From Bacteroidota bacterium (lineage in GTDB: Bacteria; Bacteroidota; Bacteroidia; B-17B0; Aurantibacillaceae), in NCBI GenBank assembly GCA_019638705.1, contig JAHBTI010000005.1:1-64000 (forward strand): a DNA stretch of 64,000 nt, written 5' to 3'. Under the pieces are notes generated by a model, which saw only the letters and a program-made list of their open reading frames with translations, did no database searches and was not told the origin of the DNA. The translations under genes were made by a program, and so were the position numbers. Shown piece by piece: positions 1 to 64,000 of the stretch (positions within the stretch are counted from its first letter, which is position 1; every line of letters starts with the position of its first letter).

Positions 1-33
1 GGCGTTTCTGATTTTTTGAATAATGTGTGTCAT
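1..33 (-). CDS. possible 5' end of a gene leaving the left edge
   Basis: An ATG on the minus strand at 33-31 opens a frame of 11 codons (MTHIIQKIRNA) that continues off the window. A minus-strand promoter-like TACATTTG lies about 28 bases upstream. Too little is visible to name a product. It would be divergent from the XRE regulator gene that begins at 213. Confidence 0.35.
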   Translation of the reverse strand, partial: MTHIIQKIRNA

Positions 34-60
34 ACTGATTTTAGTTTTAAATTATGCTGC

Positions 61-68
61 CAAATGTA
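61..68 (-). promoter_or_regulatory. Bacteroidota -7 element TACATTTG
   Basis: The plus strand reads CAAATGTA, which is a perfect match to TAnnTTTG on the minus strand. It would serve the gene starting at 33. No clear -33 TTG was found. Confidence 0.35.
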
Positions 69-100
69 AACAGCTTTTTTGCAGTTTTTAAATGTATGTT

Positions 101-139
101 ACGCCGTATTACGGCGTACCGTACAGCGTATTACGGCGT
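101..139. promoter_or_regulatory. two phased palindromes, candidate operator
   Basis: Bases 101-117 form a perfect 8-bp inverted repeat around one base (ACGCCGTA T TACGGCGT). Bases 123-139 repeat it with two mismatches in the left arm, exactly 22 bp (two helical turns) further on. A left-arm half-site of the second copy (ACAGCGTA) recurs at 187-194, about 20 bases before the start of the XRE gene. Phasing and position suggest an autoregulatory operator for the downstream XRE protein; this is inference. Confidence 0.55.
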
Positions 140-212
140 AAAAATTTGTTTTATTTTACAGTTCGTTAATTATCAATACATTTGGCACAGCGTAAAAAAA
201 TAAACTTCAACT

Positions 213-608
213 ATGGTATCGCCAATAGATTTAATATACGCCCAAAGGCTAAGAGCGTTGAGGCTCAAAAAAGGGTTTCACCAAAAAGAAGCAGCAGAAT
301 TGCTTGGATATAACAATCAACAACAATACAGCGAGTTAGAGCTTGGACACAAATCGTTTACAGATGAGATAATCAACCTTATTTGTGTAAAATTTGATAT
401 TACAGTTTCTGAGTTTGTCAATGGCGAAAGCAATGGTAATTTCACAAACAGTCCTTATGCAAATTATCAAAGTGGAACAAACCATAGTGCAATGAATGAT
501 GTAACACTCATTAATGAAGTGCTTCAAACCAAAAATAAACTGATTGAAAAATTGGAACAAGAAAACGAAGCACTGAAAAAAGAAATTGAGCGATTGAAAA
601 AGAAGTAA
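213..608 (+). CDS. XRE-family helix-turn-helix regulator
   Basis: This 131-residue protein has an XRE/Cro-type helix-turn-helix at about residues 10-65 (RALRLKKGFHQKEAAELLGY) followed by a loop and a C-terminal coiled coil rich in Lys and Glu (about residues 98-131). The coiled coil probably dimerises it. The same layout of N-terminal HTH plus C-terminal coiled coil is seen in the regulator at 40417. The intergenic palindromes at 101-139 are the natural candidates for its operator. The target genes cannot be told from sequence. Confidence 0.8.
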   Translation: MVSPIDLIYAQRLRALRLKKGFHQKEAAELLGYNNQQQYSELELGHKSFTDEIINLICVKFDITVSEFVNGESNGNFTNSPYANYQSGTNHSAMNDVTLINEVLQTKNKLIEKLEQENEALKKEIERLKKK

Positions 609-676
609 TAAACTGTTTGTAACAAAACGTTAAACGAGAGGCGTAATCCGCCGATTTTTTTTATTTCACAAAACCG

Positions 677-684
677 TAAATTTG
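677..684 (+). promoter_or_regulatory. -7 promoter element TAAATTTG
   Basis: Perfect TAnnTTTG match 9 bases before the ATG at 693, so the transcript would have a very short leader. No clear TTG at -33. Confidence 0.45.
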
Positions 685-692
685 CACCCATT

Positions 693-1202
693 ATGTATTC
701 AATCACGGTAAACGGCAACACGGCATTTAAAACAAATCTTTCACTTTCAGGAAATGTATTTGAAGGTATGCTAAACGATAAACAGGTAAAAGGTGATTTG
801 CTGAAAATAAACGCTTGGCAATATCATTTGCTTTACAACAACAAATCGTATAACGTAGAAGTGGTGAAGCTCAACGCCGAAGAAAAAACGTTGGTGGTGA
901 AAATAAATGCCGTGAAATTTAATTTGCAGTTAAAAGACAAGTACGATGAATTACTTCACACGCTTGGTTTGGATAATCTCGCAACAAAAAAAGTAAACGA
1001 CATTAAAGCCCCTATGCCGGGCATGGTGCTGAATATTTTGGTGAAAGAAGGCGATGAAGTAAAAAAAGGCGATGCCCTTTTAGTGTTGGAAGCCATGAAA
1101 ATGGAAAACATTTTAAAATCGCCCAGCGACGGTGTAGTGAAAAAAATTGCGGCAACAAAAGGCACAGCCGTAGAAAAAAATCAACTTTTAATTCAGTTTT
1201 AA
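693..1202 (+). CDS. biotin carboxyl carrier domain protein (acyl-CoA carboxylase subunit)
   Basis: The 169-residue protein ends in a biotinyl domain (about residues 100-169) with the canonical site EAMKMEN, whose central Lys carries biotin, preceded by the conserved APMPGMVLNILVKEGDEV stretch. The N-terminal part resembles the barrel-forming domain that precedes the biotinyl domain in Bacteroidota acetyl/propionyl-CoA carboxylase carrier subunits. It would shuttle CO2 between a biotin carboxylase and a carboxyltransferase, but neither partner is in the window. The superoxide dismutase gene begins 3 bases after its stop, so the two are probably co-transcribed. Confidence 0.85.
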   Translation: MYSITVNGNTAFKTNLSLSGNVFEGMLNDKQVKGDLLKINAWQYHLLYNNKSYNVEVVKLNAEEKTLVVKINAVKFNLQLKDKYDELLHTLGLDNLATKKVNDIKAPMPGMVLNILVKEGDEVKKGDALLVLEAMKMENILKSPSDGVVKKIAATKGTAVEKNQLLIQF

Positions 1203-1204
1203 TT

Positions 1205-1948
1205 ATGGAAAATAACAGAAGAAATTTTTTGAAAAAAAGCGCATTGCTTGGTTTGGCAGGCGTGGCAGGTTCTTTAATAGGTAAAGAAAAATTAACCAAT
1301 CTTGAAAATATTTCAGCCGCTTTGCAGGAAACAGGAAAATTTGAATTGCCAAAATTGCCCTATGCTTACTATGCTTTAGAACCGTTTATTGACAGCAAAA
1401 CAATGGAAATTCATCACAGCAAACATCATGCGGGCTATGTAAACAATTTGAATAAAGCCGTTGAAACAGGCAGTTTTTCAGGTAAAAGCATAGAAGAAAT
1501 TTTGCGAAGCGTCAATGCAAACGATGCTGCCGTTCGCAATAATGCAGGCGGACATTACAATCACTCCTTGTTTTGGCAATTGTTAGAGCCAAACCGTTAT
1601 AAAATGTTGCCTTTGCCCGAGGGAACGTTGCGCGATGCCATCACCACTCAGTTTAACTCTTTTGGTGAGTTTAAGCAATTATTTACAGGCAAAGCCATGT
1701 CGGTTTTTGGCAGCGGTTGGTGTTGGTTAATTACCGATGCGCAGGGAAATCTGAAAATTACTGCCACCGCCAATCAGGATAACCCCTTAATGCAGATTGT
1801 TGCCGAACAGGGAAAACCCGTGTTGGCATTAGACGTTTGGGAACACGCTTATTATTTAAAACATCAAAACAAACGCATGGATTATATTTCCGATTGGTGG
1901 AACGTAATTAACTGGCAAAAAGCGGAAGAATTATTTACACAAAAATAA
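1205..1948 (+). CDS. Tat-exported Fe/Mn superoxide dismutase
   Basis: This 247-residue protein has a twin-arginine signal (RRNFLKKSALLGLAGVAG) over about residues 4-22, then the full Fe/Mn SOD fold. The four metal ligands are visible: His in MEIHHSKHH, His in GGHYNHSLFW, and Asp and His in DVWEHAYY. GGHYNH and the Gln of ATANQDNPLM are the pattern of manganese-type enzymes, so Mn or cambialistic use is more likely than strict Fe. It converts superoxide to peroxide and oxygen, here outside the cytoplasm after export as a folded metal-loaded protein. Most bacterial SODs of this family are cytoplasmic. Confidence 0.92.
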   Translation: MENNRRNFLKKSALLGLAGVAGSLIGKEKLTNLENISAALQETGKFELPKLPYAYYALEPFIDSKTMEIHHSKHHAGYVNNLNKAVETGSFSGKSIEEILRSVNANDAAVRNNAGGHYNHSLFWQLLEPNRYKMLPLPEGTLRDAITTQFNSFGEFKQLFTGKAMSVFGSGWCWLITDAQGNLKITATANQDNPLMQIVAEQGKPVLALDVWEHAYYLKHQNKRMDYISDWWNVINWQKAEELFTQK

Positions 1949-1952
1949 TTTC

Positions 1953-2033
1953 CGGCACGGAGTGCCGAATTATGCGTATCCCGTTGCGTAAGCTGCGGGC
2001 AAAAGAAAAACAAACACAAGTGCACGGAGTGCC
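1953..2033. repeat. palindromic intergenic repeat (GGCACGGAGTGCC type)
   Basis: CGGCAC-GGA-GTGCCG at 1953-1967 is a perfect 6-bp hairpin. The unit GCACGGAGTGCC followed by an AAYTAT-like stretch recurs at 2022-2033. Between them lies a weaker hairpin beginning CCCG and ending CGGG. It looks like a small REP-type element lying between the SOD and the dehydrogenase genes. Confidence 0.55.
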
Positions 2034-2040
2034 AAACTAT

Positions 2041-3132
2041 ATGCAACTTATGCAACACAAAAATTTCAGAAATATAGATAAAGTAACTTACGGTCGCGGC
2101 TCGTTTGTGCAACTCGGCGAAACTGTTGAACCAATCAGAAAATTAAACAACCAATATTTTGTTTATGTGGTGGATAATTACTTTAAGGGAAAACCACTAA
2201 GCAACCAACTTCAAAACAAAGCCGAAGATGTAATTTACTTTATTGACATTGACCCGCACGAGCCAACCACCGAACAAATTGACACCTTGCGCGATGAAAT
2301 TCTCGCAAAGAAAGGCTTGCCAAGCGGTGTCATCGGCATTGGCGGCGGCAGCATTATGGACATTGCAAAAGCATTGGCGTTAATGCTCACCAATGAAGGC
2401 TCATCAACTTTATATCAAGGCTTGAATTTGATAAAAAAAGAAGGCGTGTATCATTTGGGAGTTCCAACAATTTCAGGAACAGGCGCGGAAGTGTCTATGA
2501 CTGCCGTCCTCACGGGACCCGAAAAAAAACTCGGATTAAAATGTGATTGGACACCGTTCAATCAACTCATTTTAGACCCCGAACTCATTGCAAGCGTGCC
2601 AACCGATTGGTGGTTTTATACAGGCATGGATACTTATATTCACAGCATTGAAGCCGAAAACGGAATTTTGAATAACGCATTCAGTTTGGCGTATGGCGAA
2701 CAATCACTCAAATTGTGTCGTGAAGTGTATTTGTACGATGGCGCAGGACAAACACCCGAAAATGACGATAAACTCATGGTAGCTTCGCTCATGGGCGGAT
2801 TAAGTTTAACGTACAGCGAAGTGGGCGTGTGTCATGCGTTGAGTTACGGTTTGTCAAAAATTTTGGAGTACCGCCATTGTTACGCCAACTGTGTCATTTT
2901 CCAGCATCTCGGCGACTTATACCCAAAAGGACACAGCGAGTTTATGCAGATGATTGAAAAACACAACATCAGTCTTCCGAAACATTTAAGTAAAGAATGG
3001 AGTGAAGACACCATTACAAAAATGGCGCAAGTGTCTTACAACTTAACGCACATGTGGCATCACGCTTTTGGCGCAAACTGGAAAGAAAAAGTAAACTTGG
3101 ATTACATTAAAGATTTGTTCAGAAGAATGTAA
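2041..3132 (+). CDS. iron-containing alcohol dehydrogenase, KdnB-like
   Basis: This group III (iron-dependent) alcohol dehydrogenase has the NAD(P)-binding GIGGGSIMDIAKA motif (about residue 100), the PTISGTGAEVS stretch and a metal-site His pattern (CHALSYGL, HHAFG). The N-terminal sequence HKNFRNIDKVTYGRGSF resembles 3-deoxy-alpha-D-manno-octulosonate 8-oxidase (KdnB), which acts in the making of 8-amino-Kdo for lipid A cores. The substrate assignment is tentative because the partner aminotransferase (KdnA) is not nearby. I chose the ATG at 2041; the upstream ATG at 1972 would translate through a palindromic repeat, and 2050 is another option. Confidence 0.75.
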   Translation: MQLMQHKNFRNIDKVTYGRGSFVQLGETVEPIRKLNNQYFVYVVDNYFKGKPLSNQLQNKAEDVIYFIDIDPHEPTTEQIDTLRDEILAKKGLPSGVIGIGGGSIMDIAKALALMLTNEGSSTLYQGLNLIKKEGVYHLGVPTISGTGAEVSMTAVLTGPEKKLGLKCDWTPFNQLILDPELIASVPTDWWFYTGMDTYIHSIEAENGILNNAFSLAYGEQSLKLCREVYLYDGAGQTPENDDKLMVASLMGGLSLTYSEVGVCHALSYGLSKILEYRHCYANCVIFQHLGDLYPKGHSEFMQMIEKHNISLPKHLSKEWSEDTITKMAQVSYNLTHMWHHAFGANWKEKVNLDYIKDLFRRM

Positions 3133-3134
3133 TG

Positions 3135-4658
3135 CTACAAATCAAATTTAATGCCTTGCGCCAATGGCAAAGTGTTTCCGTAATTCACGGTGTTGGTTTG
3201 TCTGCGCATATAGGCTTTCCAGGCATCAGAACCGCTTTCGCGCCCGCCGCCTGTTTCTTTTTCGCCACCAAATGCACCGCCAATTTCCGCGCCGCTTGTG
3301 CCGATGTTTACGTTGGCAATGCCGCAATCGCTGCCTGACGCGCTTAAAAACAATTCGGCTTCGCGCAAATTCTGTGTCATAATGGAACTTGAAAGTCCTT
3401 GCGGAACGCCGTTTTGCAAGGCAATGGCTTCTTCCAAAGTTTTGTATTTAATCAGATATAAAATCGGTGCAAAGGTTTCGTGCTGCACAATGTCAAAATG
3501 ATTTTGCACTTCGGCAATGGCAGGTTTCACATAACAACCGCTTTCGTAACCCGCGCCTTCCAACACGCCGCCCTGCACTAACATTTTTCCGCCTTCGGTA
3601 GGAATACGTTGCAAAGCCTCCTGATATAGTTTTACGGCAGCTTTGTCAATCAATGGTCCAACATGATTTTTTTCGTCCAACGGATTTCCGATTTTTAACT
3701 GACCGTAGGCTTTTACCAAAGCATCTTTTACTTTATCGTAAATGTTTTCGTGAATAATTAATCGGCGTGTGGAAGTGCAGCGCTGCCCGGCAGTGCCCAC
3801 TGCTCCAAATACTGCGCCTACAATAGTCATATTCAAATCTGCATTTTCGGTAATGATAATGGCGTTGTTTCCGCCGAGTTCCAAAATACTCTTTCCCAAA
3901 CGTTGCGCCACTTTTGCGGCTACAATTTTTCCCATGCGTGTAGAGCCTGTGGCTGAAATTAAAGGAACGTTTGTGTCTTCAGTTAAAAGTTCGCCGATTT
4001 TATAATCGCCGTTTAATAAACTGCAAATGCCTTCGGGTAAATTGTTTTCTTTGGCTACTTCGTTCCAAATAGTTTGGCAAGCCACCGAACAGACGGGCGT
4101 TTTTTCAGACGGTTTCCAAACACACACATCGCCGCAAACCATGGCTAAGGCTGCGTTCCAACTCCACACCGCCACAGGAAAATTAAATGCGGAAATAATG
4201 CCCACAATGCCCAAAGGGTGATATTGTTCCATCATGCGGTGGCTCGGGCGTTCGCTTTGAATTTGCAAACCGAAGAGCTGGCGCGACAAGCCGACAGCCA
4301 AATCGCAAATGTCAATCATCTCCTGCACTTCGCCCAAACCTTCCTGATAGGATTTTCCCATTTCGTAAGAAACCAATTTGCCGAGTTCGGCTTTTTTCTC
4401 GCGCAATTTATTTCCGAATTGGCGAACAATTTCTCCGCGTTTAGGCGCAGGCATTAAACGCCATTGCGTAAAGGCAGTTTTTGCCGTGGCAATAATTTTG
4501 TTGTAATCGTCTTGCGTGGCGGTTTTTACTTTCGCAATAAGTTTGCCGTCCACCGGACTATATGATTCAATAATTGCGCCGCTCCCAAAAGTGTTGTTTC
4601 CTGTGGCGCAACCGTTGTTAATGTCTTGTATGCCTAATGATTTAAGAATTGCCTGCAT
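3135..4658 (-). CDS. aldehyde dehydrogenase, ALDH7 (aminoadipate semialdehyde) type
   Basis: A full-length 507-residue aldehyde dehydrogenase. FNFPVAVWSWNAALA, the GSTRMGK nucleotide turn, ELGGNNA (general base Glu) and GQRCTSTRR (catalytic Cys) are all present. The sequence around them fits the antiquitin/ALDH7A1 group, which oxidises alpha-aminoadipic semialdehyde in lysine breakdown. It is convergent with the alcohol dehydrogenase, with stops 2 bases apart. I chose the ATG at 4658 over 4685 because the longer start overlaps a minus-strand TACCTTTG promoter element at 4683-4690. Confidence 0.85.
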   Translation of the reverse strand: MQAILKSLGIQDINNGCATGNNTFGSGAIIESYSPVDGKLIAKVKTATQDDYNKIIATAKTAFTQWRLMPAPKRGEIVRQFGNKLREKKAELGKLVSYEMGKSYQEGLGEVQEMIDICDLAVGLSRQLFGLQIQSERPSHRMMEQYHPLGIVGIISAFNFPVAVWSWNAALAMVCGDVCVWKPSEKTPVCSVACQTIWNEVAKENNLPEGICSLLNGDYKIGELLTEDTNVPLISATGSTRMGKIVAAKVAQRLGKSILELGGNNAIIITENADLNMTIVGAVFGAVGTAGQRCTSTRRLIIHENIYDKVKDALVKAYGQLKIGNPLDEKNHVGPLIDKAAVKLYQEALQRIPTEGGKMLVQGGVLEGAGYESGCYVKPAIAEVQNHFDIVQHETFAPILYLIKYKTLEEAIALQNGVPQGLSSSIMTQNLREAELFLSASGSDCGIANVNIGTSGAEIGGAFGGEKETGGGRESGSDAWKAYMRRQTNTVNYGNTLPLAQGIKFDL

Positions 4659-4682
4659 AAAATTATTTTTAAATAGAGGTGG

Positions 4683-4690
4683 CAAAGGTA
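4683..4690 (-). promoter_or_regulatory. -7 promoter element TACCTTTG
   Basis: CAAAGGTA on the plus strand is a perfect TAnnTTTG on the minus strand, 25 bases before the aldehyde dehydrogenase ATG. Confidence 0.45.
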
Positions 4691-4749
4691 CTCAGTTATG
4701 TTGTGTGAGCGAAATTTATGCCGATTTGTTTTTTTGAATTTTATTTCCA

Positions 4750-4757
4750 TACCTTAG
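4750..4757 (+). promoter_or_regulatory. -7 promoter-like TACCTTAG
   Basis: One mismatch to TAnnTTTG, with a TTTG at 4725-4728 (21-bp gap) as a plausible -33 element. It lies about 30 bases before the first small lipoprotein gene. Confidence 0.35.
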
Positions 4758-4785
4758 CCCCATTAACTTTAAATAATTTATTAAT

Positions 4786-5007
4786 ATGAAAAAATTATCA
4801 GTTTTAGCGGTAGTTGCCATGATGGCGGCTGCTTCATGTTCAAAAGACAGAGTTTGCACTTGCACTACATCAGCAGCAGGGGCATCGGGAACACCTCAAA
4901 AAACAACGTATGTAGGTGTGTCAAAGGGACAAGCAAAGGCTCAGTGTGTAACCAAAAAATACGATGTTAGTGGCGTTACTGTAACTACCACTTGCGAATT
5001 AGAGTAA
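4786..5007 (+). CDS. small Cys-rich lipoprotein (copy 1)
   Basis: 73 residues with a lipoprotein signal peptide ending in an AAASC lipobox, so the mature chain starts at a lipidated Cys. Four further cysteines follow: a CTC pair soon after the lipobox, one near the middle and one in the C-terminal TTTCELE. The next gene has the same plan, so they are tandem paralogues. No known family recognised. Confidence 0.7.
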   Translation: MKKLSVLAVVAMMAAASCSKDRVCTCTTSAAGASGTPQKTTYVGVSKGQAKAQCVTKKYDVSGVTVTTTCELE

Positions 5008-5027
5008 CCTTTAAAAACATTTGCAAC

Positions 5028-5291
5028 ATGAAAAAAGTAATTTTAACAGTCATGGTGTTGAGTGGGATTGCTCTAACATCATGCAAAAAAGACAGGGAAT
5101 GTTCTTGTCAGGTACAAACTAAAGTAAAAGATGCTCAGGGTAATCAACTTTCCGACAACATCGTAAAGACAAAATACACGTTTGTGGAAACTAACAGATT
5201 AACCGCACACAGAGCTTGTGTTCACACACAGTACGAGTATCAATCGGGCAGCAATACAACTTCTGTGGACAGTAATTGTACATTAGAGTAA
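5028..5291 (+). CDS. small Cys-rich lipoprotein (copy 2)
   Basis: 87 residues, starting at the ATG at 5028 which gives a clean signal peptide and lipobox (ALTSC); a longer frame from 4992 overlaps the preceding gene. The mature part repeats the layout of copy 1: KKDRECSC, a mid-chain Cys, and a C-terminal SNCTLE. The genes are about 20 bases apart and share the terminator at 5321-5342. Function unknown; conserved cysteines suggest two disulphides in the periplasm or at the cell surface. Confidence 0.7.
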   Translation: MKKVILTVMVLSGIALTSCKKDRECSCQVQTKVKDAQGNQLSDNIVKTKYTFVETNRLTAHRACVHTQYEYQSGSNTTSVDSNCTLE

Positions 5292-5318
5292 TTGTTCTTT
5301 GAACATTTCAGTTTTATT

Positions 5319-5346
5319 AAAAAGCCGCTTTTTAGCGGCTTTTTTA
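5319..5346 (+). terminator. intrinsic terminator
   Basis: AAAGCCGCT - TTTT - AGCGGCTTT, a perfect 9-bp stem followed by a T run, ends the two-lipoprotein unit. Confidence 0.85.
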
Positions 5347-5485
5347 ATGTTTTTAACCGCAGGCAAAATAATGTTGATAACTTTTGTTAGTCATTTTTGG
5401 GTATTTTTTGCCGATGGACGGTTTTTTTTATAAAAGACATTGCTAAATGCCGTATATTCGCTCTGTTATTCAAAAATTTAGAAAT

Positions 5486-7828
5486 ATGAAAACTTCAAGC
5501 CTTACCCGTTTTATTGCTCTGTGCATAGTGTTTATGCCGGCAATTGTATTTTCGCAATCTGCTAAAAAATTTGCCGATGCGGCAGAAAAATTTCAGAAAG
5601 CCAACAACTTTAATGATGCGATTGATAACTATTCAAAAGCCATTGAGTTGAACCCTCAACTGTACGACGCTTATGTGATGCGTGCTTTTTGCTACAAACA
5701 AGTAGGTAAAAAAAGCGAAGCCATTGCCGATTACCAAAAAGCCATTGCTTTTAAACCAAAAAAAGAACTGTATTACAGCGCAGGGCTTTTAATGGTGGAG
5801 TTGGACAACTACACCGAAGCCGACCAAACATTCCGCAAAGCGTTGGCTTTGGATAAAGGCTATGTTGAGGCAATTGATGCGGAGGTAAAAGTGCTTCACA
5901 AACTGAAAGATTACGAATACGGTGTAGCCGTAACAAAAATGGGACTTGATGCCAAACGCACGTCCATTAACTATTACAATCATGCCGTAATGTATGACAG
6001 TTTGAAAAAATATGCCGATGCAGAAAAATTTTATGCAGAGGCTAAAAGTGCCGATAAAAAATTTGTGCCTGCTTATGTGGCTTTGGCTTTAACTCAGGTA
6101 AAACTTAACAAAAATACCGAAGCCATGAAAAACTGCACGGAGGCATTGGCTGTTTCTTCAAACAACATGGACGTTTTTTATGCACGAAGCATTGTAAACG
6201 GTGCCATTAAAGAGTTACCAAGCGCAGTAAATGATATTACCAAAGTTATTTTAACTTCACCAAGTGTTCAGGCATATCAGCTTCGCGCTTCTTTTTACGA
6301 AACAATGGGGCAATACCAAAACGCCGTTGTTGATTATTCGCAAATCATTAAGTTAGATGATAAAAATGTTTCTGCTTACTTGGGCAGAGCCGCTGCCAGC
6401 GAACAGGTGCAAAACTACAAAGCATCGTTGGCTGATTACAACAAAGTAACTGAACTGGCAGCAGGAAATCCTTCTATTGACAACATTGTAAGTCAGGCTA
6501 AGAAAAAAATATTTGAGTTGAATAAAGAGAACGTAAAACCTGAAATTGAATTAACATCAATTAAATCGCATAAAAACGTACTCAAAATTGCTTCTGACAG
6601 AAATGAGTTGGAAATAAAAGGATTGGCAAAAGATGCTTCTTTAATTAAGAGTATTACCGTAAGTTCAGGTAACGCCTCATTTGATACTGAAGCCTTAAAT
6701 CCTGAATTTGTGCTGAACCTTACAGGTTTAACCAAAGTAAATGAAATTACGCTGAATGTTACAGATGTGTATAACAACACGCAAACTGTTCATTACAAGA
6801 TAGAAAAAACAGAAAGCGACAAACCGCTTATTGCCATTGAAATGCCGTTTACTTCGTTTGAAAACGAAATGGCACTTGATAATAATAATCCCGAGGTGTA
6901 TGTGCAGGGTAAAATTACCGATGCCAGCCCGATAGAGTCTATTATGATTGACGGCGTAAACGCATCGTTTAATCCTTCTGCAATGAACCCCGAATTTTCA
7001 TCGCAGGTAAAAGTTGCCGATAAAAGCGAAATCACAATCATTGTAAAAGATATTTACGGCAATGAAAAAGTTCAAAAATATACCTTGAACCGCAGCGGTG
7101 CTATGGCAGGTATTGATAACCCGATGGGCAATACATGGGTGGTGTTTATTGAAAACAGCAAATACATCAACTTTGCAAGTTTGGAAGGTCCTGCAAAAGA
7201 TGTTACGGCTATGAAATCGGCGTTGGCGAATTACAAAATAACCAACACCATTCACAAAAGAGATATGACCAAAGCAGAAATGGAAAAATTCTTCTCTATT
7301 GAGCTGCGCGATTATGTAAAAAACAACAACATAAGTTCTTTACTTATTTGGTATGCAGGTCATGGAAAATATGTAAGCCCTACGGGGTATTGGGTTCCGT
7401 CTGACGGCAAAACCGATGATGAGTTTACCTACTTTGGCATTAACAATTTAAAAGCCGCTATGCAGTCGTATGCAGGCAAATTGGTTCACACCTTGGTTAT
7501 TACCGATGCCTGCGAATCGGGCGCAACATTTTTGATGGCTATGCGCGGCGGCTCTGACGGACAGCGTTGCGACAAATGGGAATTAACCAAAGCAAAATCT
7601 GCGCAGGTGTTTACTTCGGCAGGTTATGAGTTGGCATCGGATAATTCTCAGTTTACAAAAACCTTTGTTTCATGCCTTAACAACAACGTTGAGTCGTGCT
7701 TGGAAATCGGTAAAATTGTAACCAAAGTAACCTCTGCCGTAAAAGCAGCAGGCAATCAAGCCCCTAAATTTGGCAAGATAAAAGATTTGGAAGACGAAGG
7801 AGGAACATTCTTTTTTATTAAAAAATAA
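5486..7828 (+). CDS. secreted TPR protein with C-terminal caspase-like peptidase domain
   Basis: About 780 residues from the ATG at 5486, which opens a signal peptide (FIALCIVFMPAIVFSQ). A series of TPR repeats fills about residues 20-335. Two Ig-like segments follow, each beginning near PEIELTSIK or PLIAIEMPF. The C-terminal about 240 residues are a peptidase C14 (caspase-like) domain with the catalytic His in WYAGHG and the catalytic Cys in ITDACESGA. It is predicted to work outside the cytoplasm. The propeller/phosphatase gene starts 18 bases after its stop, so the pair is likely an operon. The substrate is unknown. Confidence 0.85.
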   Translation: MKTSSLTRFIALCIVFMPAIVFSQSAKKFADAAEKFQKANNFNDAIDNYSKAIELNPQLYDAYVMRAFCYKQVGKKSEAIADYQKAIAFKPKKELYYSAGLLMVELDNYTEADQTFRKALALDKGYVEAIDAEVKVLHKLKDYEYGVAVTKMGLDAKRTSINYYNHAVMYDSLKKYADAEKFYAEAKSADKKFVPAYVALALTQVKLNKNTEAMKNCTEALAVSSNNMDVFYARSIVNGAIKELPSAVNDITKVILTSPSVQAYQLRASFYETMGQYQNAVVDYSQIIKLDDKNVSAYLGRAAASEQVQNYKASLADYNKVTELAAGNPSIDNIVSQAKKKIFELNKENVKPEIELTSIKSHKNVLKIASDRNELEIKGLAKDASLIKSITVSSGNASFDTEALNPEFVLNLTGLTKVNEITLNVTDVYNNTQTVHYKIEKTESDKPLIAIEMPFTSFENEMALDNNNPEVYVQGKITDASPIESIMIDGVNASFNPSAMNPEFSSQVKVADKSEITIIVKDIYGNEKVQKYTLNRSGAMAGIDNPMGNTWVVFIENSKYINFASLEGPAKDVTAMKSALANYKITNTIHKRDMTKAEMEKFFSIELRDYVKNNNISSLLIWYAGHGKYVSPTGYWVPSDGKTDDEFTYFGINNLKAAMQSYAGKLVHTLVITDACESGATFLMAMRGGSDGQRCDKWELTKAKSAQVFTSAGYELASDNSQFTKTFVSCLNNNVESCLEIGKIVTKVTSAVKAAGNQAPKFGKIKDLEDEGGTFFFIKK

Positions 7829-7846
7829 AAAACTGTACCATTGTAT

Positions 7847-10800
7847 ATGGTAAAACCTAAACTTATACAATTTACACTTGGCTTATTTTTATTACCTGTT
7901 TTAATAGTTGCACAAACGTATCACTTTACGAATTTTAGTGTAAAAGACGGGTTGGCACAGTCAAACGTTTCCGGCATTGTTCAAGACAGTGCCGGATTTT
8001 TTTGGCTTGCTACCGATGGCGGTGTATCGCGTTTTGACGGAAAAAACTTTATCAATTATACTACCGAAGACGGCTTGGCTGATAATAACGTTAGTGCCAT
8101 ATACATTACCAAAGACCAACGCCTTTGGCTCGGGCATAAAAACGGAATGCTTACCGTGTATGACGGAGCATCTTTTCAGCAAATAAAATCTTCCTTTCTT
8201 CCTAAAGACAAAGCCATTTACAGTTTTTATCAGGACAAAGCCGGAAGTTTGTGGATTTCAACAGAAACGGGCGGCGTAATAAAACTGATAACCACAAGCG
8301 GCAAAAACATTAAAAAATTTTCGGGTAAAGAGGGCTTGAGCCAATATGTGTTTTCTACTGTTGAAGACAAAAACGGTGATTTTTGGTTTTATACCGATAT
8401 AGGGCTTAAATGCTATGATAAAAACACCAACAGCTTTAACTATTTTTCTGCTGCGGGAATGCCTTTGGGTCAGGTAACAAGTTTGGCACGCGATAAAAAT
8501 TTTAATATATACATAGGCACTATGGCAGGTGCTATATCGCGCTATTATCCCGACACCAAAAAATTTGAACCCATTATTAATCCTGCCGATGTAATGAGCA
8601 TTACTCATTCGGGCATAAACCCTATTCTTCCCAACACCATATACGAAGACAGGCAAGGTAATTTATGGGCATCTGTTCAAAACATTGGTGTAATAAGGCA
8701 TGAAAAAGAAACAGGAAAACTTACTCTGTTCAGCACCGCCAACGGGCTTGTTGTAAACAAAATAAAAAGCATTTACGAAGACATTGAGGGAAATATTTTG
8801 TTTGGAACTGTCGGCGAGGGCTTTGAAATATATTCGGGTGAGCGGTTTGTATCGTTTTCTAAAAATAACGGTGTGGTTGATAATCAGGTGTGGGCTATTT
8901 GTCAGGATTATACGGGACAGTACTGGTTTGGTACTAACGGCGGCATCAGCATATTTAACCCTAAAGAAGATTTTGCCGAACAAGCCTATAAAAAAATTAC
9001 AACAGCAGAAGGTTTGCCCGCTATTTCGGTGCGAGCCATAGCAAAAGATAAAAATCAAAATATGTGGATTGCCACATGGGGCGGTAAGGTAATTAAGTAC
9101 GATATGCAGGCAAAGCGGCTTGTGTCCGTTTCGGCGTTAAATGACATTGTTTTTATATATGTAAGTTGCTTGTTGGTTGATTCAAAAAACAATTTGTGGA
9201 TAGGCACGCCTGAGGGCATTATCATTTACGGACTTGACAATGGCAGCATTAAGCCCGTGCGCACCATTGACGGATTGAGCGATAACGATATTTCGTGCTT
9301 GTTTGAAGACAGCAAAGGACGAGTGTGGGTTGGTACAAAACAAAAAGGCGTTACGCTAATTGACAAAAAAACATTTAAAATATTTAACCGCGAAAACGGA
9401 TTAAATTACACAAGCGTTTCATCAATTGCCGAAGATAAAAATCACAACATCTGGGTTGGCACAGAGGGTGGTGGTGCATTTGTGTATAACGGAAAAACGT
9501 TTACCAACTACAAAACAAAAAACGGTTTGGTGTCCGATTACATTACCTTAATTACAACCGACAAACAAAACAATGTGTGGATAGGTACAAACAAAGGTTT
9601 GAGCAAATACATTCCCGAACAAAATACTTTTGTTTCGTATCACAACGGCGACGGCTTTACAGGCGTTGAAACCAAACCCGGCGCAGCATATAACGACAGC
9701 GAAGGGAACATTTGGTTTGGTACGGTAAACGGCGCATTCAAGTACAGTCCGAAATCGGATATTCCTGTAAGTATTGAACCCATAACCAAACTGCTGAGTT
9801 TTAAGGTAAACCTTAACGACTATCCTGTTTCGGATAAAGTAAAATTATCTTACACAGAAAACACGCTGAATTTTGATTTCGTAAGCATTTCACTTTCCAA
9901 TCCCGAAGGCGTAACCTATAAAATTAAAATGGAAGGCTACGACAAAGACTGGAGGCAGGTAAAACAAACCAATGAAACGTATGCCAACTTATCTCCCGGA
10001 CACTATGAGTTAAAACTTGCAGGCTGTAACAGTTCGGGTGTTTGCAACAGCAACTATTTGACCATGAAAATTGAAATTGTACCTCCGTTTTGGCAAACCT
10101 GGTGGTTTTGGTTAATTGTATTGGTTTCGCTTGGTGGTGGCGTGCTGTTGTATATCCGCAAACTGAATATTGACAAGAAAAAACTGGAAGCTAAAGTGCA
10201 GGAGCGCACCGCCGAAGTGGTAAAACAAAAACACATTATTGAAGAAAAACACAAAGAAATTACCGACAGTATAAATTACGCCGAACGTATTCAAAAAAGT
10301 TTTTTGGCTACAAAAGAAACGTTGGATAAAAATTTGAGCGAGTATTTTGTGCTGTTCAGACCTAAAGATGTGGTAAGCGGCGATTTTTACTGGGCAGAAA
10401 ATTTACCTAACGGAAACTTTGTACTTGCCACGGCAGACAGCACAGGGCACGGTGTTCCGGGTGCCATTATGAGTTTGCTGAACATTATGAGCTTGGAAAA
10501 AGCCACTGAACACATCATTCAACCCGCAGAAATTTTAAATCATACCCGCATAAACATTATTAACCGCCTGAAACGCGACGGCAGCCCCGAAGGCGGAAAA
10601 GACGGCATGGATTGCAGCCTGTGTGTGTACAGCCCCCCCAATCCACAAGGGGGAAGAACGTTGTGGGTGGCGGCGGCAAATAATCCTGTGTGGATAGTGC
10701 GCGCAGGCTCGGGAGAGTTGGAGGAGGCTGTTAAACCCGATAAAATGCCTGTGGGCAAGCACGATAAACAAGATATTGCGTTTACGCAATACGAAATTGA

Positions 10801-11026
10801 TTTACAAAAAGGCGATATTGTTTACTCATTAACCGACGGTTTCCCCGACCAGTTTGGCGGCGAAAGAGGGAAAAAATTTATGAGTAAGAACCTGCGGAAA
10901 TTTTTAAAATCAAATGCCCGTTTGCCTATGCACGAGCAATGCCTGCTTTTAGAAAAAACATTTTTAAACTGGCTTGGCAATTTGGAACAAATTGATGATG
11001 TTACGGTGATAGGGGTGAAGATTTAA
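7847..11026 (+). CDS. two-component-propeller sensor with SpoIIE/PP2C phosphatase output
   Basis: About 1059 residues. After a signal peptide come repeated propeller blades with the recurring pattern of W(I/V)GT and EDxxGNxW motifs (about residues 25-640), then a Y_Y_Y-type beta domain (YKIKMEGYDKDWR), one membrane helix (near WWFWLIVLVSLGGGVLLYI), a coiled coil, and a cytoplasmic SpoIIE/RsbU-type Ser/Thr phosphatase domain (GDFYWAE, TADSTGHGVPGA, SLTDGFPDQFGG, IDDVTVIGVKI). It would sense an extracytoplasmic signal and dephosphorylate a cytoplasmic partner such as an anti-sigma antagonist; no such partner is in the window. A C-rich palindrome interrupts the phosphatase domain at 10633-10653. 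I chose ATG 7847 over TTG 7841. Confidence 0.88.
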   Translation: MVKPKLIQFTLGLFLLPVLIVAQTYHFTNFSVKDGLAQSNVSGIVQDSAGFFWLATDGGVSRFDGKNFINYTTEDGLADNNVSAIYITKDQRLWLGHKNGMLTVYDGASFQQIKSSFLPKDKAIYSFYQDKAGSLWISTETGGVIKLITTSGKNIKKFSGKEGLSQYVFSTVEDKNGDFWFYTDIGLKCYDKNTNSFNYFSAAGMPLGQVTSLARDKNFNIYIGTMAGAISRYYPDTKKFEPIINPADVMSITHSGINPILPNTIYEDRQGNLWASVQNIGVIRHEKETGKLTLFSTANGLVVNKIKSIYEDIEGNILFGTVGEGFEIYSGERFVSFSKNNGVVDNQVWAICQDYTGQYWFGTNGGISIFNPKEDFAEQAYKKITTAEGLPAISVRAIAKDKNQNMWIATWGGKVIKYDMQAKRLVSVSALNDIVFIYVSCLLVDSKNNLWIGTPEGIIIYGLDNGSIKPVRTIDGLSDNDISCLFEDSKGRVWVGTKQKGVTLIDKKTFKIFNRENGLNYTSVSSIAEDKNHNIWVGTEGGGAFVYNGKTFTNYKTKNGLVSDYITLITTDKQNNVWIGTNKGLSKYIPEQNTFVSYHNGDGFTGVETKPGAAYNDSEGNIWFGTVNGAFKYSPKSDIPVSIEPITKLLSFKVNLNDYPVSDKVKLSYTENTLNFDFVSISLSNPEGVTYKIKMEGYDKDWRQVKQTNETYANLSPGHYELKLAGCNSSGVCNSNYLTMKIEIVPPFWQTWWFWLIVLVSLGGGVLLYIRKLNIDKKKLEAKVQERTAEVVKQKHIIEEKHKEITDSINYAERIQKSFLATKETLDKNLSEYFVLFRPKDVVSGDFYWAENLPNGNFVLATADSTGHGVPGAIMSLLNIMSLEKATEHIIQPAEILNHTRINIINRLKRDGSPEGGKDGMDCSLCVYSPPNPQGGRTLWVAAANNPVWIVRAGSGELEEAVKPDKMPVGKHDKQDIAFTQYEIDLQKGDIVYSLTDGFPDQFGGERGKKFMSKNLRKFLKSNARLPMHEQCLLLEKTFLNWLGNLEQIDDVTVIGVKI
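10633..10653. repeat. C-rich palindrome inside the phosphatase coding region
   Basis: Seven C, AATCCACAA, then five G. In frame it encodes SPPNPQGG between the strand DCSLCVY and the strand TLWVAAANNP, where related phosphatases normally have a short turn. It resembles C-run/G-run hairpins that are common between Bacteroidota genes. Confidence 0.5.
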
Positions 11027-11028
11027 TT

Positions 11029-11898
11029 TTACTTCACCGCTTTTAAACTTAAATCCAAACTTTTTACATGGTGTGTTAATGCGCCAACGGAAATAAAGTC
11101 CACACCGCATTTGGCATAGTGCGCCACGTTTTTTTCGGTAATGCCGCCCGAAGATTCCACTTCAAATTTTCCGTTTATCAGCTTTACGGCTTGCGCGGTT
11201 TGTTGGGGTGTGTAATTGTCAAGCATTATGCGTTGCACGCCGCCGCGTTTCAATACTTTTTTTACATCTTCCAACGTGCGGGTTTCAACTTCAATGGGTA
11301 ATTTAAGTTTGTGTTTTTTTAAATAGCTGTGAGCCGCATCAATGGCTTGCACAATGCCGCCTGCAAAATCAATGTGATTGTCTTTAATCAAAATCATGTC
11401 AAACAAACCGTAGCGGTGATTAGAGCCGCCACCAATGACAACCGCCCATTTTTCAAAAAAACGAAAATTTGGCGTGGTCTTGCGCGTGTCAATTACTTTG
11501 GTTGTTGTGCCTTTGCACAGGTTTTGCAAATAATTGGTTTTGGTGGCAATGCCGCTCATGCGCTGCATAATGTTTAACACCAAACGTTCGGCGGTCAATA
11601 GTTTTTGGGTGTTTCCTTCAACGGTAAAAACAATGTCGCCTTTTTTTATGTGTGTGCCGTCTTTGATTAAAACTTTTATGCGCGAAGTTTTATCTAAGTG
11701 CTTAAAAATTTTTTCGGCAGCCTGCACACCTGCAATAATTCCTTCTTCTTTTGCCAAGAGCTGCATTTTGCCTTTGTGGTTTTTGGGAATGGTGGAAAGT
11801 GAGGTATGGTCGCCATTGCCTAAGTCCTCATGCAAAACTTCTTGAATAAATTTTTTAAAATTAAAATGCCTGCTGTGCAGTTTTATAAAATCAGTCAT
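11029..11898 (-). CDS. nadC: nicotinate-nucleotide pyrophosphorylase (carboxylating)
   Basis: 289 residues, full length. Quinolinate phosphoribosyltransferase converts quinolinate and PRPP to nicotinate mononucleotide, CO2 and pyrophosphate in de novo NAD synthesis. Family signatures include NIMQRMSGIAT, DTRKTTPNFR, MILIKDNHI, EVETRTLEDV and ESSGGI. It overlaps the upstream DUF4783 gene by 8 bases, so the two are translated from one message. Its stop lies 2 bases from the convergent phosphatase gene. No NAD synthesis partners (nadA, nadB) are nearby. Confidence 0.95.
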   Translation of the reverse strand: MTDFIKLHSRHFNFKKFIQEVLHEDLGNGDHTSLSTIPKNHKGKMQLLAKEEGIIAGVQAAEKIFKHLDKTSRIKVLIKDGTHIKKGDIVFTVEGNTQKLLTAERLVLNIMQRMSGIATKTNYLQNLCKGTTTKVIDTRKTTPNFRFFEKWAVVIGGGSNHRYGLFDMILIKDNHIDFAGGIVQAIDAAHSYLKKHKLKLPIEVETRTLEDVKKVLKRGGVQRIMLDNYTPQQTAQAVKLINGKFEVESSGGITEKNVAHYAKCGVDFISVGALTHHVKSLDLSLKAVK

Positions 11899-12340
11899 TG
11901 TCGGTTTCTATACGGAACTGCGAAATTAAATTTCTTCGGATTAAAACGGAAACGCGAAATTTTCCGCTGCTTGTTTCTAAACTGCCTGTAAGGTATTGCA
12001 TACTGTTATTTACCGAACTTACACGCGAAGCAGTGAAATTTTTTACCGTGTGTTTTTCAAAAAAATATTTTAAGTTGGCTTCGGCTTGCGATTTGCTTAA
12101 CACATCTTCCTGATTAATAATTTTTATGATAACTTTTGTGTCAAAAAACTTAACCAATTCAGAAGCCTTGCCCTGTTTGATAGCAGCCGTAATATCATCG
12201 CTTACTTCAAAACTTTCATTGGTGAAGTTGAAGCCATTAATTTCACGAATAACACTAATTTCTGCTTGGGGATAATTAATGTAGTTCGCGACAGAAGATT
12301 TCACGAAAAACAGAAAAAAGATATGAATTAATATTTTCAT
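11891..12340 (-). CDS. DUF4783 family secreted protein
   Basis: 149 residues with an N-terminal signal peptide (ILIHIFFLFFVKSSVA). The core, beginning DDITAAIKQGKASELVKFF and including SKSQAEANLKYFFEKH and SSGKFRVSVLIRR, matches the small NTF2-like DUF4783 family. The family is typically found beside nadC and rlmH in Bacteroidota, which is the arrangement here. A minus-strand TAAATTTG lies at 12353-12360, 13 bases upstream. Function unknown. Confidence 0.8.
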   Translation of the reverse strand: MKILIHIFFLFFVKSSVANYINYPQAEISVIREINGFNFTNESFEVSDDITAAIKQGKASELVKFFDTKVIIKIINQEDVLSKSQAEANLKYFFEKHTVKNFTASRVSSVNNSMQYLTGSLETSSGKFRVSVLIRRNLISQFRIETDND

Positions 12341-12352
12341 CTTTGTTTACCA

Positions 12353-12360
12353 CAAATTTA
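12353..12360 (-). promoter_or_regulatory. -7 promoter element TAAATTTG
   Basis: CAAATTTA on the plus strand; perfect TAnnTTTG on the minus strand just upstream of the DUF4783-nadC unit. Confidence 0.45.
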
Positions 12361-12426
12361 CTCAAAATTTATAATGAAATAGCCGTATTGGTTATTCCAT
12401 GTAACCATTAAAAACTATTTAGACAC

Positions 12427-12900
12427 ATGAAAATTATTTTGCTTCAAATTGATAAAACGCAGGACGCTTATCTCGCCGAAGGAATTTCTGTTTACACGAA
12501 ACGCCTCAAAAACTACACCGACTTTGAAATCCTGACTGTTAATGTATCTAAAAACACGCGGCAACGCTCCATTAACGAACAAAAAACCGAAGAAGCAAAA
12601 TTGATTTTAGACAGTATTAACAACGATGATGTGTTGGTGCTTTTGGACGAAAAAGGAAAAGAATACACTTCGGTTGAATTTTCAAAATTTATTTCAGCAA
12701 AACAAAATGCTTCGGTGAAACGCTTGGTATTTCTGATTGGCGGACCTTTTGGCTTTGACGAAAAAATTTACAAACATGCCAACGCGCAACTTTCTTTTTC
12801 AAAAATGACCTTTTCTCATCAAATGATACGCCTGTTTTTTACCGAACAGTTGTATCGTGCGTTTACCATTTTGAGAGGGGAAAAGTATCATCATGAGTAG
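12427..12900 (+). CDS. rlmH: 23S rRNA (pseudouridine1915-N3)-methyltransferase
   Basis: 157 residues, the usual length of this SPOUT methyltransferase. The SAM-binding knot includes VLLDEKGKEYTS, FLIGGPFGFDE and the C-terminal SKMTFSHQMIRLFFTEQLYRA (seen in pieces). It methylates pseudouridine 1915 in helix 69 of 23S rRNA. Divergent from the DUF4783-nadC unit and convergent with the phosphatase gene, whose stop is 3 bases away. Confidence 0.95.
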   Translation: MKIILLQIDKTQDAYLAEGISVYTKRLKNYTDFEILTVNVSKNTRQRSINEQKTEEAKLILDSINNDDVLVLLDEKGKEYTSVEFSKFISAKQNASVKRLVFLIGGPFGFDEKIYKHANAQLSFSKMTFSHQMIRLFFTEQLYRAFTILRGEKYHHE

Positions 12901-12903
12901 AAT

Positions 12904-14526
12904 TTACTTAAAAAACCCATTCAACGGTTTTGCAATGGTAGAATTAGGTTGATTAATGCGAAGCAACTCACACACCGTTGGCGCAATTTGTGTAATGCTG
13001 ATGTAATCAAAACTTTCGCCTTTTTTAATGCCGTTTCCGAAAAAGATAATGGGAACGTGTGTGTCGTAATTGTAGCCTGTGCCGTGTGTTGTGCCTTTTG
13101 CAGCATTGTCCATAAACGCGGGTTGGTAAATAAAACACACATTGCCGCTTAATTTATGATTGTAGCCGTTTTGCAATAAGGCGCGGTAATCGTTGTTCTC
13201 AAAGGCTTGTTCTTTCATTGTTTTAGAAGTATAGGCTTCTGAAATACCGTTAATCGTAATTAAAAAATCGGCAAGTTTGCTTTCAACTTCATCTTTGTTC
13301 AGTTTTAGTCCCACTAATTTTTTTTCGTTGATGAACACTTGTTCGTTGCTTAAATTGGCAAGTAACGAACTGTCGCCGTAAGCAGACTGAAAATAATTTT
13401 TTACTTCTTTCGCTACGGTTTTTTCTCTCAAATAACCTGCGGGAATTTTATTGTCCAACAAATGATTGGGAACATCTGCGCCGCCGTGGTCAGCCGTGAG
13501 AAAAACGGTATAATTATTTTTTCCCACTTCTTTGTCTAAGGTGTTCAACAATTCTTCTATGTCTTTATCCAAGCGCAAATACACATCTTCCACCTCTACG
13601 GAACGGATTCCGTAAGCGTGTCCAATAATATCGGGACTTGAAAAGCTGATGCACAATAAATCGGTTTCGTTGTCTTTGCCCATGTGTTCGTTTTTCAAAC
13701 ATTCAATGGCTAAATCTTTTGTAATGGAATTTCCGAAAGGCGTGGCGCGAATAATGCCAACATTGTTTTTCTCTAAAAACGATTTGTATTCATAAGGAAA
13801 GGTGGGTGTTTCTTTTTTGTTTGGCACGGCTTCGTAAGGGTTGTTATCTTCAATAGATGAGGTATAAGTTGCAAGCGGATAATGCGTATTCCAACCTTTT
13901 TGCAAATAAGATGTCGGTAAATTTTTTGCATTAAAATCTTTCAGCCATTGCGGTAAATCGTTTACATACCATGATGAAGAAATAAAAACGCCCTTGTTTT
14001 CGTCAAACCAAAAAGCGGCGTTGGCGGCGTGTCCTGCAGGGAGCACGGCACTTCTGTCTTTTAACGCCACCGCAAATACTTTTGCTTTTTGGTTGGAACT
14101 CATTTTCAGTTCATCGCCAATGGTGGAACTCAACTGATTTCGCGGCGACATACGTTCTTTTTTGTTTTCTGTGCCAATTGGTTTTACGCTTGTGTCTTGC
14201 GTGCAATACATAAACGAATTATTTTGTTTCACAAACCAATCGTTGGCAATAATGCCGTGCGTGCGTGGCGTTGCGCCTGTGTAAATGTTGCAATGCCCCG
14301 GTCCTGTAAACGTAGGAATGTAATTGTAATGCGCGTTTTTAAAATGAAAGCCCTCATTTATCAAGCGTTTAAAACCGCCATTGCCATAGCGTTCCCAATA
14401 ACGATAAATATAATCGTTGCGCATTTGGTCAACCACAATGCCTACCACTAATTTTGGTTTGGTTTGAGAAAAACCGCATGAAGCAATAAATAAAAAGCAA
14501 AGAAGAATTTTTTTAGAGGAGTTCAT
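12904..14526 (-). CDS. PafA-like alkaline phosphatase family protein
   Basis: 540 residues with a signal peptide (ILLCFLFIASCGFSQ). The metal-binding Asp (VGIVVDQMR), nucleophile region (TFTGPGHCNIYTG, with the conserved Thr), Asn in IIANDW, and LKDRSAVLPAGH with the Lys and Arg that mark the phosphate-irrepressible PafA group are present, as are the later metal sites SSPDIIGHAYG, TADHGG and THGTGYNYDTHVP. A periplasmic phosphomonoesterase releasing phosphate from organic esters is expected. Family members also include phosphodiesterases and nucleotide pyrophosphatases, so substrate range is uncertain. Confidence 0.85.
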   Translation of the reverse strand: MNSSKKILLCFLFIASCGFSQTKPKLVVGIVVDQMRNDYIYRYWERYGNGGFKRLINEGFHFKNAHYNYIPTFTGPGHCNIYTGATPRTHGIIANDWFVKQNNSFMYCTQDTSVKPIGTENKKERMSPRNQLSSTIGDELKMSSNQKAKVFAVALKDRSAVLPAGHAANAAFWFDENKGVFISSSWYVNDLPQWLKDFNAKNLPTSYLQKGWNTHYPLATYTSSIEDNNPYEAVPNKKETPTFPYEYKSFLEKNNVGIIRATPFGNSITKDLAIECLKNEHMGKDNETDLLCISFSSPDIIGHAYGIRSVEVEDVYLRLDKDIEELLNTLDKEVGKNNYTVFLTADHGGADVPNHLLDNKIPAGYLREKTVAKEVKNYFQSAYGDSSLLANLSNEQVFINEKKLVGLKLNKDEVESKLADFLITINGISEAYTSKTMKEQAFENNDYRALLQNGYNHKLSGNVCFIYQPAFMDNAAKGTTHGTGYNYDTHVPIIFFGNGIKKGESFDYISITQIAPTVCELLRINQPNSTIAKPLNGFFK

Positions 14527-14582
14527 TTTTTTTATTTTTTATATCCGTAAAGACACGATTAATCGCGGCTTTACTGTTAAGA

Positions 14583-16463
14583 TTAATCCAACTTCTGAAA
14601 AACAGAATTGTTGCTGATAAATTCAGGTACTAAATCTTTCATGCGCTGCACAATCAGTTCGTTGTTTTGTGTTTCAAAGGAGTGAATGAGTTGTTCAATA
14701 ATGCTTTTTACTTCGTTGTATTCATACTCGCGCACTTTGCCGATGAGTATTTGCGCATGGTGTGTGGGCATGGTATTTTCGTTGTTTGCCAAAAGCTCTT
14801 CGTATAATTTTTCACCCGGGCGCAAACCTGTGTACACAATGCTGATGTCTTTGCCCTCTTTCAAGCCCATGAGCAAAATCATTTTGTGTGCCAAATCCAC
14901 AATCTTTACCGATTTGCCCATGTCAAACACAAAAATTTCGCCGCCCTTGCCCATACTCGCCGCTTCCAAAACTAATTGCGAAGCCTCGGGAATGGTCATA
15001 AAATAGCGCGTAATGTCGGGGTGCGTAACGGTGATGGGTCCGCCTTCTTCAATTTGTTTTTTAAAACGCGGAATAACCGAACCGTTTGAACCCAACACAT
15101 TTCCGAAGCGTGTGGTAATAAATTTTGTTGCTGAATGTTTTCCCAGACTTTGAATGTAAATTTCGGCAATGCGTTTGCTTGCGCCCATCACGTTGGTTGG
15201 GTTCACGGCTTTGTCGGTACTCACAAACACAAAACGTTCCACATTATGTTCGTGTGCCAAATCAGCTACGTTTTTTGTTCCGAGAATGTTGGTGAGAATG
15301 GATTCGGAGGGATTGTTTTCCATCATGGGAACGTGCTTGTACGCCGCTGCGTGAAACACAATGTTTGGTTTAAAGGAAGCAAACACATGTTTCATGCGGT
15401 CAATGTTGCGCACATCAGCCATTACCACTTCAAAAGAGGGTTTCACCAATTTGTCGGCAAACTCAAGTTCCAACTCATGAAGCGGCGATTCGGCTTGGTC
15501 AAGCATATAAATTTTCTTGGGTTGAAATTTTGCGCATTGTCTTGCCAACTCGCTGCCAATGCTGCCCGCCGCGCCCGTGATTAAAATTGTTTTTCCTTTT
15601 AATGCCGAAGCAATCATGTCGGTATCTAACTTAATCGGGTCGCGCTCCAACAAATCTTCAATGCGAATACTTTTAATTTGATTGAAACTCAATTCGCCGT
15701 TAATCCATTTGGCAGCAGGCGGCACATTCAACACACGCACATTGTTTTCCAAACACACATCGGCAATGTCGTTTTTCTTTTGCGTGGAAATTTTTTGCGC
15801 AGAAATAATAACGAGTTCCACATGGTGGTCTTTTATTAATTCGTTTAATTTTTTAAAACCATACACGTTTATTCCCTCAATTCGGTTTCCGTGTTTTTTT
15901 TCTTCATCGTCAATAAAGGCGGCTACTTTGTATTTTACGGCGGCATCGCGGTCAAGCGTGCGTTTGGTAATAATACCTGCTTCGCCTGCGCCGTAAATAA
16001 TCACGTTTATTTTTTCGCGCGCAGGATTTTTACTTTCAAAATACAGGGCTTTTACCGCAAGGCGCGAGCTAATCATTAAAAAAGAAGTAACCAGCGCGTC
16101 AATAATAATGACCGAGTTGGGAATAAAATAAAACTGAAAGGCAGAAAAACAAATAACGTTGAGGAGAACAATATCCACGCTTCCAACCATGACCACACCA
16201 AAAATGCGCGCCGTATCTTTAGAACTTGTGTATCGCACCACGCCTTTGTATGTTTTAAAAAGAACAAAAGAAGCAACCCGTGTGCCAAGCACAATTATAA
16301 AATCGTAAGGTAAATTTTTTGCATCGGCTTCGGGAATGGCACTGAAATCAAAGCGAAGCGCAAATGCCAAAGTGAGCGCAAATGCACAAATAAGCGTGTC
16401 AATAATTAAAATTGTCCAACGGGGGAGGTTGTATGTCCAAAATAATTTGAAGAGCTTGTTCAT
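14583..16463 (-). CDS. membrane-bound nucleotide-sugar 4,6-dehydratase (WbpM/CapD family)
   Basis: 626 residues. Four predicted membrane helices occupy about residues 10-130, then a first Rossmann-like domain (YGAGEAGIITKRTL) and a second SDR domain with GAAGSIGSELARQ. The SDR catalytic Lys sits in NPTNVMGASKR, where Met replaces the usual Tyr, as is normal in the long WbpM-type enzymes. It would convert UDP-GlcNAc to a 4-keto-6-deoxy sugar for surface polysaccharide. It follows the glycosyltransferase gene by 9 bases on the same strand. Confidence 0.9.
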   Translation of the reverse strand: MNKLFKLFWTYNLPRWTILIIDTLICAFALTLAFALRFDFSAIPEADAKNLPYDFIIVLGTRVASFVLFKTYKGVVRYTSSKDTARIFGVVMVGSVDIVLLNVICFSAFQFYFIPNSVIIIDALVTSFLMISSRLAVKALYFESKNPAREKINVIIYGAGEAGIITKRTLDRDAAVKYKVAAFIDDEEKKHGNRIEGINVYGFKKLNELIKDHHVELVIISAQKISTQKKNDIADVCLENNVRVLNVPPAAKWINGELSFNQIKSIRIEDLLERDPIKLDTDMIASALKGKTILITGAAGSIGSELARQCAKFQPKKIYMLDQAESPLHELELEFADKLVKPSFEVVMADVRNIDRMKHVFASFKPNIVFHAAAYKHVPMMENNPSESILTNILGTKNVADLAHEHNVERFVFVSTDKAVNPTNVMGASKRIAEIYIQSLGKHSATKFITTRFGNVLGSNGSVIPRFKKQIEEGGPITVTHPDITRYFMTIPEASQLVLEAASMGKGGEIFVFDMGKSVKIVDLAHKMILLMGLKEGKDISIVYTGLRPGEKLYEELLANNENTMPTHHAQILIGKVREYEYNEVKSIIEQLIHSFETQNNELIVQRMKDLVPEFISNNSVFQKLD

Positions 16464-16472
16464 AGCGCAGGA

Positions 16473-17234
16473 CTAAAGGTAGTGTTTTTTAAAGGCTCTG
16501 ATTTTTTTATACTTTAAATACGCGGCATAAGCCGAAATTTTTGAAATTAAAAACCCTGCTTTGCCGTCTAAAAAGCCGAGATGCAAAATGTAATGGTCAA
16601 TAAATTTCGCCATCGGGTTTACAATTAATTTATACAAAGGCGCTTTCTTTCCCTTTTCTACAAAGGCTTTTGAGGCAATGTCGGTAAAGTATTCCACCTG
16701 CCTGTAATGGTCGTCAACGGTGTAATAACTGTAATGTAAAATATCACCTTTTAAATATCCTGTGTTTTTATCGCCCTCAAACAATTCGTATTTGTCGTGG
16801 GGGTTTATACCCGTCCACGCGCCTTTGCGGCTGTCCCACAGGCGCAGTTTTTTGTCGGGATACCAACCGCAATGTTTTACCCAATGCCCGCAATAATTGG
16901 TGAGGCGGTTCATATAATAACCGTCTTTTTCAAAATTTGATTTTATGTTTTGAATGGATTTTTTCAGTTCATCGTTCAACGCCTCGTCTGCGTCAAGCGA
17001 GAGTAGGTGCGGAAAAGAAGCGTAAGTAATGGCGCGGTTTTTTTGCTGAATGTGTCCGTCAAAAGCGTGTTGAAAAAATTTTGCGCCATGTTTTTCGCAA
17101 ATTTCCTGCGTTTTGTCTTTGCTGAAAGAATCCAAAACAACAATTTCATCGGCTACTTCTTTTACCGAAAGCAAACAACGCTCAATGTTTTTTTCTTCGT
17201 TAAATGTGATTATAACAACCGATAATTTTATCAC
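16473..17234 (-). CDS. family 2 glycosyltransferase, WaaE/KdtX-like
   Basis: 253 residues with the GT-A start IKLSVVIITFNEEKNIERCL, a DADEALN metal-binding motif (about residue 90) and the downstream GWYPDKKLRLWDS pattern typical of the lipopolysaccharide-core WaaE group. It probably adds a hexose to the LPS core or a related glycan at the inner face of the membrane. It is the first gene of a two-gene unit with the sugar dehydratase. Confidence 0.85.
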   Translation of the reverse strand: MIKLSVVIITFNEEKNIERCLLSVKEVADEIVVLDSFSKDKTQEICEKHGAKFFQHAFDGHIQQKNRAITYASFPHLLSLDADEALNDELKKSIQNIKSNFEKDGYYMNRLTNYCGHWVKHCGWYPDKKLRLWDSRKGAWTGINPHDKYELFEGDKNTGYLKGDILHYSYYTVDDHYRQVEYFTDIASKAFVEKGKKAPLYKLIVNPMAKFIDHYILHLGFLDGKAGFLISKISAYAAYLKYKKIRAFKKHYL

Positions 17235-17277
17235 GCTGCGAAATTAGGGAAATTTAGATTGGCGAAAATCATGTTTT

Positions 17278-18102
17278 TTAATTGTCTTCACTTAAAAAAC
17301 TACGGCGGTATTTTTTTAAAGCAACAAACGTTGCAAGAGCGGAAACAGCCATTACAATGAGAAGCCCTATAAGAAGTTGGGGATTTAAAAAGAACTCCGC
17401 AAAATCTGTTTTAAAATCCGTTTGATTTATAGAAAGAAGTCCTAAGAAATGTAAAGTCAGAAATGACAAAATAGAAATTAAGCCTGTGTTTAAAAATAAT
17501 TTTTTGTTTTCAATGGTTTGGTTGTTTTGAAGCGTTTTATGCACATAAATAAAACTGTAAAGCCCGTAAATAAATGCGAAAATAAGTCCGTTAAGCACCC
17601 AAATTGCGAAGACAAAAGTTGGTGATTTGATAAGGTGATTAAGCATCGGAAACAGAAGCAATAATATTAATCTTGAAAATAACATGACTGATGTTGTACT
17701 GATAACATAAAACCAAAACGCTTGCGGCGGATTGTTTTTAATTTTTTTGTAAGAAACAACCGTAAAAATAATTAGAATAGAAAGAGAAATAAAAGTACCC
17801 CAAGCTCCACCGAAAAGAGAAAGTAATTTATTTATCTGAACTCCGTAAGAAAGAACTACTGCTAATAATAATATAGCAGCAGGTATAACAGAAAAATAAA
17901 ATGCCCGCCTGGTTTCTTTTTTTAAATAAACAAAAGCACTAATCAGTCCAATGATTGCAATAATAATCGGGATTAAAAACATTGCTCCGATTAATACCAC
18001 ATCAGCCGTGCTAATGTTTAATTCAGCATGCGCCAAACTTGGCATTAAAATTAATAAACAGACAATGCCTGCTTTTTTAATATGTTCCGGTTTTGTAAGC
18101 AT
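17278..18102 (-). CDS. polytopic membrane protein, unknown family
   Basis: 274 residues. A hydrophobic N-terminus ends in a signal-peptide-like LMPSLAHA, and about six to seven more hydrophobic helices follow. The loops are short and no enzymatic motif is visible. It starts 4 bases after the stop of the solute-binding protein gene, so the two proteins probably act together, but this does not look like an ABC permease (no EAA loop). Not recognised. Confidence 0.6.
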   Translation of the reverse strand: MLTKPEHIKKAGIVCLLILMPSLAHAELNISTADVVLIGAMFLIPIIIAIIGLISAFVYLKKETRRAFYFSVIPAAILLLAVVLSYGVQINKLLSLFGGAWGTFISLSILIIFTVVSYKKIKNNPPQAFWFYVISTTSVMLFSRLILLLLFPMLNHLIKSPTFVFAIWVLNGLIFAFIYGLYSFIYVHKTLQNNQTIENKKLFLNTGLISILSFLTLHFLGLLSINQTDFKTDFAEFFLNPQLLIGLLIVMAVSALATFVALKKYRRSFLSEDN

Positions 18103-18106
18103 GGTG

Positions 18107-18898
18107 TTATTCTATTTCCACTGCTTTTATTACTTCTTCACCAAGATATTTTTCCAAAATGGCATGGTAGGTTTTTGTAGAGGTGAAGCCAAATCCGTAT
18201 TGCATAAATTCGTTAAAACTGTCCATGTAAACACTGTTTTTGGGAGCAATTAATCCAAAACTGTCATCGGTAACAGACAGTTCTTTTACGGTTTTGATAA
18301 ACTTGTACGGATTGGATTTAACAAAATCCCAATACGATATAATGTCCACATAACCGTAATTTTCGGCACTCTGCGAAATCACTTCCAAGGCTTCTTTTTG
18401 ACTGTTTGTTTCTGTTACGTCTAACTTTTTTACGTTTATTTTATTCAGGTATTCCATTTGGTTTGAACCCGACACCACCACAGCATTTTTTAAAGAATAA
18501 GTTTTAATGTAATCGGGATACACTTTTTTGTCGGACGTAACAAACACCAACACATTTTTAAGATAAGGCTCTGAAAAAGATAATTCCTGCTTGCGCTTTT
18601 CGTTTATGGACACAGTTCCCAAGCCTATGGTTTTTTTGTTGCCTGATTTTACCGCCTCATAAAATTTATCAAACTGCTCAAACTTAGTGTATTTTACAAC
18701 CAAATCCGTTTTGTTGTTTTGATTGTACCATTTAATGTAGCGGCTGATAATATCCATTTCAATGCCTTTCACCTTGCCGCTTTCGGTGTAAATGCAAGGT
18801 TTGTTTTCGTAGTAATTTATATAAATGGTGTCTTGCGCAAACAACTTAATACACGTTGCGGTGAAACATACAAACGTAAGTAATACTGTTTTTTTCAT
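18107..18898 (-). CDS. periplasmic solute-binding protein, family 3
   Basis: 263 residues with a signal peptide (TFVCFTATCIKLFAQ) and a type-II periplasmic binding fold. YYENKPCIYTESGKVKGIE, NEKRKQELSFSEPYLKN and DSFGLIAPKNSVYMDSFNE are typical of the amino-acid-type family 3. There is no adjacent ABC permease or ATPase; the only close partner is the membrane protein that follows. It could be a receptor rather than an import component. Confidence 0.75.
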   Translation of the reverse strand: MKKTVLLTFVCFTATCIKLFAQDTIYINYYENKPCIYTESGKVKGIEMDIISRYIKWYNQNNKTDLVVKYTKFEQFDKFYEAVKSGNKKTIGLGTVSINEKRKQELSFSEPYLKNVLVFVTSDKKVYPDYIKTYSLKNAVVVSGSNQMEYLNKINVKKLDVTETNSQKEALEVISQSAENYGYVDIISYWDFVKSNPYKFIKTVKELSVTDDSFGLIAPKNSVYMDSFNEFMQYGFGFTSTKTYHAILEKYLGEEVIKAVEIE

Positions 18899-18968
18899 TT
18901 TCTAATTGATTTAATTCGTCTTAAAAATAGAATTAAGAAATTAAAACGGGTTTTTAACTTTTCAACAG

Positions 18969-19385
18969 TTACAAATTTTTCTTTACAAATTCTTCGCTGT
19001 ATTTTTTTATCATTTTGCGCACAGCACGAAATTGTTGTTTAATTTCTTCCTCTGTTCCCATAGCCTTTGCAGGGTCAGGAAAATTGTGATGAATTTTTTT
19101 TGCTTTACTTGGAAAATACGGACAACGTTCTTTGGCGTTATCGCACACGGTAATCACAAAATCAAAATCTATGTTTTGATATTCGTCAATATGATTTGAA
19201 GTGTGATGAGAAATATCAATACCATCTTCTTTCATTGCTTCAACCGCTTTTGGGTTTACACCGTGAACTTCCACGCCCGCGCTGTAAACTTCGGCTTTAT
19301 CGTTGACAAAGTGTCGCAAATAACCTTCCACCATTTGGCTGCGACATGAGTTGCCTGTACAGAGAACTAAAATTTTTTGTTTCAT
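18969..19385 (-). CDS. arsC: arsenate reductase, thioredoxin-linked (low-Mr phosphatase fold)
   Basis: 138 residues from ATG 19385 (a TTG at 19403 would overlap the preceding small gene). The phosphate-binding loop LCTGNSCRSQM carries the nucleophilic Cys, and later residues include VITVCDNAKERCPYF with the two resolving cysteines of the Staphylococcus-type enzyme, and HHNFPDPAKA. It reduces arsenate to arsenite using thioredoxin. Last gene of the ars unit. The arsenite exporter that normally follows is absent. Confidence 0.9.
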   Translation of the reverse strand: MKQKILVLCTGNSCRSQMVEGYLRHFVNDKAEVYSAGVEVHGVNPKAVEAMKEDGIDISHHTSNHIDEYQNIDFDFVITVCDNAKERCPYFPSKAKKIHHNFPDPAKAMGTEEEIKQQFRAVRKMIKKYSEEFVKKNL

Positions 19386-19387
19386 GT

Positions 19388-19513
19388 TTAAACGAATAAC
19401 CAAATAATATTGATGATAAAAAACTTCGGGTCAAAACCGAAAATAAGTTGTAGTACAATTACAGAAGTTGTAATAACAATAGGCTTTTTGTATTTGATGA
19501 AAATTGATTTCAT
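19388..19513 (-). CDS. 41-residue membrane peptide of the ars operon
   Basis: Its ATG overlaps the stop of the DUF6428 gene by one base (TAATG) and its stop lies 2 bases before arsC, so it sits exactly in the operon. The product MKSIFIKYKKPIVITTSVIV... has a basic N-terminus and one or two hydrophobic stretches. The placement is the main evidence; the family is unknown. Confidence 0.5.
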   Translation of the reverse strand: MKSIFIKYKKPIVITTSVIVLQLIFGFDPKFFIINIIWLFV

Positions 19514-19989
19514 TAATTGCAACAACCGCTGTTTGGCGCGCAACAAGATGTTTGAGCCGTTTTTAATTCTGATAATTTTATTTTTTGTTTTTCTTGCGGA
19601 ACACCGCATTTATCGGAAGCAAGGCAGTTTGTAGTTTTGCTTTTCAGTACAAAATTTTTTCCGTTAAACTCTAAATCGTATTTCCCGATTGTGTCGCTTT
19701 GATATTCCACTTCAATCTCTGCATTTTCCAATCCCAATTTTTCTTCCGAAAGTTTGATGATGTTTAACAGTTTTGTTGGTTTTAAACGGTGTTCAAAATC
19801 GTTGGCATTCCATAATTGAAAATTCACAACTTTTTCGTTTCTGATTGTGCCGCCGCAATCAATAAAATGTTTGGTAATCATTCCCACTTCCGTAACGTGA
19901 AAATGCTCGGGAACAAAAGTTCCGTTCTCTAATTGAAATTCAACATTTTCTAATGTTGGCAATACTTGTTTTACTTCTGATAAATTCAT
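19513..19989 (-). CDS. DUF6428 family protein of the ars operon
   Basis: 158 residues from ATG 19989; longer in-frame starts would run into arsR. The conserved core includes FVPEHFHVTEVG and a Cys-rich end (SCCAPNSGCC) of the kind that binds thiophilic metal(loid)s. Homologues in Bacteroidota lie in arsenic operons next to arsR. The biochemical role is unknown; arsenite binding or delivery is a guess. Confidence 0.7.
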   Translation of the reverse strand: MNLSEVKQVLPTLENVEFQLENGTFVPEHFHVTEVGMITKHFIDCGGTIRNEKVVNFQLWNANDFEHRLKPTKLLNIIKLSEEKLGLENAEIEVEYQSDTIGKYDLEFNGKNFVLKSKTTNCLASDKCGVPQEKQKIKLSELKTAQTSCCAPNSGCCN

Positions 19990-20005
19990 GTTTCTATTTT
20001 TTTGA

Positions 20006-20338
20006 TTAACAACAATTATTTTTCTTATTACTGAGTTTGGTGGAAATGTTACCGAAATAGTTTTGCAGTTTTTCAATGGCTTTTTCGTCAATGCAATAAC
20101 AAATAGCGTTTCCCTCAATGCTGCCTTTTATTAATCCCGCATTTTTCAACTCCTTTAAATGTTGTGAAACAGTCGGTTGCGCCAAAGGCAATTCGTTTAC
20201 AATATCGCCGCAAATGCAATCGTCCACTTTCATTAAGTATTCAATAATGGCAATGCGTGCAGGGTGTCCCAACGCCTTGATAAGTGTAGCAATTTGATTT
20301 TGCTTGTCGGTAAAATGTTCTGTTTTTGTTGCGCCCAT
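20006..20338 (-). CDS. arsR: ArsR-family arsenic-responsive repressor
   Basis: 110 residues with a winged helix (about residues 15-95): ALGHPARIAIIEYL, DDCICGDIVNELP, QPTVSQHLKELKNAG. The CxC in the third helix matches the metalloid-sensing pair of ArsR proteins. A C-terminal Cys-Cys adds possible ligands. A perfect palindrome (AATATTGCAATATT) 10 bases upstream of the ATG is the likely operator, so it should repress its own operon until arsenite binds. Confidence 0.88.
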   Translation of the reverse strand: MGATKTEHFTDKQNQIATLIKALGHPARIAIIEYLMKVDDCICGDIVNELPLAQPTVSQHLKELKNAGLIKGSIEGNAICYCIDEKAIEKLQNYFGNISTKLSNKKNNCC

Positions 20339-20348
20339 TGTTTAATTT

Positions 20349-20362
20349 AATATTGCAATATT
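20349..20362. promoter_or_regulatory. candidate ArsR operator
   Basis: AATATTGCAATATT, a perfect 14-bp palindrome, between arsR (minus) and the divergent TPR membrane protein gene (plus). Confidence 0.5.
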
Positions 20363-20414
20363 ACGATAAACTATTTAAACGAACAAATATTTTATTAAAG
20401 CAATTTTCATCGCT

Positions 20415-20422
20415 TATATTTG
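20415..20422 (+). promoter_or_regulatory. -7 promoter-like TATATTTG
   Basis: Perfect TAnnTTTG directly ahead of the GTG start proposed for the TPR membrane protein, implying a leaderless or nearly leaderless transcript. No TTG at -33. Confidence 0.35.
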
Positions 20423-20425
20423 CGT

Positions 20426-22312
20426 GTGTTTAAAAACTTTTTCAATCTTTTGTCAAAACACCTTGTGTTGAGTGTTGCGCTCGCCATCACATTCATTGTT
20501 TATTTTAAATTTTTGTTTTTCTCTCACATCAGTTGGGACGACCCCGAAATGCTGTTCCGCAACAAAGATGTAAAATCGTTTAACCTCCTTGCGCTCTTTA
20601 CAAATCATTATGTGGGAAATTACATTCCCGTTACCATGTTGTTTCACGCAATCTCTTGGTTTATTTTCGGCAGCAACGATTGGGGGCATCATTTGTTGAG
20701 TATTTTGTTTCATCTCACAAACGGTGCATTGGTTTATGTGTTTGTTCAGCGCTTATTTAAAAACCAAAACATGGCGGGAATTATTGCTGCCGTTTTTTTG
20801 CTTCACCCTTTGCAGTTGGAAAGCGTTGGTTGGATAAGCGAATTGAAAAACGTTGTTTCCACTACCTTTTATTTGGCTGCGCTGATTTGTTATGTTCGTT
20901 TTAGTGCGGCTGTCATTCTGACGAAGGAAGAATCTCAACGCAACAAAACAAATGCTTCGTTCCTCAGCATGACAATGAACAAAAACTATTTGCTCACAAT
21001 TTTATTTTTTGTGTTGGCGTGTTTGTCAAAATCCTCTGTGGTTGTGTTGCCGCTTACGTTGATAGGAATTGACATTATTCTCAGTCAAAAATTTTCTTTT
21101 AAGTTTTTTCTTAATAAAATCCCCTTGTTTTTGATTTCACTTTTGTTTGGTATTATCAATGTAAAAACACAGGCGGCAGATTTGTTTATCAATCACTCGC
21201 ACGAATTTCCTTTTTATGAAAGAATTGGCTACGCGGGTTTTGCTTTGGTAAAATACGTTCAACTGTTTTTGCTTCCGTACAATTTGAGTGTGTTATATCC
21301 TTATCCGCCAAATAAAATTTTGGCGTTTGTGATTGGATTTATTTTTATCGCAGCATTACTCGTTTTGCTTTTTGTATTGGTGAAAAAGAAAAATTTGACT
21401 TTGTTTTCACTCATACTTTTATGCCTTGTAAACCTTGCGTTGGTGCTGCAATTTCTGCCTTTCGGCGAGGTGTTGTATGCAGACAGATATATGTATGTTG
21501 CAGTAATATTTTTTGCTTTGCTTGCAATAGTCTTGCTTTCAAAATTGAAAATCAATTTTCAAATCACAACTTATGTGCTGATGTTTATTTTAGGTGCTGT
21601 AACTTTTGTGAGAGCCAATGTTTGGAAAAACAGCGCGACGTTATATTCCGACATTTTGAAAAAATTTCCAAACTCCTTTGTTGCATTGAACAGTTTGGGC
21701 GCGGAACTCATGTTTCAAAACGAAGATGAAAAATCATTACAATATTTGAATAAAGCCGTTGCCGTTTCCCCGCAAAACTATAAAGGCTACTACAATCGCG
21801 GATTGTTGTATTTAAAAAACGGAAAAGCGGAATTGGCTTTGCGAAGCTTGAATCAAGCCATTGAAATTTACGATTACCCGAAAGCTTATGTAGCAAGGGC
21901 TTCGGCGTATTATATGCTACAAGATTTTTCAAAAGCAATAAACGACATCAATCACGTTTTGCAAACAGACGCAAACAATGCAAAAGCACATTTTGTTTTG
22001 GGAAATTGCTACAATGATTTAAACCAATTAGAACAAGCCTTGAACGAATACAATCTTTGCATTGCGATTAACGATGAAGAAGCGGATTTTTATTTTAAAC
22101 GTGCGATTGCTTGGGGCAAAAAACAAGATTTTAATTCGTGCATTTCTGATTTGGAAATGTGTTTGCGTTTAAATCCGAAATATTACGAAGCCTACTATTG
22201 GCGTGGTGTAGCAAAGGTGAACTTAAAACAAAATCCTTGCGAAGATTTTAAAATTGCTGCGCAACAAAATTACGAACCTGCGGTAGTTGCTTATAATAAA
22301 TATTGCCGCTAA
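20426..22312 (+). CDS. polytopic membrane protein with C-terminal TPR repeats
   Basis: About 628 residues. About ten membrane helices fill residues 10-400, with the lumenal-loop motif SWDDPEMLFRNKDV and the HPLQLESVGWISELKNV stretch of the TMTC/O-mannosyltransferase-like family. Five or so TPR units follow (residues 420-620). A protein glycosyltransferase role is possible, but the donor and acceptor cannot be deduced. The start is uncertain: no ATG precedes the first helix, so GTG 20426 (or TTG 20420) is used. Residues around 165-185 are encoded by a 62-bp palindromic repeat. Confidence 0.75.
   Translation: MFKNFFNLLSKHLVLSVALAITFIVYFKFLFFSHISWDDPEMLFRNKDVKSFNLLALFTNHYVGNYIPVTMLFHAISWFIFGSNDWGHHLLSILFHLTNGALVYVFVQRLFKNQNMAGIIAAVFLLHPLQLESVGWISELKNVVSTTFYLAALICYVRFSAAVILTKEESQRNKTNASFLSMTMNKNYLLTILFFVLACLSKSSVVVLPLTLIGIDIILSQKFSFKFFLNKIPLFLISLLFGIINVKTQAADLFINHSHEFPFYERIGYAGFALVKYVQLFLLPYNLSVLYPYPPNKILAFVIGFIFIAALLVLLFVLVKKKNLTLFSLILLCLVNLALVLQFLPFGEVLYADRYMYVAVIFFALLAIVLLSKLKINFQITTYVLMFILGAVTFVRANVWKNSATLYSDILKKFPNSFVALNSLGAELMFQNEDEKSLQYLNKAVAVSPQNYKGYYNRGLLYLKNGKAELALRSLNQAIEIYDYPKAYVARASAYYMLQDFSKAINDINHVLQTDANNAKAHFVLGNCYNDLNQLEQALNEYNLCIAINDEEADFYFKRAIAWGKKQDFNSCISDLEMCLRLNPKYYEAYYWRGVAKVNLKQNPCEDFKIAAQQNYEPAVVAYNKYCR
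20912..20973. repeat. 62-bp palindromic repeat inserted in frame in a gene
   Basis: It begins GTCATTCTGACGAAGGAAG and ends CGTTCCTCAGCATGAC. The two ends are inverted repeats of each other with about four mismatches in 22. The same length and end sequences occur in the intergenic copy at 26919-26980. Here it encodes about 20 residues in a loop of the TPR membrane protein without breaking the frame. Confidence 0.8.
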
Positions 22313-22317
22313 CTTTA

Positions 22318-22490
22318 GACACAGAGGCACAGAGTTTGGAGGCACGGAGTTTGAAAAGTAACATTGAACATTGATAATTTTAAATTGAAAAAGTAAGTAG
22401 TTCAAAAAATGTTCAATGTTAGATGTTCAATTATCAATTTTCAATAAAAACATTGTATCTCTGTGTCTCCGCGACTTTGTGTCTCTGTGT
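22318..22490. repeat. composite palindrome (GACACAGAGGCACAGAG type)
   Basis: The outer arms are GACACAGAGGCACAGAG at the left and CTCTGTGTCTCCGCG..GTGTCTCTGTGTT at the right. Nested inside is a second palindrome built of ACATTGAACATTGATAATT and its inverse. It fills the gap between the TPR membrane protein and the amidase gene. Confidence 0.65.
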
Positions 22491-22514
22491 TGAAATTGTG
22501 TCAGAAAAAACAAT

Positions 22515-23312
22515 ATGAAAGCTACAATCATACAAACGCACCTGCATTGGGAAAACCGCGAAAAAAATATTTCGCATTTTGATAATTTGATTTCTTCCAT
22601 GAAAGAAGAAACAGATTTAATTGTGTTGCCCGAAATGTTTACCACAGGCTTTACCATGAATCCAGAAAAAAATGCAGAATCCGCCACCGGCGAAACCTTG
22701 CAATGGCTGAAACAAAAAGCCAAAGAAAAAAATGCGGTGATAACGGGCAGCGTTTCAGTAGAAGAAAACGGAAAGTATTTTAACCGTTTGTTTTGGGTTG
22801 AACCGAACGGAAATGTAAATACATACGATAAACGTCATTTGTTTCGCATGGCAAAAGAGGAGCAACATTACACGGCGGGCAACAAAAAAATAATTATGCC
22901 GCTGAAAGAATTTAAAGTGTGTCCCTTGGTGTGTTATGATTTGCGTTTCCCTGTGTGGAGCAGAAACCGCTACAAAAAAAATCTTGACAACACTTGCGAA
23001 GCGGAATATGACGTGTTGGTGTATACAGCTAATTGGCCCCACGCACGCGCTTACCCTTGGAAACAATTATTGATTGCACGCGCGATTGAAAACCAATGCT
23101 ACGTTATTGGCGTAAACCGCATTGGCGAAGACGGCAACGGCTACGCATATTCGGGCGAGAGCGCGGTTATCAATCCTCGCGGCGAAATTATCAGTCAGAC
23201 CAAAGCCAATGAAGAAAGCATTGAAACCATTTTGTTAGACAAAAAATATTTGGACGATTTCAGAACCTTGTTTCCTGTTGGTTTGGATAGTGATGAGTTT
23301 GAAATAAATTAG
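22515..23312 (+). CDS. omega-amidase / nitrilase-superfamily hydrolase (YafV type)
   Basis: 265 residues with the three nitrilase catalytic residues: Glu in LPEMFTTGF, Lys in YDKRHLF, Cys in VCYDLRFPVW. The surrounding sequence matches the YafV/Nit2 group, which hydrolyses alpha-ketoglutaramate and similar omega-amides produced by glutamine transaminases. Full length, cytoplasmic. Flanked on both sides by palindromic repeats, so probably a single-gene unit. Confidence 0.85.
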   Translation: MKATIIQTHLHWENREKNISHFDNLISSMKEETDLIVLPEMFTTGFTMNPEKNAESATGETLQWLKQKAKEKNAVITGSVSVEENGKYFNRLFWVEPNGNVNTYDKRHLFRMAKEEQHYTAGNKKIIMPLKEFKVCPLVCYDLRFPVWSRNRYKKNLDNTCEAEYDVLVYTANWPHARAYPWKQLLIARAIENQCYVIGVNRIGEDGNGYAYSGESAVINPRGEIISQTKANEESIETILLDKKYLDDFRTLFPVGLDSDEFEIN

Positions 23313-23321
23313 TTCAACTAT

Positions 23322-23461
23322 TAAAAACACATAGATACATAGTTTTAATAGAAACAAAACAGGTTCACAGAGAAGATGTCGCAAGCGACATTACTCATGT
23401 GTTTCTTCAAAATATCGTTCTTTAAAAAATTAAATCTATGTGCCTATGTGGTTAATTTTTT
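23322..23461. repeat. palindromic repeat (ACACATAGATACATAG type)
   Basis: The left arm AACACATAGATACATAG pairs with the right arm CTATGTGCCTATGTGGTT. A small perfect hairpin, ATGTCGC-AA-GCGACAT, sits at 23376-23391 between them. It fills the gap between two convergent genes and may end transcription from both. Confidence 0.6.
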
Positions 23462-23476
23462 AAACAATTACTTAAA

Positions 23477-23872
23477 TCACTTGGTATAGGGCAGCCATTT
23501 TGAATTTCTTCTGTCTGTTGCGCTGTCCCTGATTTTTAAGTTTAACACATCTGAAATGTTTTTGGCTTTTTCAATGATGCCCTGCATATCTTTTGATTCA
23601 TCTACGATAAGCCGCCTGTTTTTGTTGTAAACCAATGACAGTTGTACAACCGCAGAGTTGTTAAAATCTTCCGTGCTGCACGGCTCGCATTTGGCATACA
23701 ATGTTCTGAACATTAAAACATAATCAAGTTTTGGCAGAGGCTTGCACTTATCACTCACATCAAACAGATGAACTATTTTTTTTGTTTTTATGTAGCATTT
23801 TTTATCTGTGTCCAATATTAATCCTTGCTGAAAAATGATATTGGAAGCTGCATATTTTCCTGTAATAATCAT
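23477..23872 (-). CDS. hypothetical protein
   Basis: 131 residues from ATG 23872. No signal peptide or membrane helix. The sequence contains four cysteines, two in KCEPCS. I do not recognise the family. It is a lone gene convergent with the amidase gene and divergent from the sulfur operon. It is long enough and free enough of overlap to be likely real. Confidence 0.5.
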   Translation of the reverse strand: MIITGKYAASNIIFQQGLILDTDKKCYIKTKKIVHLFDVSDKCKPLPKLDYVLMFRTLYAKCEPCSTEDFNNSAVVQLSLVYNKNRRLIVDESKDMQGIIEKAKNISDVLNLKIRDSATDRRNSKWLPYTK

Positions 23873-23994
23873 TGTTAATTCTCTTTTTCGTAAAATTAAA
23901 ATGATAAACATAAACAGTCAGCTACCTTTGTTACAGAGGCATTATATTTTTCCTCTATGTAACTAAAGTTGCTGAACATCTTTTTTTTTGGTTA

Positions 23995-24002
23995 TACCTT
24001 TG
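23995..24002 (+). promoter_or_regulatory. promoter of the sulfur/rhodanese operon (TACCTTTG)
   Basis: Perfect TAnnTTTG with a TTG at 23969-23971 (23-bp gap) as -33. A second TACCTTTG lies at 23923-23930. Confidence 0.5.
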
Positions 24003-24032
24003 CGGCATTAAATCAAAAAAAATAAAACAGTT

Positions 24033-24242
24033 ATGAAAAAGAACATGGGCACATCAGACAAAGCAATTCGCATTTTAGTTGCAATTGTTATTGCAGCATT
24101 GTATTTCACCAATGTTATTTCGGGTACGGCGGCAATCATCTTGGGCATTTTAGCATTGGTGTTTGTACTCACATCATTCATCAGTTTTTGCCCCTTATAT
24201 TTGCCTTTCGGCATCAACACTTTGAAAAAGAAAAAACAATGA
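24033..24242 (+). CDS. DUF2892 membrane protein
   Basis: 69 residues with two membrane helices and the N-terminal KKNMGTSDKAIRIL pattern of DUF2892, the same module that forms the membrane part of the rhodanese YgaP. First gene of a four-gene operon ending in a rhodanese-thioredoxin lipoprotein. Its stop overlaps the next start (ATGA). Confidence 0.8.
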   Translation: MKKNMGTSDKAIRILVAIVIAALYFTNVISGTAAIILGILALVFVLTSFISFCPLYLPFGINTLKKKKQ

Positions 24243-24472
24243 GAAATTATTTTAGAAACTGGGATTTTATGCGTGTGCTTCGTTTGGCATTAGGCATTTT
24301 CATTATTGTGCAGGGTGTTGTTGAAAAAGAATGGCAGTTTGCAGCATTAGGCGCATTGTTTTCTTTAATGCCTTTATTAAACATTGGTTGCTGCGGTGCT
24401 TCGGGTTGCAGCGTGCCAATGCAAAAAAGTAACCGAAAAACAGAAGACATAAGCTATGAAGAAGTTCGCTAA
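24239..24472 (+). CDS. small membrane protein, YgaP-like membrane domain
   Basis: 77 residues from the ATG overlapping the previous stop. Two helices with the sequence NWDFMRVLRLALGIFIIVQG and a CCGASGCSVP segment at the end of the second helix. Probably a partner of the DUF2892 protein. The Cys cluster suits sulfane-sulfur or thiol handling, by inference. Overlaps the next gene by 17 bases. Confidence 0.65.
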   Translation: MRNYFRNWDFMRVLRLALGIFIIVQGVVEKEWQFAALGALFSLMPLLNIGCCGASGCSVPMQKSNRKTEDISYEEVR

Positions 24473-24671
24473 AAAACACTTACTCATCATGATTGGTGGT
24501 ATTGCAGGAGCAACGGCAGGTTTTTTCTATTGGCAGCAGGTGGGTTGCAGTTCGGGTAGTTGCGCCATTACATCAAACCCTGTAAACAGCACCATTTACG
24601 GCGCAATTATGGGCGGATTATTACTTTCCATGTTTCAAAAAGAGAATAAAAAAATTAACCAAAACAATTAA
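24456..24671 (+). CDS. DUF6132-like small membrane protein
   Basis: 71 residues, two membrane segments with a glycine-rich first helix (IMIGGIAGATAGFFYW) and the loop VGCSSGSCAITSNP. The same CxxGxC loop marks small proteins linked to sulfur transfer genes. Overlaps the gene before and is 3 bases from the gene after. Confidence 0.65.
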   Translation: MKKFAKKHLLIMIGGIAGATAGFFYWQQVGCSSGSCAITSNPVNSTIYGAIMGGLLLSMFQKENKKINQNN

Positions 24672-24674
24672 CAA

Positions 24675-25397
24675 ATGAATAAAAGTATTTTCATTTTTGG
24701 CTTAGCCGTTTTACTGAACGGTTGCACCAATGCACAAACAAAACAAACACAAGCGGAAAAACTTTCTGCCACCGAATTTTCAGACAGAATAAAAACAACG
24801 GAAAACGCTCTGATTGTAGATGTGAGAACGCCCGAAGAATTTGAAAAAGGACATTTGGAAAATGCGCTCAACATCAATTGGAACGAAAACGATTTTGACA
24901 GTCGGATTTCGGCATTAGACAAATCAAAATCTGTGTTTGTGTATTGCCTGAGCGGAGGCAGAAGCGCGGGTGCTGCCGACAGAATGCGTAAATCGGGTTT
25001 TGAAAACGTAATTGAAATGCCGGGCGGAATGATGGAATGGCGGGCAAACAATTTACCCGAAATAAAAACAGGCGCAGCAGCAAAAGGAATGAGCGCGGAG
25101 CAGTATCAAAGTTTATTAAACTCCGATAAATTAGTGTTGATAGATTTTTATGCCGACTGGTGCGCCCCCTGCAAAAAGATGAAACCTTATTTGGAAAAAA
25201 TAGCGGTTGAAATGGCTGATAAGGTTACGCTTGTGCGCATTAACGCAGACGACAATACCGCCCTGTGCAAACAACTGAACGTAACTGCTCTGCCTGTTTT
25301 AAAATTGTATAAAAACAATGAGCTTGTTTGGGAAAATACAGGATATACAGAGGAAGCAAAAGTGAGAGAACAATTTAAGAAACACCAAAAGCAATAA
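24675..25397 (+). CDS. lipoprotein with rhodanese and thioredoxin domains
   Basis: 240 residues. A lipoprotein signal (AVLLNGC) is followed by a rhodanese domain (residues about 30-125, active-site Cys in VYCLSGGRSAG) and a thioredoxin domain (about 135-240, with WCAPC). It would take sulfane sulfur at the rhodanese Cys and pass or reduce it through the thioredoxin, on the periplasmic side of a membrane. Last gene of a four-gene operon with three small membrane proteins. Confidence 0.85.
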   Translation: MNKSIFIFGLAVLLNGCTNAQTKQTQAEKLSATEFSDRIKTTENALIVDVRTPEEFEKGHLENALNINWNENDFDSRISALDKSKSVFVYCLSGGRSAGAADRMRKSGFENVIEMPGGMMEWRANNLPEIKTGAAAKGMSAEQYQSLLNSDKLVLIDFYADWCAPCKKMKPYLEKIAVEMADKVTLVRINADDNTALCKQLNVTALPVLKLYKNNELVWENTGYTEEAKVREQFKKHQKQ

Positions 25398-25493
25398 GTT
25401 AAGAAACCTCTCTTTTTTGTTATAAAAAAATTTAAAACAAACAACCTTTTTTCTTCAAATTATCACCGTAATTTTAGGAATTATTATTGACCT

Positions 25494-26906
25494 ATGAGTG
25501 AGTTTGAAGACGACGCAGAAGGATTTAACGACAAAGAGTTTGAAGAAAATTTAAGGTTATTTGAAGATATGCAAGCCAGCGGCAGCACGCATTTTTTTGA
25601 TGCTGACGACCTTGAGCAAATCATAGATTATTACCTGCAATGGTTGAATTACGACATGGCTAAAAAAGCCATTGATTACGGCTTGGAACATTTTCCGTAT
25701 TCAACTATTATCAAAATCCGTTACGCACAATACCTTTCCAGCCAGCACTACACACGCGAAGCACTTGCTGTTTTAAACGATGTGGAGCAAATAGAACAAA
25801 ATAATTTTGAACTCTATATGGCTCGTGGCTACATATACAGCCAAATGGGACTTGGCGAGCAAGCCATTGAAAACTTTAAAAAAGCAATTCCTTTGTCTGA
25901 TATGCAGGACGAAGTGTATGTGGCTTTGGGCATTGAATTTTTGAACGAAGACAAGCCCCACGATGCTATGTATTATTTCAAAAAAGCAATTAAAATGAAC
26001 CCGAAAAACGAAGCGGCGTTAAATGAACTCTCGCTTTGCTTTGATTTGACGGGGCGTGCAGACGAAGCCATTTCTTTCTTTGAGCAATACATAGATAATC
26101 ACCCTTACAGCTATTACGCTTGGTTTAATCTCGGTTTGGGGTACGCGCGTTTGGGCTTGTTTGAAAAAGCGGTGGAAGCTTACGATTACGCCATTGCCAT
26201 TAACGAACAATTCAGTTCGGCTTATTTCAACAAAGCAAATTCTTTGGCGCAGTTAGAGCGATACGAAGAAGCTATTGAAGTTTACAAAGAAACATTTAAG
26301 TACGAAAACGCCGACGCCGCCACTTATTACTACATTGGCGAGTGTTACGAAAGCATGGCGCGTTTTGAAGAAGCGTTGGTGAATTACAACAGAGCCACAA
26401 AAATTGATGCTGCTTATGCCGATGCGTGGTTGGGAATTGGTGTGGTGTTAGACGCTTTAAACCGTTTGACTGAAGGCGTTCATTACATAAAAAAAGCCAT
26501 TGAAATAAATCCCAACGAGCCTGAATACTGGTATGTGTTTGCCGAAGTGCAGGAAAAACTCGGCTTCATTGAAGAAGCAGCTATGGCGTTTCAGCGAGTG
26601 ATAGAATTAAATTACGCCGATTTTGATGTATGGTTAGATTATTCGGAACTTCTGCATCACGCGGGTTATGTGGACGATGCCATTGATGTATTGCGACAAG
26701 GCATTGAGCAATTTCCCGATGTGGCAGAATTGCAATACCGTTTGGCGGTGTTGCTGTTGGAAGACAGCCAACGCAAAGAAAGTTTGATGTTTTTTGAAAA
26801 AGCCTTGCAAATGGACTTTAGCAAATACAAAGATGTGTTTGAATACGCCCCCGTTTTAGCGAATGACAAAGAACTTTTACATTTGATTTCCAATTTTAAG
26901 AAATAA
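25494..26906 (+). CDS. TPR repeat protein
   Basis: 470 residues made almost wholly of TPR units (about eleven), for example YFNKANSLAQLERYEEAIEV and AWFNLGLGYARLGLFEKAVE. No signal peptide or membrane helix, so cytoplasmic. The N-terminus is very acidic (MSEFEDDAEGFNDKEFEENL). Homologous proteins are common in Bacteroidota; the partner is unknown. It is followed by a 62-bp palindromic repeat. Confidence 0.8.
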   Translation: MSEFEDDAEGFNDKEFEENLRLFEDMQASGSTHFFDADDLEQIIDYYLQWLNYDMAKKAIDYGLEHFPYSTIIKIRYAQYLSSQHYTREALAVLNDVEQIEQNNFELYMARGYIYSQMGLGEQAIENFKKAIPLSDMQDEVYVALGIEFLNEDKPHDAMYYFKKAIKMNPKNEAALNELSLCFDLTGRADEAISFFEQYIDNHPYSYYAWFNLGLGYARLGLFEKAVEAYDYAIAINEQFSSAYFNKANSLAQLERYEEAIEVYKETFKYENADAATYYYIGECYESMARFEEALVNYNRATKIDAAYADAWLGIGVVLDALNRLTEGVHYIKKAIEINPNEPEYWYVFAEVQEKLGFIEEAAMAFQRVIELNYADFDVWLDYSELLHHAGYVDDAIDVLRQGIEQFPDVAELQYRLAVLLLEDSQRKESLMFFEKALQMDFSKYKDVFEYAPVLANDKELLHLISNFKK

Positions 26907-26918
26907 AAAAATCCGTAT

Positions 26919-26980
26919 GTCATTCTGAGGAACGAAGAATCTGTATTTTTGGGAAGAGATGCTTCCTTCGTCAGCATGAC
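26919..26980. repeat. 62-bp palindromic repeat, intergenic copy
   Basis: It starts GTCATTCTGAGGAACGAAG and ends CTTCCTTCGTCAGCATGAC. Same length as the copy inside the TPR membrane protein gene at 20912. It could also act as a transcription attenuator after the TPR gene. Confidence 0.75.
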
Positions 26981-27009
26981 AAATGATAAAATTTTAATAA
27001 AAACAATTT

Positions 27010-27807
27010 ATGGCTAACTATAATTTTAATTTACCGAGCTTGCCCGAACGTACCGCAAGACCCCGCACAAACGGTGTAACTATGGTAATGGACAAAGGCA
27101 TCAGCTTGCGGCAAGCCGAAGATTTTGTAAGCGTTTCAAGCGACTATGTTGATTTTGTGAAATTGGGTTTTGGTACATCAATCATTACAAAAAACGTAAA
27201 AGAAAAAATTAAACTGTATCAAAACGCAGGCATGAAAGTTTACGTTGGCGGCACTTTGTTTGAAGCCTTTGTTATCCGCAACAAGTTTGACGATTATTTA
27301 AAATACATTTCTTCGCTTGGGCTTGATGCCGCCGAAGTAAGCGACGGCAGCATTGAAATTGACCACGATAAAAAATGCGAATACATCAACCAACTTTCAA
27401 AAGATTATACCGTGTTGAGCGAAGTGGGAAGCAAAGAAGAAGGCGTAATTATTCATCCGGCGCGTTGGGTAAAAATGATGCAAAGCGAATTACAAGCAGG
27501 CTCGTTTAAAGTAATTGCCGAAGCCCGCGAAAGCGGAACGGTGGGCATTTTCCACAAAAACGGAAGCGCGCACGGCATGTTGATTGACCGCATTGTAAAC
27601 AAAGTAAAAAACGAAAACATTATTTGGGAAACACCGCAAAAAAGCCAGCAGGTTTATTTTTTAAAAATGTTTGGCAGTAATGTAAACGTGGGCAACATTG
27701 CCGTTGATGATGTTATTCCCTTAGAAACCTTGCGCTTGGGGCTGCGCGGCGATACCTTCTTTACATTTTTGCCCGAAGAAATGAAACAAAATTCAGAGAA
27801 CATATAA
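27010..27807 (+). CDS. comA: phosphosulfolactate synthase
   Basis: 265 residues matching the ComA barrel family: RPRTNGVTMVMDKG, DYVDFVKLGFGTS, VYVGGTLFEAF, AAEVSDGSIEI, VIAEARESG and NVGNIAVDDVIPLE. The enzyme adds sulfite to phosphoenolpyruvate to give phosphosulfolactate. In methanogens this leads to coenzyme M; in bacteria the product is probably used for sulfolactate or other sulfonates. No comB or comC is nearby. A rhodanese gene follows, which may be chance or a shared sulfur theme. Confidence 0.88.
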   Translation: MANYNFNLPSLPERTARPRTNGVTMVMDKGISLRQAEDFVSVSSDYVDFVKLGFGTSIITKNVKEKIKLYQNAGMKVYVGGTLFEAFVIRNKFDDYLKYISSLGLDAAEVSDGSIEIDHDKKCEYINQLSKDYTVLSEVGSKEEGVIIHPARWVKMMQSELQAGSFKVIAEARESGTVGIFHKNGSAHGMLIDRIVNKVKNENIIWETPQKSQQVYFLKMFGSNVNVGNIAVDDVIPLETLRLGLRGDTFFTFLPEEMKQNSENI

Positions 27808-27830
27808 ATTAAACGTATAAATTAAAAAAT

Positions 27831-27870
27831 ACTCCAACCCCCTCTCCTTTAGAGAGGGTTGGGGTGAGGC
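27831..27870. repeat. C/G-run palindrome (CCCCTCTCCTTTAGAGAGGGG type)
   Basis: CCAACCCCCTCTC-CTTTA-GAGAGGGTTGG, a stem of at least 11 bp, directly upstream of the rhodanese ATG. A degenerate copy (CCCTATCCTTTGGAGAGGG) lies at 56507-56525. Confidence 0.65.
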
Positions 27871-27878
27871 TAAAAATT

Positions 27879-28181
27879 ATGAAAGAAATCACAGCAACCG
27901 AACTGAAAAAATTAATTGACGACAAAGCAAACTTTCAATTAATTGACGTGCGCGAGCCGCATGAATTTGATGAAGCCAACATCAACGGCATTTTAATCCC
28001 GATGGGTGAAGCCATTGAACGCGCTAACGAAATTTCAAAAGATAAACAAGTGGTTGTTCACTGCCGTAGCGGAAAACGCAGCGCAACCGTTATCAACGCA
28101 TTAGAAGCTCAACTTGGATTAACTAATTTGTATAACCTCAAAGGCGGAATACTGGCGTATATTGAAGAAATCGGAATTTGA
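27879..28181 (+). CDS. single-domain rhodanese
   Basis: 100 residues from ATG 27879 (a GTG at 27864 lies inside the preceding palindrome). A complete rhodanese fold with LIDVREPHEFDEANI and active-site loop VVHCRSGKRSA, which is Cys-based. Probable cytoplasmic sulfur carrier. It lies 71 bases behind comA with a palindrome between, so co-transcription is uncertain. Confidence 0.88.
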   Translation: MKEITATELKKLIDDKANFQLIDVREPHEFDEANINGILIPMGEAIERANEISKDKQVVVHCRSGKRSATVINALEAQLGLTNLYNLKGGILAYIEEIGI

Positions 28182-28190
28182 TTTTTCGCC

Positions 28191-28269
28191 GTCATTGCGA
28201 CCGCGAGGAACGAAGCGGGAAGCAATCTGTTTTTATAAAGATTGCTTCGTTGTTCCTCCTCGCAATGAC
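28191..28269. repeat. palindromic repeat (GTCATTGCGA type)
   Basis: GTCATTGCGACCGCGAGGAA at the left and CCTCCTCGCAATGAC at the right, with internal AAGCAATCT..AGATTGCTTC-like pairing. About 79 bp. Related in its ends (GTCAT..ATGAC) to the 62-bp family but a distinct subtype. Confidence 0.7.
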
Positions 28270-28313
28270 GACAGACTAAAAACTTTAAACTAAAAACTTT
28301 TAATTTAATTATT

Positions 28314-28946
28314 ATGGAACTTATAGACTTTATTTTACACATTGACAAACACCTGAAAGAATTTATTGAACTCTACCCGACACTTGTTTACGGCATTTTG
28401 TTTGCCATTATTTTTATTGAAACAGGTTTGGTGGTAATGCCTTTACTGCCGGGCGACAGCTTGTTGTTTGCTATCGGTATGTTTTCGGCACAAGGCATGT
28501 TGAATTTGCCGTTTACCATTATTCTTTTAATCATTGCTGCGTTTACAGGCGATACGGTAAATTATTTTATCGGTAAATTTTTCAGTTCGCGTATTTTGGG
28601 TTGGAAACTGTTTGGCAAAACATTGGTGAAACAAGAACACCTTGACAAAACACATGCTTTTTATGAAAAGCACGGACCAAAAACAATCATCTTGGCGCGC
28701 TTTGTTCCCATTGTAAGAACCTTTGCACCTTTTGTGGCAGGTGTTGGCACAATGTCTTACAAAACATTTTTGTCTTACAATATTATTGGCGGCATTATTT
28801 GGGTAGTTGGCGTAACCTTAGCAGGTTATTTCTTGGGCGAAATTCCATGGATTAAAGACAATTTTGAAAAAGTAATTTTCTTGATTATCGGTATTTCTGT
28901 GTTGCCGATTATTTTTGGGTATTTGAAAGGGAGGAAGAAAGGGTAA
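28314..28946 (+). CDS. DedA family membrane protein
   Basis: 210 residues with five or six helices and DedA signatures: FIETGLVVMPLLPGDSLLF, GDTVNYFIGKFF, FYEKHGPKTIILARFVPIVR and the FAPFVAGVGTM loop with the conserved Arg. The family flips polyprenyl phosphate or phosphatidylethanolamine and supports membrane homeostasis. A run of AAACTTT-like repeats forms the leader at 28272-28305. Confidence 0.88.
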   Translation: MELIDFILHIDKHLKEFIELYPTLVYGILFAIIFIETGLVVMPLLPGDSLLFAIGMFSAQGMLNLPFTIILLIIAAFTGDTVNYFIGKFFSSRILGWKLFGKTLVKQEHLDKTHAFYEKHGPKTIILARFVPIVRTFAPFVAGVGTMSYKTFLSYNIIGGIIWVVGVTLAGYFLGEIPWIKDNFEKVIFLIIGISVLPIIFGYLKGRKKG

Positions 28947-28968
28947 AAGCATTCTTAATTCTTAGTAC

Positions 28969-29001
28969 AAAAGCCGTTTCAGAAATGAAGCGGCTTTTTG
29001 T
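28969..29001 (+). terminator. intrinsic terminator after dedA
   Basis: AAAAGCCGTTTC - loop - GAAGCGGCTTTTTG. 12-bp stem with one G-U pair, T run following. Confidence 0.8.
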
Positions 29002-29025
29002 TTTTCGCAATTTCTATTTTACACA

Positions 29026-29094
29026 TTGCGTGTTTTGGGTATACACTAAAAATATGCGCAATAATTTTGAGAAACAAATACCCAAAATGCGCAA
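29026..29094. repeat. 17-bp inverted repeat before the cassette array
   Basis: TTGCGTGTTTTGGGTAT at 29026-29042 and ATACCCAAAATGCGCAA at 29078-29094, with two mismatches; an extra TGCGCAA lies in the loop. It stands between the dedA terminator and the first cassette. No gene is seen in 29002-29185. Confidence 0.6.
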
Positions 29095-29180
29095 AAATTA
29101 ATAAAACCACATTACGTTTATTACCAACAACTTTAGGATTTATTTGCTAATTTTGATTTTAATAGACACTTTCGCGTATT

Positions 29181-29202
29181 TAAGAGTTAGTGGCAACTCT
29201 TA
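29181..29202. other. left junction of the cassette array, 8-bp inverted repeat around a 6-bp core
   Basis: TAAGAGTT-AGTGGC-AACTCTTA is a perfect inverted repeat. The bases GTTAGTGGC at 29186-29194 are the exact reverse complement of GCCACTAAC at the start of the first terminal palindrome (29889-29897), so this is where cassette 1 begins. The symmetric form resembles a simple tyrosine-recombinase core site (attI-like), by inference. Confidence 0.55.
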
Positions 29203-29235
29203 AAACCCGACACCCGACAAATAGAAAAGTGACAA

Positions 29236-29862
29236 ATGGACGATTACGGAAAATATTTTAGACAATTTGTAAAGGAAAATTATCCAAACGACTTCGACAA
29301 TATTCTTGCAGACACTGACAGACATTACAATATTATTTCGAGAGACACAGCATTTGCAAAAACTTCAAAAAATCCAATTGACAGACGACTTGATTTTAGT
29401 TCATACTTTTTAGCACTTATTAAGACACTTGACGAAAAAGCAGAAACATTTGAAAACATACGAAAAATTTGCATTCAAATTACGACAGAATACGTTCAAC
29501 CTAAAAGTAAAATTCAAGAGTTTTTCAAACGACTTTTACCAAGAATGACAAACACTTGGCTTGGACAGATTTTAATAAAAGCCTTTCATAAACGAGTAAG
29601 TATAAACTCAAACGCAGACGGTTTTATTGCCAACATAGTAACAGACAAAAAAGAAACATTCGGACTTGGCTACGGCATAGACATAATTGAATGTGGGATA
29701 TGTAAATTGTTTAAGAAACACAACTATTCAAAATACGCTTCCATACTTTGCGAAGTTGACGAAATTACTTCGGGACTTGCAGGACTTCAACTTATACGAA
29801 CAGGGACAATTGCAAACGGTGCAAAAAAATGCGACTTTAGATTTAAACTGGAAGAAAAATAA
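29236..29862 (+). CDS. ATC-hydrolase family protein (cassette 1)
   Basis: 208 residues, no signal peptide. The C-terminal half holds ECGICKLFKKHNYSKY, a conserved Asp (EVDEITSG) and GAKKCDFRFK, the pattern of the L-2-amino-thiazoline-4-carboxylic acid hydrolase family, which opens the thiazoline ring to give a cysteine derivative and whose Cys is catalytic. Many family members are of unknown substrate. It is the sole gene of the first cassette. Codon use leans to GAC, ACA and CGA more than the neighbouring genes, as in many Bacteroidota cassette genes. Confidence 0.65.
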   Translation: MDDYGKYFRQFVKENYPNDFDNILADTDRHYNIISRDTAFAKTSKNPIDRRLDFSSYFLALIKTLDEKAETFENIRKICIQITTEYVQPKSKIQEFFKRLLPRMTNTWLGQILIKAFHKRVSINSNADGFIANIVTDKKETFGLGYGIDIIECGICKLFKKHNYSKYASILCEVDEITSGLAGLQLIRTGTIANGAKKCDFRFKLEEK

Positions 29863-29888
29863 CATTGACAGTGAACGAAAGAAGAGCA

Positions 29889-30025
29889 GCCACTAACACA
29901 GGTTTTGCGTCAGGCGGGTTGACGTGCAAACTTGAAGCTTTTTGCTTCTATTCAAGTTTCAGTGCTGGCAGACAGTTCTGTGCTCCGAAACCCGCCCGAA
30001 CGCAAAGCCCGAAACCGTTGTGCGT
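29889..30025. repeat. attC-like recombination palindrome A (end of cassette 1)
   Basis: The outer left box GCCACTAAC (29889-29897) is complementary to the start of cassette 1 (29186-29194). Long arms: GGTTTTGCGTCAGGCGGGTT at 29901-29920 pairs with 29989-30009, one base longer, leaving a bulged base as in attC stems. A second hairpin AAACTTGAA...TTCAAGTTT (29928-29959) fills the middle. The right box GTTGTGCGT (30017-30025) opens cassette 2. The boxes do not follow GTTRRRY strictly. Confidence 0.75.
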
Positions 30026-30088
30026 CATTCTATGGACGACCGCGCATGCATTAAACAGACATATAAAAACTATAAAAATAAACACTGA

Positions 30089-31981
30089 ATGAATTTTTGG
30101 CATATGCAACTTCATCCAAACAATAAAGATGAGGTTAATAGAGACGAGGTTATCAAAATTCTTACTGATAAGAAAATTATCGGATTAGGTGCTCAATGGG
30201 AAAATGACAGAGGACAACCACAGAAATTCTCAGAAGAAATCAATATAGGTGACATTGTTTTAATTAGAAGTGATGGACCCTTGGCTTTGGTTAAAGTGAC
30301 AGGAAAGTGCATTGAGAACGATAAAGATGATGTTTGGTTTGAGTTGATTAGAAAAATTGAAGTCATTTCACTTGATGGTGATTTATTTAAAAAACAATTT
30401 AAAGAGCAGTTTAAATCTAATTGGAATGACTCTTTATATCTACCTACTACAATTGAAGGTGCAAACAATTCAACTTTCATCAAATTTTGGTATCAGACTG
30501 TAAAAAACAAAAAACTTATGGAGGACAGTATTAAATTACTCAAATACAAGAACCAAATAATTTTACAAGGTCCTCCAGGGACAGGTAAAACAAGACAGGC
30601 AAAATTGATTGCAGAGGAATTAACCAAACCAAGAACAGTTGGAAATCCTGAAAGTATTATTGACGATTTGGTTAAAAACTTCAATCCAAATGATGAAGCG
30701 ATTAAAACATCAAGAGAAAGCAAGGAAAAGCTGCTCTCAACTTTTTACGAGCTATTCCCAAAAGAAAATCTGAAGAGGTTGACATTGCAAACCTATTGCG
30801 CAGGCAAAGGCGACAGAGATAATTTTTGTTGGTGGATTGAAAGAGGATTAAAACCTTTAGGTTATTACTTCCCCGGTAGTGCCAGAGCATATCTTATTTT
30901 TTGGAAAAAGGAGTTAGAGGATTATAGCAAACACGGAATTGTAAAAGATATTGAGGACAATGACGAGGCAATGAAAAAAGTAGCTGAATTAATCTCTGAG
31001 GTTGTTCAGACAAAAAACACAAATACCGCAGTTCAATATTTTGGCGACAGCTTCTTGTTAAAGCTGCTTAACAGCTATTATCCTGACGAATACTTTCCAA
31101 TTAATAGTGAAAGAATGATAGATAATGCTTTAAAAATATTCCGAGTGGATTATCAGGGCTTAAATGTTTTTGAAAAAAACCAAAAATTAAACCAAGTCTA
31201 TCTTGATAAGAAAAAACAGTTTAACAGTCAAATAAACAGTTTTGAATTTGCAAGAATCCTATTTGATAAGTTCAACATCAAAACAGGTGAAAGTATTGAT
31301 TTGAAAACTGGAATAGTTGCCGAAGGGGAATTTGAAATCATACAATTTCATCCAGCCTACTCTTATGAGGATTTTGTAAGAGGAATTGTTGCTGAAACTA
31401 CTGAAAGCGGTAACGTGTCATATCAAGTGGAGAATAAAATATTAGCTGACTTTGCTCAAAAAGCAACCGATAATCCGAACGGAAACTATGTATTAATTAT
31501 TGATGAAATAAACAGAGCCAACCTTCCATCCGTTTTAGGCGAACTAATCTATGCATTGGAATATAGGAATGAAACCGTTACTTCAATGTATGAATATGAA
31601 GGAGAAAGAGAAATCACTTTACCTAAAAACCTATTTATAATTGGCACAATGAATACAGCAGACCGTTCTGTAGGGCATATTGATTATGCTATAAGAAGGA
31701 GATTTGCGTTTGTTGACATTTTGCCAGACGAAAATGTTATTCAAAATCCGATTGCAAAAACTTTGTTCAATGAAATAAAAGCACTATTCGGTAACGAATT
31801 TCTTTCGCCAGACTTCAAAGCAAAAGATGTGATGATTGGACACAGTTATTTTATTGTAAAAGACGAAGACGAGTTGAAAATAAAATTGGAATTTGAAATA
31901 AAGCCAATACTTCGAGAGTATTTGAAAGACGGTATATTTTTAGAAACTGCTAACGACAAAATTGAAATATTGAATGTCTAA
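30089..31981 (+). CDS. mcrB: McrB-like AAA+ GTPase of a type IV restriction system (cassette 2)
   Basis: 630 residues. An N-terminal EVE/PUA-like segment (about 1-130, WENDRGQPQKFSEEINIGDI) probably reads the modified base. The AAA+ motor starts with Walker A GPPGTGKTRQAKL (about 165), has an unusually long insert (about 180-430), then YVLIIDEINRANLPSVLGEL (Walker B with the McrB sensor region) and GTMNTADRSVGHIDYAIRRRF. It would translocate DNA using GTP and activate McrC. It overlaps mcrC by 8 bases. Confidence 0.88.
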   Translation: MNFWHMQLHPNNKDEVNRDEVIKILTDKKIIGLGAQWENDRGQPQKFSEEINIGDIVLIRSDGPLALVKVTGKCIENDKDDVWFELIRKIEVISLDGDLFKKQFKEQFKSNWNDSLYLPTTIEGANNSTFIKFWYQTVKNKKLMEDSIKLLKYKNQIILQGPPGTGKTRQAKLIAEELTKPRTVGNPESIIDDLVKNFNPNDEAIKTSRESKEKLLSTFYELFPKENLKRLTLQTYCAGKGDRDNFCWWIERGLKPLGYYFPGSARAYLIFWKKELEDYSKHGIVKDIEDNDEAMKKVAELISEVVQTKNTNTAVQYFGDSFLLKLLNSYYPDEYFPINSERMIDNALKIFRVDYQGLNVFEKNQKLNQVYLDKKKQFNSQINSFEFARILFDKFNIKTGESIDLKTGIVAEGEFEIIQFHPAYSYEDFVRGIVAETTESGNVSYQVENKILADFAQKATDNPNGNYVLIIDEINRANLPSVLGELIYALEYRNETVTSMYEYEGEREITLPKNLFIIGTMNTADRSVGHIDYAIRRRFAFVDILPDENVIQNPIAKTLFNEIKALFGNEFLSPDFKAKDVMIGHSYFIVKDEDELKIKLEFEIKPILREYLKDGIFLETANDKIEILNV

Positions 31982-33245
31982 GTTACTTTTCAATAAAGCA
32001 TTTTCAGAACACACCATTGAAGATATTTCTTCATTGGAAATGCTTTCTGTATCTTCAATCCTTTACAAGCAAAAGGCAGATTGTAAGTGCATTGAAATTA
32101 CCCAAGACAGCACCAGTAAAAAACTAAATTCAAATTTTTATATAGGAACTGATTGGCTAAACAAAAATGAAATTGCCGTTTATGTAGCACCAAAACTGAA
32201 TGATAATGCACAGCAAACGGATTATCTAAAAATGCTTTTCTCTTGCTTGAAACATTCGGATGTTGCCACCTTCACAAAGGATTTATATGAAATAAAATTT
32301 GATGAACCTTTTATTGAAATTGAGCAAAAACAAGATTTGCTAACTCCTCTTTTGGTTATTCAATTTTTGCAGGTAGTAAAAACCATTGTCAGAAAGGGAT
32401 TGAAGAAATCTTACTACAAAATTGAACACAACTTAAATGCAAAAATTAAAGGAAAGGTTTTAGTTGGTCAAACACTAAAACAGAATATCATTAAGAACAA
32501 ACCGACAAAAACATTTTGCCAGTATGACGAATTTGGTTTCAACTGCATTGAAAACAGAATTCTAAAACGGACTTTGGTTTTCGTTCAAAAATATCTTGCA
32601 CTATTTCCCGACTATTCAAAACTCGCTTCGCCAGTAGTTAATTATTGCCTACCTGCTTTTTACGAAGTTGATGAGAATATTGAATTGAAAACATTGAAAG
32701 GAATTAAACACAACGCATTTTATAAAGAATACAAAGAAGCACTTCATATTTCATCACTCATATTGAAACGGTTTGGTTACAACATTAAAGAGATTGACAC
32801 ACTCATCAACAAGACCGTTAAAGTTCCACCGTTCTGGATTGATATGCCTAAACTTTTTGAACTATATGTTTTAGGTATGCTCAAAGACAAGTATTTCAAC
32901 AACATAAAATTTCAAATTCAAGGAACATACGGACAACCCGATTTTATTTTTGTAAGTGACAATGAGAAAATGATAATTGACACAAAATACAAACGGAAAT
33001 ATCAGCAAGAAAAATATCAGGCAGAAGATATCAGACAATTAAGCGGATATGCAAGAGACACGAAAGTTTTATCAAAATTAGGTTGTATAACAGCAGAGGA
33101 GCAAGACAAAGTTATTGACTGCTTAATTATTTATCCTGACCAATCTGCATCTGACACATTATCTGACGACTTAAAAGAAAACCCTATTAATGGCTTTACA
33201 AGATTTTATAAAATGGCAGTTAAATTACCAGTAATTAGTGACTAA
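31974..33245 (+). CDS. mcrC: McrC-like nuclease subunit (cassette 2)
   Basis: 423 residues, the usual McrC length. The N-terminal part includes YIGTDWLNKNEIAVYVAP and KGKVLVGQTLKQN. The C-terminal PD-(D/E)xK nuclease is seen as QGTYGQPDFIF ... MIIDTKYKRKY. With McrB it would cut DNA carrying modified cytosines, typically from modified phages. Lies wholly within cassette 2, before palindrome B. Confidence 0.88.
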   Translation: MSKLLFNKAFSEHTIEDISSLEMLSVSSILYKQKADCKCIEITQDSTSKKLNSNFYIGTDWLNKNEIAVYVAPKLNDNAQQTDYLKMLFSCLKHSDVATFTKDLYEIKFDEPFIEIEQKQDLLTPLLVIQFLQVVKTIVRKGLKKSYYKIEHNLNAKIKGKVLVGQTLKQNIIKNKPTKTFCQYDEFGFNCIENRILKRTLVFVQKYLALFPDYSKLASPVVNYCLPAFYEVDENIELKTLKGIKHNAFYKEYKEALHISSLILKRFGYNIKEIDTLINKTVKVPPFWIDMPKLFELYVLGMLKDKYFNNIKFQIQGTYGQPDFIFVSDNEKMIIDTKYKRKYQQEKYQAEDIRQLSGYARDTKVLSKLGCITAEEQDKVIDCLIIYPDQSASDTLSDDLKENPINGFTRFYKMAVKLPVISD

Positions 33246-33279
33246 AATGGACGGACAATCATACAGAGAAGAAGAACGA

Positions 33280-33417
33280 ACGCACAACATCACCTATACG
33301 CAAGCAGGGGTTTTGTACTTCGTAGGACAGGAAGGTGGTAAAGTTGAAGTTCAGTTCTTCGTAGGTAGTTCAGTGGTTAAAATCCCTGCCTGCGTATAGC
33401 TGAGAACCGTTGGCAGC
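33280..33417. repeat. attC-like recombination palindrome B (end of cassette 2)
   Basis: The left box ACGCACAAC (33280-33288) is the exact reverse complement of GTTGTGCGT, which opens cassette 2 at 30017. Arms of 24 bases: CACCTATACGCAAGCAGGGG.. at 33291-33314 pairs with 33379-33402 with three mismatches. The right box GTTGGCAGC (33409-33417) opens cassette 3. Its stem sequence is unlike that of palindrome A, though the architecture is the same. Confidence 0.75.
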
Positions 33418-33472
33418 AATGCTTGGGCGATAGTGCTAACTTGAATTGACAAAAACAAAATGACAAATTGAT

Positions 33473-33871
33473 ATGAAATATTTAACCAAAACTTTTTGCT
33501 TGTTATTTATGGTAGCAACTCTTTTATCGTCTTGCACCTCTGACCCTAAACAGAAACTTGTTGGTAAGTGGGCTGAACATTGGGGTATTGGCACTGAGAC
33601 TGACATTCAATATGTTGATACAATACAAATTCAACTGACAACTGATGACAATATTATTATGTCATGTGTTAACAATAAAACATTACAATACGACAATATC
33701 ATTTTTGATGGTAATGAGTTAAGCTTTAGGATGGAAAACATAAGTGACCCAAATGAAAAATTTTATGTTTACTATAAACTAAAAGTTCAGAAAAATGGAA
33801 ATTGGATGGATGGCTCTATTGAAAACAGTAGGAATAAAAAGAATAATATTAAATTGGAAAAAGTTAAGTAA
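33473..33871 (+). CDS. small lipoprotein paired with SIR2 (cassette 3)
   Basis: 132 residues. A lipoprotein signal ends in TLLSSC, and the mature part (GKWAEHWGIGTETDIQYVD ...) has the alternating strand pattern of a lipocalin-like small barrel. Its stop overlaps the SIR2 start (TAATG), so the two are translationally coupled. A lipoprotein is an odd partner for a cytoplasmic NAD-consuming domain. Function unknown. Confidence 0.65.
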   Translation: MKYLTKTFCLLFMVATLLSSCTSDPKQKLVGKWAEHWGIGTETDIQYVDTIQIQLTTDDNIIMSCVNNKTLQYDNIIFDGNELSFRMENISDPNEKFYVYYKLKVQKNGNWMDGSIENSRNKKNNIKLEKVK

Positions 33872-35124
33872 TGAGACCAATTGTTTCGATATTACTTGGT
33901 TCAGGTTTTTCAATCCCTGAAGGACTGCCTGGAGTTAGGCAACTGAACCAACGACTTTCTAAAATTGACGAGAGTGAAATACTCATTCATACAGACCAAC
34001 GAGCAATTTTTTTAAACGGACAGGAAGATCCCAATCGTTGGAGCAGACGGGACGAAAGATTTTTTTTGCAAGAGTTCCTTGAGTTTTACAATACTGAAAT
34101 CCTTAAAGATGGTGAGCAATTTCATTACGAAACATTCTACGATTTTTATTCGAGCTATCTAAATAACCACGAAAACGAGGAAGTAATTAATGACTTTTAC
34201 AATCGCTTCAACGAAAAGCATTTTAAAGGGTCGGACAACAATCGTGATTGCTACAACAGAGTTTCAGACTTCAATAGAAGTTTCAACCAACTTTTAGCAT
34301 CTCAACTTCATAAGTCAAAGTATTTTGAGGACATAAGCTGTTTGAATTATTTTCCTTATGACCCGTTCATTGGTTTTTTGAGAGAGTTGCTAAAAACAAG
34401 CGACATAAAAGTTCACACTCTTAACCACGATTTATTCTTTGACTATCTCGGACATCACCATGTTGACTTGTGGCAACATTTCGCAGATGGATACAAACTT
34501 GAAGGCTCACCTTTTTATGGAATCGTTTCTTATGACTTCAACCCAAACACCGAAAGGAAAGTAACTAAAAGCTACTATGTAAAACTTGAGCAGTTCATTG
34601 ACAAGTTTGACAAACCTTTGTGCTTATTCAAACTTCATGGCAGCGTATTCAACACAATCGTTTATACACCACAACCAAAACAGGAAAGAATACGCTTAAA
34701 AGACAACTATGCTGTTTCAAGATTTGTAATGGAGGTAATAGACGAGAAAACAAACGAGAAAAAATTTGAGCATTTGTGGGACGAAGTTGCACCAGATTTT
34801 TTGAGTGGAACAACTAATAAAACAAGATTTTATACAGGCGACCCATACTACAAAAACTTGTTTGGGCACTTTGAAAAAAATCTTTCTGCATCCGAGTTGC
34901 TTGTTGTTATTGGTTACGGCTTCCAAGACAGCGGAGTAAATGAATTCATTGAGAAGAATTATTTGTCTAAAGGCAGAGCAATGATTGTCATTGACCCTTA
35001 CAAACCGAAAACACAGTTGATTGATAAATACAAAGCCGTTTACATTCCTAAAGGTGTTACTCACGTGACATATCAAGAGTATTTAGAGCAAATTCCAAAC
35101 AACTTGAAAGCAAAATCAGAATGA
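33871..35124 (+). CDS. SIR2-family NAD-hydrolase-like protein (cassette 3)
   Basis: 417 residues. SIR2 family motifs are visible: ILLGSGFSIPEGLPG near the N-terminus (nucleotide loop), HTLNHDLFFDY (the catalytic-site Asn-His-Asp), LFKLHGSVFN (the KLHGS loop) and VVIGYGFQDSGVNEF near the C-terminus. This is the SIR2 type used in anti-phage systems as an NAD-depleting effector, but no Argonaute, Ths or HerA partner is nearby; the lipoprotein is the only close gene. An NAD-dependent deacylase role is less likely given the domain type. Confidence 0.8.
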   Translation: MRPIVSILLGSGFSIPEGLPGVRQLNQRLSKIDESEILIHTDQRAIFLNGQEDPNRWSRRDERFFLQEFLEFYNTEILKDGEQFHYETFYDFYSSYLNNHENEEVINDFYNRFNEKHFKGSDNNRDCYNRVSDFNRSFNQLLASQLHKSKYFEDISCLNYFPYDPFIGFLRELLKTSDIKVHTLNHDLFFDYLGHHHVDLWQHFADGYKLEGSPFYGIVSYDFNPNTERKVTKSYYVKLEQFIDKFDKPLCLFKLHGSVFNTIVYTPQPKQERIRLKDNYAVSRFVMEVIDEKTNEKKFEHLWDEVAPDFLSGTTNKTRFYTGDPYYKNLFGHFEKNLSASELLVVIGYGFQDSGVNEFIEKNYLSKGRAMIVIDPYKPKTQLIDKYKAVYIPKGVTHVTYQEYLEQIPNNLKAKSE

Positions 35125-35150
35125 CCAACTTCGGACGAACAATAGCACAT

Positions 35151-35250
35151 ACTGCCAACACGGGTTTTGTGTCAGGCGGGGTGACGTGCAAACTTGAAGC
35201 ACCGTGCTTCTAATGAACTTTAGTAATAAATTGAAACTTTGTGCCCCGCT
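35151..35250. repeat. attC-like palindrome C (end of cassette 3), right arm lost
   Basis: The left box (ACTGCCAAC, 35151-35159) matches the reverse complement of the start of cassette 3 in 8 of 9 bases. The next 41 bases (35160-35200) are nearly identical to palindrome A (29898-29938; about three differences). After CCCCGC at about 35244-35249, where the right arm should continue, a different palindrome begins. Confidence 0.65.
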
Positions 35251-35375
35251 CCGCAGGATTTTTGAGCGTTGGTAAAAGCAGAGCTAATCCTGCGGCTGTG
35301 TATGTATAACGTAGAAGTTTTGTAGTCTCAGGATTAGCAGCACACCTGCTATCACACAAAAATCCTGCGGAGCGG
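35246..35375. repeat. 130-bp palindromic element truncating palindrome C
   Basis: Perfect 19-bp terminal inverted repeats: CCGCTCCGCAGGATTTTTG at 35246-35264 and its complement at 35357-35375. A perfect 10-bp inner pair GCTAATCCTG / CAGGATTAGC lies at 35283-35292 and 35329-35338. It resembles a non-coding mobile palindromic element. Confidence 0.7.
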
Positions 35376-35378
35376 TAA

Positions 35379-35408
35379 TCACTTCCTCTTAATCTGTTCA
35401 ATCTCTAC
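35379..35408 (-). pseudogene. 3'-end remnant of an XRE/S24 repressor gene
   Basis: Read on the minus strand this is V-E-I-E-Q-I-K-R-K-stop, identical in protein to the last nine residues of the repressor at 36548. The DNA differs at three third-codon positions only, so the peptide was under selection after the copies separated. Nothing more of the gene precedes it; the Fic gene's stop lies 4 bases away. Confidence 0.55.
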
Positions 35409-35412
35409 TTAA

Positions 35413-36453
35413 TTAAAAATAAGTTTTAACCGCAAACTCAAATTGATTGATAAAAATTTCTTTAAAAGCCGAAATGTTGTTTTGCTCATAAAATAAAAGC
35501 ATGGCTTTTTTGTAATCAACCGAATTAACAGTTCTGAAAGAAATCGGGCAATGTTTGTTGTGCATTAATAAAGCATTGCTCACAATCCTTGCCGTGCGCT
35601 TGTTCCCGTCCATAAAGGGTTGTATATACGATATAAGAACTAAAGCCAATAATGCTTTTTCAAACACATTGTTTTTTTTGTTTATCAATTTGCTCATTTC
35701 CATCATGGCTTCTTTTATTTGAAATTCATTATCCAACGGACGGTAATTTGTACCTGAAATACCCACACGCTTTTTGCGCAGATTTTTTTCAACAGCCAAT
35801 TCTTTTATCAAAATACCATGAATATCTTCTATGCTGCGAACACTTGGTTTTGCAAAGTAATCAGGGTGTTCAATAATAAAGTCAATCGCTTCTTTATGAT
35901 TAAGCAGCATAATAGCTTCTTCTTTTGTTTTTCCTGACGCGGTTTTTTTCTCCCGCAACAAATGTTCTGTTTCTAACAAAGAGTAAGTATTTCCTTCTAT
36001 TTGCGAAGATTTCCAGCTAAGGTCAATTGCCAAACGTTCCAATTCTTTATTGTATTCGGCGGAAGAAAGTTTTTTGATATTGTTTTTATATGTCTGCTGC
36101 AAAGATTGTAGTTTTTCTAATTCGCTTACCGTGAAAATAGTTACATGAAACAAAGTATCTGAAATCAAATCAAGATTAAAACCCGATTTTATTTCGCGTT
36201 CGTCAATTTCTTTTTTGTAGTAATCTTCTATGTCAATAACATGCAGCAATTCATAAGCAGGAGAAATTAAATATTTTGTTCCTTTTCCTTGCCCTGTGGT
36301 TTGCAATAAATTATCTGAAACAAGTTTGGTCAACATTCGTTTAACTGTGGCATAGCTTATCTTTAAAGAAGTTTTGTCATAAATTTCTTTGGAAGATAAA
36401 GTTTTGTGCTGCTTTAACAGTTCAATAATTTTTATTTCGTTGTCCTCCGCCAT
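35413..36453 (-). CDS. Fic-domain protein with N-terminal winged helix; catalytic His replaced by Gln
   Basis: 346 residues. The N-terminal about 75 residues form a winged helix (ELLKQHKTLSSKEIYDKTSL, ATVKRMLTKLVSDNLL). An inhibitory motif (S/T)xxxE(G/N) is seen as SSQIEGN (about 150), and a Fic domain follows. The Fic motif HPFxxGN(G)RxxR reads QPFMDGNKRTAR, with CAA in place of a His codon, so AMP transfer by the usual mechanism would be lost or much reduced. It may act mainly as a regulator. Inverted copies of GTAGCTCAC lie upstream as possible binding sites. Confidence 0.8.
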   Translation of the reverse strand: MAEDNEIKIIELLKQHKTLSSKEIYDKTSLKISYATVKRMLTKLVSDNLLQTTGQGKGTKYLISPAYELLHVIDIEDYYKKEIDEREIKSGFNLDLISDTLFHVTIFTVSELEKLQSLQQTYKNNIKKLSSAEYNKELERLAIDLSWKSSQIEGNTYSLLETEHLLREKKTASGKTKEEAIMLLNHKEAIDFIIEHPDYFAKPSVRSIEDIHGILIKELAVEKNLRKKRVGISGTNYRPLDNEFQIKEAMMEMSKLINKKNNVFEKALLALVLISYIQPFMDGNKRTARIVSNALLMHNKHCPISFRTVNSVDYKKAMLLFYEQNNISAFKEIFINQFEFAVKTYF

Positions 36454-36459
36454 TATAAA

Positions 36460-36535
36460 TGTAGCTCACTAAGCTACGAAATAAAGCTCAAATTTTAGAA
36501 AAAAAGCCCCCTATTGATATTTTTGGTGAGCTACA
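36460..36535. promoter_or_regulatory. inverted repeats upstream of the Fic gene, candidate operator
   Basis: TGTAGCTCAC at 36460-36469 and its exact inverse GTGAGCTACA at 36526-36535, plus an extra AGCTAC at 36472-36477 that makes a local hairpin with the first copy. The sites start 7 bases above the Fic ATG and could be bound by its own winged helix. Confidence 0.45.
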
Positions 36536-36547
36536 AAAAAAAAATTC

Positions 36548-37315
36548 TCACTTCCTCTTAATTTGCTCAATTTCTACTTTCAAACCGCGAAGCATATTCA
36601 TAATGCTGTCTAAATTTAATTCATCGGGCGAGTATTCGCTCATATTAATGCTACAAGTATATTCCCAAATTTCTAAAATGTCGGCGGCTTTCACTTTAAA
36701 GGGTGCATACATTTTATTGTCGGAATGCAATTCATAAGCCGCTTCACGTTTGTTGTAGCTCATAATGCGCTTGTAGGTCAAGCCGTCGTCTTTGGTAACA
36801 ACAATATAGGTTTGCCCGAATTTTACCTGGTCAAATTTTTCCAAATATTTTGCAATCACATAAGAACCTTCTTTTATCGGCGGCATACTGTCACCTTTAA
36901 TTGGGAAGGCACGATGTTTTCCTGTTGGCAAAAAGGGCAAACTCATTTTCGGCAGTTTCTCAATGTATTCAGGGTCGGCATAGCCGCGTGTGTAGCCCGC
37001 CGAAGCCTTTAGCGGAATAAGTTCCACCATGTCGTTGCCGTCGTTATCCAAAAGTATGGGAAACAAAATGCGGTTTTTGCCCACTTTCATCAAGCCATCC
37101 AAATTGGTTTTTTTCAAATCGCCGCGTATCAAGGCATCAACCGCCACATGAAAAAAATCCGACAAACGAATTAATAAATCAATCGGCGGCTCGTTGCGAG
37201 CTTCCTCGTAGCCACCCACGCGCGAGCGGGTTATGCTCAACTCATCTGCCAACTGTTCTTGCGATATGCCTTTCCATTGGCGTAAAAATTTAATGTTAGA
37301 TGCTATTTTACTCAT
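36548..37315 (-). CDS. XRE repressor with S24 (LexA/CI-like) peptidase domain
   Basis: 255 residues from ATG 37315. An XRE helix-turn-helix (about 5-65, KFLRQWKGISQEQLADELSI) is followed by an S24 peptidase fold: IKGDSMPPIKEGSYVIAKYL with the catalytic Ser, and TYKRIMSYN with the Lys. Such proteins cleave themselves when RecA is activated, relieving repression. It has no phage genes next to it. A remnant of a second copy lies at 35379. Confidence 0.85.
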   Translation of the reverse strand: MSKIASNIKFLRQWKGISQEQLADELSITRSRVGGYEEARNEPPIDLLIRLSDFFHVAVDALIRGDLKKTNLDGLMKVGKNRILFPILLDNDGNDMVELIPLKASAGYTRGYADPEYIEKLPKMSLPFLPTGKHRAFPIKGDSMPPIKEGSYVIAKYLEKFDQVKFGQTYIVVTKDDGLTYKRIMSYNKREAAYELHSDNKMYAPFKVKAADILEIWEYTCSINMSEYSPDELNLDSIMNMLRGLKVEIEQIKRK

Positions 37316-37429
37316 TGCTACAAAATATAGTTTAAAAATACTACTTTGCGTGGTAATAAGCAAATTTTCTGTTTTTTTATTGTCGCAAACTATGACGCAT
37401 AGAAAAGAGTATCGCACAACATTCGTGCT

Positions 37430-37437
37430 TATATTTG
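37430..37437 (+). promoter_or_regulatory. -7 promoter element TATATTTG
   Basis: Perfect TAnnTTTG, 18 bases before the TM2-protein ATG at 37456. Confidence 0.45.
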
Positions 37438-37455
37438 CGTTATAACATTAGTAAA

Positions 37456-37881
37456 ATGAAATTCACATCGCTTTTTTTGTTTCTCTGTTTGTTTGGTTTA
37501 AATAAAATTTTTGCCGAACAGTTTACCATTTATGTTCAAACCGAAAATGGATTTGACAGCATTGTTGTAACGCAAAAAGAAGCGAAGCAGCCAAAATTTT
37601 TATTGCGGTTAATAGAAAAACAACAGGCAAAAGACAGCACAAAAAGCAAGCACCTTACGGCGGCAGCACTGGCATTTCCTTTTCCGTTTGGCATTGTGGG
37701 CTTGCACCGAATTTATTTGGGCTGCGCACCTTACGTTCCCATTGTTTATATTGCCACGCTGGGCGGAATGTTTGGCGTGTTGCCCTTTATAGATTTTTGC
37801 GTGCTGCTTGTAAAAAAGAAAATTGACAAATACATGAACAACAAAAAAGTGTTTATGTGGATTGATGATGAGAACCTTTAA
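37456..37881 (+). CDS. TM2-domain membrane protein
   Basis: 141 residues from ATG 37456. A signal peptide (FLFLCLFGLNKIFA), a short periplasmic segment, then a TM2 domain with two helices joined by the diagnostic GLHRIYLGCAP turn (about residues 78-125). Role unknown. asnB starts 9 bases on, so the two may share a message. Confidence 0.8.
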   Translation: MKFTSLFLFLCLFGLNKIFAEQFTIYVQTENGFDSIVVTQKEAKQPKFLLRLIEKQQAKDSTKSKHLTAAALAFPFPFGIVGLHRIYLGCAPYVPIVYIATLGGMFGVLPFIDFCVLLVKKKIDKYMNNKKVFMWIDDENL

Positions 37882-37890
37882 AGGTATTTT

Positions 37891-39717
37891 ATGTGCGGCA
37901 TTGCAGGAATAATTTTAAAACAAAAATCAAATTTTAACCTCAACGAAAAAATTGTTTTAATGAGCAATGCCCTTGCTCATCGCGGACCTGATGGCGAGGG
38001 CTTTATGTTGGAGAATAACGAAAATTCTTTTCTTGCATTTGCACATCGGCGCTTGGCAATTATTGATTTGCACAAAACAGGACATCAGCCCATGAACAAA
38101 GAACATTTGTGGATTACCTTTAACGGTGAAATTTATAATTACATTGAGCTGCGCGAAGAACTGAAAACACTCGGACATCAGTTTGTTTCCAAAAGCGACA
38201 CCGAAGTAATTTTGGTGGCGTACAAAGAATGGGGAACAAATTGCGTCCAAAAATTTAACGGTATGTGGGCGTTTTGCATTTACGATATTGAAAAGCAAAT
38301 TTGCTTTGCAAGCCGCGACCGTTTTGGCGTAAAACCATTTTATTATATCAACAACAAAAACTTGTTTGCATTTGCAAGCGAACAGAAAGCATTCGTAAAA
38401 TCAGGCTTGGCTTCGGCAAAAATTTATCATGTCGCTTTGCACGATTACCTTGTAAATACCTTGTTGGAACGAGAAACAACAAATTTTTTTGAAGACATTT
38501 CAGAATTATTTCCCGGTAATAATTTGATGTATGATTTACGCACACATGACATAAAAATTTCTCAATACTATCATTTGCGCGAACATAATAATCTTGAAAA
38601 TGACAAGTTGAGTGAAGCGCAACTGATTGAAAAAATTACTTCCGCTTTTGAAAACGCCATAAAACTCCGTTTGCGCAGCGATGTGGAAGTTGGCACTTGC
38701 TTGAGCGGTGGTATTGACAGCAGCGCGCTGGCGGTGAGTATGGCAAATCTCACAAACAGTTCGGTGTATTGTTTCACCTCTGTTTTCAGAAACGAAAAAA
38801 TGAATGAAGAGTTTTTTGCCGACAGCGTTGCGAAAAAAATATCTGCCAAACATTTTAAAACTGAACCAACGTTTGAAGGCTTTATGCAGGAAGCAGATAC
38901 GTTAATTTATTCGCAAGATGCGCCGATTTGGGACACGAGCACCTATGCTCAGTTTAAAGTCATGGAACTCGCTAAACAAAACAATATTAAAGTGGTGTTA
39001 GACGGACAAGGCGCAGATGAAGTTTTTGCGGGTTATCATCATCATTTTACGGCAAAGTGGAATAATTTATTTTCTCACGGAAAAATGTTTGAAGCCTTAA
39101 AAGATATTCAGGCTTCCAATAAAACCATTCCAAATGCCTTGAAATTCTACCTTACAGAGCGATTGAAACAAAAACATTATTTCAAACAAAAAGAATTTTC
39201 AAATTTCTTTACGCAGGATTTTATACAAAGTTCAACGGTTCAAAATCCCTCAGTTTATTTTGATGATGTGAACGCACAATTAATGAACGACATTTACGAT
39301 ACGCGCTTAAAAACATTTTTGAAATGTGAAGACCGCTGCGGTATGTGGCACAGCGTAGAAAGCCGTACACCCTTTAGTGATGATGTGGAATTAATTAATT
39401 TATTATTTTCGTTTAACGGAAACAAAAAGATAAAAAACGGTGTGTCTAAATATTTTTTGCGTGAAGCGGTAAAAGATAAATTGCCAACCGAAGTTTACAC
39501 GCGCTACGATAAAAAAGGCTTTGAAACGCCCATGCAGCAATGGGTTCAAAAACTCCGACCGCAACTGTTATCTGACATTAAAAATGCCAAGTTTGATTTT
39601 GTTGATTACAAAAAATTAGAAAAAACAAATCCGAAAAACGCCTTTCACAACAAAATGCTGTTTAAATTATTTGTGTTAAGCAGGTGGGAAAAGAATTTTA
39701 GAACGTTGAACCATTAA
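37891..39717 (+). CDS. asnB: asparagine synthetase (glutamine-hydrolysing)
   Basis: 608 residues. The N-terminal Cys (MCGIAGII) is the glutaminase nucleophile, followed by ALAHRGPDGEG and SDTEVILVAY. The synthetase domain has the ATP-binding SGGIDSSALAVSM and the DGQGADEVFAGY stretch (about 370). It makes asparagine, or in polysaccharide loci amidates a related carboxylate, from Asp, Gln and ATP. Complete and intact. Confidence 0.92.
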   Translation: MCGIAGIILKQKSNFNLNEKIVLMSNALAHRGPDGEGFMLENNENSFLAFAHRRLAIIDLHKTGHQPMNKEHLWITFNGEIYNYIELREELKTLGHQFVSKSDTEVILVAYKEWGTNCVQKFNGMWAFCIYDIEKQICFASRDRFGVKPFYYINNKNLFAFASEQKAFVKSGLASAKIYHVALHDYLVNTLLERETTNFFEDISELFPGNNLMYDLRTHDIKISQYYHLREHNNLENDKLSEAQLIEKITSAFENAIKLRLRSDVEVGTCLSGGIDSSALAVSMANLTNSSVYCFTSVFRNEKMNEEFFADSVAKKISAKHFKTEPTFEGFMQEADTLIYSQDAPIWDTSTYAQFKVMELAKQNNIKVVLDGQGADEVFAGYHHHFTAKWNNLFSHGKMFEALKDIQASNKTIPNALKFYLTERLKQKHYFKQKEFSNFFTQDFIQSSTVQNPSVYFDDVNAQLMNDIYDTRLKTFLKCEDRCGMWHSVESRTPFSDDVELINLLFSFNGNKKIKNGVSKYFLREAVKDKLPTEVYTRYDKKGFETPMQQWVQKLRPQLLSDIKNAKFDFVDYKKLEKTNPKNAFHNKMLFKLFVLSRWEKNFRTLNH

Positions 39718-39765
39718 GATTTGACAACTGCCATATTTCCAAAATTGCACAGTTTTTTTCAGCAA

Positions 39766-39810
39766 AAAACATGATTTATGCCATGTTTTTTTTGATATAA
39801 ATCATGTTTT
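39766..39810. terminator. perfect inverted repeat after asnB
   Basis: AAAACATGATTTAT (39766-39779) and ATAAATCATGTTTT (39797-39810), 14-bp perfect arms with a 17-base loop. It could terminate asnB transcription; the T run after it is weak, so an operator is also possible. Confidence 0.5.
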
Positions 39811-39901
39811 CTAAACCTTGTTTAAATTACATAAGCAGTCCGCTTCTGCGGAGTGTAAAATATTTTTTTTAAGAGTTGTATTTGCAGTATTTTCGCTACA
39901 C

Positions 39902-40405
39902 ATGAAAAACCAAATTCTAACATCACTTTTACTTTTTTCTTTCGGTGGGGCTTCCTGCCAAACACCAAGCAACAAACAAAATTTAACTATGGAAACACAT
40001 TTTAATAAAACCGACGAGGAGTGGAAAAAAACCCTTACACCCGAGCAATACAATATTTTAAGAAAAAAAGGAACGGAATATCCCAACACGGGCAAGTACA
40101 ATCATTTTTCTAAAAAAGGCGTTTACACTTGTGCAGGCTGCGGAACGGAACTGTTTACAAGCAACCAAAAATTTGACAGCCATTGCGGTTGGGCAAGTTT
40201 TGACAACAACATTGCGGGTAGCGACAGAGTAAAACAAATTCCTGATTTTTCGCACGGCATGATACGCACCGAAATTGTGTGCGCCAAATGCGGCGGACAT
40301 CTCGGTCATATTTTTGACGATGGACCAACCGCCACAGGGCAGCGGTATTGCGTAAACAGTTTGAGTTTAAATTTTATTGCCGCAGAAGAAAATAAGGCAA
40401 AATAA
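39902..40405 (+). CDS. msrB: methionine-R-sulfoxide reductase, lipoprotein form
   Basis: 167 residues from ATG 39902. Lipoprotein signal ending FGGASC, then the complete MsrB fold: YTCAGCG and VCAKCGGHLGH (two CxxC zinc sites), and RYCVNSLSLNF with the catalytic Cys. It repairs oxidised methionine in exported proteins. The usual SGWPSF motif reads CGWASF here. Confidence 0.9.
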   Translation: MKNQILTSLLLFSFGGASCQTPSNKQNLTMETHFNKTDEEWKKTLTPEQYNILRKKGTEYPNTGKYNHFSKKGVYTCAGCGTELFTSNQKFDSHCGWASFDNNIAGSDRVKQIPDFSHGMIRTEIVCAKCGGHLGHIFDDGPTATGQRYCVNSLSLNFIAAEENKAK

Positions 40406-40416
40406 ACTTCTAAAAA

Positions 40417-40821
40417 TCAATATCCCGAAACTTTCAAATCGGTTTTCATGCCGTTGCCTGTAAAATGATTCATCATTCGCCAAAGGCGTTCCACTTCTTT
40501 TTCAAGCAGGGTGTTTTTGTGTTTCAGTTCCTGATAGGCTTCATCTTTCCAAAAACCGTTTGCTTCAATTTCGCTTACGGCATAAAAATTTCTTGCGCCG
40601 TTCGGCAGCATATCGCCTTGCCCGTGCAGCAGCCACTCGGCGGTAGTGCCGTAAGTAGAAATAATTTTGTTGAGCGAGGCGCGGTGCGGACGTTGTGTTT
40701 TACCGCCTTCAAAGTGAAATACCGCTACATGCGATAAGCCGCAGCGGTTGGCAAATTCCTTTACGCCCATATTGTAGCAGTTTCTCAGTTCTTTAATTCG
40801 GTTGGCGATAGTTGTCTCCAT
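40417..40821 (-). CDS. XRE-family regulator with coiled coil
   Basis: 134 residues. HTH at about 5-65 (IKELRNCYNMGVKEFANRCG, HVAVFHFEGG), then a C-terminal coiled coil (LKHKNTLLEKEVERL). Same architecture as the regulator at 213. The intergenic region upstream of it holds an inverted repeat and three TGTGAAATG repeats 21 bp apart. Confidence 0.8.
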   Translation of the reverse strand: METTIANRIKELRNCYNMGVKEFANRCGLSHVAVFHFEGGKTQRPHRASLNKIISTYGTTAEWLLHGQGDMLPNGARNFYAVSEIEANGFWKDEAYQELKHKNTLLEKEVERLWRMMNHFTGNGMKTDLKVSGY

Positions 40822-40898
40822 AGTAGTTCTAAAAATTAAATATTTATTAAAAATTCTTTATCGGTTCTAAAACCGTAGAGTGTTACCTGCAAAAATAA

Positions 40899-40980
40899 TG
40901 CCAAACTTTAATGCCGTTTGGCAGAAATGTGTGAAATGGTGCTTTGACTTTGTGAAATGCCCTTTTTTTTGTGTGAAATG
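40899..40980. promoter_or_regulatory. inverted repeat and three 21-bp-phased direct repeats
   Basis: TGCCAAAC-9-GTTTGGCA (40899-40923) is a perfect 8-bp inverted repeat. TGTGAAATG occurs at 40930, 40951 and 40972, each exactly 21 bp (two helical turns) apart. They lie between the minus-strand XRE gene and the plus-strand gene at 41111. Candidate regulator-binding array. Confidence 0.55.
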
Positions 40981-41110
40981 ATTTTTGGGCTGTTTCAAAC
41001 AAAGAAAATTCAAGTAAAATTTAACGGAAATTTACCCAACCAAAAACAAGATTTTGGTGTAGCGTTTCAGGAAAATAAAAATCTTATCTTGCAGCAAAAT
41101 TTTACAACGC

Positions 41111-41518
41111 ATGAATTTTTTTCTTAGAGTTTTCATTTTTTCTTCAGTAATGTTTTGTTGCACTTCCGTTTTTTCGCAGGAACACAAAACGTTTAAGGTT
41201 CGTAAGGAAAGCAACCTTTCAAAAGCTGTGTTTGATAATACCGAAATGCAATTAATGGTGATTGACCGTTTTGGAAACCCGAAAGACAACAACATTGTGT
41301 CGTACAAATTATATGTAAAAGGAAAAAGAGATACCAAAGAATTTCAGGGATTCAGTAACCGTTTAACTCCCGACATGGTTGCTCATCTCAACAAACTAAA
41401 ATATTCCGCCAAACTGTTTTTTACTCAAATTTCGGTGAAAGACGATGACGAACACCTTATCAGTTTACCCGATGTAATTGAACAATGGTTTCCAAACTGC
41501 ACCAATAAAAAGCCGTAG
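41111..41518 (+). CDS. secreted protein, possibly with a GldM-like C-terminal fold
   Basis: 135 residues with a signal peptide (FIFSSVMFCCTSVFSQ) and a single small beta-rich domain ending KLFFTQISVKDDDEHLISLP. The end resembles the terminal domain of GldM-type gliding/type IX secretion proteins but the match is weak. Not convincingly assigned. Confidence 0.55.
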   Translation: MNFFLRVFIFSSVMFCCTSVFSQEHKTFKVRKESNLSKAVFDNTEMQLMVIDRFGNPKDNNIVSYKLYVKGKRDTKEFQGFSNRLTPDMVAHLNKLKYSAKLFFTQISVKDDDEHLISLPDVIEQWFPNCTNKKP

Positions 41519-41579
41519 AATATAACAATATTAAACGTTTAGGATTTAGAGATTAGAATTTAGAATTTGAATAAACGGC

Positions 41580-41587
41580 TATCTTTG
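41580..41587 (+). promoter_or_regulatory. -7 promoter element TATCTTTG
   Basis: Perfect TAnnTTTG, followed by GCGCCTCT, the same 16-base context (TATCTTTGCGCCTCT) as before lolA at 60100. Confidence 0.55.
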
Positions 41588-41616
41588 CGCCTCTTTAAAA
41601 AATTCAATAAAAAAAC

Positions 41617-43542
41617 ATGATTTCGGTTAATGGCGTAACGGTAAGTTTTGGCGGATACAATTTATTTGACAACATTTCTTTTTTAATCAATGCAAAAGAC
41701 CGCATAGGCTTGGCAGGTAAAAACGGTGCAGGAAAAAGCACCATGCTCAAAATTTTGTCGGGACATCAAAATCCTACCAAAGGCGAAGTGTCTATGCCCA
41801 AGAATTGCAAAATCGGGTATCTGCCGCAAGACATGATACATCAGCACGGGCGCAGCGTGTTTGAAGAAACCGAAACCGCTTACGAAGAAATAAACAATCT
41901 TGAAAAACGCATTGATGAAATCAATCATCAGTTGGAAACCCGCACCGACTACGAAAGCGATGCTTACGCAAAATTAATTGAAGAACAATCGGAAGTGTAT
42001 CACCGTTTGGATATGCTGGGCGCAAGCAACCGCACCGAAGAAATTGAAAAAATATTAAAAGGTCTCGGTTTCGAACGCAAAGATTTTTCCCGTCAAACGG
42101 CAGAGTTTAGCGGCGGCTGGCGCATGCGCATTGAGTTGGCAAAATTGTTGTTGCAGAAACCTGACATTTTGTTGTTGGACGAACCAACCAATCACTTGGA
42201 CATTGAAGCCATTATGTGGTTGGAAGAATTTATGGAAACCTTTGCGGGCGCGGTGGTGCTCATCAGTCACGACAAAACCTTTTTAGATAACGTAACCACG
42301 CGCACCATTGAAATTTCAAACCAAAAAATTTACGATTACAAAACCAATTATTCGCATTACTTGGAGTTGCGCGCAGAACGCCGCGAGCAACAGGAAAATG
42401 CCGCAAAAAATCAACAGCGCATTATAGACCAATATGAAACCCTGATTGATAAAAATCGCGCCAAAGCAAGCAAAGCAGCCTTTGCACAATCGCTCATTAA
42501 GAAGTTAGATAAAATGGAGCGCATTGAAGTGGACGATGAAGACAATCAAGCCATGTACTTTAAATTTCCGCCGCCTGCGCACAGCGGAAAACTTGTGATT
42601 ACAGCCGAACACGCAGGAAAAAAATATGGCGAAAAACGTATTTTCAGCGATGCGAATTTCATCATCACCAAAGGTGAAAAAATCGGTTTGGTGGGAAGAA
42701 ACGGCGAAGGAAAAAGTACCATGATGAAAATGATTGCCAAAAAAGTTCCGTTTGAAGGCAGCATACAAATTGGGCATAGTGTGCTGATGGGCTATTTTGA
42801 GCAAGACCAGGAAGAAAAATTGGACACGAAAAAAACCGTGTTTGAAACTATTGACGAATTGGCTGCGGGCGAAGTGCGAAAAAACATAAGAAATTTATTG
42901 GGCTCATTTTTGTTTCGCGGCGATGACATTGATAAAAAAGTGCAGGTGTTGAGTGGGGGAGAGCGCGGACGTTTGGCTTTGTGCAAATTGTTGTTAGAGC
43001 CATACAACTTGTTGTTAATGGACGAACCAACCAATCACTTGGACATTCGCTCAAAAGACATTTTGAAAAAAGCCTTGATTGATTACGAAGGAACGGTAGT
43101 GATGGTAAGCCACGACCGCGATTTTATGAAAGGCATCTGCAACCGTTTGTTTGAATTTAGAGAGGGACAGGTAAAAGAACATTTGTGCGACATTGAAGAG
43201 TTTATGCAACTGCGCAAAGTGGAGCGTTTAAATGAATTGGATTTGGAGAAGAAAGAAAAAGTTGAGAAAAAACAGGAAACAGTTATTAGTAAACAGTCGG
43301 CAGTTGACAGTACACAGGAAGCAGAACAAAAGCAAATTCGCAACCAACTGAAAAAAGTGGAAGAAAACATTTCGGTATTAGAAAATAAAATAAAAGATTG
43401 CGACACGAAACTGAGCAACGCCGATGAGTACCAAAAGTTGATGAACGACACAACTTTTTTTGACAACTACAACAAACTGAAATCTGACTTGGAAAAAGAA
43501 ATGGAAAAGTGGGAAGGTTTAAGTTTGAAGTTAAAAGTTTGA
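41617..43542 (+). CDS. ABC-F family ATPase
   Basis: 641 residues with two ABC domains and no membrane part. Walker A: GKNGAGKSTMLKI and GRNGEGKSTMMKM; signature FSGGWRMRIELAKLLL and LSGGERGRLALCKLLL; Walker B LLLDEPTNHLD and LLMDEPTNHLD. A coiled linker and a C-terminal coiled coil (residues about 530-641) are present. Such proteins act on the ribosome E-site to relieve stalling or give antibiotic protection. The C-terminal linker contains a stretch encoded by a CAGTCGGCAGTTGACAGT-like repeat. Confidence 0.9.
   Translation: MISVNGVTVSFGGYNLFDNISFLINAKDRIGLAGKNGAGKSTMLKILSGHQNPTKGEVSMPKNCKIGYLPQDMIHQHGRSVFEETETAYEEINNLEKRIDEINHQLETRTDYESDAYAKLIEEQSEVYHRLDMLGASNRTEEIEKILKGLGFERKDFSRQTAEFSGGWRMRIELAKLLLQKPDILLLDEPTNHLDIEAIMWLEEFMETFAGAVVLISHDKTFLDNVTTRTIEISNQKIYDYKTNYSHYLELRAERREQQENAAKNQQRIIDQYETLIDKNRAKASKAAFAQSLIKKLDKMERIEVDDEDNQAMYFKFPPPAHSGKLVITAEHAGKKYGEKRIFSDANFIITKGEKIGLVGRNGEGKSTMMKMIAKKVPFEGSIQIGHSVLMGYFEQDQEEKLDTKKTVFETIDELAAGEVRKNIRNLLGSFLFRGDDIDKKVQVLSGGERGRLALCKLLLEPYNLLLMDEPTNHLDIRSKDILKKALIDYEGTVVMVSHDRDFMKGICNRLFEFREGQVKEHLCDIEEFMQLRKVERLNELDLEKKEKVEKKQETVISKQSAVDSTQEAEQKQIRNQLKKVEENISVLENKIKDCDTKLSNADEYQKLMNDTTFFDNYNKLKSDLEKEMEKWEGLSLKLKV
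43271..43318. repeat. ACAGT-rich repeat within the ABC-F linker
   Basis: AACAGGAAACAGTTATTAGT followed by AAACAGTCGGCAGTTGACAG: irregular ACAGT/GCAGT units of a kind common between Bacteroidota genes, here in frame between the second ABC domain and the coiled coil. Confidence 0.4.
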
Positions 43543-43563
43543 AGTTAAGTGCGAAAGAAATAT

Positions 43564-43571
43564 TATCTTTG
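43564..43571 (+). promoter_or_regulatory. -7 promoter element TATCTTTG
   Basis: Perfect TAnnTTTG, 19 bases before the antitoxin ATG. Confidence 0.45.
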
Positions 43572-43589
43572 ATGTAAACTTTTAAAATC

Positions 43590-43790
43590 ATGCTTACATT
43601 AAGTCCAAAATACATTACCGACAACAAAGGAAAAAAAATTTCTGTTGTGCTTCCCATAAAAGATTTTAACGCCATAATAGAAGATTTGGAAGACATTCGC
43701 TTGTATGACGAAGCAAAAAAATCAAACGAGCCTTCTGTTCCTATTGACCAAGCCTTTAAAATGATTGAGGCAAAACGTAAATCAAAATAA
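43590..43790 (+). CDS. antitoxin of a RelB-like type, now without an intact toxin
   Basis: 66 residues: LSPKYITDNKGKKISVVLPIKDFNAIIEDLEDI, the pattern of short Bacteroidota antitoxins that precede a RelE toxin. A C-terminal Lys/Glu-rich tail would bind the toxin. The toxin gene that should follow is reduced to its last 28 codons. Confidence 0.7.
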   Translation: MLTLSPKYITDNKGKKISVVLPIKDFNAIIEDLEDIRLYDEAKKSNEPSVPIDQAFKMIEAKRKSK

Positions 43791-43876
43791 CTCATCGCGT
43801 TATTTACGAAATTTTTGACAACATACTTTTGGTGGACGTTATTGATTTAGGACACCGAAAAGAAATTTACGACTAA
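43790..43876 (+). pseudogene. truncated RelE/ParE toxin remnant
   Basis: Starting right at the antitoxin's stop, the frame reads THRVIYEIFDNILLVDVIDL then GHRKEIYD and a stop. This is the C-terminal strand and GHR-x-IY end of RelE-type toxins (VIYEI ... VxxxGHRxxIY). The N-terminal two thirds are missing, so the toxin cannot be made. Confidence 0.6.
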
Positions 43877-43880
43877 TCTT

Positions 43881-43929
43881 CTCTACAACTTTCAAACTTT
43901 GTAACTTTCTAAACTTTCAAACTAAAAAA
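43881..43929. repeat. AACTTTCAA-type tandem repeat leader
   Basis: Runs of CAACTTTCAAACTTTGTAAC and AACTTTCTAAACTTTCAAAC stretch up to the pssA ATG. Same composition as the leader of metK (44881-44952) and stretches at 28272, 43535 and 62170. Confidence 0.55.
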
Positions 43930-44592
43930 ATGAAAAAACACATTCCTAACATAATCACACTTGGCAATTTATTTTGCGGGTGCTTGGCTATTGTAAAAAT
44001 ATTTGAAGGCGATTTGATTCGGGCAGCATATTTAGTGGGCATTGCGTTAATCTGTGATTTCTTTGACGGCTTTGCTGCGCGTTTATTAAAAGTTACTTCG
44101 CCGATAGGAAAAGATTTAGACAGTTTGGCAGATATGGTAACGTTTGGTGTAGTACCAGGTTTAGTGATGTTTCATCTTAATTCTTCGTTGTCTTATTTCG
44201 CTTTCATTATTCCGATTTTTTCAGCTATTCGTTTGGCAAAGTTTAATAATGATACAAGACAAACAAGTTCCTTCATCGGTTTGCCAACGCCTGCCAATGC
44301 TGCGCTGATTTGTTCTTTGCCGCTTGCGGCGGGAGAAAATTATGCGCAGTTAGATTCTTGGGCGTATATTCCTATTGTGTTAATAGGAAGTTTGTTGCTC
44401 GTAGCTGAAATCCCCTTGTTCGCGCTTAAATTCAAAAACTTTGCATGGGCTGACAATAAAATAAAATACATTTTTTTAGTCCTTTGTTTAGTATTGCTTG
44501 TTGCCCTAAAATTCGCGGCAATTCCCTTAATTATTATTCTTTACATTTTATTAAGTATTGTGAATAACATATTTTTAAACAAGAAAGTTTAA
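43930..44592 (+). CDS. pssA: CDP-diacylglycerol-serine O-phosphatidyltransferase
   Basis: 220 residues, several membrane helices. The CDP-alcohol phosphotransferase motif is complete: CDFFDGFAARLLK then GKDLDSLADM, with the Asp residues that bind magnesium. It makes phosphatidylserine, the precursor of phosphatidylethanolamine. No phosphatidylserine decarboxylase is seen nearby. Confidence 0.9.
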   Translation: MKKHIPNIITLGNLFCGCLAIVKIFEGDLIRAAYLVGIALICDFFDGFAARLLKVTSPIGKDLDSLADMVTFGVVPGLVMFHLNSSLSYFAFIIPIFSAIRLAKFNNDTRQTSSFIGLPTPANAALICSLPLAAGENYAQLDSWAYIPIVLIGSLLLVAEIPLFALKFKNFAWADNKIKYIFLVLCLVLLVALKFAAIPLIIILYILLSIVNNIFLNKKV

Positions 44593-44595
44593 TTC

Positions 44596-44603
44596 TATTT
44601 TTG
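44596..44603 (+). promoter_or_regulatory. -7 promoter element TATTTTTG
   Basis: Perfect TAnnTTTG, 23 bases before the purS ATG. Confidence 0.45.
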
Positions 44604-44625
44604 TCGCTCAAATTGTAAAAATCAA

Positions 44626-44880
44626 ATGGCAAAATTTATTGCAAACATTGATGTAATGCCGCTCAAAGCATTACTTGACCCACAGGGGAAAGCCGTTACA
44701 GGCTCTATGAAAAATTTGGGTTTGCCCGAAATTGAAAATGTGCGCATTGGCAAGCACATTACCTTAGAAATTGAAGCAGCCGATGAAAATACCGCCAAAT
44801 CTAAGGTGGACGAAGCCTGTAAAAAACTGCTTTGTAATCAAATTATGGAAGGCTATGAATTTACACTCACCCAAATTTAA
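44626..44880 (+). CDS. purS: phosphoribosylformylglycinamidine synthase, PurS subunit
   Basis: 84 residues, the size of PurS: FIANIDVMPLKALLDPQGKA, SMKNLGLPEIENVRIGKHI, CKKLLCNQIMEGYEF. It joins PurL and PurQ to make FGAM in purine synthesis. Neither partner is close by. Confidence 0.9.
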   Translation: MAKFIANIDVMPLKALLDPQGKAVTGSMKNLGLPEIENVRIGKHITLEIEAADENTAKSKVDEACKKLLCNQIMEGYEFTLTQI

Positions 44881-44952
44881 ACCTCAAACTAAAAACTTCA
44901 AACTGTAAACTAAAAACTTTCAACTAATAACTTTAAACTTTCAACTAAAAAA
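44881..44952. repeat. low-complexity AACTAAAAACTT repeat leader of metK
   Basis: The whole 72-base gap between purS and metK is irregular tandem copies of AAACTAAAAACTT / AACTTTCAACT. No SAM-riboswitch structure or promoter element is seen in it. Confidence 0.6.
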
Positions 44953-46206
44953 ATGGCGTATTTATTTACCTCAGAATCCGTGTCAGAAGGACACCCCGAC
45001 AAAGTAGCCGACCAAATTTCGGACGCATTAATTGACAACTTCCTCGCATTTGACCCGCAAAGCAAAGTGGCTTGCGAAACCCTTGTAACCACAGGGCAAG
45101 TAGTATTGGCAGGCGAAGTAAAATCAAAAACATATTTAGACGTGCAGGAAATTGCGCGCGGTGTTATCCGCAAAATCGGTTACACCAAAGCCGACTATAT
45201 GTTTGAAGCCAACTCTTGCGGTGTGCTTTCGGCTATTCACGAACAATCGTCAGACATCAATCAAGGTGTGGAACGCAAGAAAAAAGAAGAGCAAGGCGCG
45301 GGCGACCAAGGTATGATGTTTGGTTACGCTACCAACGAAACCGATAATTATATGCCTTTGGCTTTGGATTTGGCTCACGCTATTTTATTGGAATTAGCAG
45401 CATTGCGCCGAGAAAACAAACAAATAAAATATTTGCGCCCCGATGCAAAATCGCAGGTAACTTTGGAATACGATGATAACAACAAACCCGTGCGCATTGA
45501 TGCCATTGTAGTTTCAACACAGCACGACGATTTTGACGGCGAAGCAAAAATGCTCGCAAAAATTAAAAAAGATATTGTTGAGATTTTAATTCCGCGTGTA
45601 AAAAAGAATTATCCAAAATATGCGCATTTGTTTAACAACAAAATCAATTACCACATTAACCCAACCGGAAAATTCGTCATTGGCGGACCTCACGGTGATA
45701 CAGGCTTAACAGGCCGCAAAATTATTGTGGACACTTACGGCGGAAAAGGTGCACACGGCGGTGGTGCATTTTCGGGCAAAGACCCAAGCAAAGTGGACAG
45801 AAGTGCTGCTTACGCCACTCGCCACATTGCAAAAAATTTAGTAGCCGCAGGTTTGTGTGATGAAGTGTTGGTACAGGTATCTTATGCTATCGGCGTGGCA
45901 CAACCAATGGGCATTTACATTAACACCTACGGCACAGCCAAAGTAAAACTAACAGACGGACAAATTGCCAAAATCGTAGAAAAAGTATTTGATATGCGTC
46001 CGTACTTTATTGAGCAACGTTTAAAACTGCGCACACCTATATACAGCGAAACAGCCGCTTACGGACACATGGGGCGCAAAAATGAGGTTGTTACCAAAAC
46101 CTTTAAAACCCCCGACGGAAAAACCAAAACCATGAAAGTGGAGTTGTTTACATGGGAAAAATTGGATTATGTAAATAAGGTAAAAGTTGCGTTTAAGTTG
46201 AAGTAA
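44953..46206 (+). CDS. metK: S-adenosylmethionine synthase
   Basis: 417 residues, a full Met[50 protein letters not shown], the [19 protein letters not shown] stretch. It joins methionine and ATP into SAM. A strong terminator ends the gene at 46274-46312. Confidence 0.95.
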
Positions 46207-46273
46207 GTTCTATACGAATGGAATAGTCCTTGAAGTGATACAAAGAGGCGCATCAAAAACTAACACCGAGAAT

Positions 46274-46312
46274 AAAAAATCTGTTTCAAATTCTTGAAAC
46301 AGATTTTTTTTA
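46274..46312 (+). terminator. intrinsic terminator after metK
   Basis: AAAAAATCTGTTTCA - 6 - TGAAACAGATTTTTT, 15-bp perfect stem with a T run. Confidence 0.85.
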
Positions 46313-46498
46313 CCCTCCATTTATGTGAACTTTTAAATAATAGACAAGCAACACTTTTAACAGAGGTAAATTGCGAATATCAAATGGCTAATGAGTTTAC
46401 TTTGCACTAAACATAAACAAGTTTTTTATACCAAATTTGTCTAATTTTTTTTAGACGAATTTAACTTCTTAATAGGGCAGTTTTATTCTTTTCTGTAT

Positions 46499-46506
46499 TA
46501 AATTTG
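46499..46506 (+). promoter_or_regulatory. -7 promoter element TAAATTTG of a non-coding transcript
   Basis: Perfect TAnnTTTG about 170 bases before the terminator at 46645, with no open frame between. Confidence 0.5.
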
Positions 46507-46674
46507 CCACGGCTAATCAGGTTTTTGGGTTTAGCCTGATTAGTAACACTAACATTGTGAAGTTACATTTGGGGCGTAATTTATTGTTTTCGTTACGCTC
46601 CGCATAAGTGGGTTTAATAATTGTAAATGTAGCAATGTTATTGGTGGCGATACGCAAGTATCGCCATTTTTTTT
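46507..46674 (+). ncRNA. candidate structured small RNA, 6S-like rod
   Basis: Between a perfect -7 element and a strong terminator lies a non-coding stretch. A 5' hairpin CTAATCAGG...CCTGATTAG (46513-46543) is followed by a long rod: TAACATTG (46550-46557) pairs with CAATGTTA (46633-46640), TACATTT (46564-46570) with AAATGTA (46625-46631), and GGGGCGTAA (46571-46579) with TTACGCTCC (46593-46601). A large asymmetric bubble lies on the 3' side (46602-46624). The closing stem, big central bubble and apical stem resemble 6S RNA; other identities are possible. The sequence ends with the terminator hairpin. An alternative pairing GGCTAA/TTAGCC (46511/46531) excludes the first hairpin. Confidence 0.6.
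46645..46674 (+). terminator. intrinsic terminator of the small RNA
   Basis: TGGCGATA - CGCAAG - TATCGCCA, 8-bp perfect stem, then eight T. Confidence 0.85.
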
Positions 46675-46714
46675 ATGCAAATGATGATTGCTTATTTGTT
46701 AATTTCGCAAAACC

Positions 46715-47272
46715 ATGCTTAAATCACTTTACATTAGTATTCCGTTTTTTTTAGTGTTTTTTTCTTGTTCAAATACTGAATCAAGTGTGCCACAACAGTC
46801 TCAAAAATCTGCTGCCCAAATAAAAGAAAACATAAAACAACAATTGATTAAAGCCAATCAGCATTTGGCGCAGCGCGAAATTGACAATATGAATTATTAT
46901 GCCAAATCTCATCAGTTGCCTTTTGTTCAAACGGCTTCGGGCATACGTTATTATGTGTATAAACCTTCGGCAAAAGGCGACAGCATTAAAGAAGGTATGA
47001 AAATTACGATGGACTATAACGTGAGTTTGTTAGACGGAACGCTGTGTTATTCTTCGCAAACAGACGGTGCAAAAACGTTTATCGTCGGACACGAAATTTT
47101 ACGCGAAGGACAGGAAAAATTGGAAAGCGGCATTCACCGTGGTGTGCAATTTTTAAAGCGTGGCGACAAAGCCATTTTACTAATCCCTTCGCCTTTGGCG
47201 CAAGGCTTATTGGGCGACATGAAAAAAATTCCGCCGCAAATGCCCATTGTGTATGATATTTACATTCATTAA
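46715..47272 (+). CDS. FKBP-type peptidyl-prolyl isomerase lipoprotein
   Basis: 185 residues. Lipoprotein signal ending FFSC, an alpha-helical spacer, then an FKBP domain (about 95-185): VSLLDGTLCYSS, GIHRGVQFLKRGDKAILLIP and PQMPIVYDIYI. It would help fold exported proteins; GldI-type lipoprotein FKBPs of gliding Bacteroidota have this plan. Single-gene unit. Confidence 0.82.
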   Translation: MLKSLYISIPFFLVFFSCSNTESSVPQQSQKSAAQIKENIKQQLIKANQHLAQREIDNMNYYAKSHQLPFVQTASGIRYYVYKPSAKGDSIKEGMKITMDYNVSLLDGTLCYSSQTDGAKTFIVGHEILREGQEKLESGIHRGVQFLKRGDKAILLIPSPLAQGLLGDMKKIPPQMPIVYDIYIH

Positions 47273-47358
47273 ACGTTAATCCGCGAAGTGAAAATTCAGT
47301 TTCGTTGTTATGAATTTGAATAATACAAATACAAAAAAACTATTGATAATTTAAGTTA

Positions 47359-48099
47359 ATGCAATTCGGTTTAATAGGCAAATCATTAAAACATTCTTTT
47401 TCCAAAACGTATTTTGAAAAGAAATTCAAAACGCTTGGATTGGAAAATTATGCTTACGAGAATTTTGAACTGGAAACTATTTCAGATGTAAAAAAGTTAA
47501 TCTCTGAAACGCCCGATTTAAAAGGCTTTAACGTTACCATTCCTTATAAAGAAACAATCATGCCTTTTTTAGACAACTTGAGTGAAGAAGCAAAAAGCAT
47601 TGGCGCGGTAAATTGCGTTTTGATTTCCAACAAAAAACGGATTGGTTACAATACAGATGTTTACGGATTTTCGCAAAGCATAAAACCTTTTTTAGACAAC
47701 AATCATCAACGCGCTTTAATATTGGGAACAGGCGGCGCAAGCAAAGCCGTAGCTTACGCCTTGCAAAAAACAGGCGTGGAAGTTTATTTTGTTACTTCAT
47801 CTCAAACAAAAAAAACAAGCAACACATTTTTTTATTCCGAAATAAACGATGTGGTGATGAACGCTTTTAAATTGATTGTAAACACCACGCCTTTGGGAAT
47901 GTTTCCGAATGTTGATGATGCTCCAAATTTGCCTTACCGTTTATTTACGCCGCAACATTTGGCTTACGATTTAATTTACAATCCCGACCAAACTTTGTTT
48001 TTAAAGCAAGCAAAAGAGCGTGGCGCAATTACTGTAAACGGTTTAAGTATGTTGCAACTGCAAGCGGAAAAGAGTTGGGAGATTTGGAACGCAAAATAA
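47359..48099 (+). CDS. aroE: shikimate dehydrogenase
   Basis: 246 residues. LIGKSLKHSFSKTYF (substrate loop), FNVTIPYKETI with the catalytic Lys, GAVNCVLI, NTDVYGF with the catalytic Asp, GTGGASKAVAYAL (NADP fold) and VNTTPLGMFP. It reduces dehydroshikimate for aromatic amino-acid synthesis. Confidence 0.93.
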   Translation: MQFGLIGKSLKHSFSKTYFEKKFKTLGLENYAYENFELETISDVKKLISETPDLKGFNVTIPYKETIMPFLDNLSEEAKSIGAVNCVLISNKKRIGYNTDVYGFSQSIKPFLDNNHQRALILGTGGASKAVAYALQKTGVEVYFVTSSQTKKTSNTFFYSEINDVVMNAFKLIVNTTPLGMFPNVDDAPNLPYRLFTPQHLAYDLIYNPDQTLFLKQAKERGAITVNGLSMLQLQAEKSWEIWNAK

Positions 48100-48100
48100 C

Positions 48101-48126
48101 CACAGAGGCACAGAGAACACAGAGAT
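48101..48126. repeat. half copy of the CACAGAGGCACAGAG repeat
   Basis: CCACAGAGGCACAGAGAACA then CAGAGA, matching the outer arm of the repeat at 22318. It is followed by TTTAGAATTTAGAA-type low-complexity sequence up to the next gene. Confidence 0.5.
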
Positions 48127-48162
48127 ATTTTAGAATTTAGAAATCAGTATTTAGAATTTTCC

Positions 48163-48657
48163 ATGAATAACGTAATCCTCGTAGCTGCCACCACAGCCGA
48201 TATTAAAGAAATTTCGGAATTGGCTGCATTGATTTGGAATCAGCATTACCCAAGCATTATCGGGCAGGTGCAAGTGGATTATATGCTCAACTTGATGTAC
48301 AGTGAAGAAAGTTTACGCGAGCAAATGCAGAAAAAATTACATCAGTTTATTTTCATTAAAGTAAGTAACGTTGCGCAAGGTTTTATTTCTGTACATACCG
48401 AAAATAACCGCGATTGGTTTTTAAATAAATTTTATGTTAATCAAAATATAGCCGCTAAAGGCGTTGGTACGGAAGCGTTTGAGCAGTTGAAACAAATTCT
48501 TCGTCCAAAAAAAATTACTTTAACCGTAAACCGTCAAAATTTTAAAGCCATTAATTTTTATTTCAAGCAAGGTTTTAAAATTGAAACCGTTGCCGATTTT
48601 GACATTGGCAAGGGTTTTGTGATGAATGATTTTTTGATGATTTGGGAACAACAATAA
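48163..48657 (+). CDS. GNAT-family N-acetyltransferase
   Basis: 164 residues with the GNAT fold: the acceptor strand (QGFISVHTENNRDWFLNKFYV), the acetyl-CoA loop GVGTEAFEQLK, and INFYFKQGFKIETVADFDIG typical of small-molecule acetyltransferases of the RimI type. The substrate is unknown. Convergent with the T9SS gene, stop to stop. Confidence 0.82.
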   Translation: MNNVILVAATTADIKEISELAALIWNQHYPSIIGQVQVDYMLNLMYSEESLREQMQKKLHQFIFIKVSNVAQGFISVHTENNRDWFLNKFYVNQNIAAKGVGTEAFEQLKQILRPKKITLTVNRQNFKAINFYFKQGFKIETVADFDIGKGFVMNDFLMIWEQQ

Positions 48658-50052
48658 TTACTCAATCAACAACTTTCCTGTAGCAATTTGTTTACTTTGT
48701 GAAATAATCTGATAGAAATACAAACCACTTTCTTCTTTAATTTGAATACTGTTGTTTCCTTTGTTTAAAGGCGTTTTCATTATTTGTTTACCGACAGCAT
48801 CGCTAATAATAATTTGTGTTCCCGCCGCAAAATTTCCCTCAACAGAAAATTGACCCGCGCTTGGATTTGGATAAATGGTAAAGTTCTCTGTTTGATTTTC
48901 TGCAATACCTGTGCAAATTGCAACTTCCACAGCCCCGTTAGTTACGCAACCACTAAGCGTATTTGTTACCTCCACCGAATATATTCCTGTTGCGTTTACG
49001 GTAATGCTGCGTGCCGTAGTATTTGCCGAAACAATGGCACTATTGGGCGACCAAGAATAACTATAAGCGGATGCGTCACTCACAAGTGTAGGATAAATTT
49101 CAACCGTATTAGTACAAAGATGAAAAGCTGGAGTATTTATCACTCTATCATCTTGTATGGTTATGGTTGTGTGTGATGAACAGCCGTTGTTAAGGTCTTG
49201 CACCGTCATGGTGTAAGTACCTGAGGTTTCAGCTACATAGCTACTAATCAACGATACCGTTTGTTGAGGACTTGGAGCTTCCCACAATTCTACTTGAATA
49301 ATTTGGTTAGTAGGCAACCCCGAACTTGGCGGTATTCCCGTTGTACTTACATTAGTTAATTGTAAGGTTGGATTGATACACGTAAGTATTTGGCTCATTA
49401 CCGAAATGCTTGGCGTTGGCAGAAACAGATTTTGTTGCATTGGTACAACCGAATAGCTTACGCAACCATTATCTCCATCGATAATCATTAAAGTATAGTT
49501 GCCTATTATTGAACTGCTGGTATTGGTAATGGTGTTTACGGTAATGAATGGACCTTGCAAACTGCCTGTGCCGGGAGTTAGCCATACAAGCACAGCAGCC
49601 GAATTGGTGCTTTGTCCAATAAGTGTGGTGCTTGGCGTGTTACAATCTAAAATCTGCGTAGGCACTATTGCCGAAATATTAGGTGCAATTGTGTTTTGTG
49701 TTATTGTTACAGTTTGACTTGTTTGACAGCCATTATTTACATCGAGAGCCGTAACCGTCCATGTGCCGGGAGTACTTACAACTGTACATTGATTATTATT
49801 CGGTGAACAATTAGTTCCCCCCGGTGGAATAAAACAAAACTGCAAAGCACCACCAGGAGTAGGACTTGTATTGGCATTTACAATACATATTGTTGTAAGA
49901 CTTTGTTGATTACAGCCCACCGTAAAACCTCCTTGATTTGCAAGTGTACCTGTGCCAACCACGTCAAAGGTTGGGGAAATAGTCGGATTGCATTGTGCTT
50001 TAATAAACAAACTTGTTATTAAAGCTAAAAAGAGAAGGAGTAATTTTTTCAT
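48658..50052 (-). CDS. T9SS-secreted protein with Ig-like repeats
   Basis: 464 residues from ATG 50052 (signal peptide FLALITSLFIKAQC). Three or four repeated segments each end in a xxDxxNGC-like unit (DVNNGCQTS, DGDNGCVSY, DLNNGCSSH) followed by TVTI or TITI, with paired cysteines. The C-terminal about 75 residues are a type A sorting signal (FTIYPNPSAGQFSVEG ... SGLYFYQII). It would cross the outer membrane through type IX secretion and stay at the surface or be released. Function unknown. Confidence 0.85.
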   Translation of the reverse strand: MKKLLLLFLALITSLFIKAQCNPTISPTFDVVGTGTLANQGGFTVGCNQQSLTTICIVNANTSPTPGGALQFCFIPPGGTNCSPNNNQCTVVSTPGTWTVTALDVNNGCQTSQTVTITQNTIAPNISAIVPTQILDCNTPSTTLIGQSTNSAAVLVWLTPGTGSLQGPFITVNTITNTSSSIIGNYTLMIIDGDNGCVSYSVVPMQQNLFLPTPSISVMSQILTCINPTLQLTNVSTTGIPPSSGLPTNQIIQVELWEAPSPQQTVSLISSYVAETSGTYTMTVQDLNNGCSSHTTITIQDDRVINTPAFHLCTNTVEIYPTLVSDASAYSYSWSPNSAIVSANTTARSITVNATGIYSVEVTNTLSGCVTNGAVEVAICTGIAENQTENFTIYPNPSAGQFSVEGNFAAGTQIIISDAVGKQIMKTPLNKGNNSIQIKEESGLYFYQIISQSKQIATGKLLIE

Positions 50053-50143
50053 AAGACAGAATTTTAAATTGTTATACAAATGATTTTACGGCAAATATAG
50101 TGCCTTTTTCAATGATACTTTTTCAATATTCAATGTTACTTTT

Positions 50144-52174
50144 TCACGTTCCCTTTTCTTTAAGAAGTTCTTCCAACCCATACATTTCATCTCTCAATCG
50201 GGCAGCTTCCATAAAGTCCATGTCTTTGGAAGCGCGGAGCATGGCGGTTTTCAGCTTGGCAATTTGTTTTTTCAATTCATCGGCGTTCATGTATTGCACC
50301 ACAGGGTCGGCGGCAAAACTAATTTCTTCGGGTTCGGCATAAGCGCGAACGAGTTGTCCGTTCATGTTTACTTCAATGCCGCTTTGGTTGGGTTGTATCA
50401 ACTGTTTGCGCCCCGCTTGCACAGGTGTAATGTTGTTTTTGTAATTGTATTCAATTTGTTTTTTGCGGCGGCGTTGCGTTTCGTCCATTGTGAATTTCAT
50501 GCTGTCGGTAATTTTATCGGCGTACATAATCACATGACCGTTTACGTTACGCGCCGCTCTGCCAACGGTTTGCACGAGGCTGCGTTCGTTGCGCAAAAAC
50601 CCTTCTTTGTCCGCATCAAGAATGGCAACCAAAGAAACTTCGGGTAAATCCAAACCCTCGCGCAATAAATTTATGCCAATCAACACATCAAACATACCCG
50701 CGCGGAGTTGCCGCAAAATTTCCACGCGCTCCAAGGTATCCACTTCACTATGAATGTAACGGCAACGCACATTTAGTTTGGTAAGATACTTTGTCAATTC
50801 TTCTGCCATGCGCTTGGTTAGCGTGGTTACAAGTATGCGTTCATCTCGCGCTGCTATTTTATGAATTTCGTCCAGCAAATCGTCCACCTGATTGTGAACG
50901 GGACGCACTTCAATTTGCGGGTCTAAAATTCCCGTCGGGCGAATAAGCTGTTCCACCACAATTCCCTCTGCTTGCTGCAATTCAAATTCGGCGGGCGTTG
51001 CGCTTACATAAATAACTTGATTTAAGAGCGAATAAAATTCTTCAAACTTCAAAGGACGATTGTCTAACGCAGCAGGCAAGCGAAAACCGTATTCCACCAA
51101 ATTTTGTTTGCGGCTTAAATCTCCGCCGTACATGGCGCGCACTTGCGGCAACGTTACATGGCTTTCGTCCACAATAAACAAAAAATCACTGGGGAAATAA
51201 TCCATTAAACAAAAGGGTCGCGTGCCGGGTAAACGTCCGTCCATGTAGCGCGAATAATTTTCAATGCCGTTGCAATAGCCCAGTTCGCGCATCATTTCCA
51301 AATCAAAATTTACGCGCTCTTCCAAACGTTTTGCTTCCAAGTTTTTTCCTTGTTGATTGAAAAATTCAACTTGTTTGGTTTTGTCTTCTTCAATTTTTGA
51401 CATGGCTTTTTGCAAGGTGTCGGGCGCAGTTACAAAAATGTTGGCGGGATAAACGGTAAACGCATCGTGCTTGTTCAACACAAAATTATTTATGTTGTCA
51501 AAGGTTTCAATGCTTTCAATTTCATCGCCGAAAAAAACAATGCGCACGCAATAATCGGCGTAAGGCAAATTTACATCAACGGTATCGCCTTTTACGCGAA
51601 ACGTACCTCTGTCAAACTCGCCTGTGGTGCGTGAATACAACGCTCCGACAAACTGATGCAATAATTTGTTGCGTGAAATTAATTGCCCGACCTGAATGGA
51701 AATAATGTTTTGCTTAAAATCGCTCGGATTTCCCATACCGTAAATGCAACTCACCGAACTCACCACAATCACATCTCGTCTTCCCGAAAGCAAAGATGAT
51801 GTTGCGCTCAAACGGCATTTTTCAATTTCTTCGTTAATGGCTAAATCTTTTTCAATGTAAGTTCCTGTTGTGGGCAAGTAGGCTTCGGGTTGATAGTAAT
51901 CGTAATAGCTCACAAAATATTCTACGGCGTTGTGGGGGAAAAATTGTTTGAACTCGCTGTACAACTGCGCTGCCAAGGTTTTGTTATGACACAAAATTAA
52001 AGTCGGTTTTTCTACTTTTGCGATGACGTTGGCGGCGGTAAATGTTTTTCCCGAACCCGTAACGCCCAACAATACTTGGTGTTTTGTGCCGTTATTAATT
52101 CCGTCCACCAATTGCTGAATGGCTTGCGGTTGGTCGCCCGTAGGCTGAAATTCTGATGTGAGTTGGAAGGACAT
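50144..52174 (-). CDS. uvrB: excinuclease ABC subunit B
   Basis: 676 residues from ATG 52174. Walker A GVTGSGKTFTAANV, the beta-hairpin with YYDYYQPEAYLPTT, DEADE-like region ESHVTLPQVRAMYG, VGRAARN helicase motif and a C-terminal UVR motif (LKTAMLRASKDMDFMEAARL). It verifies DNA damage between UvrA and UvrC. Complete. Confidence 0.96.
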   Translation of the reverse strand: MSFQLTSEFQPTGDQPQAIQQLVDGINNGTKHQVLLGVTGSGKTFTAANVIAKVEKPTLILCHNKTLAAQLYSEFKQFFPHNAVEYFVSYYDYYQPEAYLPTTGTYIEKDLAINEEIEKCRLSATSSLLSGRRDVIVVSSVSCIYGMGNPSDFKQNIISIQVGQLISRNKLLHQFVGALYSRTTGEFDRGTFRVKGDTVDVNLPYADYCVRIVFFGDEIESIETFDNINNFVLNKHDAFTVYPANIFVTAPDTLQKAMSKIEEDKTKQVEFFNQQGKNLEAKRLEERVNFDLEMMRELGYCNGIENYSRYMDGRLPGTRPFCLMDYFPSDFLFIVDESHVTLPQVRAMYGGDLSRKQNLVEYGFRLPAALDNRPLKFEEFYSLLNQVIYVSATPAEFELQQAEGIVVEQLIRPTGILDPQIEVRPVHNQVDDLLDEIHKIAARDERILVTTLTKRMAEELTKYLTKLNVRCRYIHSEVDTLERVEILRQLRAGMFDVLIGINLLREGLDLPEVSLVAILDADKEGFLRNERSLVQTVGRAARNVNGHVIMYADKITDSMKFTMDETQRRRKKQIEYNYKNNITPVQAGRKQLIQPNQSGIEVNMNGQLVRAYAEPEEISFAADPVVQYMNADELKKQIAKLKTAMLRASKDMDFMEAARLRDEMYGLEELLKEKGT

Positions 52175-52184
52175 TTTTTTCTTT

Positions 52185-52241
52185 GCCACGAATTTCACGA
52201 ATAAACACGAATTATTTAGTGAAATTAGTGTAATTCGTGGC
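52185..52241. repeat. palindromic repeat (GCCACGAATTTCAC type)
   Basis: GCCACGAATTTCACGAATAA at the left and AGTGTAATTCGTGGC at the right. It fills the gap between uvrB and nnr. A longer copy is at 53776-53887, on the other side of nnr. Confidence 0.65.
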
Positions 52242-52244
52242 TTT

Positions 52245-53762
52245 TTATTTAGAATTTATTTGTTTAAACGCTTTCGGCAACAAATCAATCACATCGCTAA
52301 TCAACAGACATTCTTTACTTTTTCGTTTGGCAAAAATATCGGCGGCAAGTCCGTGAGCAAAAACGCCAATCAGCGCGGCTTGCGGAGCATTGTAACCGCG
52401 AGCGAGCAAACCGAGAATAATTCCTGTTAAACCGTCGCCGCTACCGGCTTTTGCCAAACCTGCGTTTCCGCTTGAATTGAAAAATATATTTCCGTCAGGC
52501 ATGGCTATTGCGCTGTGTGCATCTTTTAAAACTACAATGCAATTATGCTTTATGGAAAATTGCTTTAAAATTTCCAAGCGTTCAAAATCATTTTCGCTTT
52601 TTCCCGCGAGACGTTCAAACTCTTTTGGGTGCGGTGTAAGAATGGTGTTTGGCGGTAAAAAACTCAGCCATGTTTTATTTTCGGAAAGAATGTTTAAACC
52701 ATCTGCATCAATAATTAATTTACCCGAATAGTAATGCAACAATTTTTTCAAAACGTTTTGTGTGTCTTCGTGCAAGCCCACGCCACAACCGAATCCAATG
52801 GCATCGTAATTTTCAGGCTTTTCAATTTCAGAAATAAAATCTGCGTTTTTGTCTTCGCTGCTCATGGCTTCCGGCAAATGATGCAACAAAGCATTCAAAG
52901 TTTCTTTGGTGGAATGAACGGTTAATAATCCTGCGCCGCTTCGCATACAACCCAATGCGCTGATAATTGCTGCGCCGCTTTTGCCTTTGCCTCCTGCTAA
53001 TAACAAAGCATGACCAAAAGTGCCTTTGTGCGAAAATTTGCTGCGCGGTTTTATTAACGATGAAATTTCGGTACGGGTGAGGTAATGCAAATTTGTTTGT
53101 TGCGAGAGAATGCCTTGCGGGTGCAAACCAATATCCAAAATTTCAAATTCGGGAACGAAGTTTTTATTTTCAGGAAACAAAAACGCCAATTTCGGAAACT
53201 GAAAAGTGAGCGTTAAAGAAGACTGAACAACGTTTTTGTTTTCCAAAGAAGTTTTATCGCAAAATAAACCGCTCGGAACATCAATGCTGACAATGCTTTT
53301 AAAACCCGCGTTTAAAAACGCAATAACCTCTCCCAAAAAATTTTCTACGGGCTTGTTAATGCCTGTTCCCAACAAAGCATCAATAATTAAAACTTCGGAC
53401 GACATATTTTTTGCTTTCAGTTCATCAATAGTGTGGATATCAGAAATGTTTTGCGGAAATTTTTCTTTCAGTCTGTTGTAATTTTCTTGCGCATCATTAC
53501 TGAATTTTTCGCTGTGATGAATAACAACCGCTTCGCAGTCATAACCGCTTTGCAGCAATAGTTGCGTAATTGCCAAGCCGTCGCCACCGTTATTGCCTTG
53601 TCCGCAAAACACAGTCACTTTTTTATCGTGCTTAATTAATTTTATAATTCGCCTAAAACAGACTGTGGCTGCGCGTTCCATTAAATCAATAGAAGCGATG
53701 GGTTCGTGCTGAATGGTAAATTCATCTGTGGATTTTATTTGAGAAGCGGTTAAAATTTTCAT
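52245..53762 (-). CDS. nnr: bifunctional NAD(P)H-hydrate epimerase/dehydratase
   Basis: 505 residues from ATG 53762. The N-terminal domain (about 1-215, FCGQGNNGGDGLAI, IDALLGTG) is the epimerase. The C-terminal domain has ALLAGGKGKSGAAI, LTPHPKEFERL and AGSGDGLTGI, the ADP-dependent NAD(P)HX dehydratase. It repairs damaged NAD(P)H. Flanked by two copies of one palindromic repeat. Confidence 0.93.
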   Translation of the reverse strand: MKILTASQIKSTDEFTIQHEPIASIDLMERAATVCFRRIIKLIKHDKKVTVFCGQGNNGGDGLAITQLLLQSGYDCEAVVIHHSEKFSNDAQENYNRLKEKFPQNISDIHTIDELKAKNMSSEVLIIDALLGTGINKPVENFLGEVIAFLNAGFKSIVSIDVPSGLFCDKTSLENKNVVQSSLTLTFQFPKLAFLFPENKNFVPEFEILDIGLHPQGILSQQTNLHYLTRTEISSLIKPRSKFSHKGTFGHALLLAGGKGKSGAAIISALGCMRSGAGLLTVHSTKETLNALLHHLPEAMSSEDKNADFISEIEKPENYDAIGFGCGVGLHEDTQNVLKKLLHYYSGKLIIDADGLNILSENKTWLSFLPPNTILTPHPKEFERLAGKSENDFERLEILKQFSIKHNCIVVLKDAHSAIAMPDGNIFFNSSGNAGLAKAGSGDGLTGIILGLLARGYNAPQAALIGVFAHGLAADIFAKRKSKECLLISDVIDLLPKAFKQINSK

Positions 53763-53775
53763 GTTTGATTTTTCT

Positions 53776-53887
53776 GCCACTAATTACACGAATTTACGCA
53801 AATCAAGAATTATTTTTTTTCGCTTTGCTCAATGATTACACAAATTTGTGTAATCTAACAATTAGTGTCATTCGTGAAATTCGTGGC
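53776..53887. repeat. palindromic repeat, longer copy
   Basis: GCCACTAATTACACGAATTT at the left and GTCATTCGTGAAATTCGTGGC-like sequence at the right, with an inner palindrome TACACAAATTTGTGTA. Confidence 0.65.
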
Positions 53888-53894
53888 TGTTCTT

Positions 53895-54005
53895 CTATTC
53901 GCAGTTCTCACAGTTTTTATCCTTTTTCTTAGGTTTCAAAAATTTAAAACCCAAATACGCCAAAGCGCAAGCCAAAAGAAGATATACGATAATTTGCTGT
54001 GTCAT
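53895..54005 (-). CDS. small membrane protein with C-terminal cysteines (36 residues)
   Basis: Reads M-T-Q-Q-I-I-V-Y-L-L-L-A-C-A-L-A-Y-L, then a basic KPKKKDK and a final NCENCE. One helix and a CxxC tail match the small Cys-rich membrane proteins seen near FeoB iron transporters in Bacteroidota, though no feoB is here. The short length is the chief doubt. Confidence 0.5.
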   Translation of the reverse strand: MTQQIIVYLLLACALAYLGFKFLKPKKKDKNCENCE

Positions 54006-54110
54006 GCTGCAAAGATACTTTTCTGCCACAGATTGCGCAGATGATTATAAAAAAACAGTTGCCGTTTTTGAGAGTTGTTTTTAAAATCTGAATTAATGTA
54101 AAACGCATAC

Positions 54111-54260
54111 CTAAGCGGCTTTGCGGTGTTTTTTTGGTTTTAAAAGTGCTTGTTTTTTTCTGTGTTCTTTTATAAAATCACTAAGCTCTTTCACTTCTTT
54201 GGCTGTAAGTTTTTGGTTTACCACAAACAAATCAGGTTCTGTTTTTCTTGTTCTTTTCAT
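54111..54260 (-). CDS. 49-residue basic protein following the GNAT gene
   Basis: MKRTRKTEPDLFVVNQKLTA then KEVKELSDFIKEHRKKQALL. It begins 1 base after the GNAT stop, so it is almost surely in one message. The helix-rich basic sequence with a C-terminal KPKKHRKAA could be a DNA- or toxin-binding partner. Not recognised. Confidence 0.55.
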   Translation of the reverse strand: MKRTRKTEPDLFVVNQKLTAKEVKELSDFIKEHRKKQALLKPKKHRKAA

Positions 54261-54261
54261 G

Positions 54262-54774
54262 TTATTTATTTTTAAAATATTGATTAATTAAAATTTCGGC
54301 TTCTGTATCTAATATAACCATGCGTTGCCCCAATGCTCTCGTTGCCCCCAATGTTTTATTATAATGTTCCATCAATAATGTTTTTGAAATAAAACTCACA
54401 CAACCGTTAAAGCCAAATTCCATTGAACGTTTACAGGCAAAGGCAAATAAGTTACCGCCAACACCCATATACATTTTATCTTTTCCTCTGTTAAATCCCG
54501 CACTTTCAACTAAACTCACAAAAACAAAATCTGTTTCTTTTCGCATGGAAATTATTCCTTGAATAATGTTTTTGTTTTCAACAGTTGTCATTTTATATAC
54601 TTCAACACTTTTGTCTTTTAATTCTTTATGCCAATCAAAAAGCCAATCTTTCTTTTTAATTTCTTTGCTTGACACACGACTAAATTCTGTTTCAAATTTT
54701 TCGCCTGTAACGGCGTTTTCAATAGAATTAGTCAGCTTATCAATTTCAATATCTACGCTTTGTCTTTTTGCCAT
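54262..54774 (-). CDS. GNAT-fold protein paired with a small basic protein
   Basis: 170 residues from ATG 54774. N-terminal DIEIDKLTNSIENAVTGEKF, then an acetyltransferase-like core (MKTT..GIISMRKETDFVFVSLVESA and KMYMGVGGNLFAFACKRSME) ending with YNKTLGATRALGQRMVILD. GNAT plus a small linked gene is the arrangement of some acetyltransferase toxin-antitoxin pairs; here the small gene is downstream. Assigned with moderate certainty. Confidence 0.55.
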   Translation of the reverse strand: MAKRQSVDIEIDKLTNSIENAVTGEKFETEFSRVSSKEIKKKDWLFDWHKELKDKSVEVYKMTTVENKNIIQGIISMRKETDFVFVSLVESAGFNRGKDKMYMGVGGNLFAFACKRSMEFGFNGCVSFISKTLLMEHYNKTLGATRALGQRMVILDTEAEILINQYFKNK

Positions 54775-54869
54775 ATTGCTACACGAATATACAAAAAAAT
54801 ACCCGCAATAAAAAACGGCAATAAAAAAATTGTACATTCGTAATACTTAAAATTTAAAACAAGAATGTT

Positions 54870-55952
54870 ATGAGTGTAATAATGACTAACCAAAACAAAA
54901 TCGTTGCGATAAAAACGCCAAAGAGTAAAGGAATCGCGATACTGCTTGTGTTTTTATTTGGTCCTATTGGTATGTTTTATGCTACTATAAGAGGAGCTTT
55001 AATTATGCTTCTTATAGCATTTGGAGCGTGCCTATTAATATTTGATTTTTCTGGTTTTTTTATTTCTGTTTCCATCTCGTTACTTTTAATTTTTTTGTGG
55101 GTTTATTTGATTGTTTGTATAGTATGGTCTTATAACGCCGTTGTAGAATACAATCAAAATATAGAGGACGAAATTAATGCAATAAACAAAAAACAAAATA
55201 ACGTACCTGCTAATGCTACAAACCAACAAAATCAATCCACACAAAAAAATGAAAATAAAACTGTTTTATACAATCAATTGGAACACATTTTAAGTTTAAA
55301 GCAAAATGGTTTAATAAATGAAGAACAGTTTGAAAAAGAAAAACAGCAAATACACGATAAGATTTTTGGTATTGAAAAGAAAGAAGAAGCCAAACCTAAA
55401 CCCACCCCCATAGCTACGCCCCCTGCTGAAAAACTCATTAATGATGTGTCTTTTGAAACAAAAAGAAGTCTGCCCAAACAAGAGGTAAAAGAAGAAAATC
55501 CCAACAAAACCTTATATATTATTTTTGGAATTATATTGACGCTTATCGTTTCACTTATGATTTACTATGTGTATTTCCGAGAGGAATATAACGTGAGTAA
55601 AAATAATACCGAGAATAAAACAGCTACGAGCAAAGAAGAGAAACATCTTCAAACAATTCAAGTTCCAACTTATGTTGAAAATGAAAACAATGAGCAAATA
55701 AGTTCAACAGAGAAACCCAATGCTGTATATAATGCAGAGGAAGAAGTAGAAGAATACTATACTGTATCTTCAGATAAAGCATATTTCTACAATAGTCCGA
55801 GTAGTGGAACTCAACGAAAAGCCTACTTGATAGAGGGAGATAGGGTTTATGTTTCAAAAACTCAAAATGAGTTTGGCTACGCTGAGTTTGAAAATAGTGA
55901 GGGAAAAACTACGAGTGGTTGGATAAAATTATCTGATATAGAAAGAGAGTGA
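54870..55952 (+). CDS. membrane protein with SHOCT-like and C-terminal SH3-like segments
   Basis: About 360 residues. Two or three N-terminal helices, a low-complexity Asn/Gln linker, a SHOCT-like helix pair (LYNQLEHILSLKQNGLINEE), another single helix (about 220), and a C-terminal region with SSDKAYFYNSPSSGTQ and KLSDIE that fits an SH3-like domain. Possibly a regulator of cell-surface events. The start could be ATG 54870 or 54882. Confidence 0.6.
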   Translation: MSVIMTNQNKIVAIKTPKSKGIAILLVFLFGPIGMFYATIRGALIMLLIAFGACLLIFDFSGFFISVSISLLLIFLWVYLIVCIVWSYNAVVEYNQNIEDEINAINKKQNNVPANATNQQNQSTQKNENKTVLYNQLEHILSLKQNGLINEEQFEKEKQQIHDKIFGIEKKEEAKPKPTPIATPPAEKLINDVSFETKRSLPKQEVKEENPNKTLYIIFGIILTLIVSLMIYYVYFREEYNVSKNNTENKTATSKEEKHLQTIQVPTYVENENNEQISSTEKPNAVYNAEEEVEEYYTVSSDKAYFYNSPSSGTQRKAYLIEGDRVYVSKTQNEFGYAEFENSEGKTTSGWIKLSDIERE

Positions 55953-55983
55953 AAACTCTTAATAAAAACGAAAGACGATGGAT

Positions 55984-56021
55984 AAAAAAAACAGCTATCA
56001 AATTTGATAGCTGTTTTTTTT
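55984..56021. terminator. bidirectional intrinsic terminator
   Basis: AAAACAGCTATCAAATTTGA TAGCTGTTTT, perfect palindrome with A run and T run, shared by the convergent membrane-protein gene and RelE gene. The stop codon of the toxin gene overlaps its end. Confidence 0.85.
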
Positions 56022-56283
56022 ATCGTTTCTTATATGCATCGTTTCGTTTTATTATCTCAATTATTTCAATCAAAATTCGTTTTGTGTCAAGATTGTAAAC
56101 TATTCTAATGTCTGCAATGCGTAAGCGATACATTGTGTCTTCACCTTCTAATTTCTTTACATTAGAAACGTTAAAAGGATTTTCTTTCAATTCTTTTAAC
56201 TTACGCTCCACACGCAATAAGTAAACATTAGAAAGTTTTTCTAATTGTTTCTTGGCGGTTTTTGTAAAAATGATTTTATACAC
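56020..56283 (-). CDS. RelE/ParE-family toxin
   Basis: 87 residues: YKIIFTKTAKKQLEKLSN, YRLRIADIRIVYNL and a C-terminal IIEIIKRNDAYK, the RelE fold with the basic residues needed for ribosome-bound mRNA cleavage. The antitoxin gene ends 1 base before its ATG. An intact pair, unlike the decayed copy at 43590. Confidence 0.85.
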   Translation of the reverse strand: MYKIIFTKTAKKQLEKLSNVYLLRVERKLKELKENPFNVSNVKKLEGEDTMYRLRIADIRIVYNLDTKRILIEIIEIIKRNDAYKKR

Positions 56284-56284
56284 T

Positions 56285-56485
56285 TTATTTCAATCCTCTG
56301 CGTTTGCGTTCTTTTTCAAAAACTTCTTCCATTGGAATGCGTACTTTGTCTTCCGCTAAAATTTTCTTTGCCCTGATAATGTCAAGAAAATCGTCCACAT
56401 ACTCCGAAAATTTGTTGTAATCAATTTCAACAGATTTAATTTTACCTGTGGTTGTTTTTTTAATTTTTACGCCTGCTACTTTCAT
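56285..56485 (-). CDS. antitoxin paired with RelE
   Basis: 66 residues, MKVAGVKIKKTTTGKIKSVE then a basic and acidic helix (KRIPMEEVFEKERKRRG-like). It precedes the toxin gene by 1 base. It should bind and neutralise the toxin and repress the promoter. Confidence 0.75.
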   Translation of the reverse strand: MKVAGVKIKKTTTGKIKSVEIDYNKFSEYVDDFLDIIRAKKILAEDKVRIPMEEVFEKERKRRGLK

Positions 56486-56502
56486 GTAGCAAAGATAGCT
56501 TA

Positions 56503-56529
56503 AAATCCCTATCCTTTGGAGAGGGATTT
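56503..56529. repeat. C/G-run hairpin (second copy)
   Basis: AAATCCCT-11-AGGGATTT, a perfect 8-bp stem, with the inner CCCTATCCTTTGGAGAGGG matching the repeat at 27831. Confidence 0.5.
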
Positions 56530-56620
56530 AAGGTAAGGCTTCCCAACAAATCCCTGTTAAAAACATTGCTTTTCAGCCTCTGAACTTCGCAGCAATTCTC
56601 TTTAATTTCAAAAAGATAAT

Positions 56621-59272
56621 ATGGCTGAAAAAAGAAATAAATTTCGCGGCAGCGATGAGCTTGAAACTATTGTGAATGTTGAGGAGCAAGACCTTGCTCA
56701 AAATAACGTAGAAGATTACGCGCCGCAAAGGGCAGAGAAAAAAAACAGACCGAAAAATCCGCCCAAAAACCGCGAGAAAGTTTTTGCCGAAACTGTTAAG
56801 CCCGAAAAAAAACAGGCAAAAGGCAAAACTACCTTTGTGCAACGCCGCGAAAATTTTTTGGCATTTTACCGAAACGAGCGCACACAAAAAATTTTCGGTT
56901 TGGCGTTGGTGCTGCTTTCGGCGTACTTGTCCATCGCGTTTATTTCTTATTTCGCTACTTGGCAAATTGACCAGGACAAAGTTCTCGGAAATTTTTCCGA
57001 TTTATTTTTACCCGAAACCAAAGTAAAAAACTGGTTGGGGAAAATCGGCGCGCTCACCTCGCATTTCTTTATTTACAAGGGCTTTGGCGTGGCTTCGTTT
57101 TTGTTTGTGCCTGTGTTGTTTGTGTTTGGTTTGCAAAAAATGATACAACGTCCGCTCGTAAATATTGGCGCATTCAACGCCAAATGGCTGTTCATCATGG
57201 TGTGGACTTCACTCACACTCGCAAGTATTTTTTCCGACAATCTGTTTTTTATGGGCGGCGGTTTTGGTTATTTCATCAATGCAAAAATTTCCAATTACGT
57301 TGGCTTTGCTGGGTTAGTGGCTTTGCTGCTTTTTTCTATGCTCACGTTTTTGGTCTTGGTTACCAATCTTTCTTTCTCTTTGCCCAAACGTCCGCGCTTG
57401 GAAGAAGATGAAATGATTGAACAGGAAATTTCAAATGAGGGTGAAGCGCAAGAATTTAATTCAACCTTTAACGAATTGAAAGAATTAAAACTTTCGCCCG
57501 AAGAAGAAGCCGAGTTGCTGAATTTTGAAGTGATTAACAAAACCGACGAAGCTTTGCAAGATACAAATGACGTAGGTTTTGAAGTAATTAATCCGCAAGA
57601 AGAAAAAACGGACAACGAAAATACAATCAATCTTGATATTGAAGTTCCTGAAACGGAGAAAAAAGGAGAAGCTGAATTTGAAATTAACGAAGGTGTGGAA
57701 GAACCAATTGCGGTGTTTGACGATGAAAATAAAGCTGCGAAATTGGTAGAAGAATTTGGCGAGTACGACCCGACTTTGGATTTAGGCTCTTACAAATTTC
57801 CGAGTTTGGATTTGATGATTGACCACGGCAACAATCAAGGCAAAGTAAGTCAAGAGGAATTAATCGCAAACAAAAATCGTATTGTCAGTACGCTGAAAAA
57901 TTACGGCATTGAGATTGATAAAATTATGGCAACAGTTGGTCCAACTGTTACGCTGTATGAAATTGTTCCTGCGGCGGGTGTGCGTATCAGCAAAATAAAA
58001 AATCTGGAAGATGATATTGCTTTAAGTCTTGCTGCTTTGGGCATTCGCATTATTGCGCCAATTCCGGGCAAGGGAACGATTGGTATTGAAGTGCCGAACC
58101 AATCGCCTGAAACTGTGCCGATGAAAAATATTTTGTCGTCTGAAAAATTTATCAATTCGCAATTTGAATTGCCGATTGCTTTGGGCAAAACTATCAGCAA
58201 CGAAATTTTTATTGCCGACCTCGCCAAAATGCCGCACTTGCTTATGGCGGGCGCAACGGGGCAAGGCAAGTCCGTTGGACTGAACGCGGTCTTGGTTTCG
58301 TTATTGTATAAAAAACATCCTGCGCAAGTAAAGTTTGTGTTGGTTGACCCGAAAAAAGTAGAACTGACTTTGTTCAACAAAATTGAACGACATTTCCTCG
58401 CCAAATTGCCAAACGCCGAAGATGCGATTATTACCGATAACACAAAGGTTATTCACACGCTCAATTCTTTGTGTATTGAAATGGACAATCGCTACGCGCT
58501 GTTGCAAGATGCGCAGGTGCGCAACATCAAAGAATACAACGCCAAGTTTGTGCAGCGCAAATTAAACCCCAATGAAGGACATAAATTTTTGCCTTACATC
58601 GTTTTAGTCGTTGATGAGTTTGCCGATTTGATTATGACCGCAGGCAAAGAAGTGGAAACGCCGATTGCTCGCTTGGCGCAGTTGGCAAGGGCTATCGGCA
58701 TTCACCTGATTATTGCCACGCAACGTCCGTCTGTAAATATTATTACGGGAACAATTAAAGCGAACTTTCCTGCGCGCATTGCGTTTCGCGTTACAAGCAA
58801 AATTGACAGCCGCACTATTTTGGATTCGGGTGGTGCAGACCAACTCATCGGGCGCGGCGATATGTTGTTGAGTACGGGCAATGATTTAATTCGTATTCAA
58901 TGTGCTTTTGTGGACACGCCTGAAGTGGAAAAAATTACGGAATTTATCGGAAGCCAGCGCGCCTACCCAAGTGCGTTTATGTTGCCCGAATATGTGGGCG
59001 AAGACGGCGAAAGCGGCAAAGAAGAAATTGATTTGAGCGAGCGCGATAAAATGTTTGACGATGCCGCAAAATTGGTTGTACAGTTTCAGCAAGGCAGTGC
59101 CTCGTTTTTGCAACGTAAATTAAAATTGGGTTACAACCGCGCAGGGCGCATTGTTGACCAATTAGAAGCCGCAGGTGTGATTGGTCCATTTGAAGGCTCA
59201 AAAGCCCGCGAAGTGCTGATTAAAGACATGGCGCAAATGGAGGAGATTATTCAGAGGTTGAAAAATAAATAA
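56621..59272 (+). CDS. ftsK: FtsK/SpoIIIE DNA translocase
   Basis: 883 residues. Four or five membrane helices (about 80-260), an acidic linker (about 265-390, rich in Glu and Asp), the alpha/beta motor with Walker A AGATGQGKSVGLNAVL and LVVDEFADLIMTAGKEVE, and the C-terminal gamma winged helix (LQRKLKLGYNRAGRIVDQLE) that reads KOPS. It moves chromosomal DNA at the septum. lolA lies close downstream, as is usual in Bacteroidota. Confidence 0.95.
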   Translation: MAEKRNKFRGSDELETIVNVEEQDLAQNNVEDYAPQRAEKKNRPKNPPKNREKVFAETVKPEKKQAKGKTTFVQRRENFLAFYRNERTQKIFGLALVLLSAYLSIAFISYFATWQIDQDKVLGNFSDLFLPETKVKNWLGKIGALTSHFFIYKGFGVASFLFVPVLFVFGLQKMIQRPLVNIGAFNAKWLFIMVWTSLTLASIFSDNLFFMGGGFGYFINAKISNYVGFAGLVALLLFSMLTFLVLVTNLSFSLPKRPRLEEDEMIEQEISNEGEAQEFNSTFNELKELKLSPEEEAELLNFEVINKTDEALQDTNDVGFEVINPQEEKTDNENTINLDIEVPETEKKGEAEFEINEGVEEPIAVFDDENKAAKLVEEFGEYDPTLDLGSYKFPSLDLMIDHGNNQGKVSQEELIANKNRIVSTLKNYGIEIDKIMATVGPTVTLYEIVPAAGVRISKIKNLEDDIALSLAALGIRIIAPIPGKGTIGIEVPNQSPETVPMKNILSSEKFINSQFELPIALGKTISNEIFIADLAKMPHLLMAGATGQGKSVGLNAVLVSLLYKKHPAQVKFVLVDPKKVELTLFNKIERHFLAKLPNAEDAIITDNTKVIHTLNSLCIEMDNRYALLQDAQVRNIKEYNAKFVQRKLNPNEGHKFLPYIVLVVDEFADLIMTAGKEVETPIARLAQLARAIGIHLIIATQRPSVNIITGTIKANFPARIAFRVTSKIDSRTILDSGGADQLIGRGDMLLSTGNDLIRIQCAFVDTPEVEKITEFIGSQRAYPSAFMLPEYVGEDGESGKEEIDLSERDKMFDDAAKLVVQFQQGSASFLQRKLKLGYNRAGRIVDQLEAAGVIGPFEGSKAREVLIKDMAQMEEIIQRLKNK

Positions 59273-59278
59273 AACAAC

Positions 59279-60046
59279 ATGAATAAAAATTGGCAGGTTT
59301 TTCTCATTCACCTTTGCGTACAAATTTTTGTTGGTGTTATAATTGTACAAGCAATTACGCCAAGTTCGGACGGTCATTTTAGAGCCATTGGTGAACTTAT
59401 CAGGCTTGTAGTAATGGCATGTAGTTTTGTTGTAATTTCCATTTTAGCTTTTTTGTTTGTGAACAAAGAATACCGTAAAAGCATAGTTTATAGTATTCTT
59501 ATGGGTGGTATTCTTTTGTTGTTTATTCCGATTATAATTGAAAAATGCGACAATGCGCTTAGGGAAATGAAATGGCGGGCTGAAAGAAAAAAATCTAATG
59601 AGGCATTTAAAAATAGAAATCTTGAAGTGGCAAAGCAAGTGGGATTAAGTTCTTACACATTAAACCCGACTACCAATCAAATTGTCGTAAAAACAAAAGA
59701 CGAAAAGCAGCAAACATTTTATGTGAATAATGGGCGTTTGATTATACACAGCAATATACAGCCACCCGCTTCAAATGATACGCTTGCATGGTTGAAGTTG
59801 TCGTTAGAAGAAGCTTCTGTATATCTAAATTCAGATATTTATGGAGTACTCGATTCATGTATTCAAGTAAGAAACTATGGATTTCGTTCTAAAAAAGAGC
59901 CGTTATTTGTTAGTTTTGTGATACGTCCATTAGGGTCAATAAACACAGAAACAAAATTACAAGGGGAATTTAGTAATGATACCGATAACAAACTTCGTGT
60001 TATCATGGAATTATATGTAGTAAAAAATATTGCTGAGGGATTGTAA
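59279..60046 (+). CDS. membrane protein of unknown family
   Basis: 255 residues, two or three N-terminal membrane helices (about 5-100), then a soluble domain rich in beta strands with VVKTKDEKQQTFYVNNGRLI. It begins 6 bases after ftsK and ends 78 before lolA, and it interrupts the usual ftsK-lolA neighbourhood. Not recognised. Confidence 0.55.
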   Translation: MNKNWQVFLIHLCVQIFVGVIIVQAITPSSDGHFRAIGELIRLVVMACSFVVISILAFLFVNKEYRKSIVYSILMGGILLLFIPIIIEKCDNALREMKWRAERKKSNEAFKNRNLEVAKQVGLSSYTLNPTTNQIVVKTKDEKQQTFYVNNGRLIIHSNIQPPASNDTLAWLKLSLEEASVYLNSDIYGVLDSCIQVRNYGFRSKKEPLFVSFVIRPLGSINTETKLQGEFSNDTDNKLRVIMELYVVKNIAEGL

Positions 60047-60099
60047 CAATTTCCTGTTTCTTAAAATATCCCAAAATTCCCTATTCATTAAACCTTTGT

Positions 60100-60107
60100 T
60101 ATCTTTG
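60100..60107 (+). promoter_or_regulatory. -7 promoter element TATCTTTG before lolA
   Basis: Perfect TAnnTTTG followed by GCGCCTCT, as before the ABC-F gene at 41580. Confidence 0.55.
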
Positions 60108-60124
60108 CGCCTCTATAAAATTAT

Positions 60125-60778
60125 ATGAAAAAATTAATTCTTTCCCTTTTTATTGCTTCGTGTTTTACAGCCAGTGCGCAAGACCAAGACCCTAAAGCCA
60201 AAGCCATTTTAGACGAGGTGAGCAAAACCACCAAGCAATACAAAACCATTTCGGCTGATGTTCTGTTTACCGTTTTCGGTAAAGACAAAAAAGCGGTGGA
60301 CAAGCCTCAAACATGGAAAGTTCAGGTAAGCGGACAAAAATTTCATTTGGAAATTCCGGGTAACAGCATTGTGTGCGACAGCAAAACATTGTGGAATTAC
60401 AACAAAGATGCCAAAGAAGTAACCATTAAAAATTTTGACCCCGAAAGCGACGAGCAAAATCCGAGCAAAATTTTTACCATGTACGAAACGGGTTACAAAT
60501 TCAAATACGATAAAGAAGAAAAAATTGGCGCGGTAGCTTGCGACGTGATTGACTTATATCCTGCCGTGAAACCCGAAAAGAAAAAATTTCACACCGTGAA
60601 AATATATATTGACAAAACCAAAAAACAAATTGTGCAAATGAAAATGATGATGAAAGACGGTGGCACTCAGACTTATGAAATTAAATCCTTACAACCGAAT
60701 TTGCCTTTAGCCGATAATCTTTTTGTGTTTGACACCAAAGGTTTGAAGTCTGACCAAATTAGCGATGAACGTGATTAA
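60125..60778 (+). CDS. lolA: outer-membrane lipoprotein carrier protein
   Basis: 217 residues with a signal peptide (ILSLFIASCFTASAQ) and a LolA fold: QYKTISADVLFTVF, SGQKFHLEIPGNSIVCDSKT, LWNYNKDAKEV, VFDTKG. It carries lipoproteins across the periplasm. A terminator follows. Confidence 0.88.
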   Translation: MKKLILSLFIASCFTASAQDQDPKAKAILDEVSKTTKQYKTISADVLFTVFGKDKKAVDKPQTWKVQVSGQKFHLEIPGNSIVCDSKTLWNYNKDAKEVTIKNFDPESDEQNPSKIFTMYETGYKFKYDKEEKIGAVACDVIDLYPAVKPEKKKFHTVKIYIDKTKKQIVQMKMMMKDGGTQTYEIKSLQPNLPLADNLFVFDTKGLKSDQISDERD

Positions 60779-60786
60779 TCACATTT

Positions 60787-60824
60787 AGATTTGACAACTT
60801 TAAAAAAGTTGTCAAATCTTTTTT
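60787..60824. terminator. intrinsic terminator between lolA and the MATE gene
   Basis: AGATTTGACAACTT-5-AAGTTGTCAAATCT, 14-bp perfect stem with T run; ends lolA transcription and overlaps the MATE stop on the other strand. Confidence 0.85.
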
Positions 60825-62166
60825 ATGTCAAATTTTTCTTGATAAGGTAATTCAACCGCCAAAGCAAACACAAACTCACAAACACTAATGATGTGAGCAG
60901 CGCAATCCAAATGCCGATAGTTTCCATTTTCATGGTAAACGCCATGAAGTAGGCGAGAGGTAAAGCAATTATCCAATAACCGATTAAGGTAATAACAGTC
61001 GGAATTTTTACGTCTTCCAAACCGCGCAAAATACCGATAACGGTTACTTGCAAGCCGTCAAACAATTGGAACATGGCAGCGATGAGTAATAATTGCGAAG
61101 CGAGTTCAACAATTTCTTTTTCGGAACTGAAACCCAAAGGCAATAGTTTGTGAAGCAATAAAAATAAAATGCCGAACGCACCCATAACCAACACAATTAA
61201 TTTAACGGAAACCGATGCCGAATTTTTTATTTCCTGCCAGTTATTTTGTGCTTTAAAAATTCCTGCCCTGATTGTAGAAGCACTGCCAATACCGCTTCCG
61301 AACATATAAGTAAATGCCGCCAAACCTAATGCAATGCCGTGCGCATCAATTTGTTCTTTACCAAAACTGCCCGACATGAATCCTGCAATGGCAAAAGCCG
61401 CCACCTCAAATGTAAATTGCATGGCAGAATTAAACCCAATGCGGGCAAGGTCTTTCAAATCTTGCCAATTTATTTTTACGCGTTTATATACTTCCGCAAT
61501 TTCTTTGGTAAATGATGATTTAAAAATTATAATTAAAAATGCAATGCCCAAAAAACAGCGTGCCACAAACGAAGCCCACGCCGAACCCATATAACCCAAT
61601 TCGGGCAAACCAAGTTTTCCGTAAATCAACGCGTAGTTTAAAATAACGTTGATAACATTTGACGCAATGCTGATGACAAGGGCAATGCGCGTGTTGCTCA
61701 AACCCTCGCAATATTGTTTGCACACAAAAAATAACGATGTGGGAATGATTGAAAAAACAATGACGTTAAAAAACGGAATGGCTAATTCAACCACTTCGGG
61801 CGGTTGCCGCATATAATTAAGTAAATCTGAAGCAAGGAACAGAACCAAAAAACAAACGCAAGCCACCAACACATTTAAGAGCAACGAATTTTTAAACAGT
61901 GAGGCTTTTTTTAAAAGATTATTTTCTTCGTGAGCGGCGGTTACCAAAGGCGTGGTGGCATAACTGATGCCGATACAAAACACGAGCAACAACATATACA
62001 AATTGTTTGACAAAATTCCCGCAGCCTGTTCGGAAGAACCAATTTGACCGAGAAAAATAGTGTCCACCATGCCTGTAACAATATGTCCAACCTGTGTAAT
62101 AATAAGCGGAAAAGCCAAATGAACGGTGCTTTTTGTGTGCGGGTTTTTGAAAAAAGTTTTAAGCAT
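60823..62166 (-). CDS. MATE-family efflux transporter
   Basis: 447 residues, twelve predicted helices in two symmetric halves. HLAFPLIITQVGHIVTGMVD and the second-half repeat FEVAAFAIAGFMSGSFG are MATE signatures. It exports cationic or aromatic compounds with Na+ or H+. Ends in the shared terminator. Confidence 0.9.
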   Translation of the reverse strand: MLKTFFKNPHTKSTVHLAFPLIITQVGHIVTGMVDTIFLGQIGSSEQAAGILSNNLYMLLLVFCIGISYATTPLVTAAHEENNLLKKASLFKNSLLLNVLVACVCFLVLFLASDLLNYMRQPPEVVELAIPFFNVIVFSIIPTSLFFVCKQYCEGLSNTRIALVISIASNVINVILNYALIYGKLGLPELGYMGSAWASFVARCFLGIAFLIIIFKSSFTKEIAEVYKRVKINWQDLKDLARIGFNSAMQFTFEVAAFAIAGFMSGSFGKEQIDAHGIALGLAAFTYMFGSGIGSASTIRAGIFKAQNNWQEIKNSASVSVKLIVLVMGAFGILFLLLHKLLPLGFSSEKEIVELASQLLLIAAMFQLFDGLQVTVIGILRGLEDVKIPTVITLIGYWIIALPLAYFMAFTMKMETIGIWIALLTSLVFVSLCLLWRLNYLIKKNLT

Positions 62167-62203
62167 GAAATAAGTTGAGAGTTGAAAGTTTGGAGTTTAG
62201 AAT

Positions 62204-62932
62204 TTAGTTTTTAGGATTTAGAGTTTCTGCAAATGTTTGCGGCGTTACTGCATCTTGTAATAAAAAATGTCCGATACGAGTACGACACAATTTAGTAAGA
62301 TGTGCGCCGCTGTTTAATGCTAAGCCGAAATCACGCGCTATGCTGCGAATGTAAGTGCCTTTGGTGCATACAATTCTAAAATCAACATTTGGCAAATTAA
62401 TGTTGGTAATTTCAAACTCTTTAATGTCTATTTCGCGGGGTTTCAGTTCTGTGTCTGCGCCTTGGCGAGCCAATTCATAAGCACGTTTGCCGTTTACCAT
62501 TACCGCGCTGAACAAAGGCGGCACTTGCTGCTGAATGCCGATAAAATTTTTCGCAGTTTGTTTTATTAAGCCTTCGGTAATGTGTTCGGTGGGGAAAGTT
62601 TGGTCAATGGGTTTTTCCAAATCAAAACAAGGTGTGGTTGCGCCGAGAAAAAATGTGCCTGTGTATTCTTTTTCCAAGCCCATGAGTTCGTTGATTGATT
62701 TTGTTTTTTTTCCTGTGCAAACAATCAAAAGCCCTGTTGCTAAAGGGTCTAAAGTACCTGCATGACCAACTTTAGGTTTTGTTTTTACACCATTAAGAAT
62801 TAAAGAAGAATGATTTTTTATGGCGTATTTTATTTTGTTTACCGCCTGAAAGCTGCTCCATGTGTAGGGTTTGTCAATAAGCAGCGTTTCGCCGCTGTAA
62901 AAATTATAGCTCATTGAAACTGCGTACCGCAT
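62204..62932 (-). CDS. truB: tRNA pseudouridine(55) synthase
   Basis: 242 residues. Catalytic Asp in HAGTLDPLATGLL, with LLIDKPYTWSSFQAVNKI at the start and GTYIRSIARDFG. It makes pseudouridine 55 in the T loop of tRNA. The start could be ATG 62932 or, more like the family, ATG 62914 (MSYNFYSGETLLIDKP). Confidence 0.93.
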   Translation of the reverse strand: MRYAVSMSYNFYSGETLLIDKPYTWSSFQAVNKIKYAIKNHSSLILNGVKTKPKVGHAGTLDPLATGLLIVCTGKKTKSINELMGLEKEYTGTFFLGATTPCFDLEKPIDQTFPTEHITEGLIKQTAKNFIGIQQQVPPLFSAVMVNGKRAYELARQGADTELKPREIDIKEFEITNINLPNVDFRIVCTKGTYIRSIARDFGLALNSGAHLTKLCRTRIGHFLLQDAVTPQTFAETLNPKN

Positions 62933-62990
62933 TTTGATTTATTTTTTCTTTCTTTTCCATTGACTGTACTACAAACTATTTTTATTTTGA

Positions 62991-64000
62991 TTATTCATAG
63001 TACTCAAATTTATAATCAAGTTCTCCTGAAAACGTTTCTTCTTTTATACCGTCTTCTGATGTATAGAATTTGATATTCTCAATAAATCCATATTCGTTAT
63101 ATGTATATACAGTTTTTCTTTTAATCGTTCCAGACTGAATCTCTTCTATAAGTTGGTTTTTAATGTTATACTTATATCGGATAGTTGTTACTCCATACCC
63201 TTTCTGCCTTGTATTTTTTTCCAATAACAAGCCGTTATCATCATAACTGTATTTGATAATTTCTTTAATTTCTCCTTGAGTTTTACCGCTATCAATCATT
63301 TGCAATATTTGGTTTTCATTCTCTGGATATTCAGGAAGAGTATATGCGTAATTTGTTTCTACTGTTTCTGTTTTTCTCTTATTTGAGTCAAGTGTGGAGC
63401 AAGTCGTAGTACAAAAAGTAAGTTTTGAAACCCCGCTAGTAATTGAAAGCCCTAATACATCTACGCACTCCTTGCCGTTTCTTAAATATGACCTTGTAAT
63501 ACTTTTGTGGCTATTGTCGGTTACCGCCTTAATCTTCGTCGGAACCGTTTTTTTTGTTATAACTATGAAATGATAACCATTATGGGTGCTATCAATAAAG
63601 TAGGTTGTTTCCTTAAACAAGTCTCCTTCTATTGTGGTTTTTTTTCGGACTTTTTTTTCTTTACTTGATAATAGTATTTCTGTTTTGGCAATGTCGGTGT
63701 ATATTTTACCATGAGCATCATAGTAAGATTTTTTTCCTATCACAAGATTTTTGCCCTCCTTGTACTCAAAATCCCACCAATAGCTAAGCTTAGATGTGTC
63801 CCTATCTTCGAAATGTTTTTCTTTTATTAACTTTCCTTTGTTGTCGTATTGGTATGTGCTTTTACTGTCACCGGGATAACCCGGCAAATAACTTGCAGTT
63901 ACCCGCCCAGCCTTGTCGAAACGAAAGCCACGAATAGAAACAAACGAAGCACGTGAAAATTTTTGGAATTCAAGTACAGATTTCACTTTAGCCTTAACAA
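62991..64000 (-). CDS. YD-repeat-like protein, 5' end outside the window
   Basis: At least 336 codons. The frame stays open through the right window edge; the only start-like codon is a GTG at 63986, so the true start is probably outside. The chain holds short beta units with Y-D/N-x-x-G patterns (FRFDKAGRVTASYLPGYPGD, YQYDNKGKLIKEKHF, YSYDDNGLLLEK, YTYNEYGFIENIKFY), as in RHS/YD or Gram-negative surface repeat proteins. A secreted or surface protein is likely; the signal would lie beyond the edge. Confidence 0.6.
   Translation of the reverse strand, partial: VKAKVKSVLEFQKFSRASFVSIRGFRFDKAGRVTASYLPGYPGDSKSTYQYDNKGKLIKEKHFEDRDTSKLSYWWDFEYKEGKNLVIGKKSYYDAHGKIYTDIAKTEILLSSKEKKVRKKTTIEGDLFKETTYFIDSTHNGYHFIVITKKTVPTKIKAVTDNSHKSITRSYLRNGKECVDVLGLSITSGVSKLTFCTTTCSTLDSNKRKTETVETNYAYTLPEYPENENQILQMIDSGKTQGEIKEIIKYSYDDNGLLLEKNTRQKGYGVTTIRYKYNIKNQLIEEIQSGTIKRKTVYTYNEYGFIENIKFYTSEDGIKEETFSGELDYKFEYYE

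Follow-up and report, generated by a model that had tools for sequence, protein, structure and literature searches.

An inverted repeat lying in frame within the gene for a membrane protein with TPR repeats, at positions 20912-20973 of a 64,000-nucleotide stretch of Bacteroidota DNA (hereafter the window), is very probably a head-to-head heterodimer of CGTC-type, TGTC-tagged REP hairpins. About 36 dimers of its family are scattered over this genome, and its insertion into the gene would have been near neutral. The element spans 20911-20974 once the conserved outer T/A is counted, and the explanation, in which movement, transcription and a protein product are presumed, rests on sequence and a structure model. 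The insertion is real and well supported; the repeat is of an ordinary kind, already known to enter genes, and the present case is a solid example. The case is of interest as one in which orthologues prove that a dispersed non-coding repeat has been turned into protein sequence in Bacteroidota, with three more in the same genome.

The host gene comprises 630 codons when counted from the first TTG, the true start being uncertain, and its plus-strand open reading frame runs through the whole element, TGTCATTCTGACGAAGGAAGAATC-TCAACGCAACAAAACA-AATGCTTCGTTCCTCAGCATGACA. The host protein (P0001) matches TPR_1 in Pfam (6e-20) and, weakly and below the cut-off of that family, PMT_2 in its membrane half (1.7e-4), and Foldseek listed mostly TPR-containing structures for it. 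Aligned with 23 same-genus orthologues of 48-63% identity, it carries residues 158-177 opposite a gap of exactly 20 residues in every one of the 23. Five distant homologues also lack these residues (28 homologues in all), and the 20 residues are therefore an in-frame insertion private to this genome. All 102 columns that are invariant among the orthologues are kept in the host protein, and signs of gene decay are accordingly absent. The AlphaFold2 model built on the alignment (mean pLDDT 88.7) places the insert at the tip of a helix-turn-helix, where pLDDT is 61-67 for the two blocks that contain residues 161-180 and about 90 or more for the blocks flanking them.

The original prediction had held that the element adds about 20 residues in frame between helices and that these would be missing in relatives; both statements are borne out, the former by the orthologues together with the structure model and the latter by all 23 same-genus orthologues and the five distant homologues. 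The residues were not seen to be conserved in orthologues that lack the repeat ends. Alignment and predicted fold together confirm that a dispersed repeat was inserted in frame, at what appears to be a tolerant spot between helices. It is extremely improbable that the segment is instead an ancestral loop lost by the relatives, its likeness to the repeat being a coincidence or the result of selection for an mRNA hairpin. The open frame, and nothing else, speaks for such a loop, whereas all 28 homologues, distant families included, are without the residues and both arms match the genome-wide repeat at 0-1 mismatch.

Table 1. Features of the host gene, of the two repeat pairs in the window and of the further in-gene copies elsewhere in the genome.
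Feature	Location	Strand	Details and basis
Host gene, membrane protein with TPR repeats	20420..22312	+	ORF list, Pfam, 23 same-genus orthologues
In-frame head-to-head REP pair	20911..20974	+	Codons 160-181 of P0001, read as (A)AVILTKEESQRNKTNASFLSMT
T-type arm, TGTC-ATTCT-GA-C-GAA-G-GA-AGAAT-C	20911..20934	+	Arm parse, covariation
Spacer separating the in-gene arms, not common to other copies	20935..20950	+	Spacer list
G-type arm, TGTC-ATGCT-GA-G-GAA-C-GA-AGCAT-T	20951..20974	-	Arm parse
Second pair, intergenic	26918..26981	+	12 nt past the stop of TPR gene 25494-26906, 29 nt ahead of the co-directional ORF at 27010
T-type arm of intergenic copy, core G-GAA-C	26918..26941	+	Arm parse
G-type arm of intergenic copy, core C-GAA-G	26958..26981	-	Arm parse
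Sensor histidine kinase	C16		Carries CHADEGSISDSSFLRMT; gap of 16 residues in 17/17 relatives
HupE/UreJ-like membrane protein	C25		Carries CHFEERKISKDASYRQHD; net +8 residues versus orthologues
Glycosyltransferase with GT28 C-terminal domain	C46		Carries CHSERNEETQTTRCFVPQHD; net +12 residues versus orthologues

Comparison of the two copies in the window, at 20912-20973 and 26919-26980, upheld the statement that they have equal length and equal ends (GTCATTCTGA...TCAGCATGAC). The two arms of the in-gene element are complementary to each other. Since each element is built of arms that are inverted copies of one another, the similarity search matched the two window elements in inverted orientation (84% over 64 nt). 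The arm cores are exchanged between the copies, the in-gene element having C-GAA-G in its T-arm and G-GAA-C in its G-arm and the intergenic element the opposite. An Rfam scan of the window gave no match. Of the description as a 62-bp palindromic element, the long inverted pair stands and the unit does not: the unit is a 24-nt REP hairpin, two of which are joined head to head, and across the genome the total length ranges from 51 to 66 nt, with variation in both the spacer and the arm cores.

Each arm follows the layout TGTC, AT, x-y-z, GA, core, GA, z'-y'-x', AT, C, and constitutes a hairpin of its own, with the TGTC tag, a 5-bp stem, tandem G-A, a closing pair and a small loop. When 30 distinct arms, drawn from this genome and from relatives, are compared, the six named pairs show 96.7% complementarity versus 77.3% in shuffled arms (0/500 as high), and the intra-arm covariation score is 0.53 versus 0.19 in shuffles. 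Pairing falls to 25-56% when the partners are slid by 1-3 columns. In the same 30 arms, position 7/21 is seen as T-A, G-C and C-G, position 9/19 as T-A and C-G, and position 12/16 as C-G, G-C and T-A, and the pairing rule also holds in the longer cores GC-GATA-GC, AC-GATA-GT and C-GATA-G. Because GTCAT and GA served as anchors in the arm searches, the constancy of those letters is partly by construction. From the compensatory changes inside the arm it follows that every arm forms a hairpin of REP type, with TGTC at its foot, tandem G-A and a small loop. Thermodynamic folding of single arms gave little signal (z between -1.4 and +0.3), because the G-A pairs and the triloop remain open in the predicted structures; the support for the arm hairpin is covariation, not folding energy.

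The arms are also paired in a regular manner. Of the dimers whose cores are 5 nt long, all 25 have arms that are unlike each other at positions 7, 12, 16 and 21, where about 12 homotypic dimers would be expected if arms were randomly paired; swapped cores (C-GAA-G in the T-arm) occur among the 25 solely in the in-gene dimer. The partners of the G-type arm in two relatives, G012 and G033, are CCC/GGG or TCC/GGA arms, again different from it. Since comparable dimers always join two different arm types, the long palindrome carries mismatches. A reading of the element as one long palindrome was rejected: the places of its four regular mispairs coincide exactly with those showing covariation inside the arms. 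Perfect long palindromes may be lost or cut, in which case only mismatched pairs would persist.

Across the 3.22-Mb genome, a 23-nt arm pattern allowing up to three mismatches gave 69 matches, and the reversed-pattern control gave none. Within the window, a looser arm pattern matched eight times against 2.2 expected (0/100 shuffles reached eight), the four true arms alone having 0-1 mismatch. When 37 fetched stretches and the window were parsed, 36 two-arm elements were recovered, as well as several single, broken or tail-to-tail arms, single arms and tail-to-tail pairs being seen at L049, L058, L063 and L064. In the parsed dimers the spacer between the arms is 5 to 19 nt long, the CT tail counted, and is mostly different in each copy; shared spacers are found in a 90-bp triple tandem on C34 and among a few very short spacers. 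The 36 copies are of shared ancestry, and the heterodimer rule and the arm counts are to be read as drawn from events that are not independent.

We regard it as highly unlikely that the element is a MITE-like transposon, 62 bp long and bounded by terminal inverted repeats, which a standard DDE transposase inserted as one unit with target duplication. The long inverted arms of similar total length would suit such a transposon, but the arms are self-complementary hairpins with internal covariation, the spacers vary between copies in length and sequence, single arms and tail-to-tail pairs exist (the four loci named above), and inspection of the listed flanks by eye revealed no evident target duplication. 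Integron attC sites, considered on account of the hairpin with its variable loop, were set aside.

The triple tandem, at G000:C34:26458-26700 (L046:2960-3204), consists of three near-identical dimers at 90-bp spacing between divergent genes and is the sole local amplification seen. Additionally, a second repeat family with the core TCGAGCGAAGTCGAGA occurs as inverted pairs at L037:762-839, L049:858-910, L060:682-733 and L067:4004-4058; its stems differ in sequence yet stay complementary (AGTTC/GAACT, ACGTC/GACGT, ATTTC/GAAAT).

Genes around the dimers were called in 6-kb stretches by a simple caller based on a codon score, the calls of which are approximate. On these calls, 23 dimers lie between co-directional genes, mostly 5-13 nt past the upstream stop, seven lie between divergent genes and none between convergent genes. 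The caller placed six dimers inside an ORF, including L035, L040 and L047, and missed the HupE copy. A search of the genome for further in-gene copies, as the original prediction had suggested, confirmed three more with same-genus orthologues (Table 1), bringing the dimers inside genes to 4/36 confirmed and two more possible (L040 and L047). The hydrophobic segment adjoining CHADEGSISDSSFLRMT in the histidine kinase is probably a membrane helix. For the HupE-like and GT28 genes, the net gain is below the element length (24 versus 55 nt and 36 versus 61 nt, respectively), and hence either part of the native loop was lost upon insertion or that loop was shorter beforehand; insertion into these two genes need not have been simple and clean.

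At L040:2962-3024 (BatD-like) and L047:3000-3059 (lipoprotein), dimers overlap the N-termini of secreted proteins. Through GCATGACA, the element provides an ATG that is in frame with the signal peptide, and it may thus supply the start codon. These two were kept out of the confirmed set, as the orthologues begin near the element end and the element supplies the ATG, and the dimers may lie ahead of the real start codon.

Frame +1 contains a stop in 36/36 dimers on either strand, and the remaining two frames are open in 36-61% of the dimers, depending on strand and frame. With one frame always stopped, a dimer can enter a gene in at most two of the three phases and with a net length that is a multiple of three; the four confirmed in-gene cases use frames beginning V-I-L or C-H. 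An insertion in a gene would persist only if it alters the length by a net multiple of three, and the phase used would be one that avoids the invariant TGA of the third frame. The added peptide would fall in a tolerant loop, here the predicted tip of a membrane helical hairpin, and would probably have no function of its own, and the insertion would be near neutral.

We give little credence to the view that the insertion has been put to use, with the charged segment altering the host membrane protein or the hairpin regulating the host gene. It is retained in an intact gene, and Di Nocera 2013 speculates on altered function of some REP-tagged proteins (PMC3733652), but the four in-gene hosts are unrelated and their peptides differ. 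Given four in-gene cases in a Bacteroidota genome, the process is not confined to bacteria with an intracellular life such as Rickettsia.

Compared by published description rather than by the consensi of the four families, the element closely resembles the heterodimers of CGTC (TGTC-tagged) REPs. The paper of Di Nocera, De Gregorio and Rocco (2013; PMC3733652) reports CGTC REPs from Bacteroidetes and inside genes, and describes an unpaired CGTC (or TGTC/CCTC) tag at one hairpin end, A and T with their complements as the first two stem pairs, an 8-9 bp stem, a 4-5 nt loop and a short unpaired 3' tail that is mostly CCA. It further places these REPs mostly in intergenic regions near 3' ends, between co-directional or convergent genes, states that they lack a dedicated transposase and that most families prefer heterodimers, the mismatched pairs being suggested to escape hairpin nucleases. 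The repeats studied here are alike in the CGTC/TGTC tag at the 5' foot (69 TGTC and two CGTC among 71 dimer ends, with GTCAT fixed by the search and the first letter free) and in the AT at the first two stem positions (A-T in 29/30 and T-A in 28/30 distinct arms plus two T-G, the 5' letters being fixed by the search and the 3' letters largely free). Both occur mainly as head-to-head dimers and as heterodimers (36 dimers here, with 25/25 comparable ones heterotypic), both have many units just downstream of genes and intragenic dimers coding for 20-30 residues, and both are without a dedicated transposase, no arms being found here within 1.5 kb of the four Y1_Tnp genes. Convergent intergenic copies, by contrast, are absent here. 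Stem and tail accord less neatly with the published description: the stem consists of five Watson-Crick pairs, tandem G-A and A-G and 1-2 closing pairs (8-9 positions if G-A is counted, the GA being fixed by the search), the loop is 3-4 nt as against 4-5 nt, and a short 3' tail is there, although nearly every dimer has CT and then a variable base in it rather than CCA.

The likening of the element to Rickettsia palindromic elements proved apt, as PMC3733652 places R. conorii RPE-4 and RPE-6 in the CGTC REP superfamily. These elements and ours are palindromic repeats in frame in protein genes and absent from orthologues, and the putative sequence relationship between them rests on this superfamily assignment. 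Unlike in Rickettsia, intragenic copies are a small minority in the present genome. For Bacteroidota, in-frame REPs have precedents: CGTC REPs are known there according to the same paper, and in-frame REP insertions have been described in the subclass 2.4 tnpA-REP genes, a subclass abundant in Bacteroidetes (PMC6006769). In the latter, REPs are in frame as they are here, but they are GT[AG]G REPs within their own transposase gene. A literature search with the DNA string of the repeat returned only apparent chance matches in unrelated papers.

GTAG REPs, BIMEs and REPINs with their RAYT genes share with our repeats the small tagged hairpins, the inverted pairs and the two arm types. Mobilisation of the RAYT type, with a genome-encoded Y1 HUH transposase recognising the hairpins as it does the GTAG REPs in E. 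coli and Pseudomonas, is nevertheless unlikely. The genome has four Y1_Tnp genes, one at G000:C44:65611, and the tag-plus-hairpin build is like that of GTAG REPs, but the GT[AG]G tag is absent and replaced by TGTC. Further, GTAG REPs flank their cognate tnpA-REP gene, whereas no arm was found within 1.5 kb of any of the four Y1_Tnp genes (L068-L071). Arms are carried by 62 of 196 good class-level Bacteroidia genomes, and no Y1_Tnp match was found in G063, the richest in arms (219, on the single 3.93-Mb contig C1), or in G033 (24 arms), whereas many arm-free genomes have one. A link between the arms and RAYT genes was not found in this transposase search, which covered the Y1_Tnp family, and the result accords with the absence of a dedicated transposase stated for CGTC REPs (PMC3733652). 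A transposase may once have been present and since been lost. The Y1_Tnp (RAYT-like) gene at G000:C44:65611-65958, just past the end of the window, is without TGTC arms around it.

Under the preferred REP heterodimer explanation, some enzyme would spread the dimers to new sites by copying them in the form of single-stranded or hairpin DNA. We tentatively suggest, as an idea that is somewhat doubtful at present, that Bacteroidota TGTC REPs spread without a Y1/HUH transposase, through an unrecognised enzyme or through hairpin replication errors, with obligate heterodimers as the signature. Genome G063, with its arms on a single contig and no Y1_Tnp match, fits such spread. Together, G063 and G033 bring into focus which agent mobilises CGTC-type REPs and are genomes where it might be sought, G063 being a good test bed. 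In G132 and G161, which belong to the same family and another genus, arms such as GTCATTCCGACCGTAGGGAGGAATC occur in same-orientation arrays, often with a spacing of about 78-146 bp, unlike the head-to-head pairs of the genome studied here.
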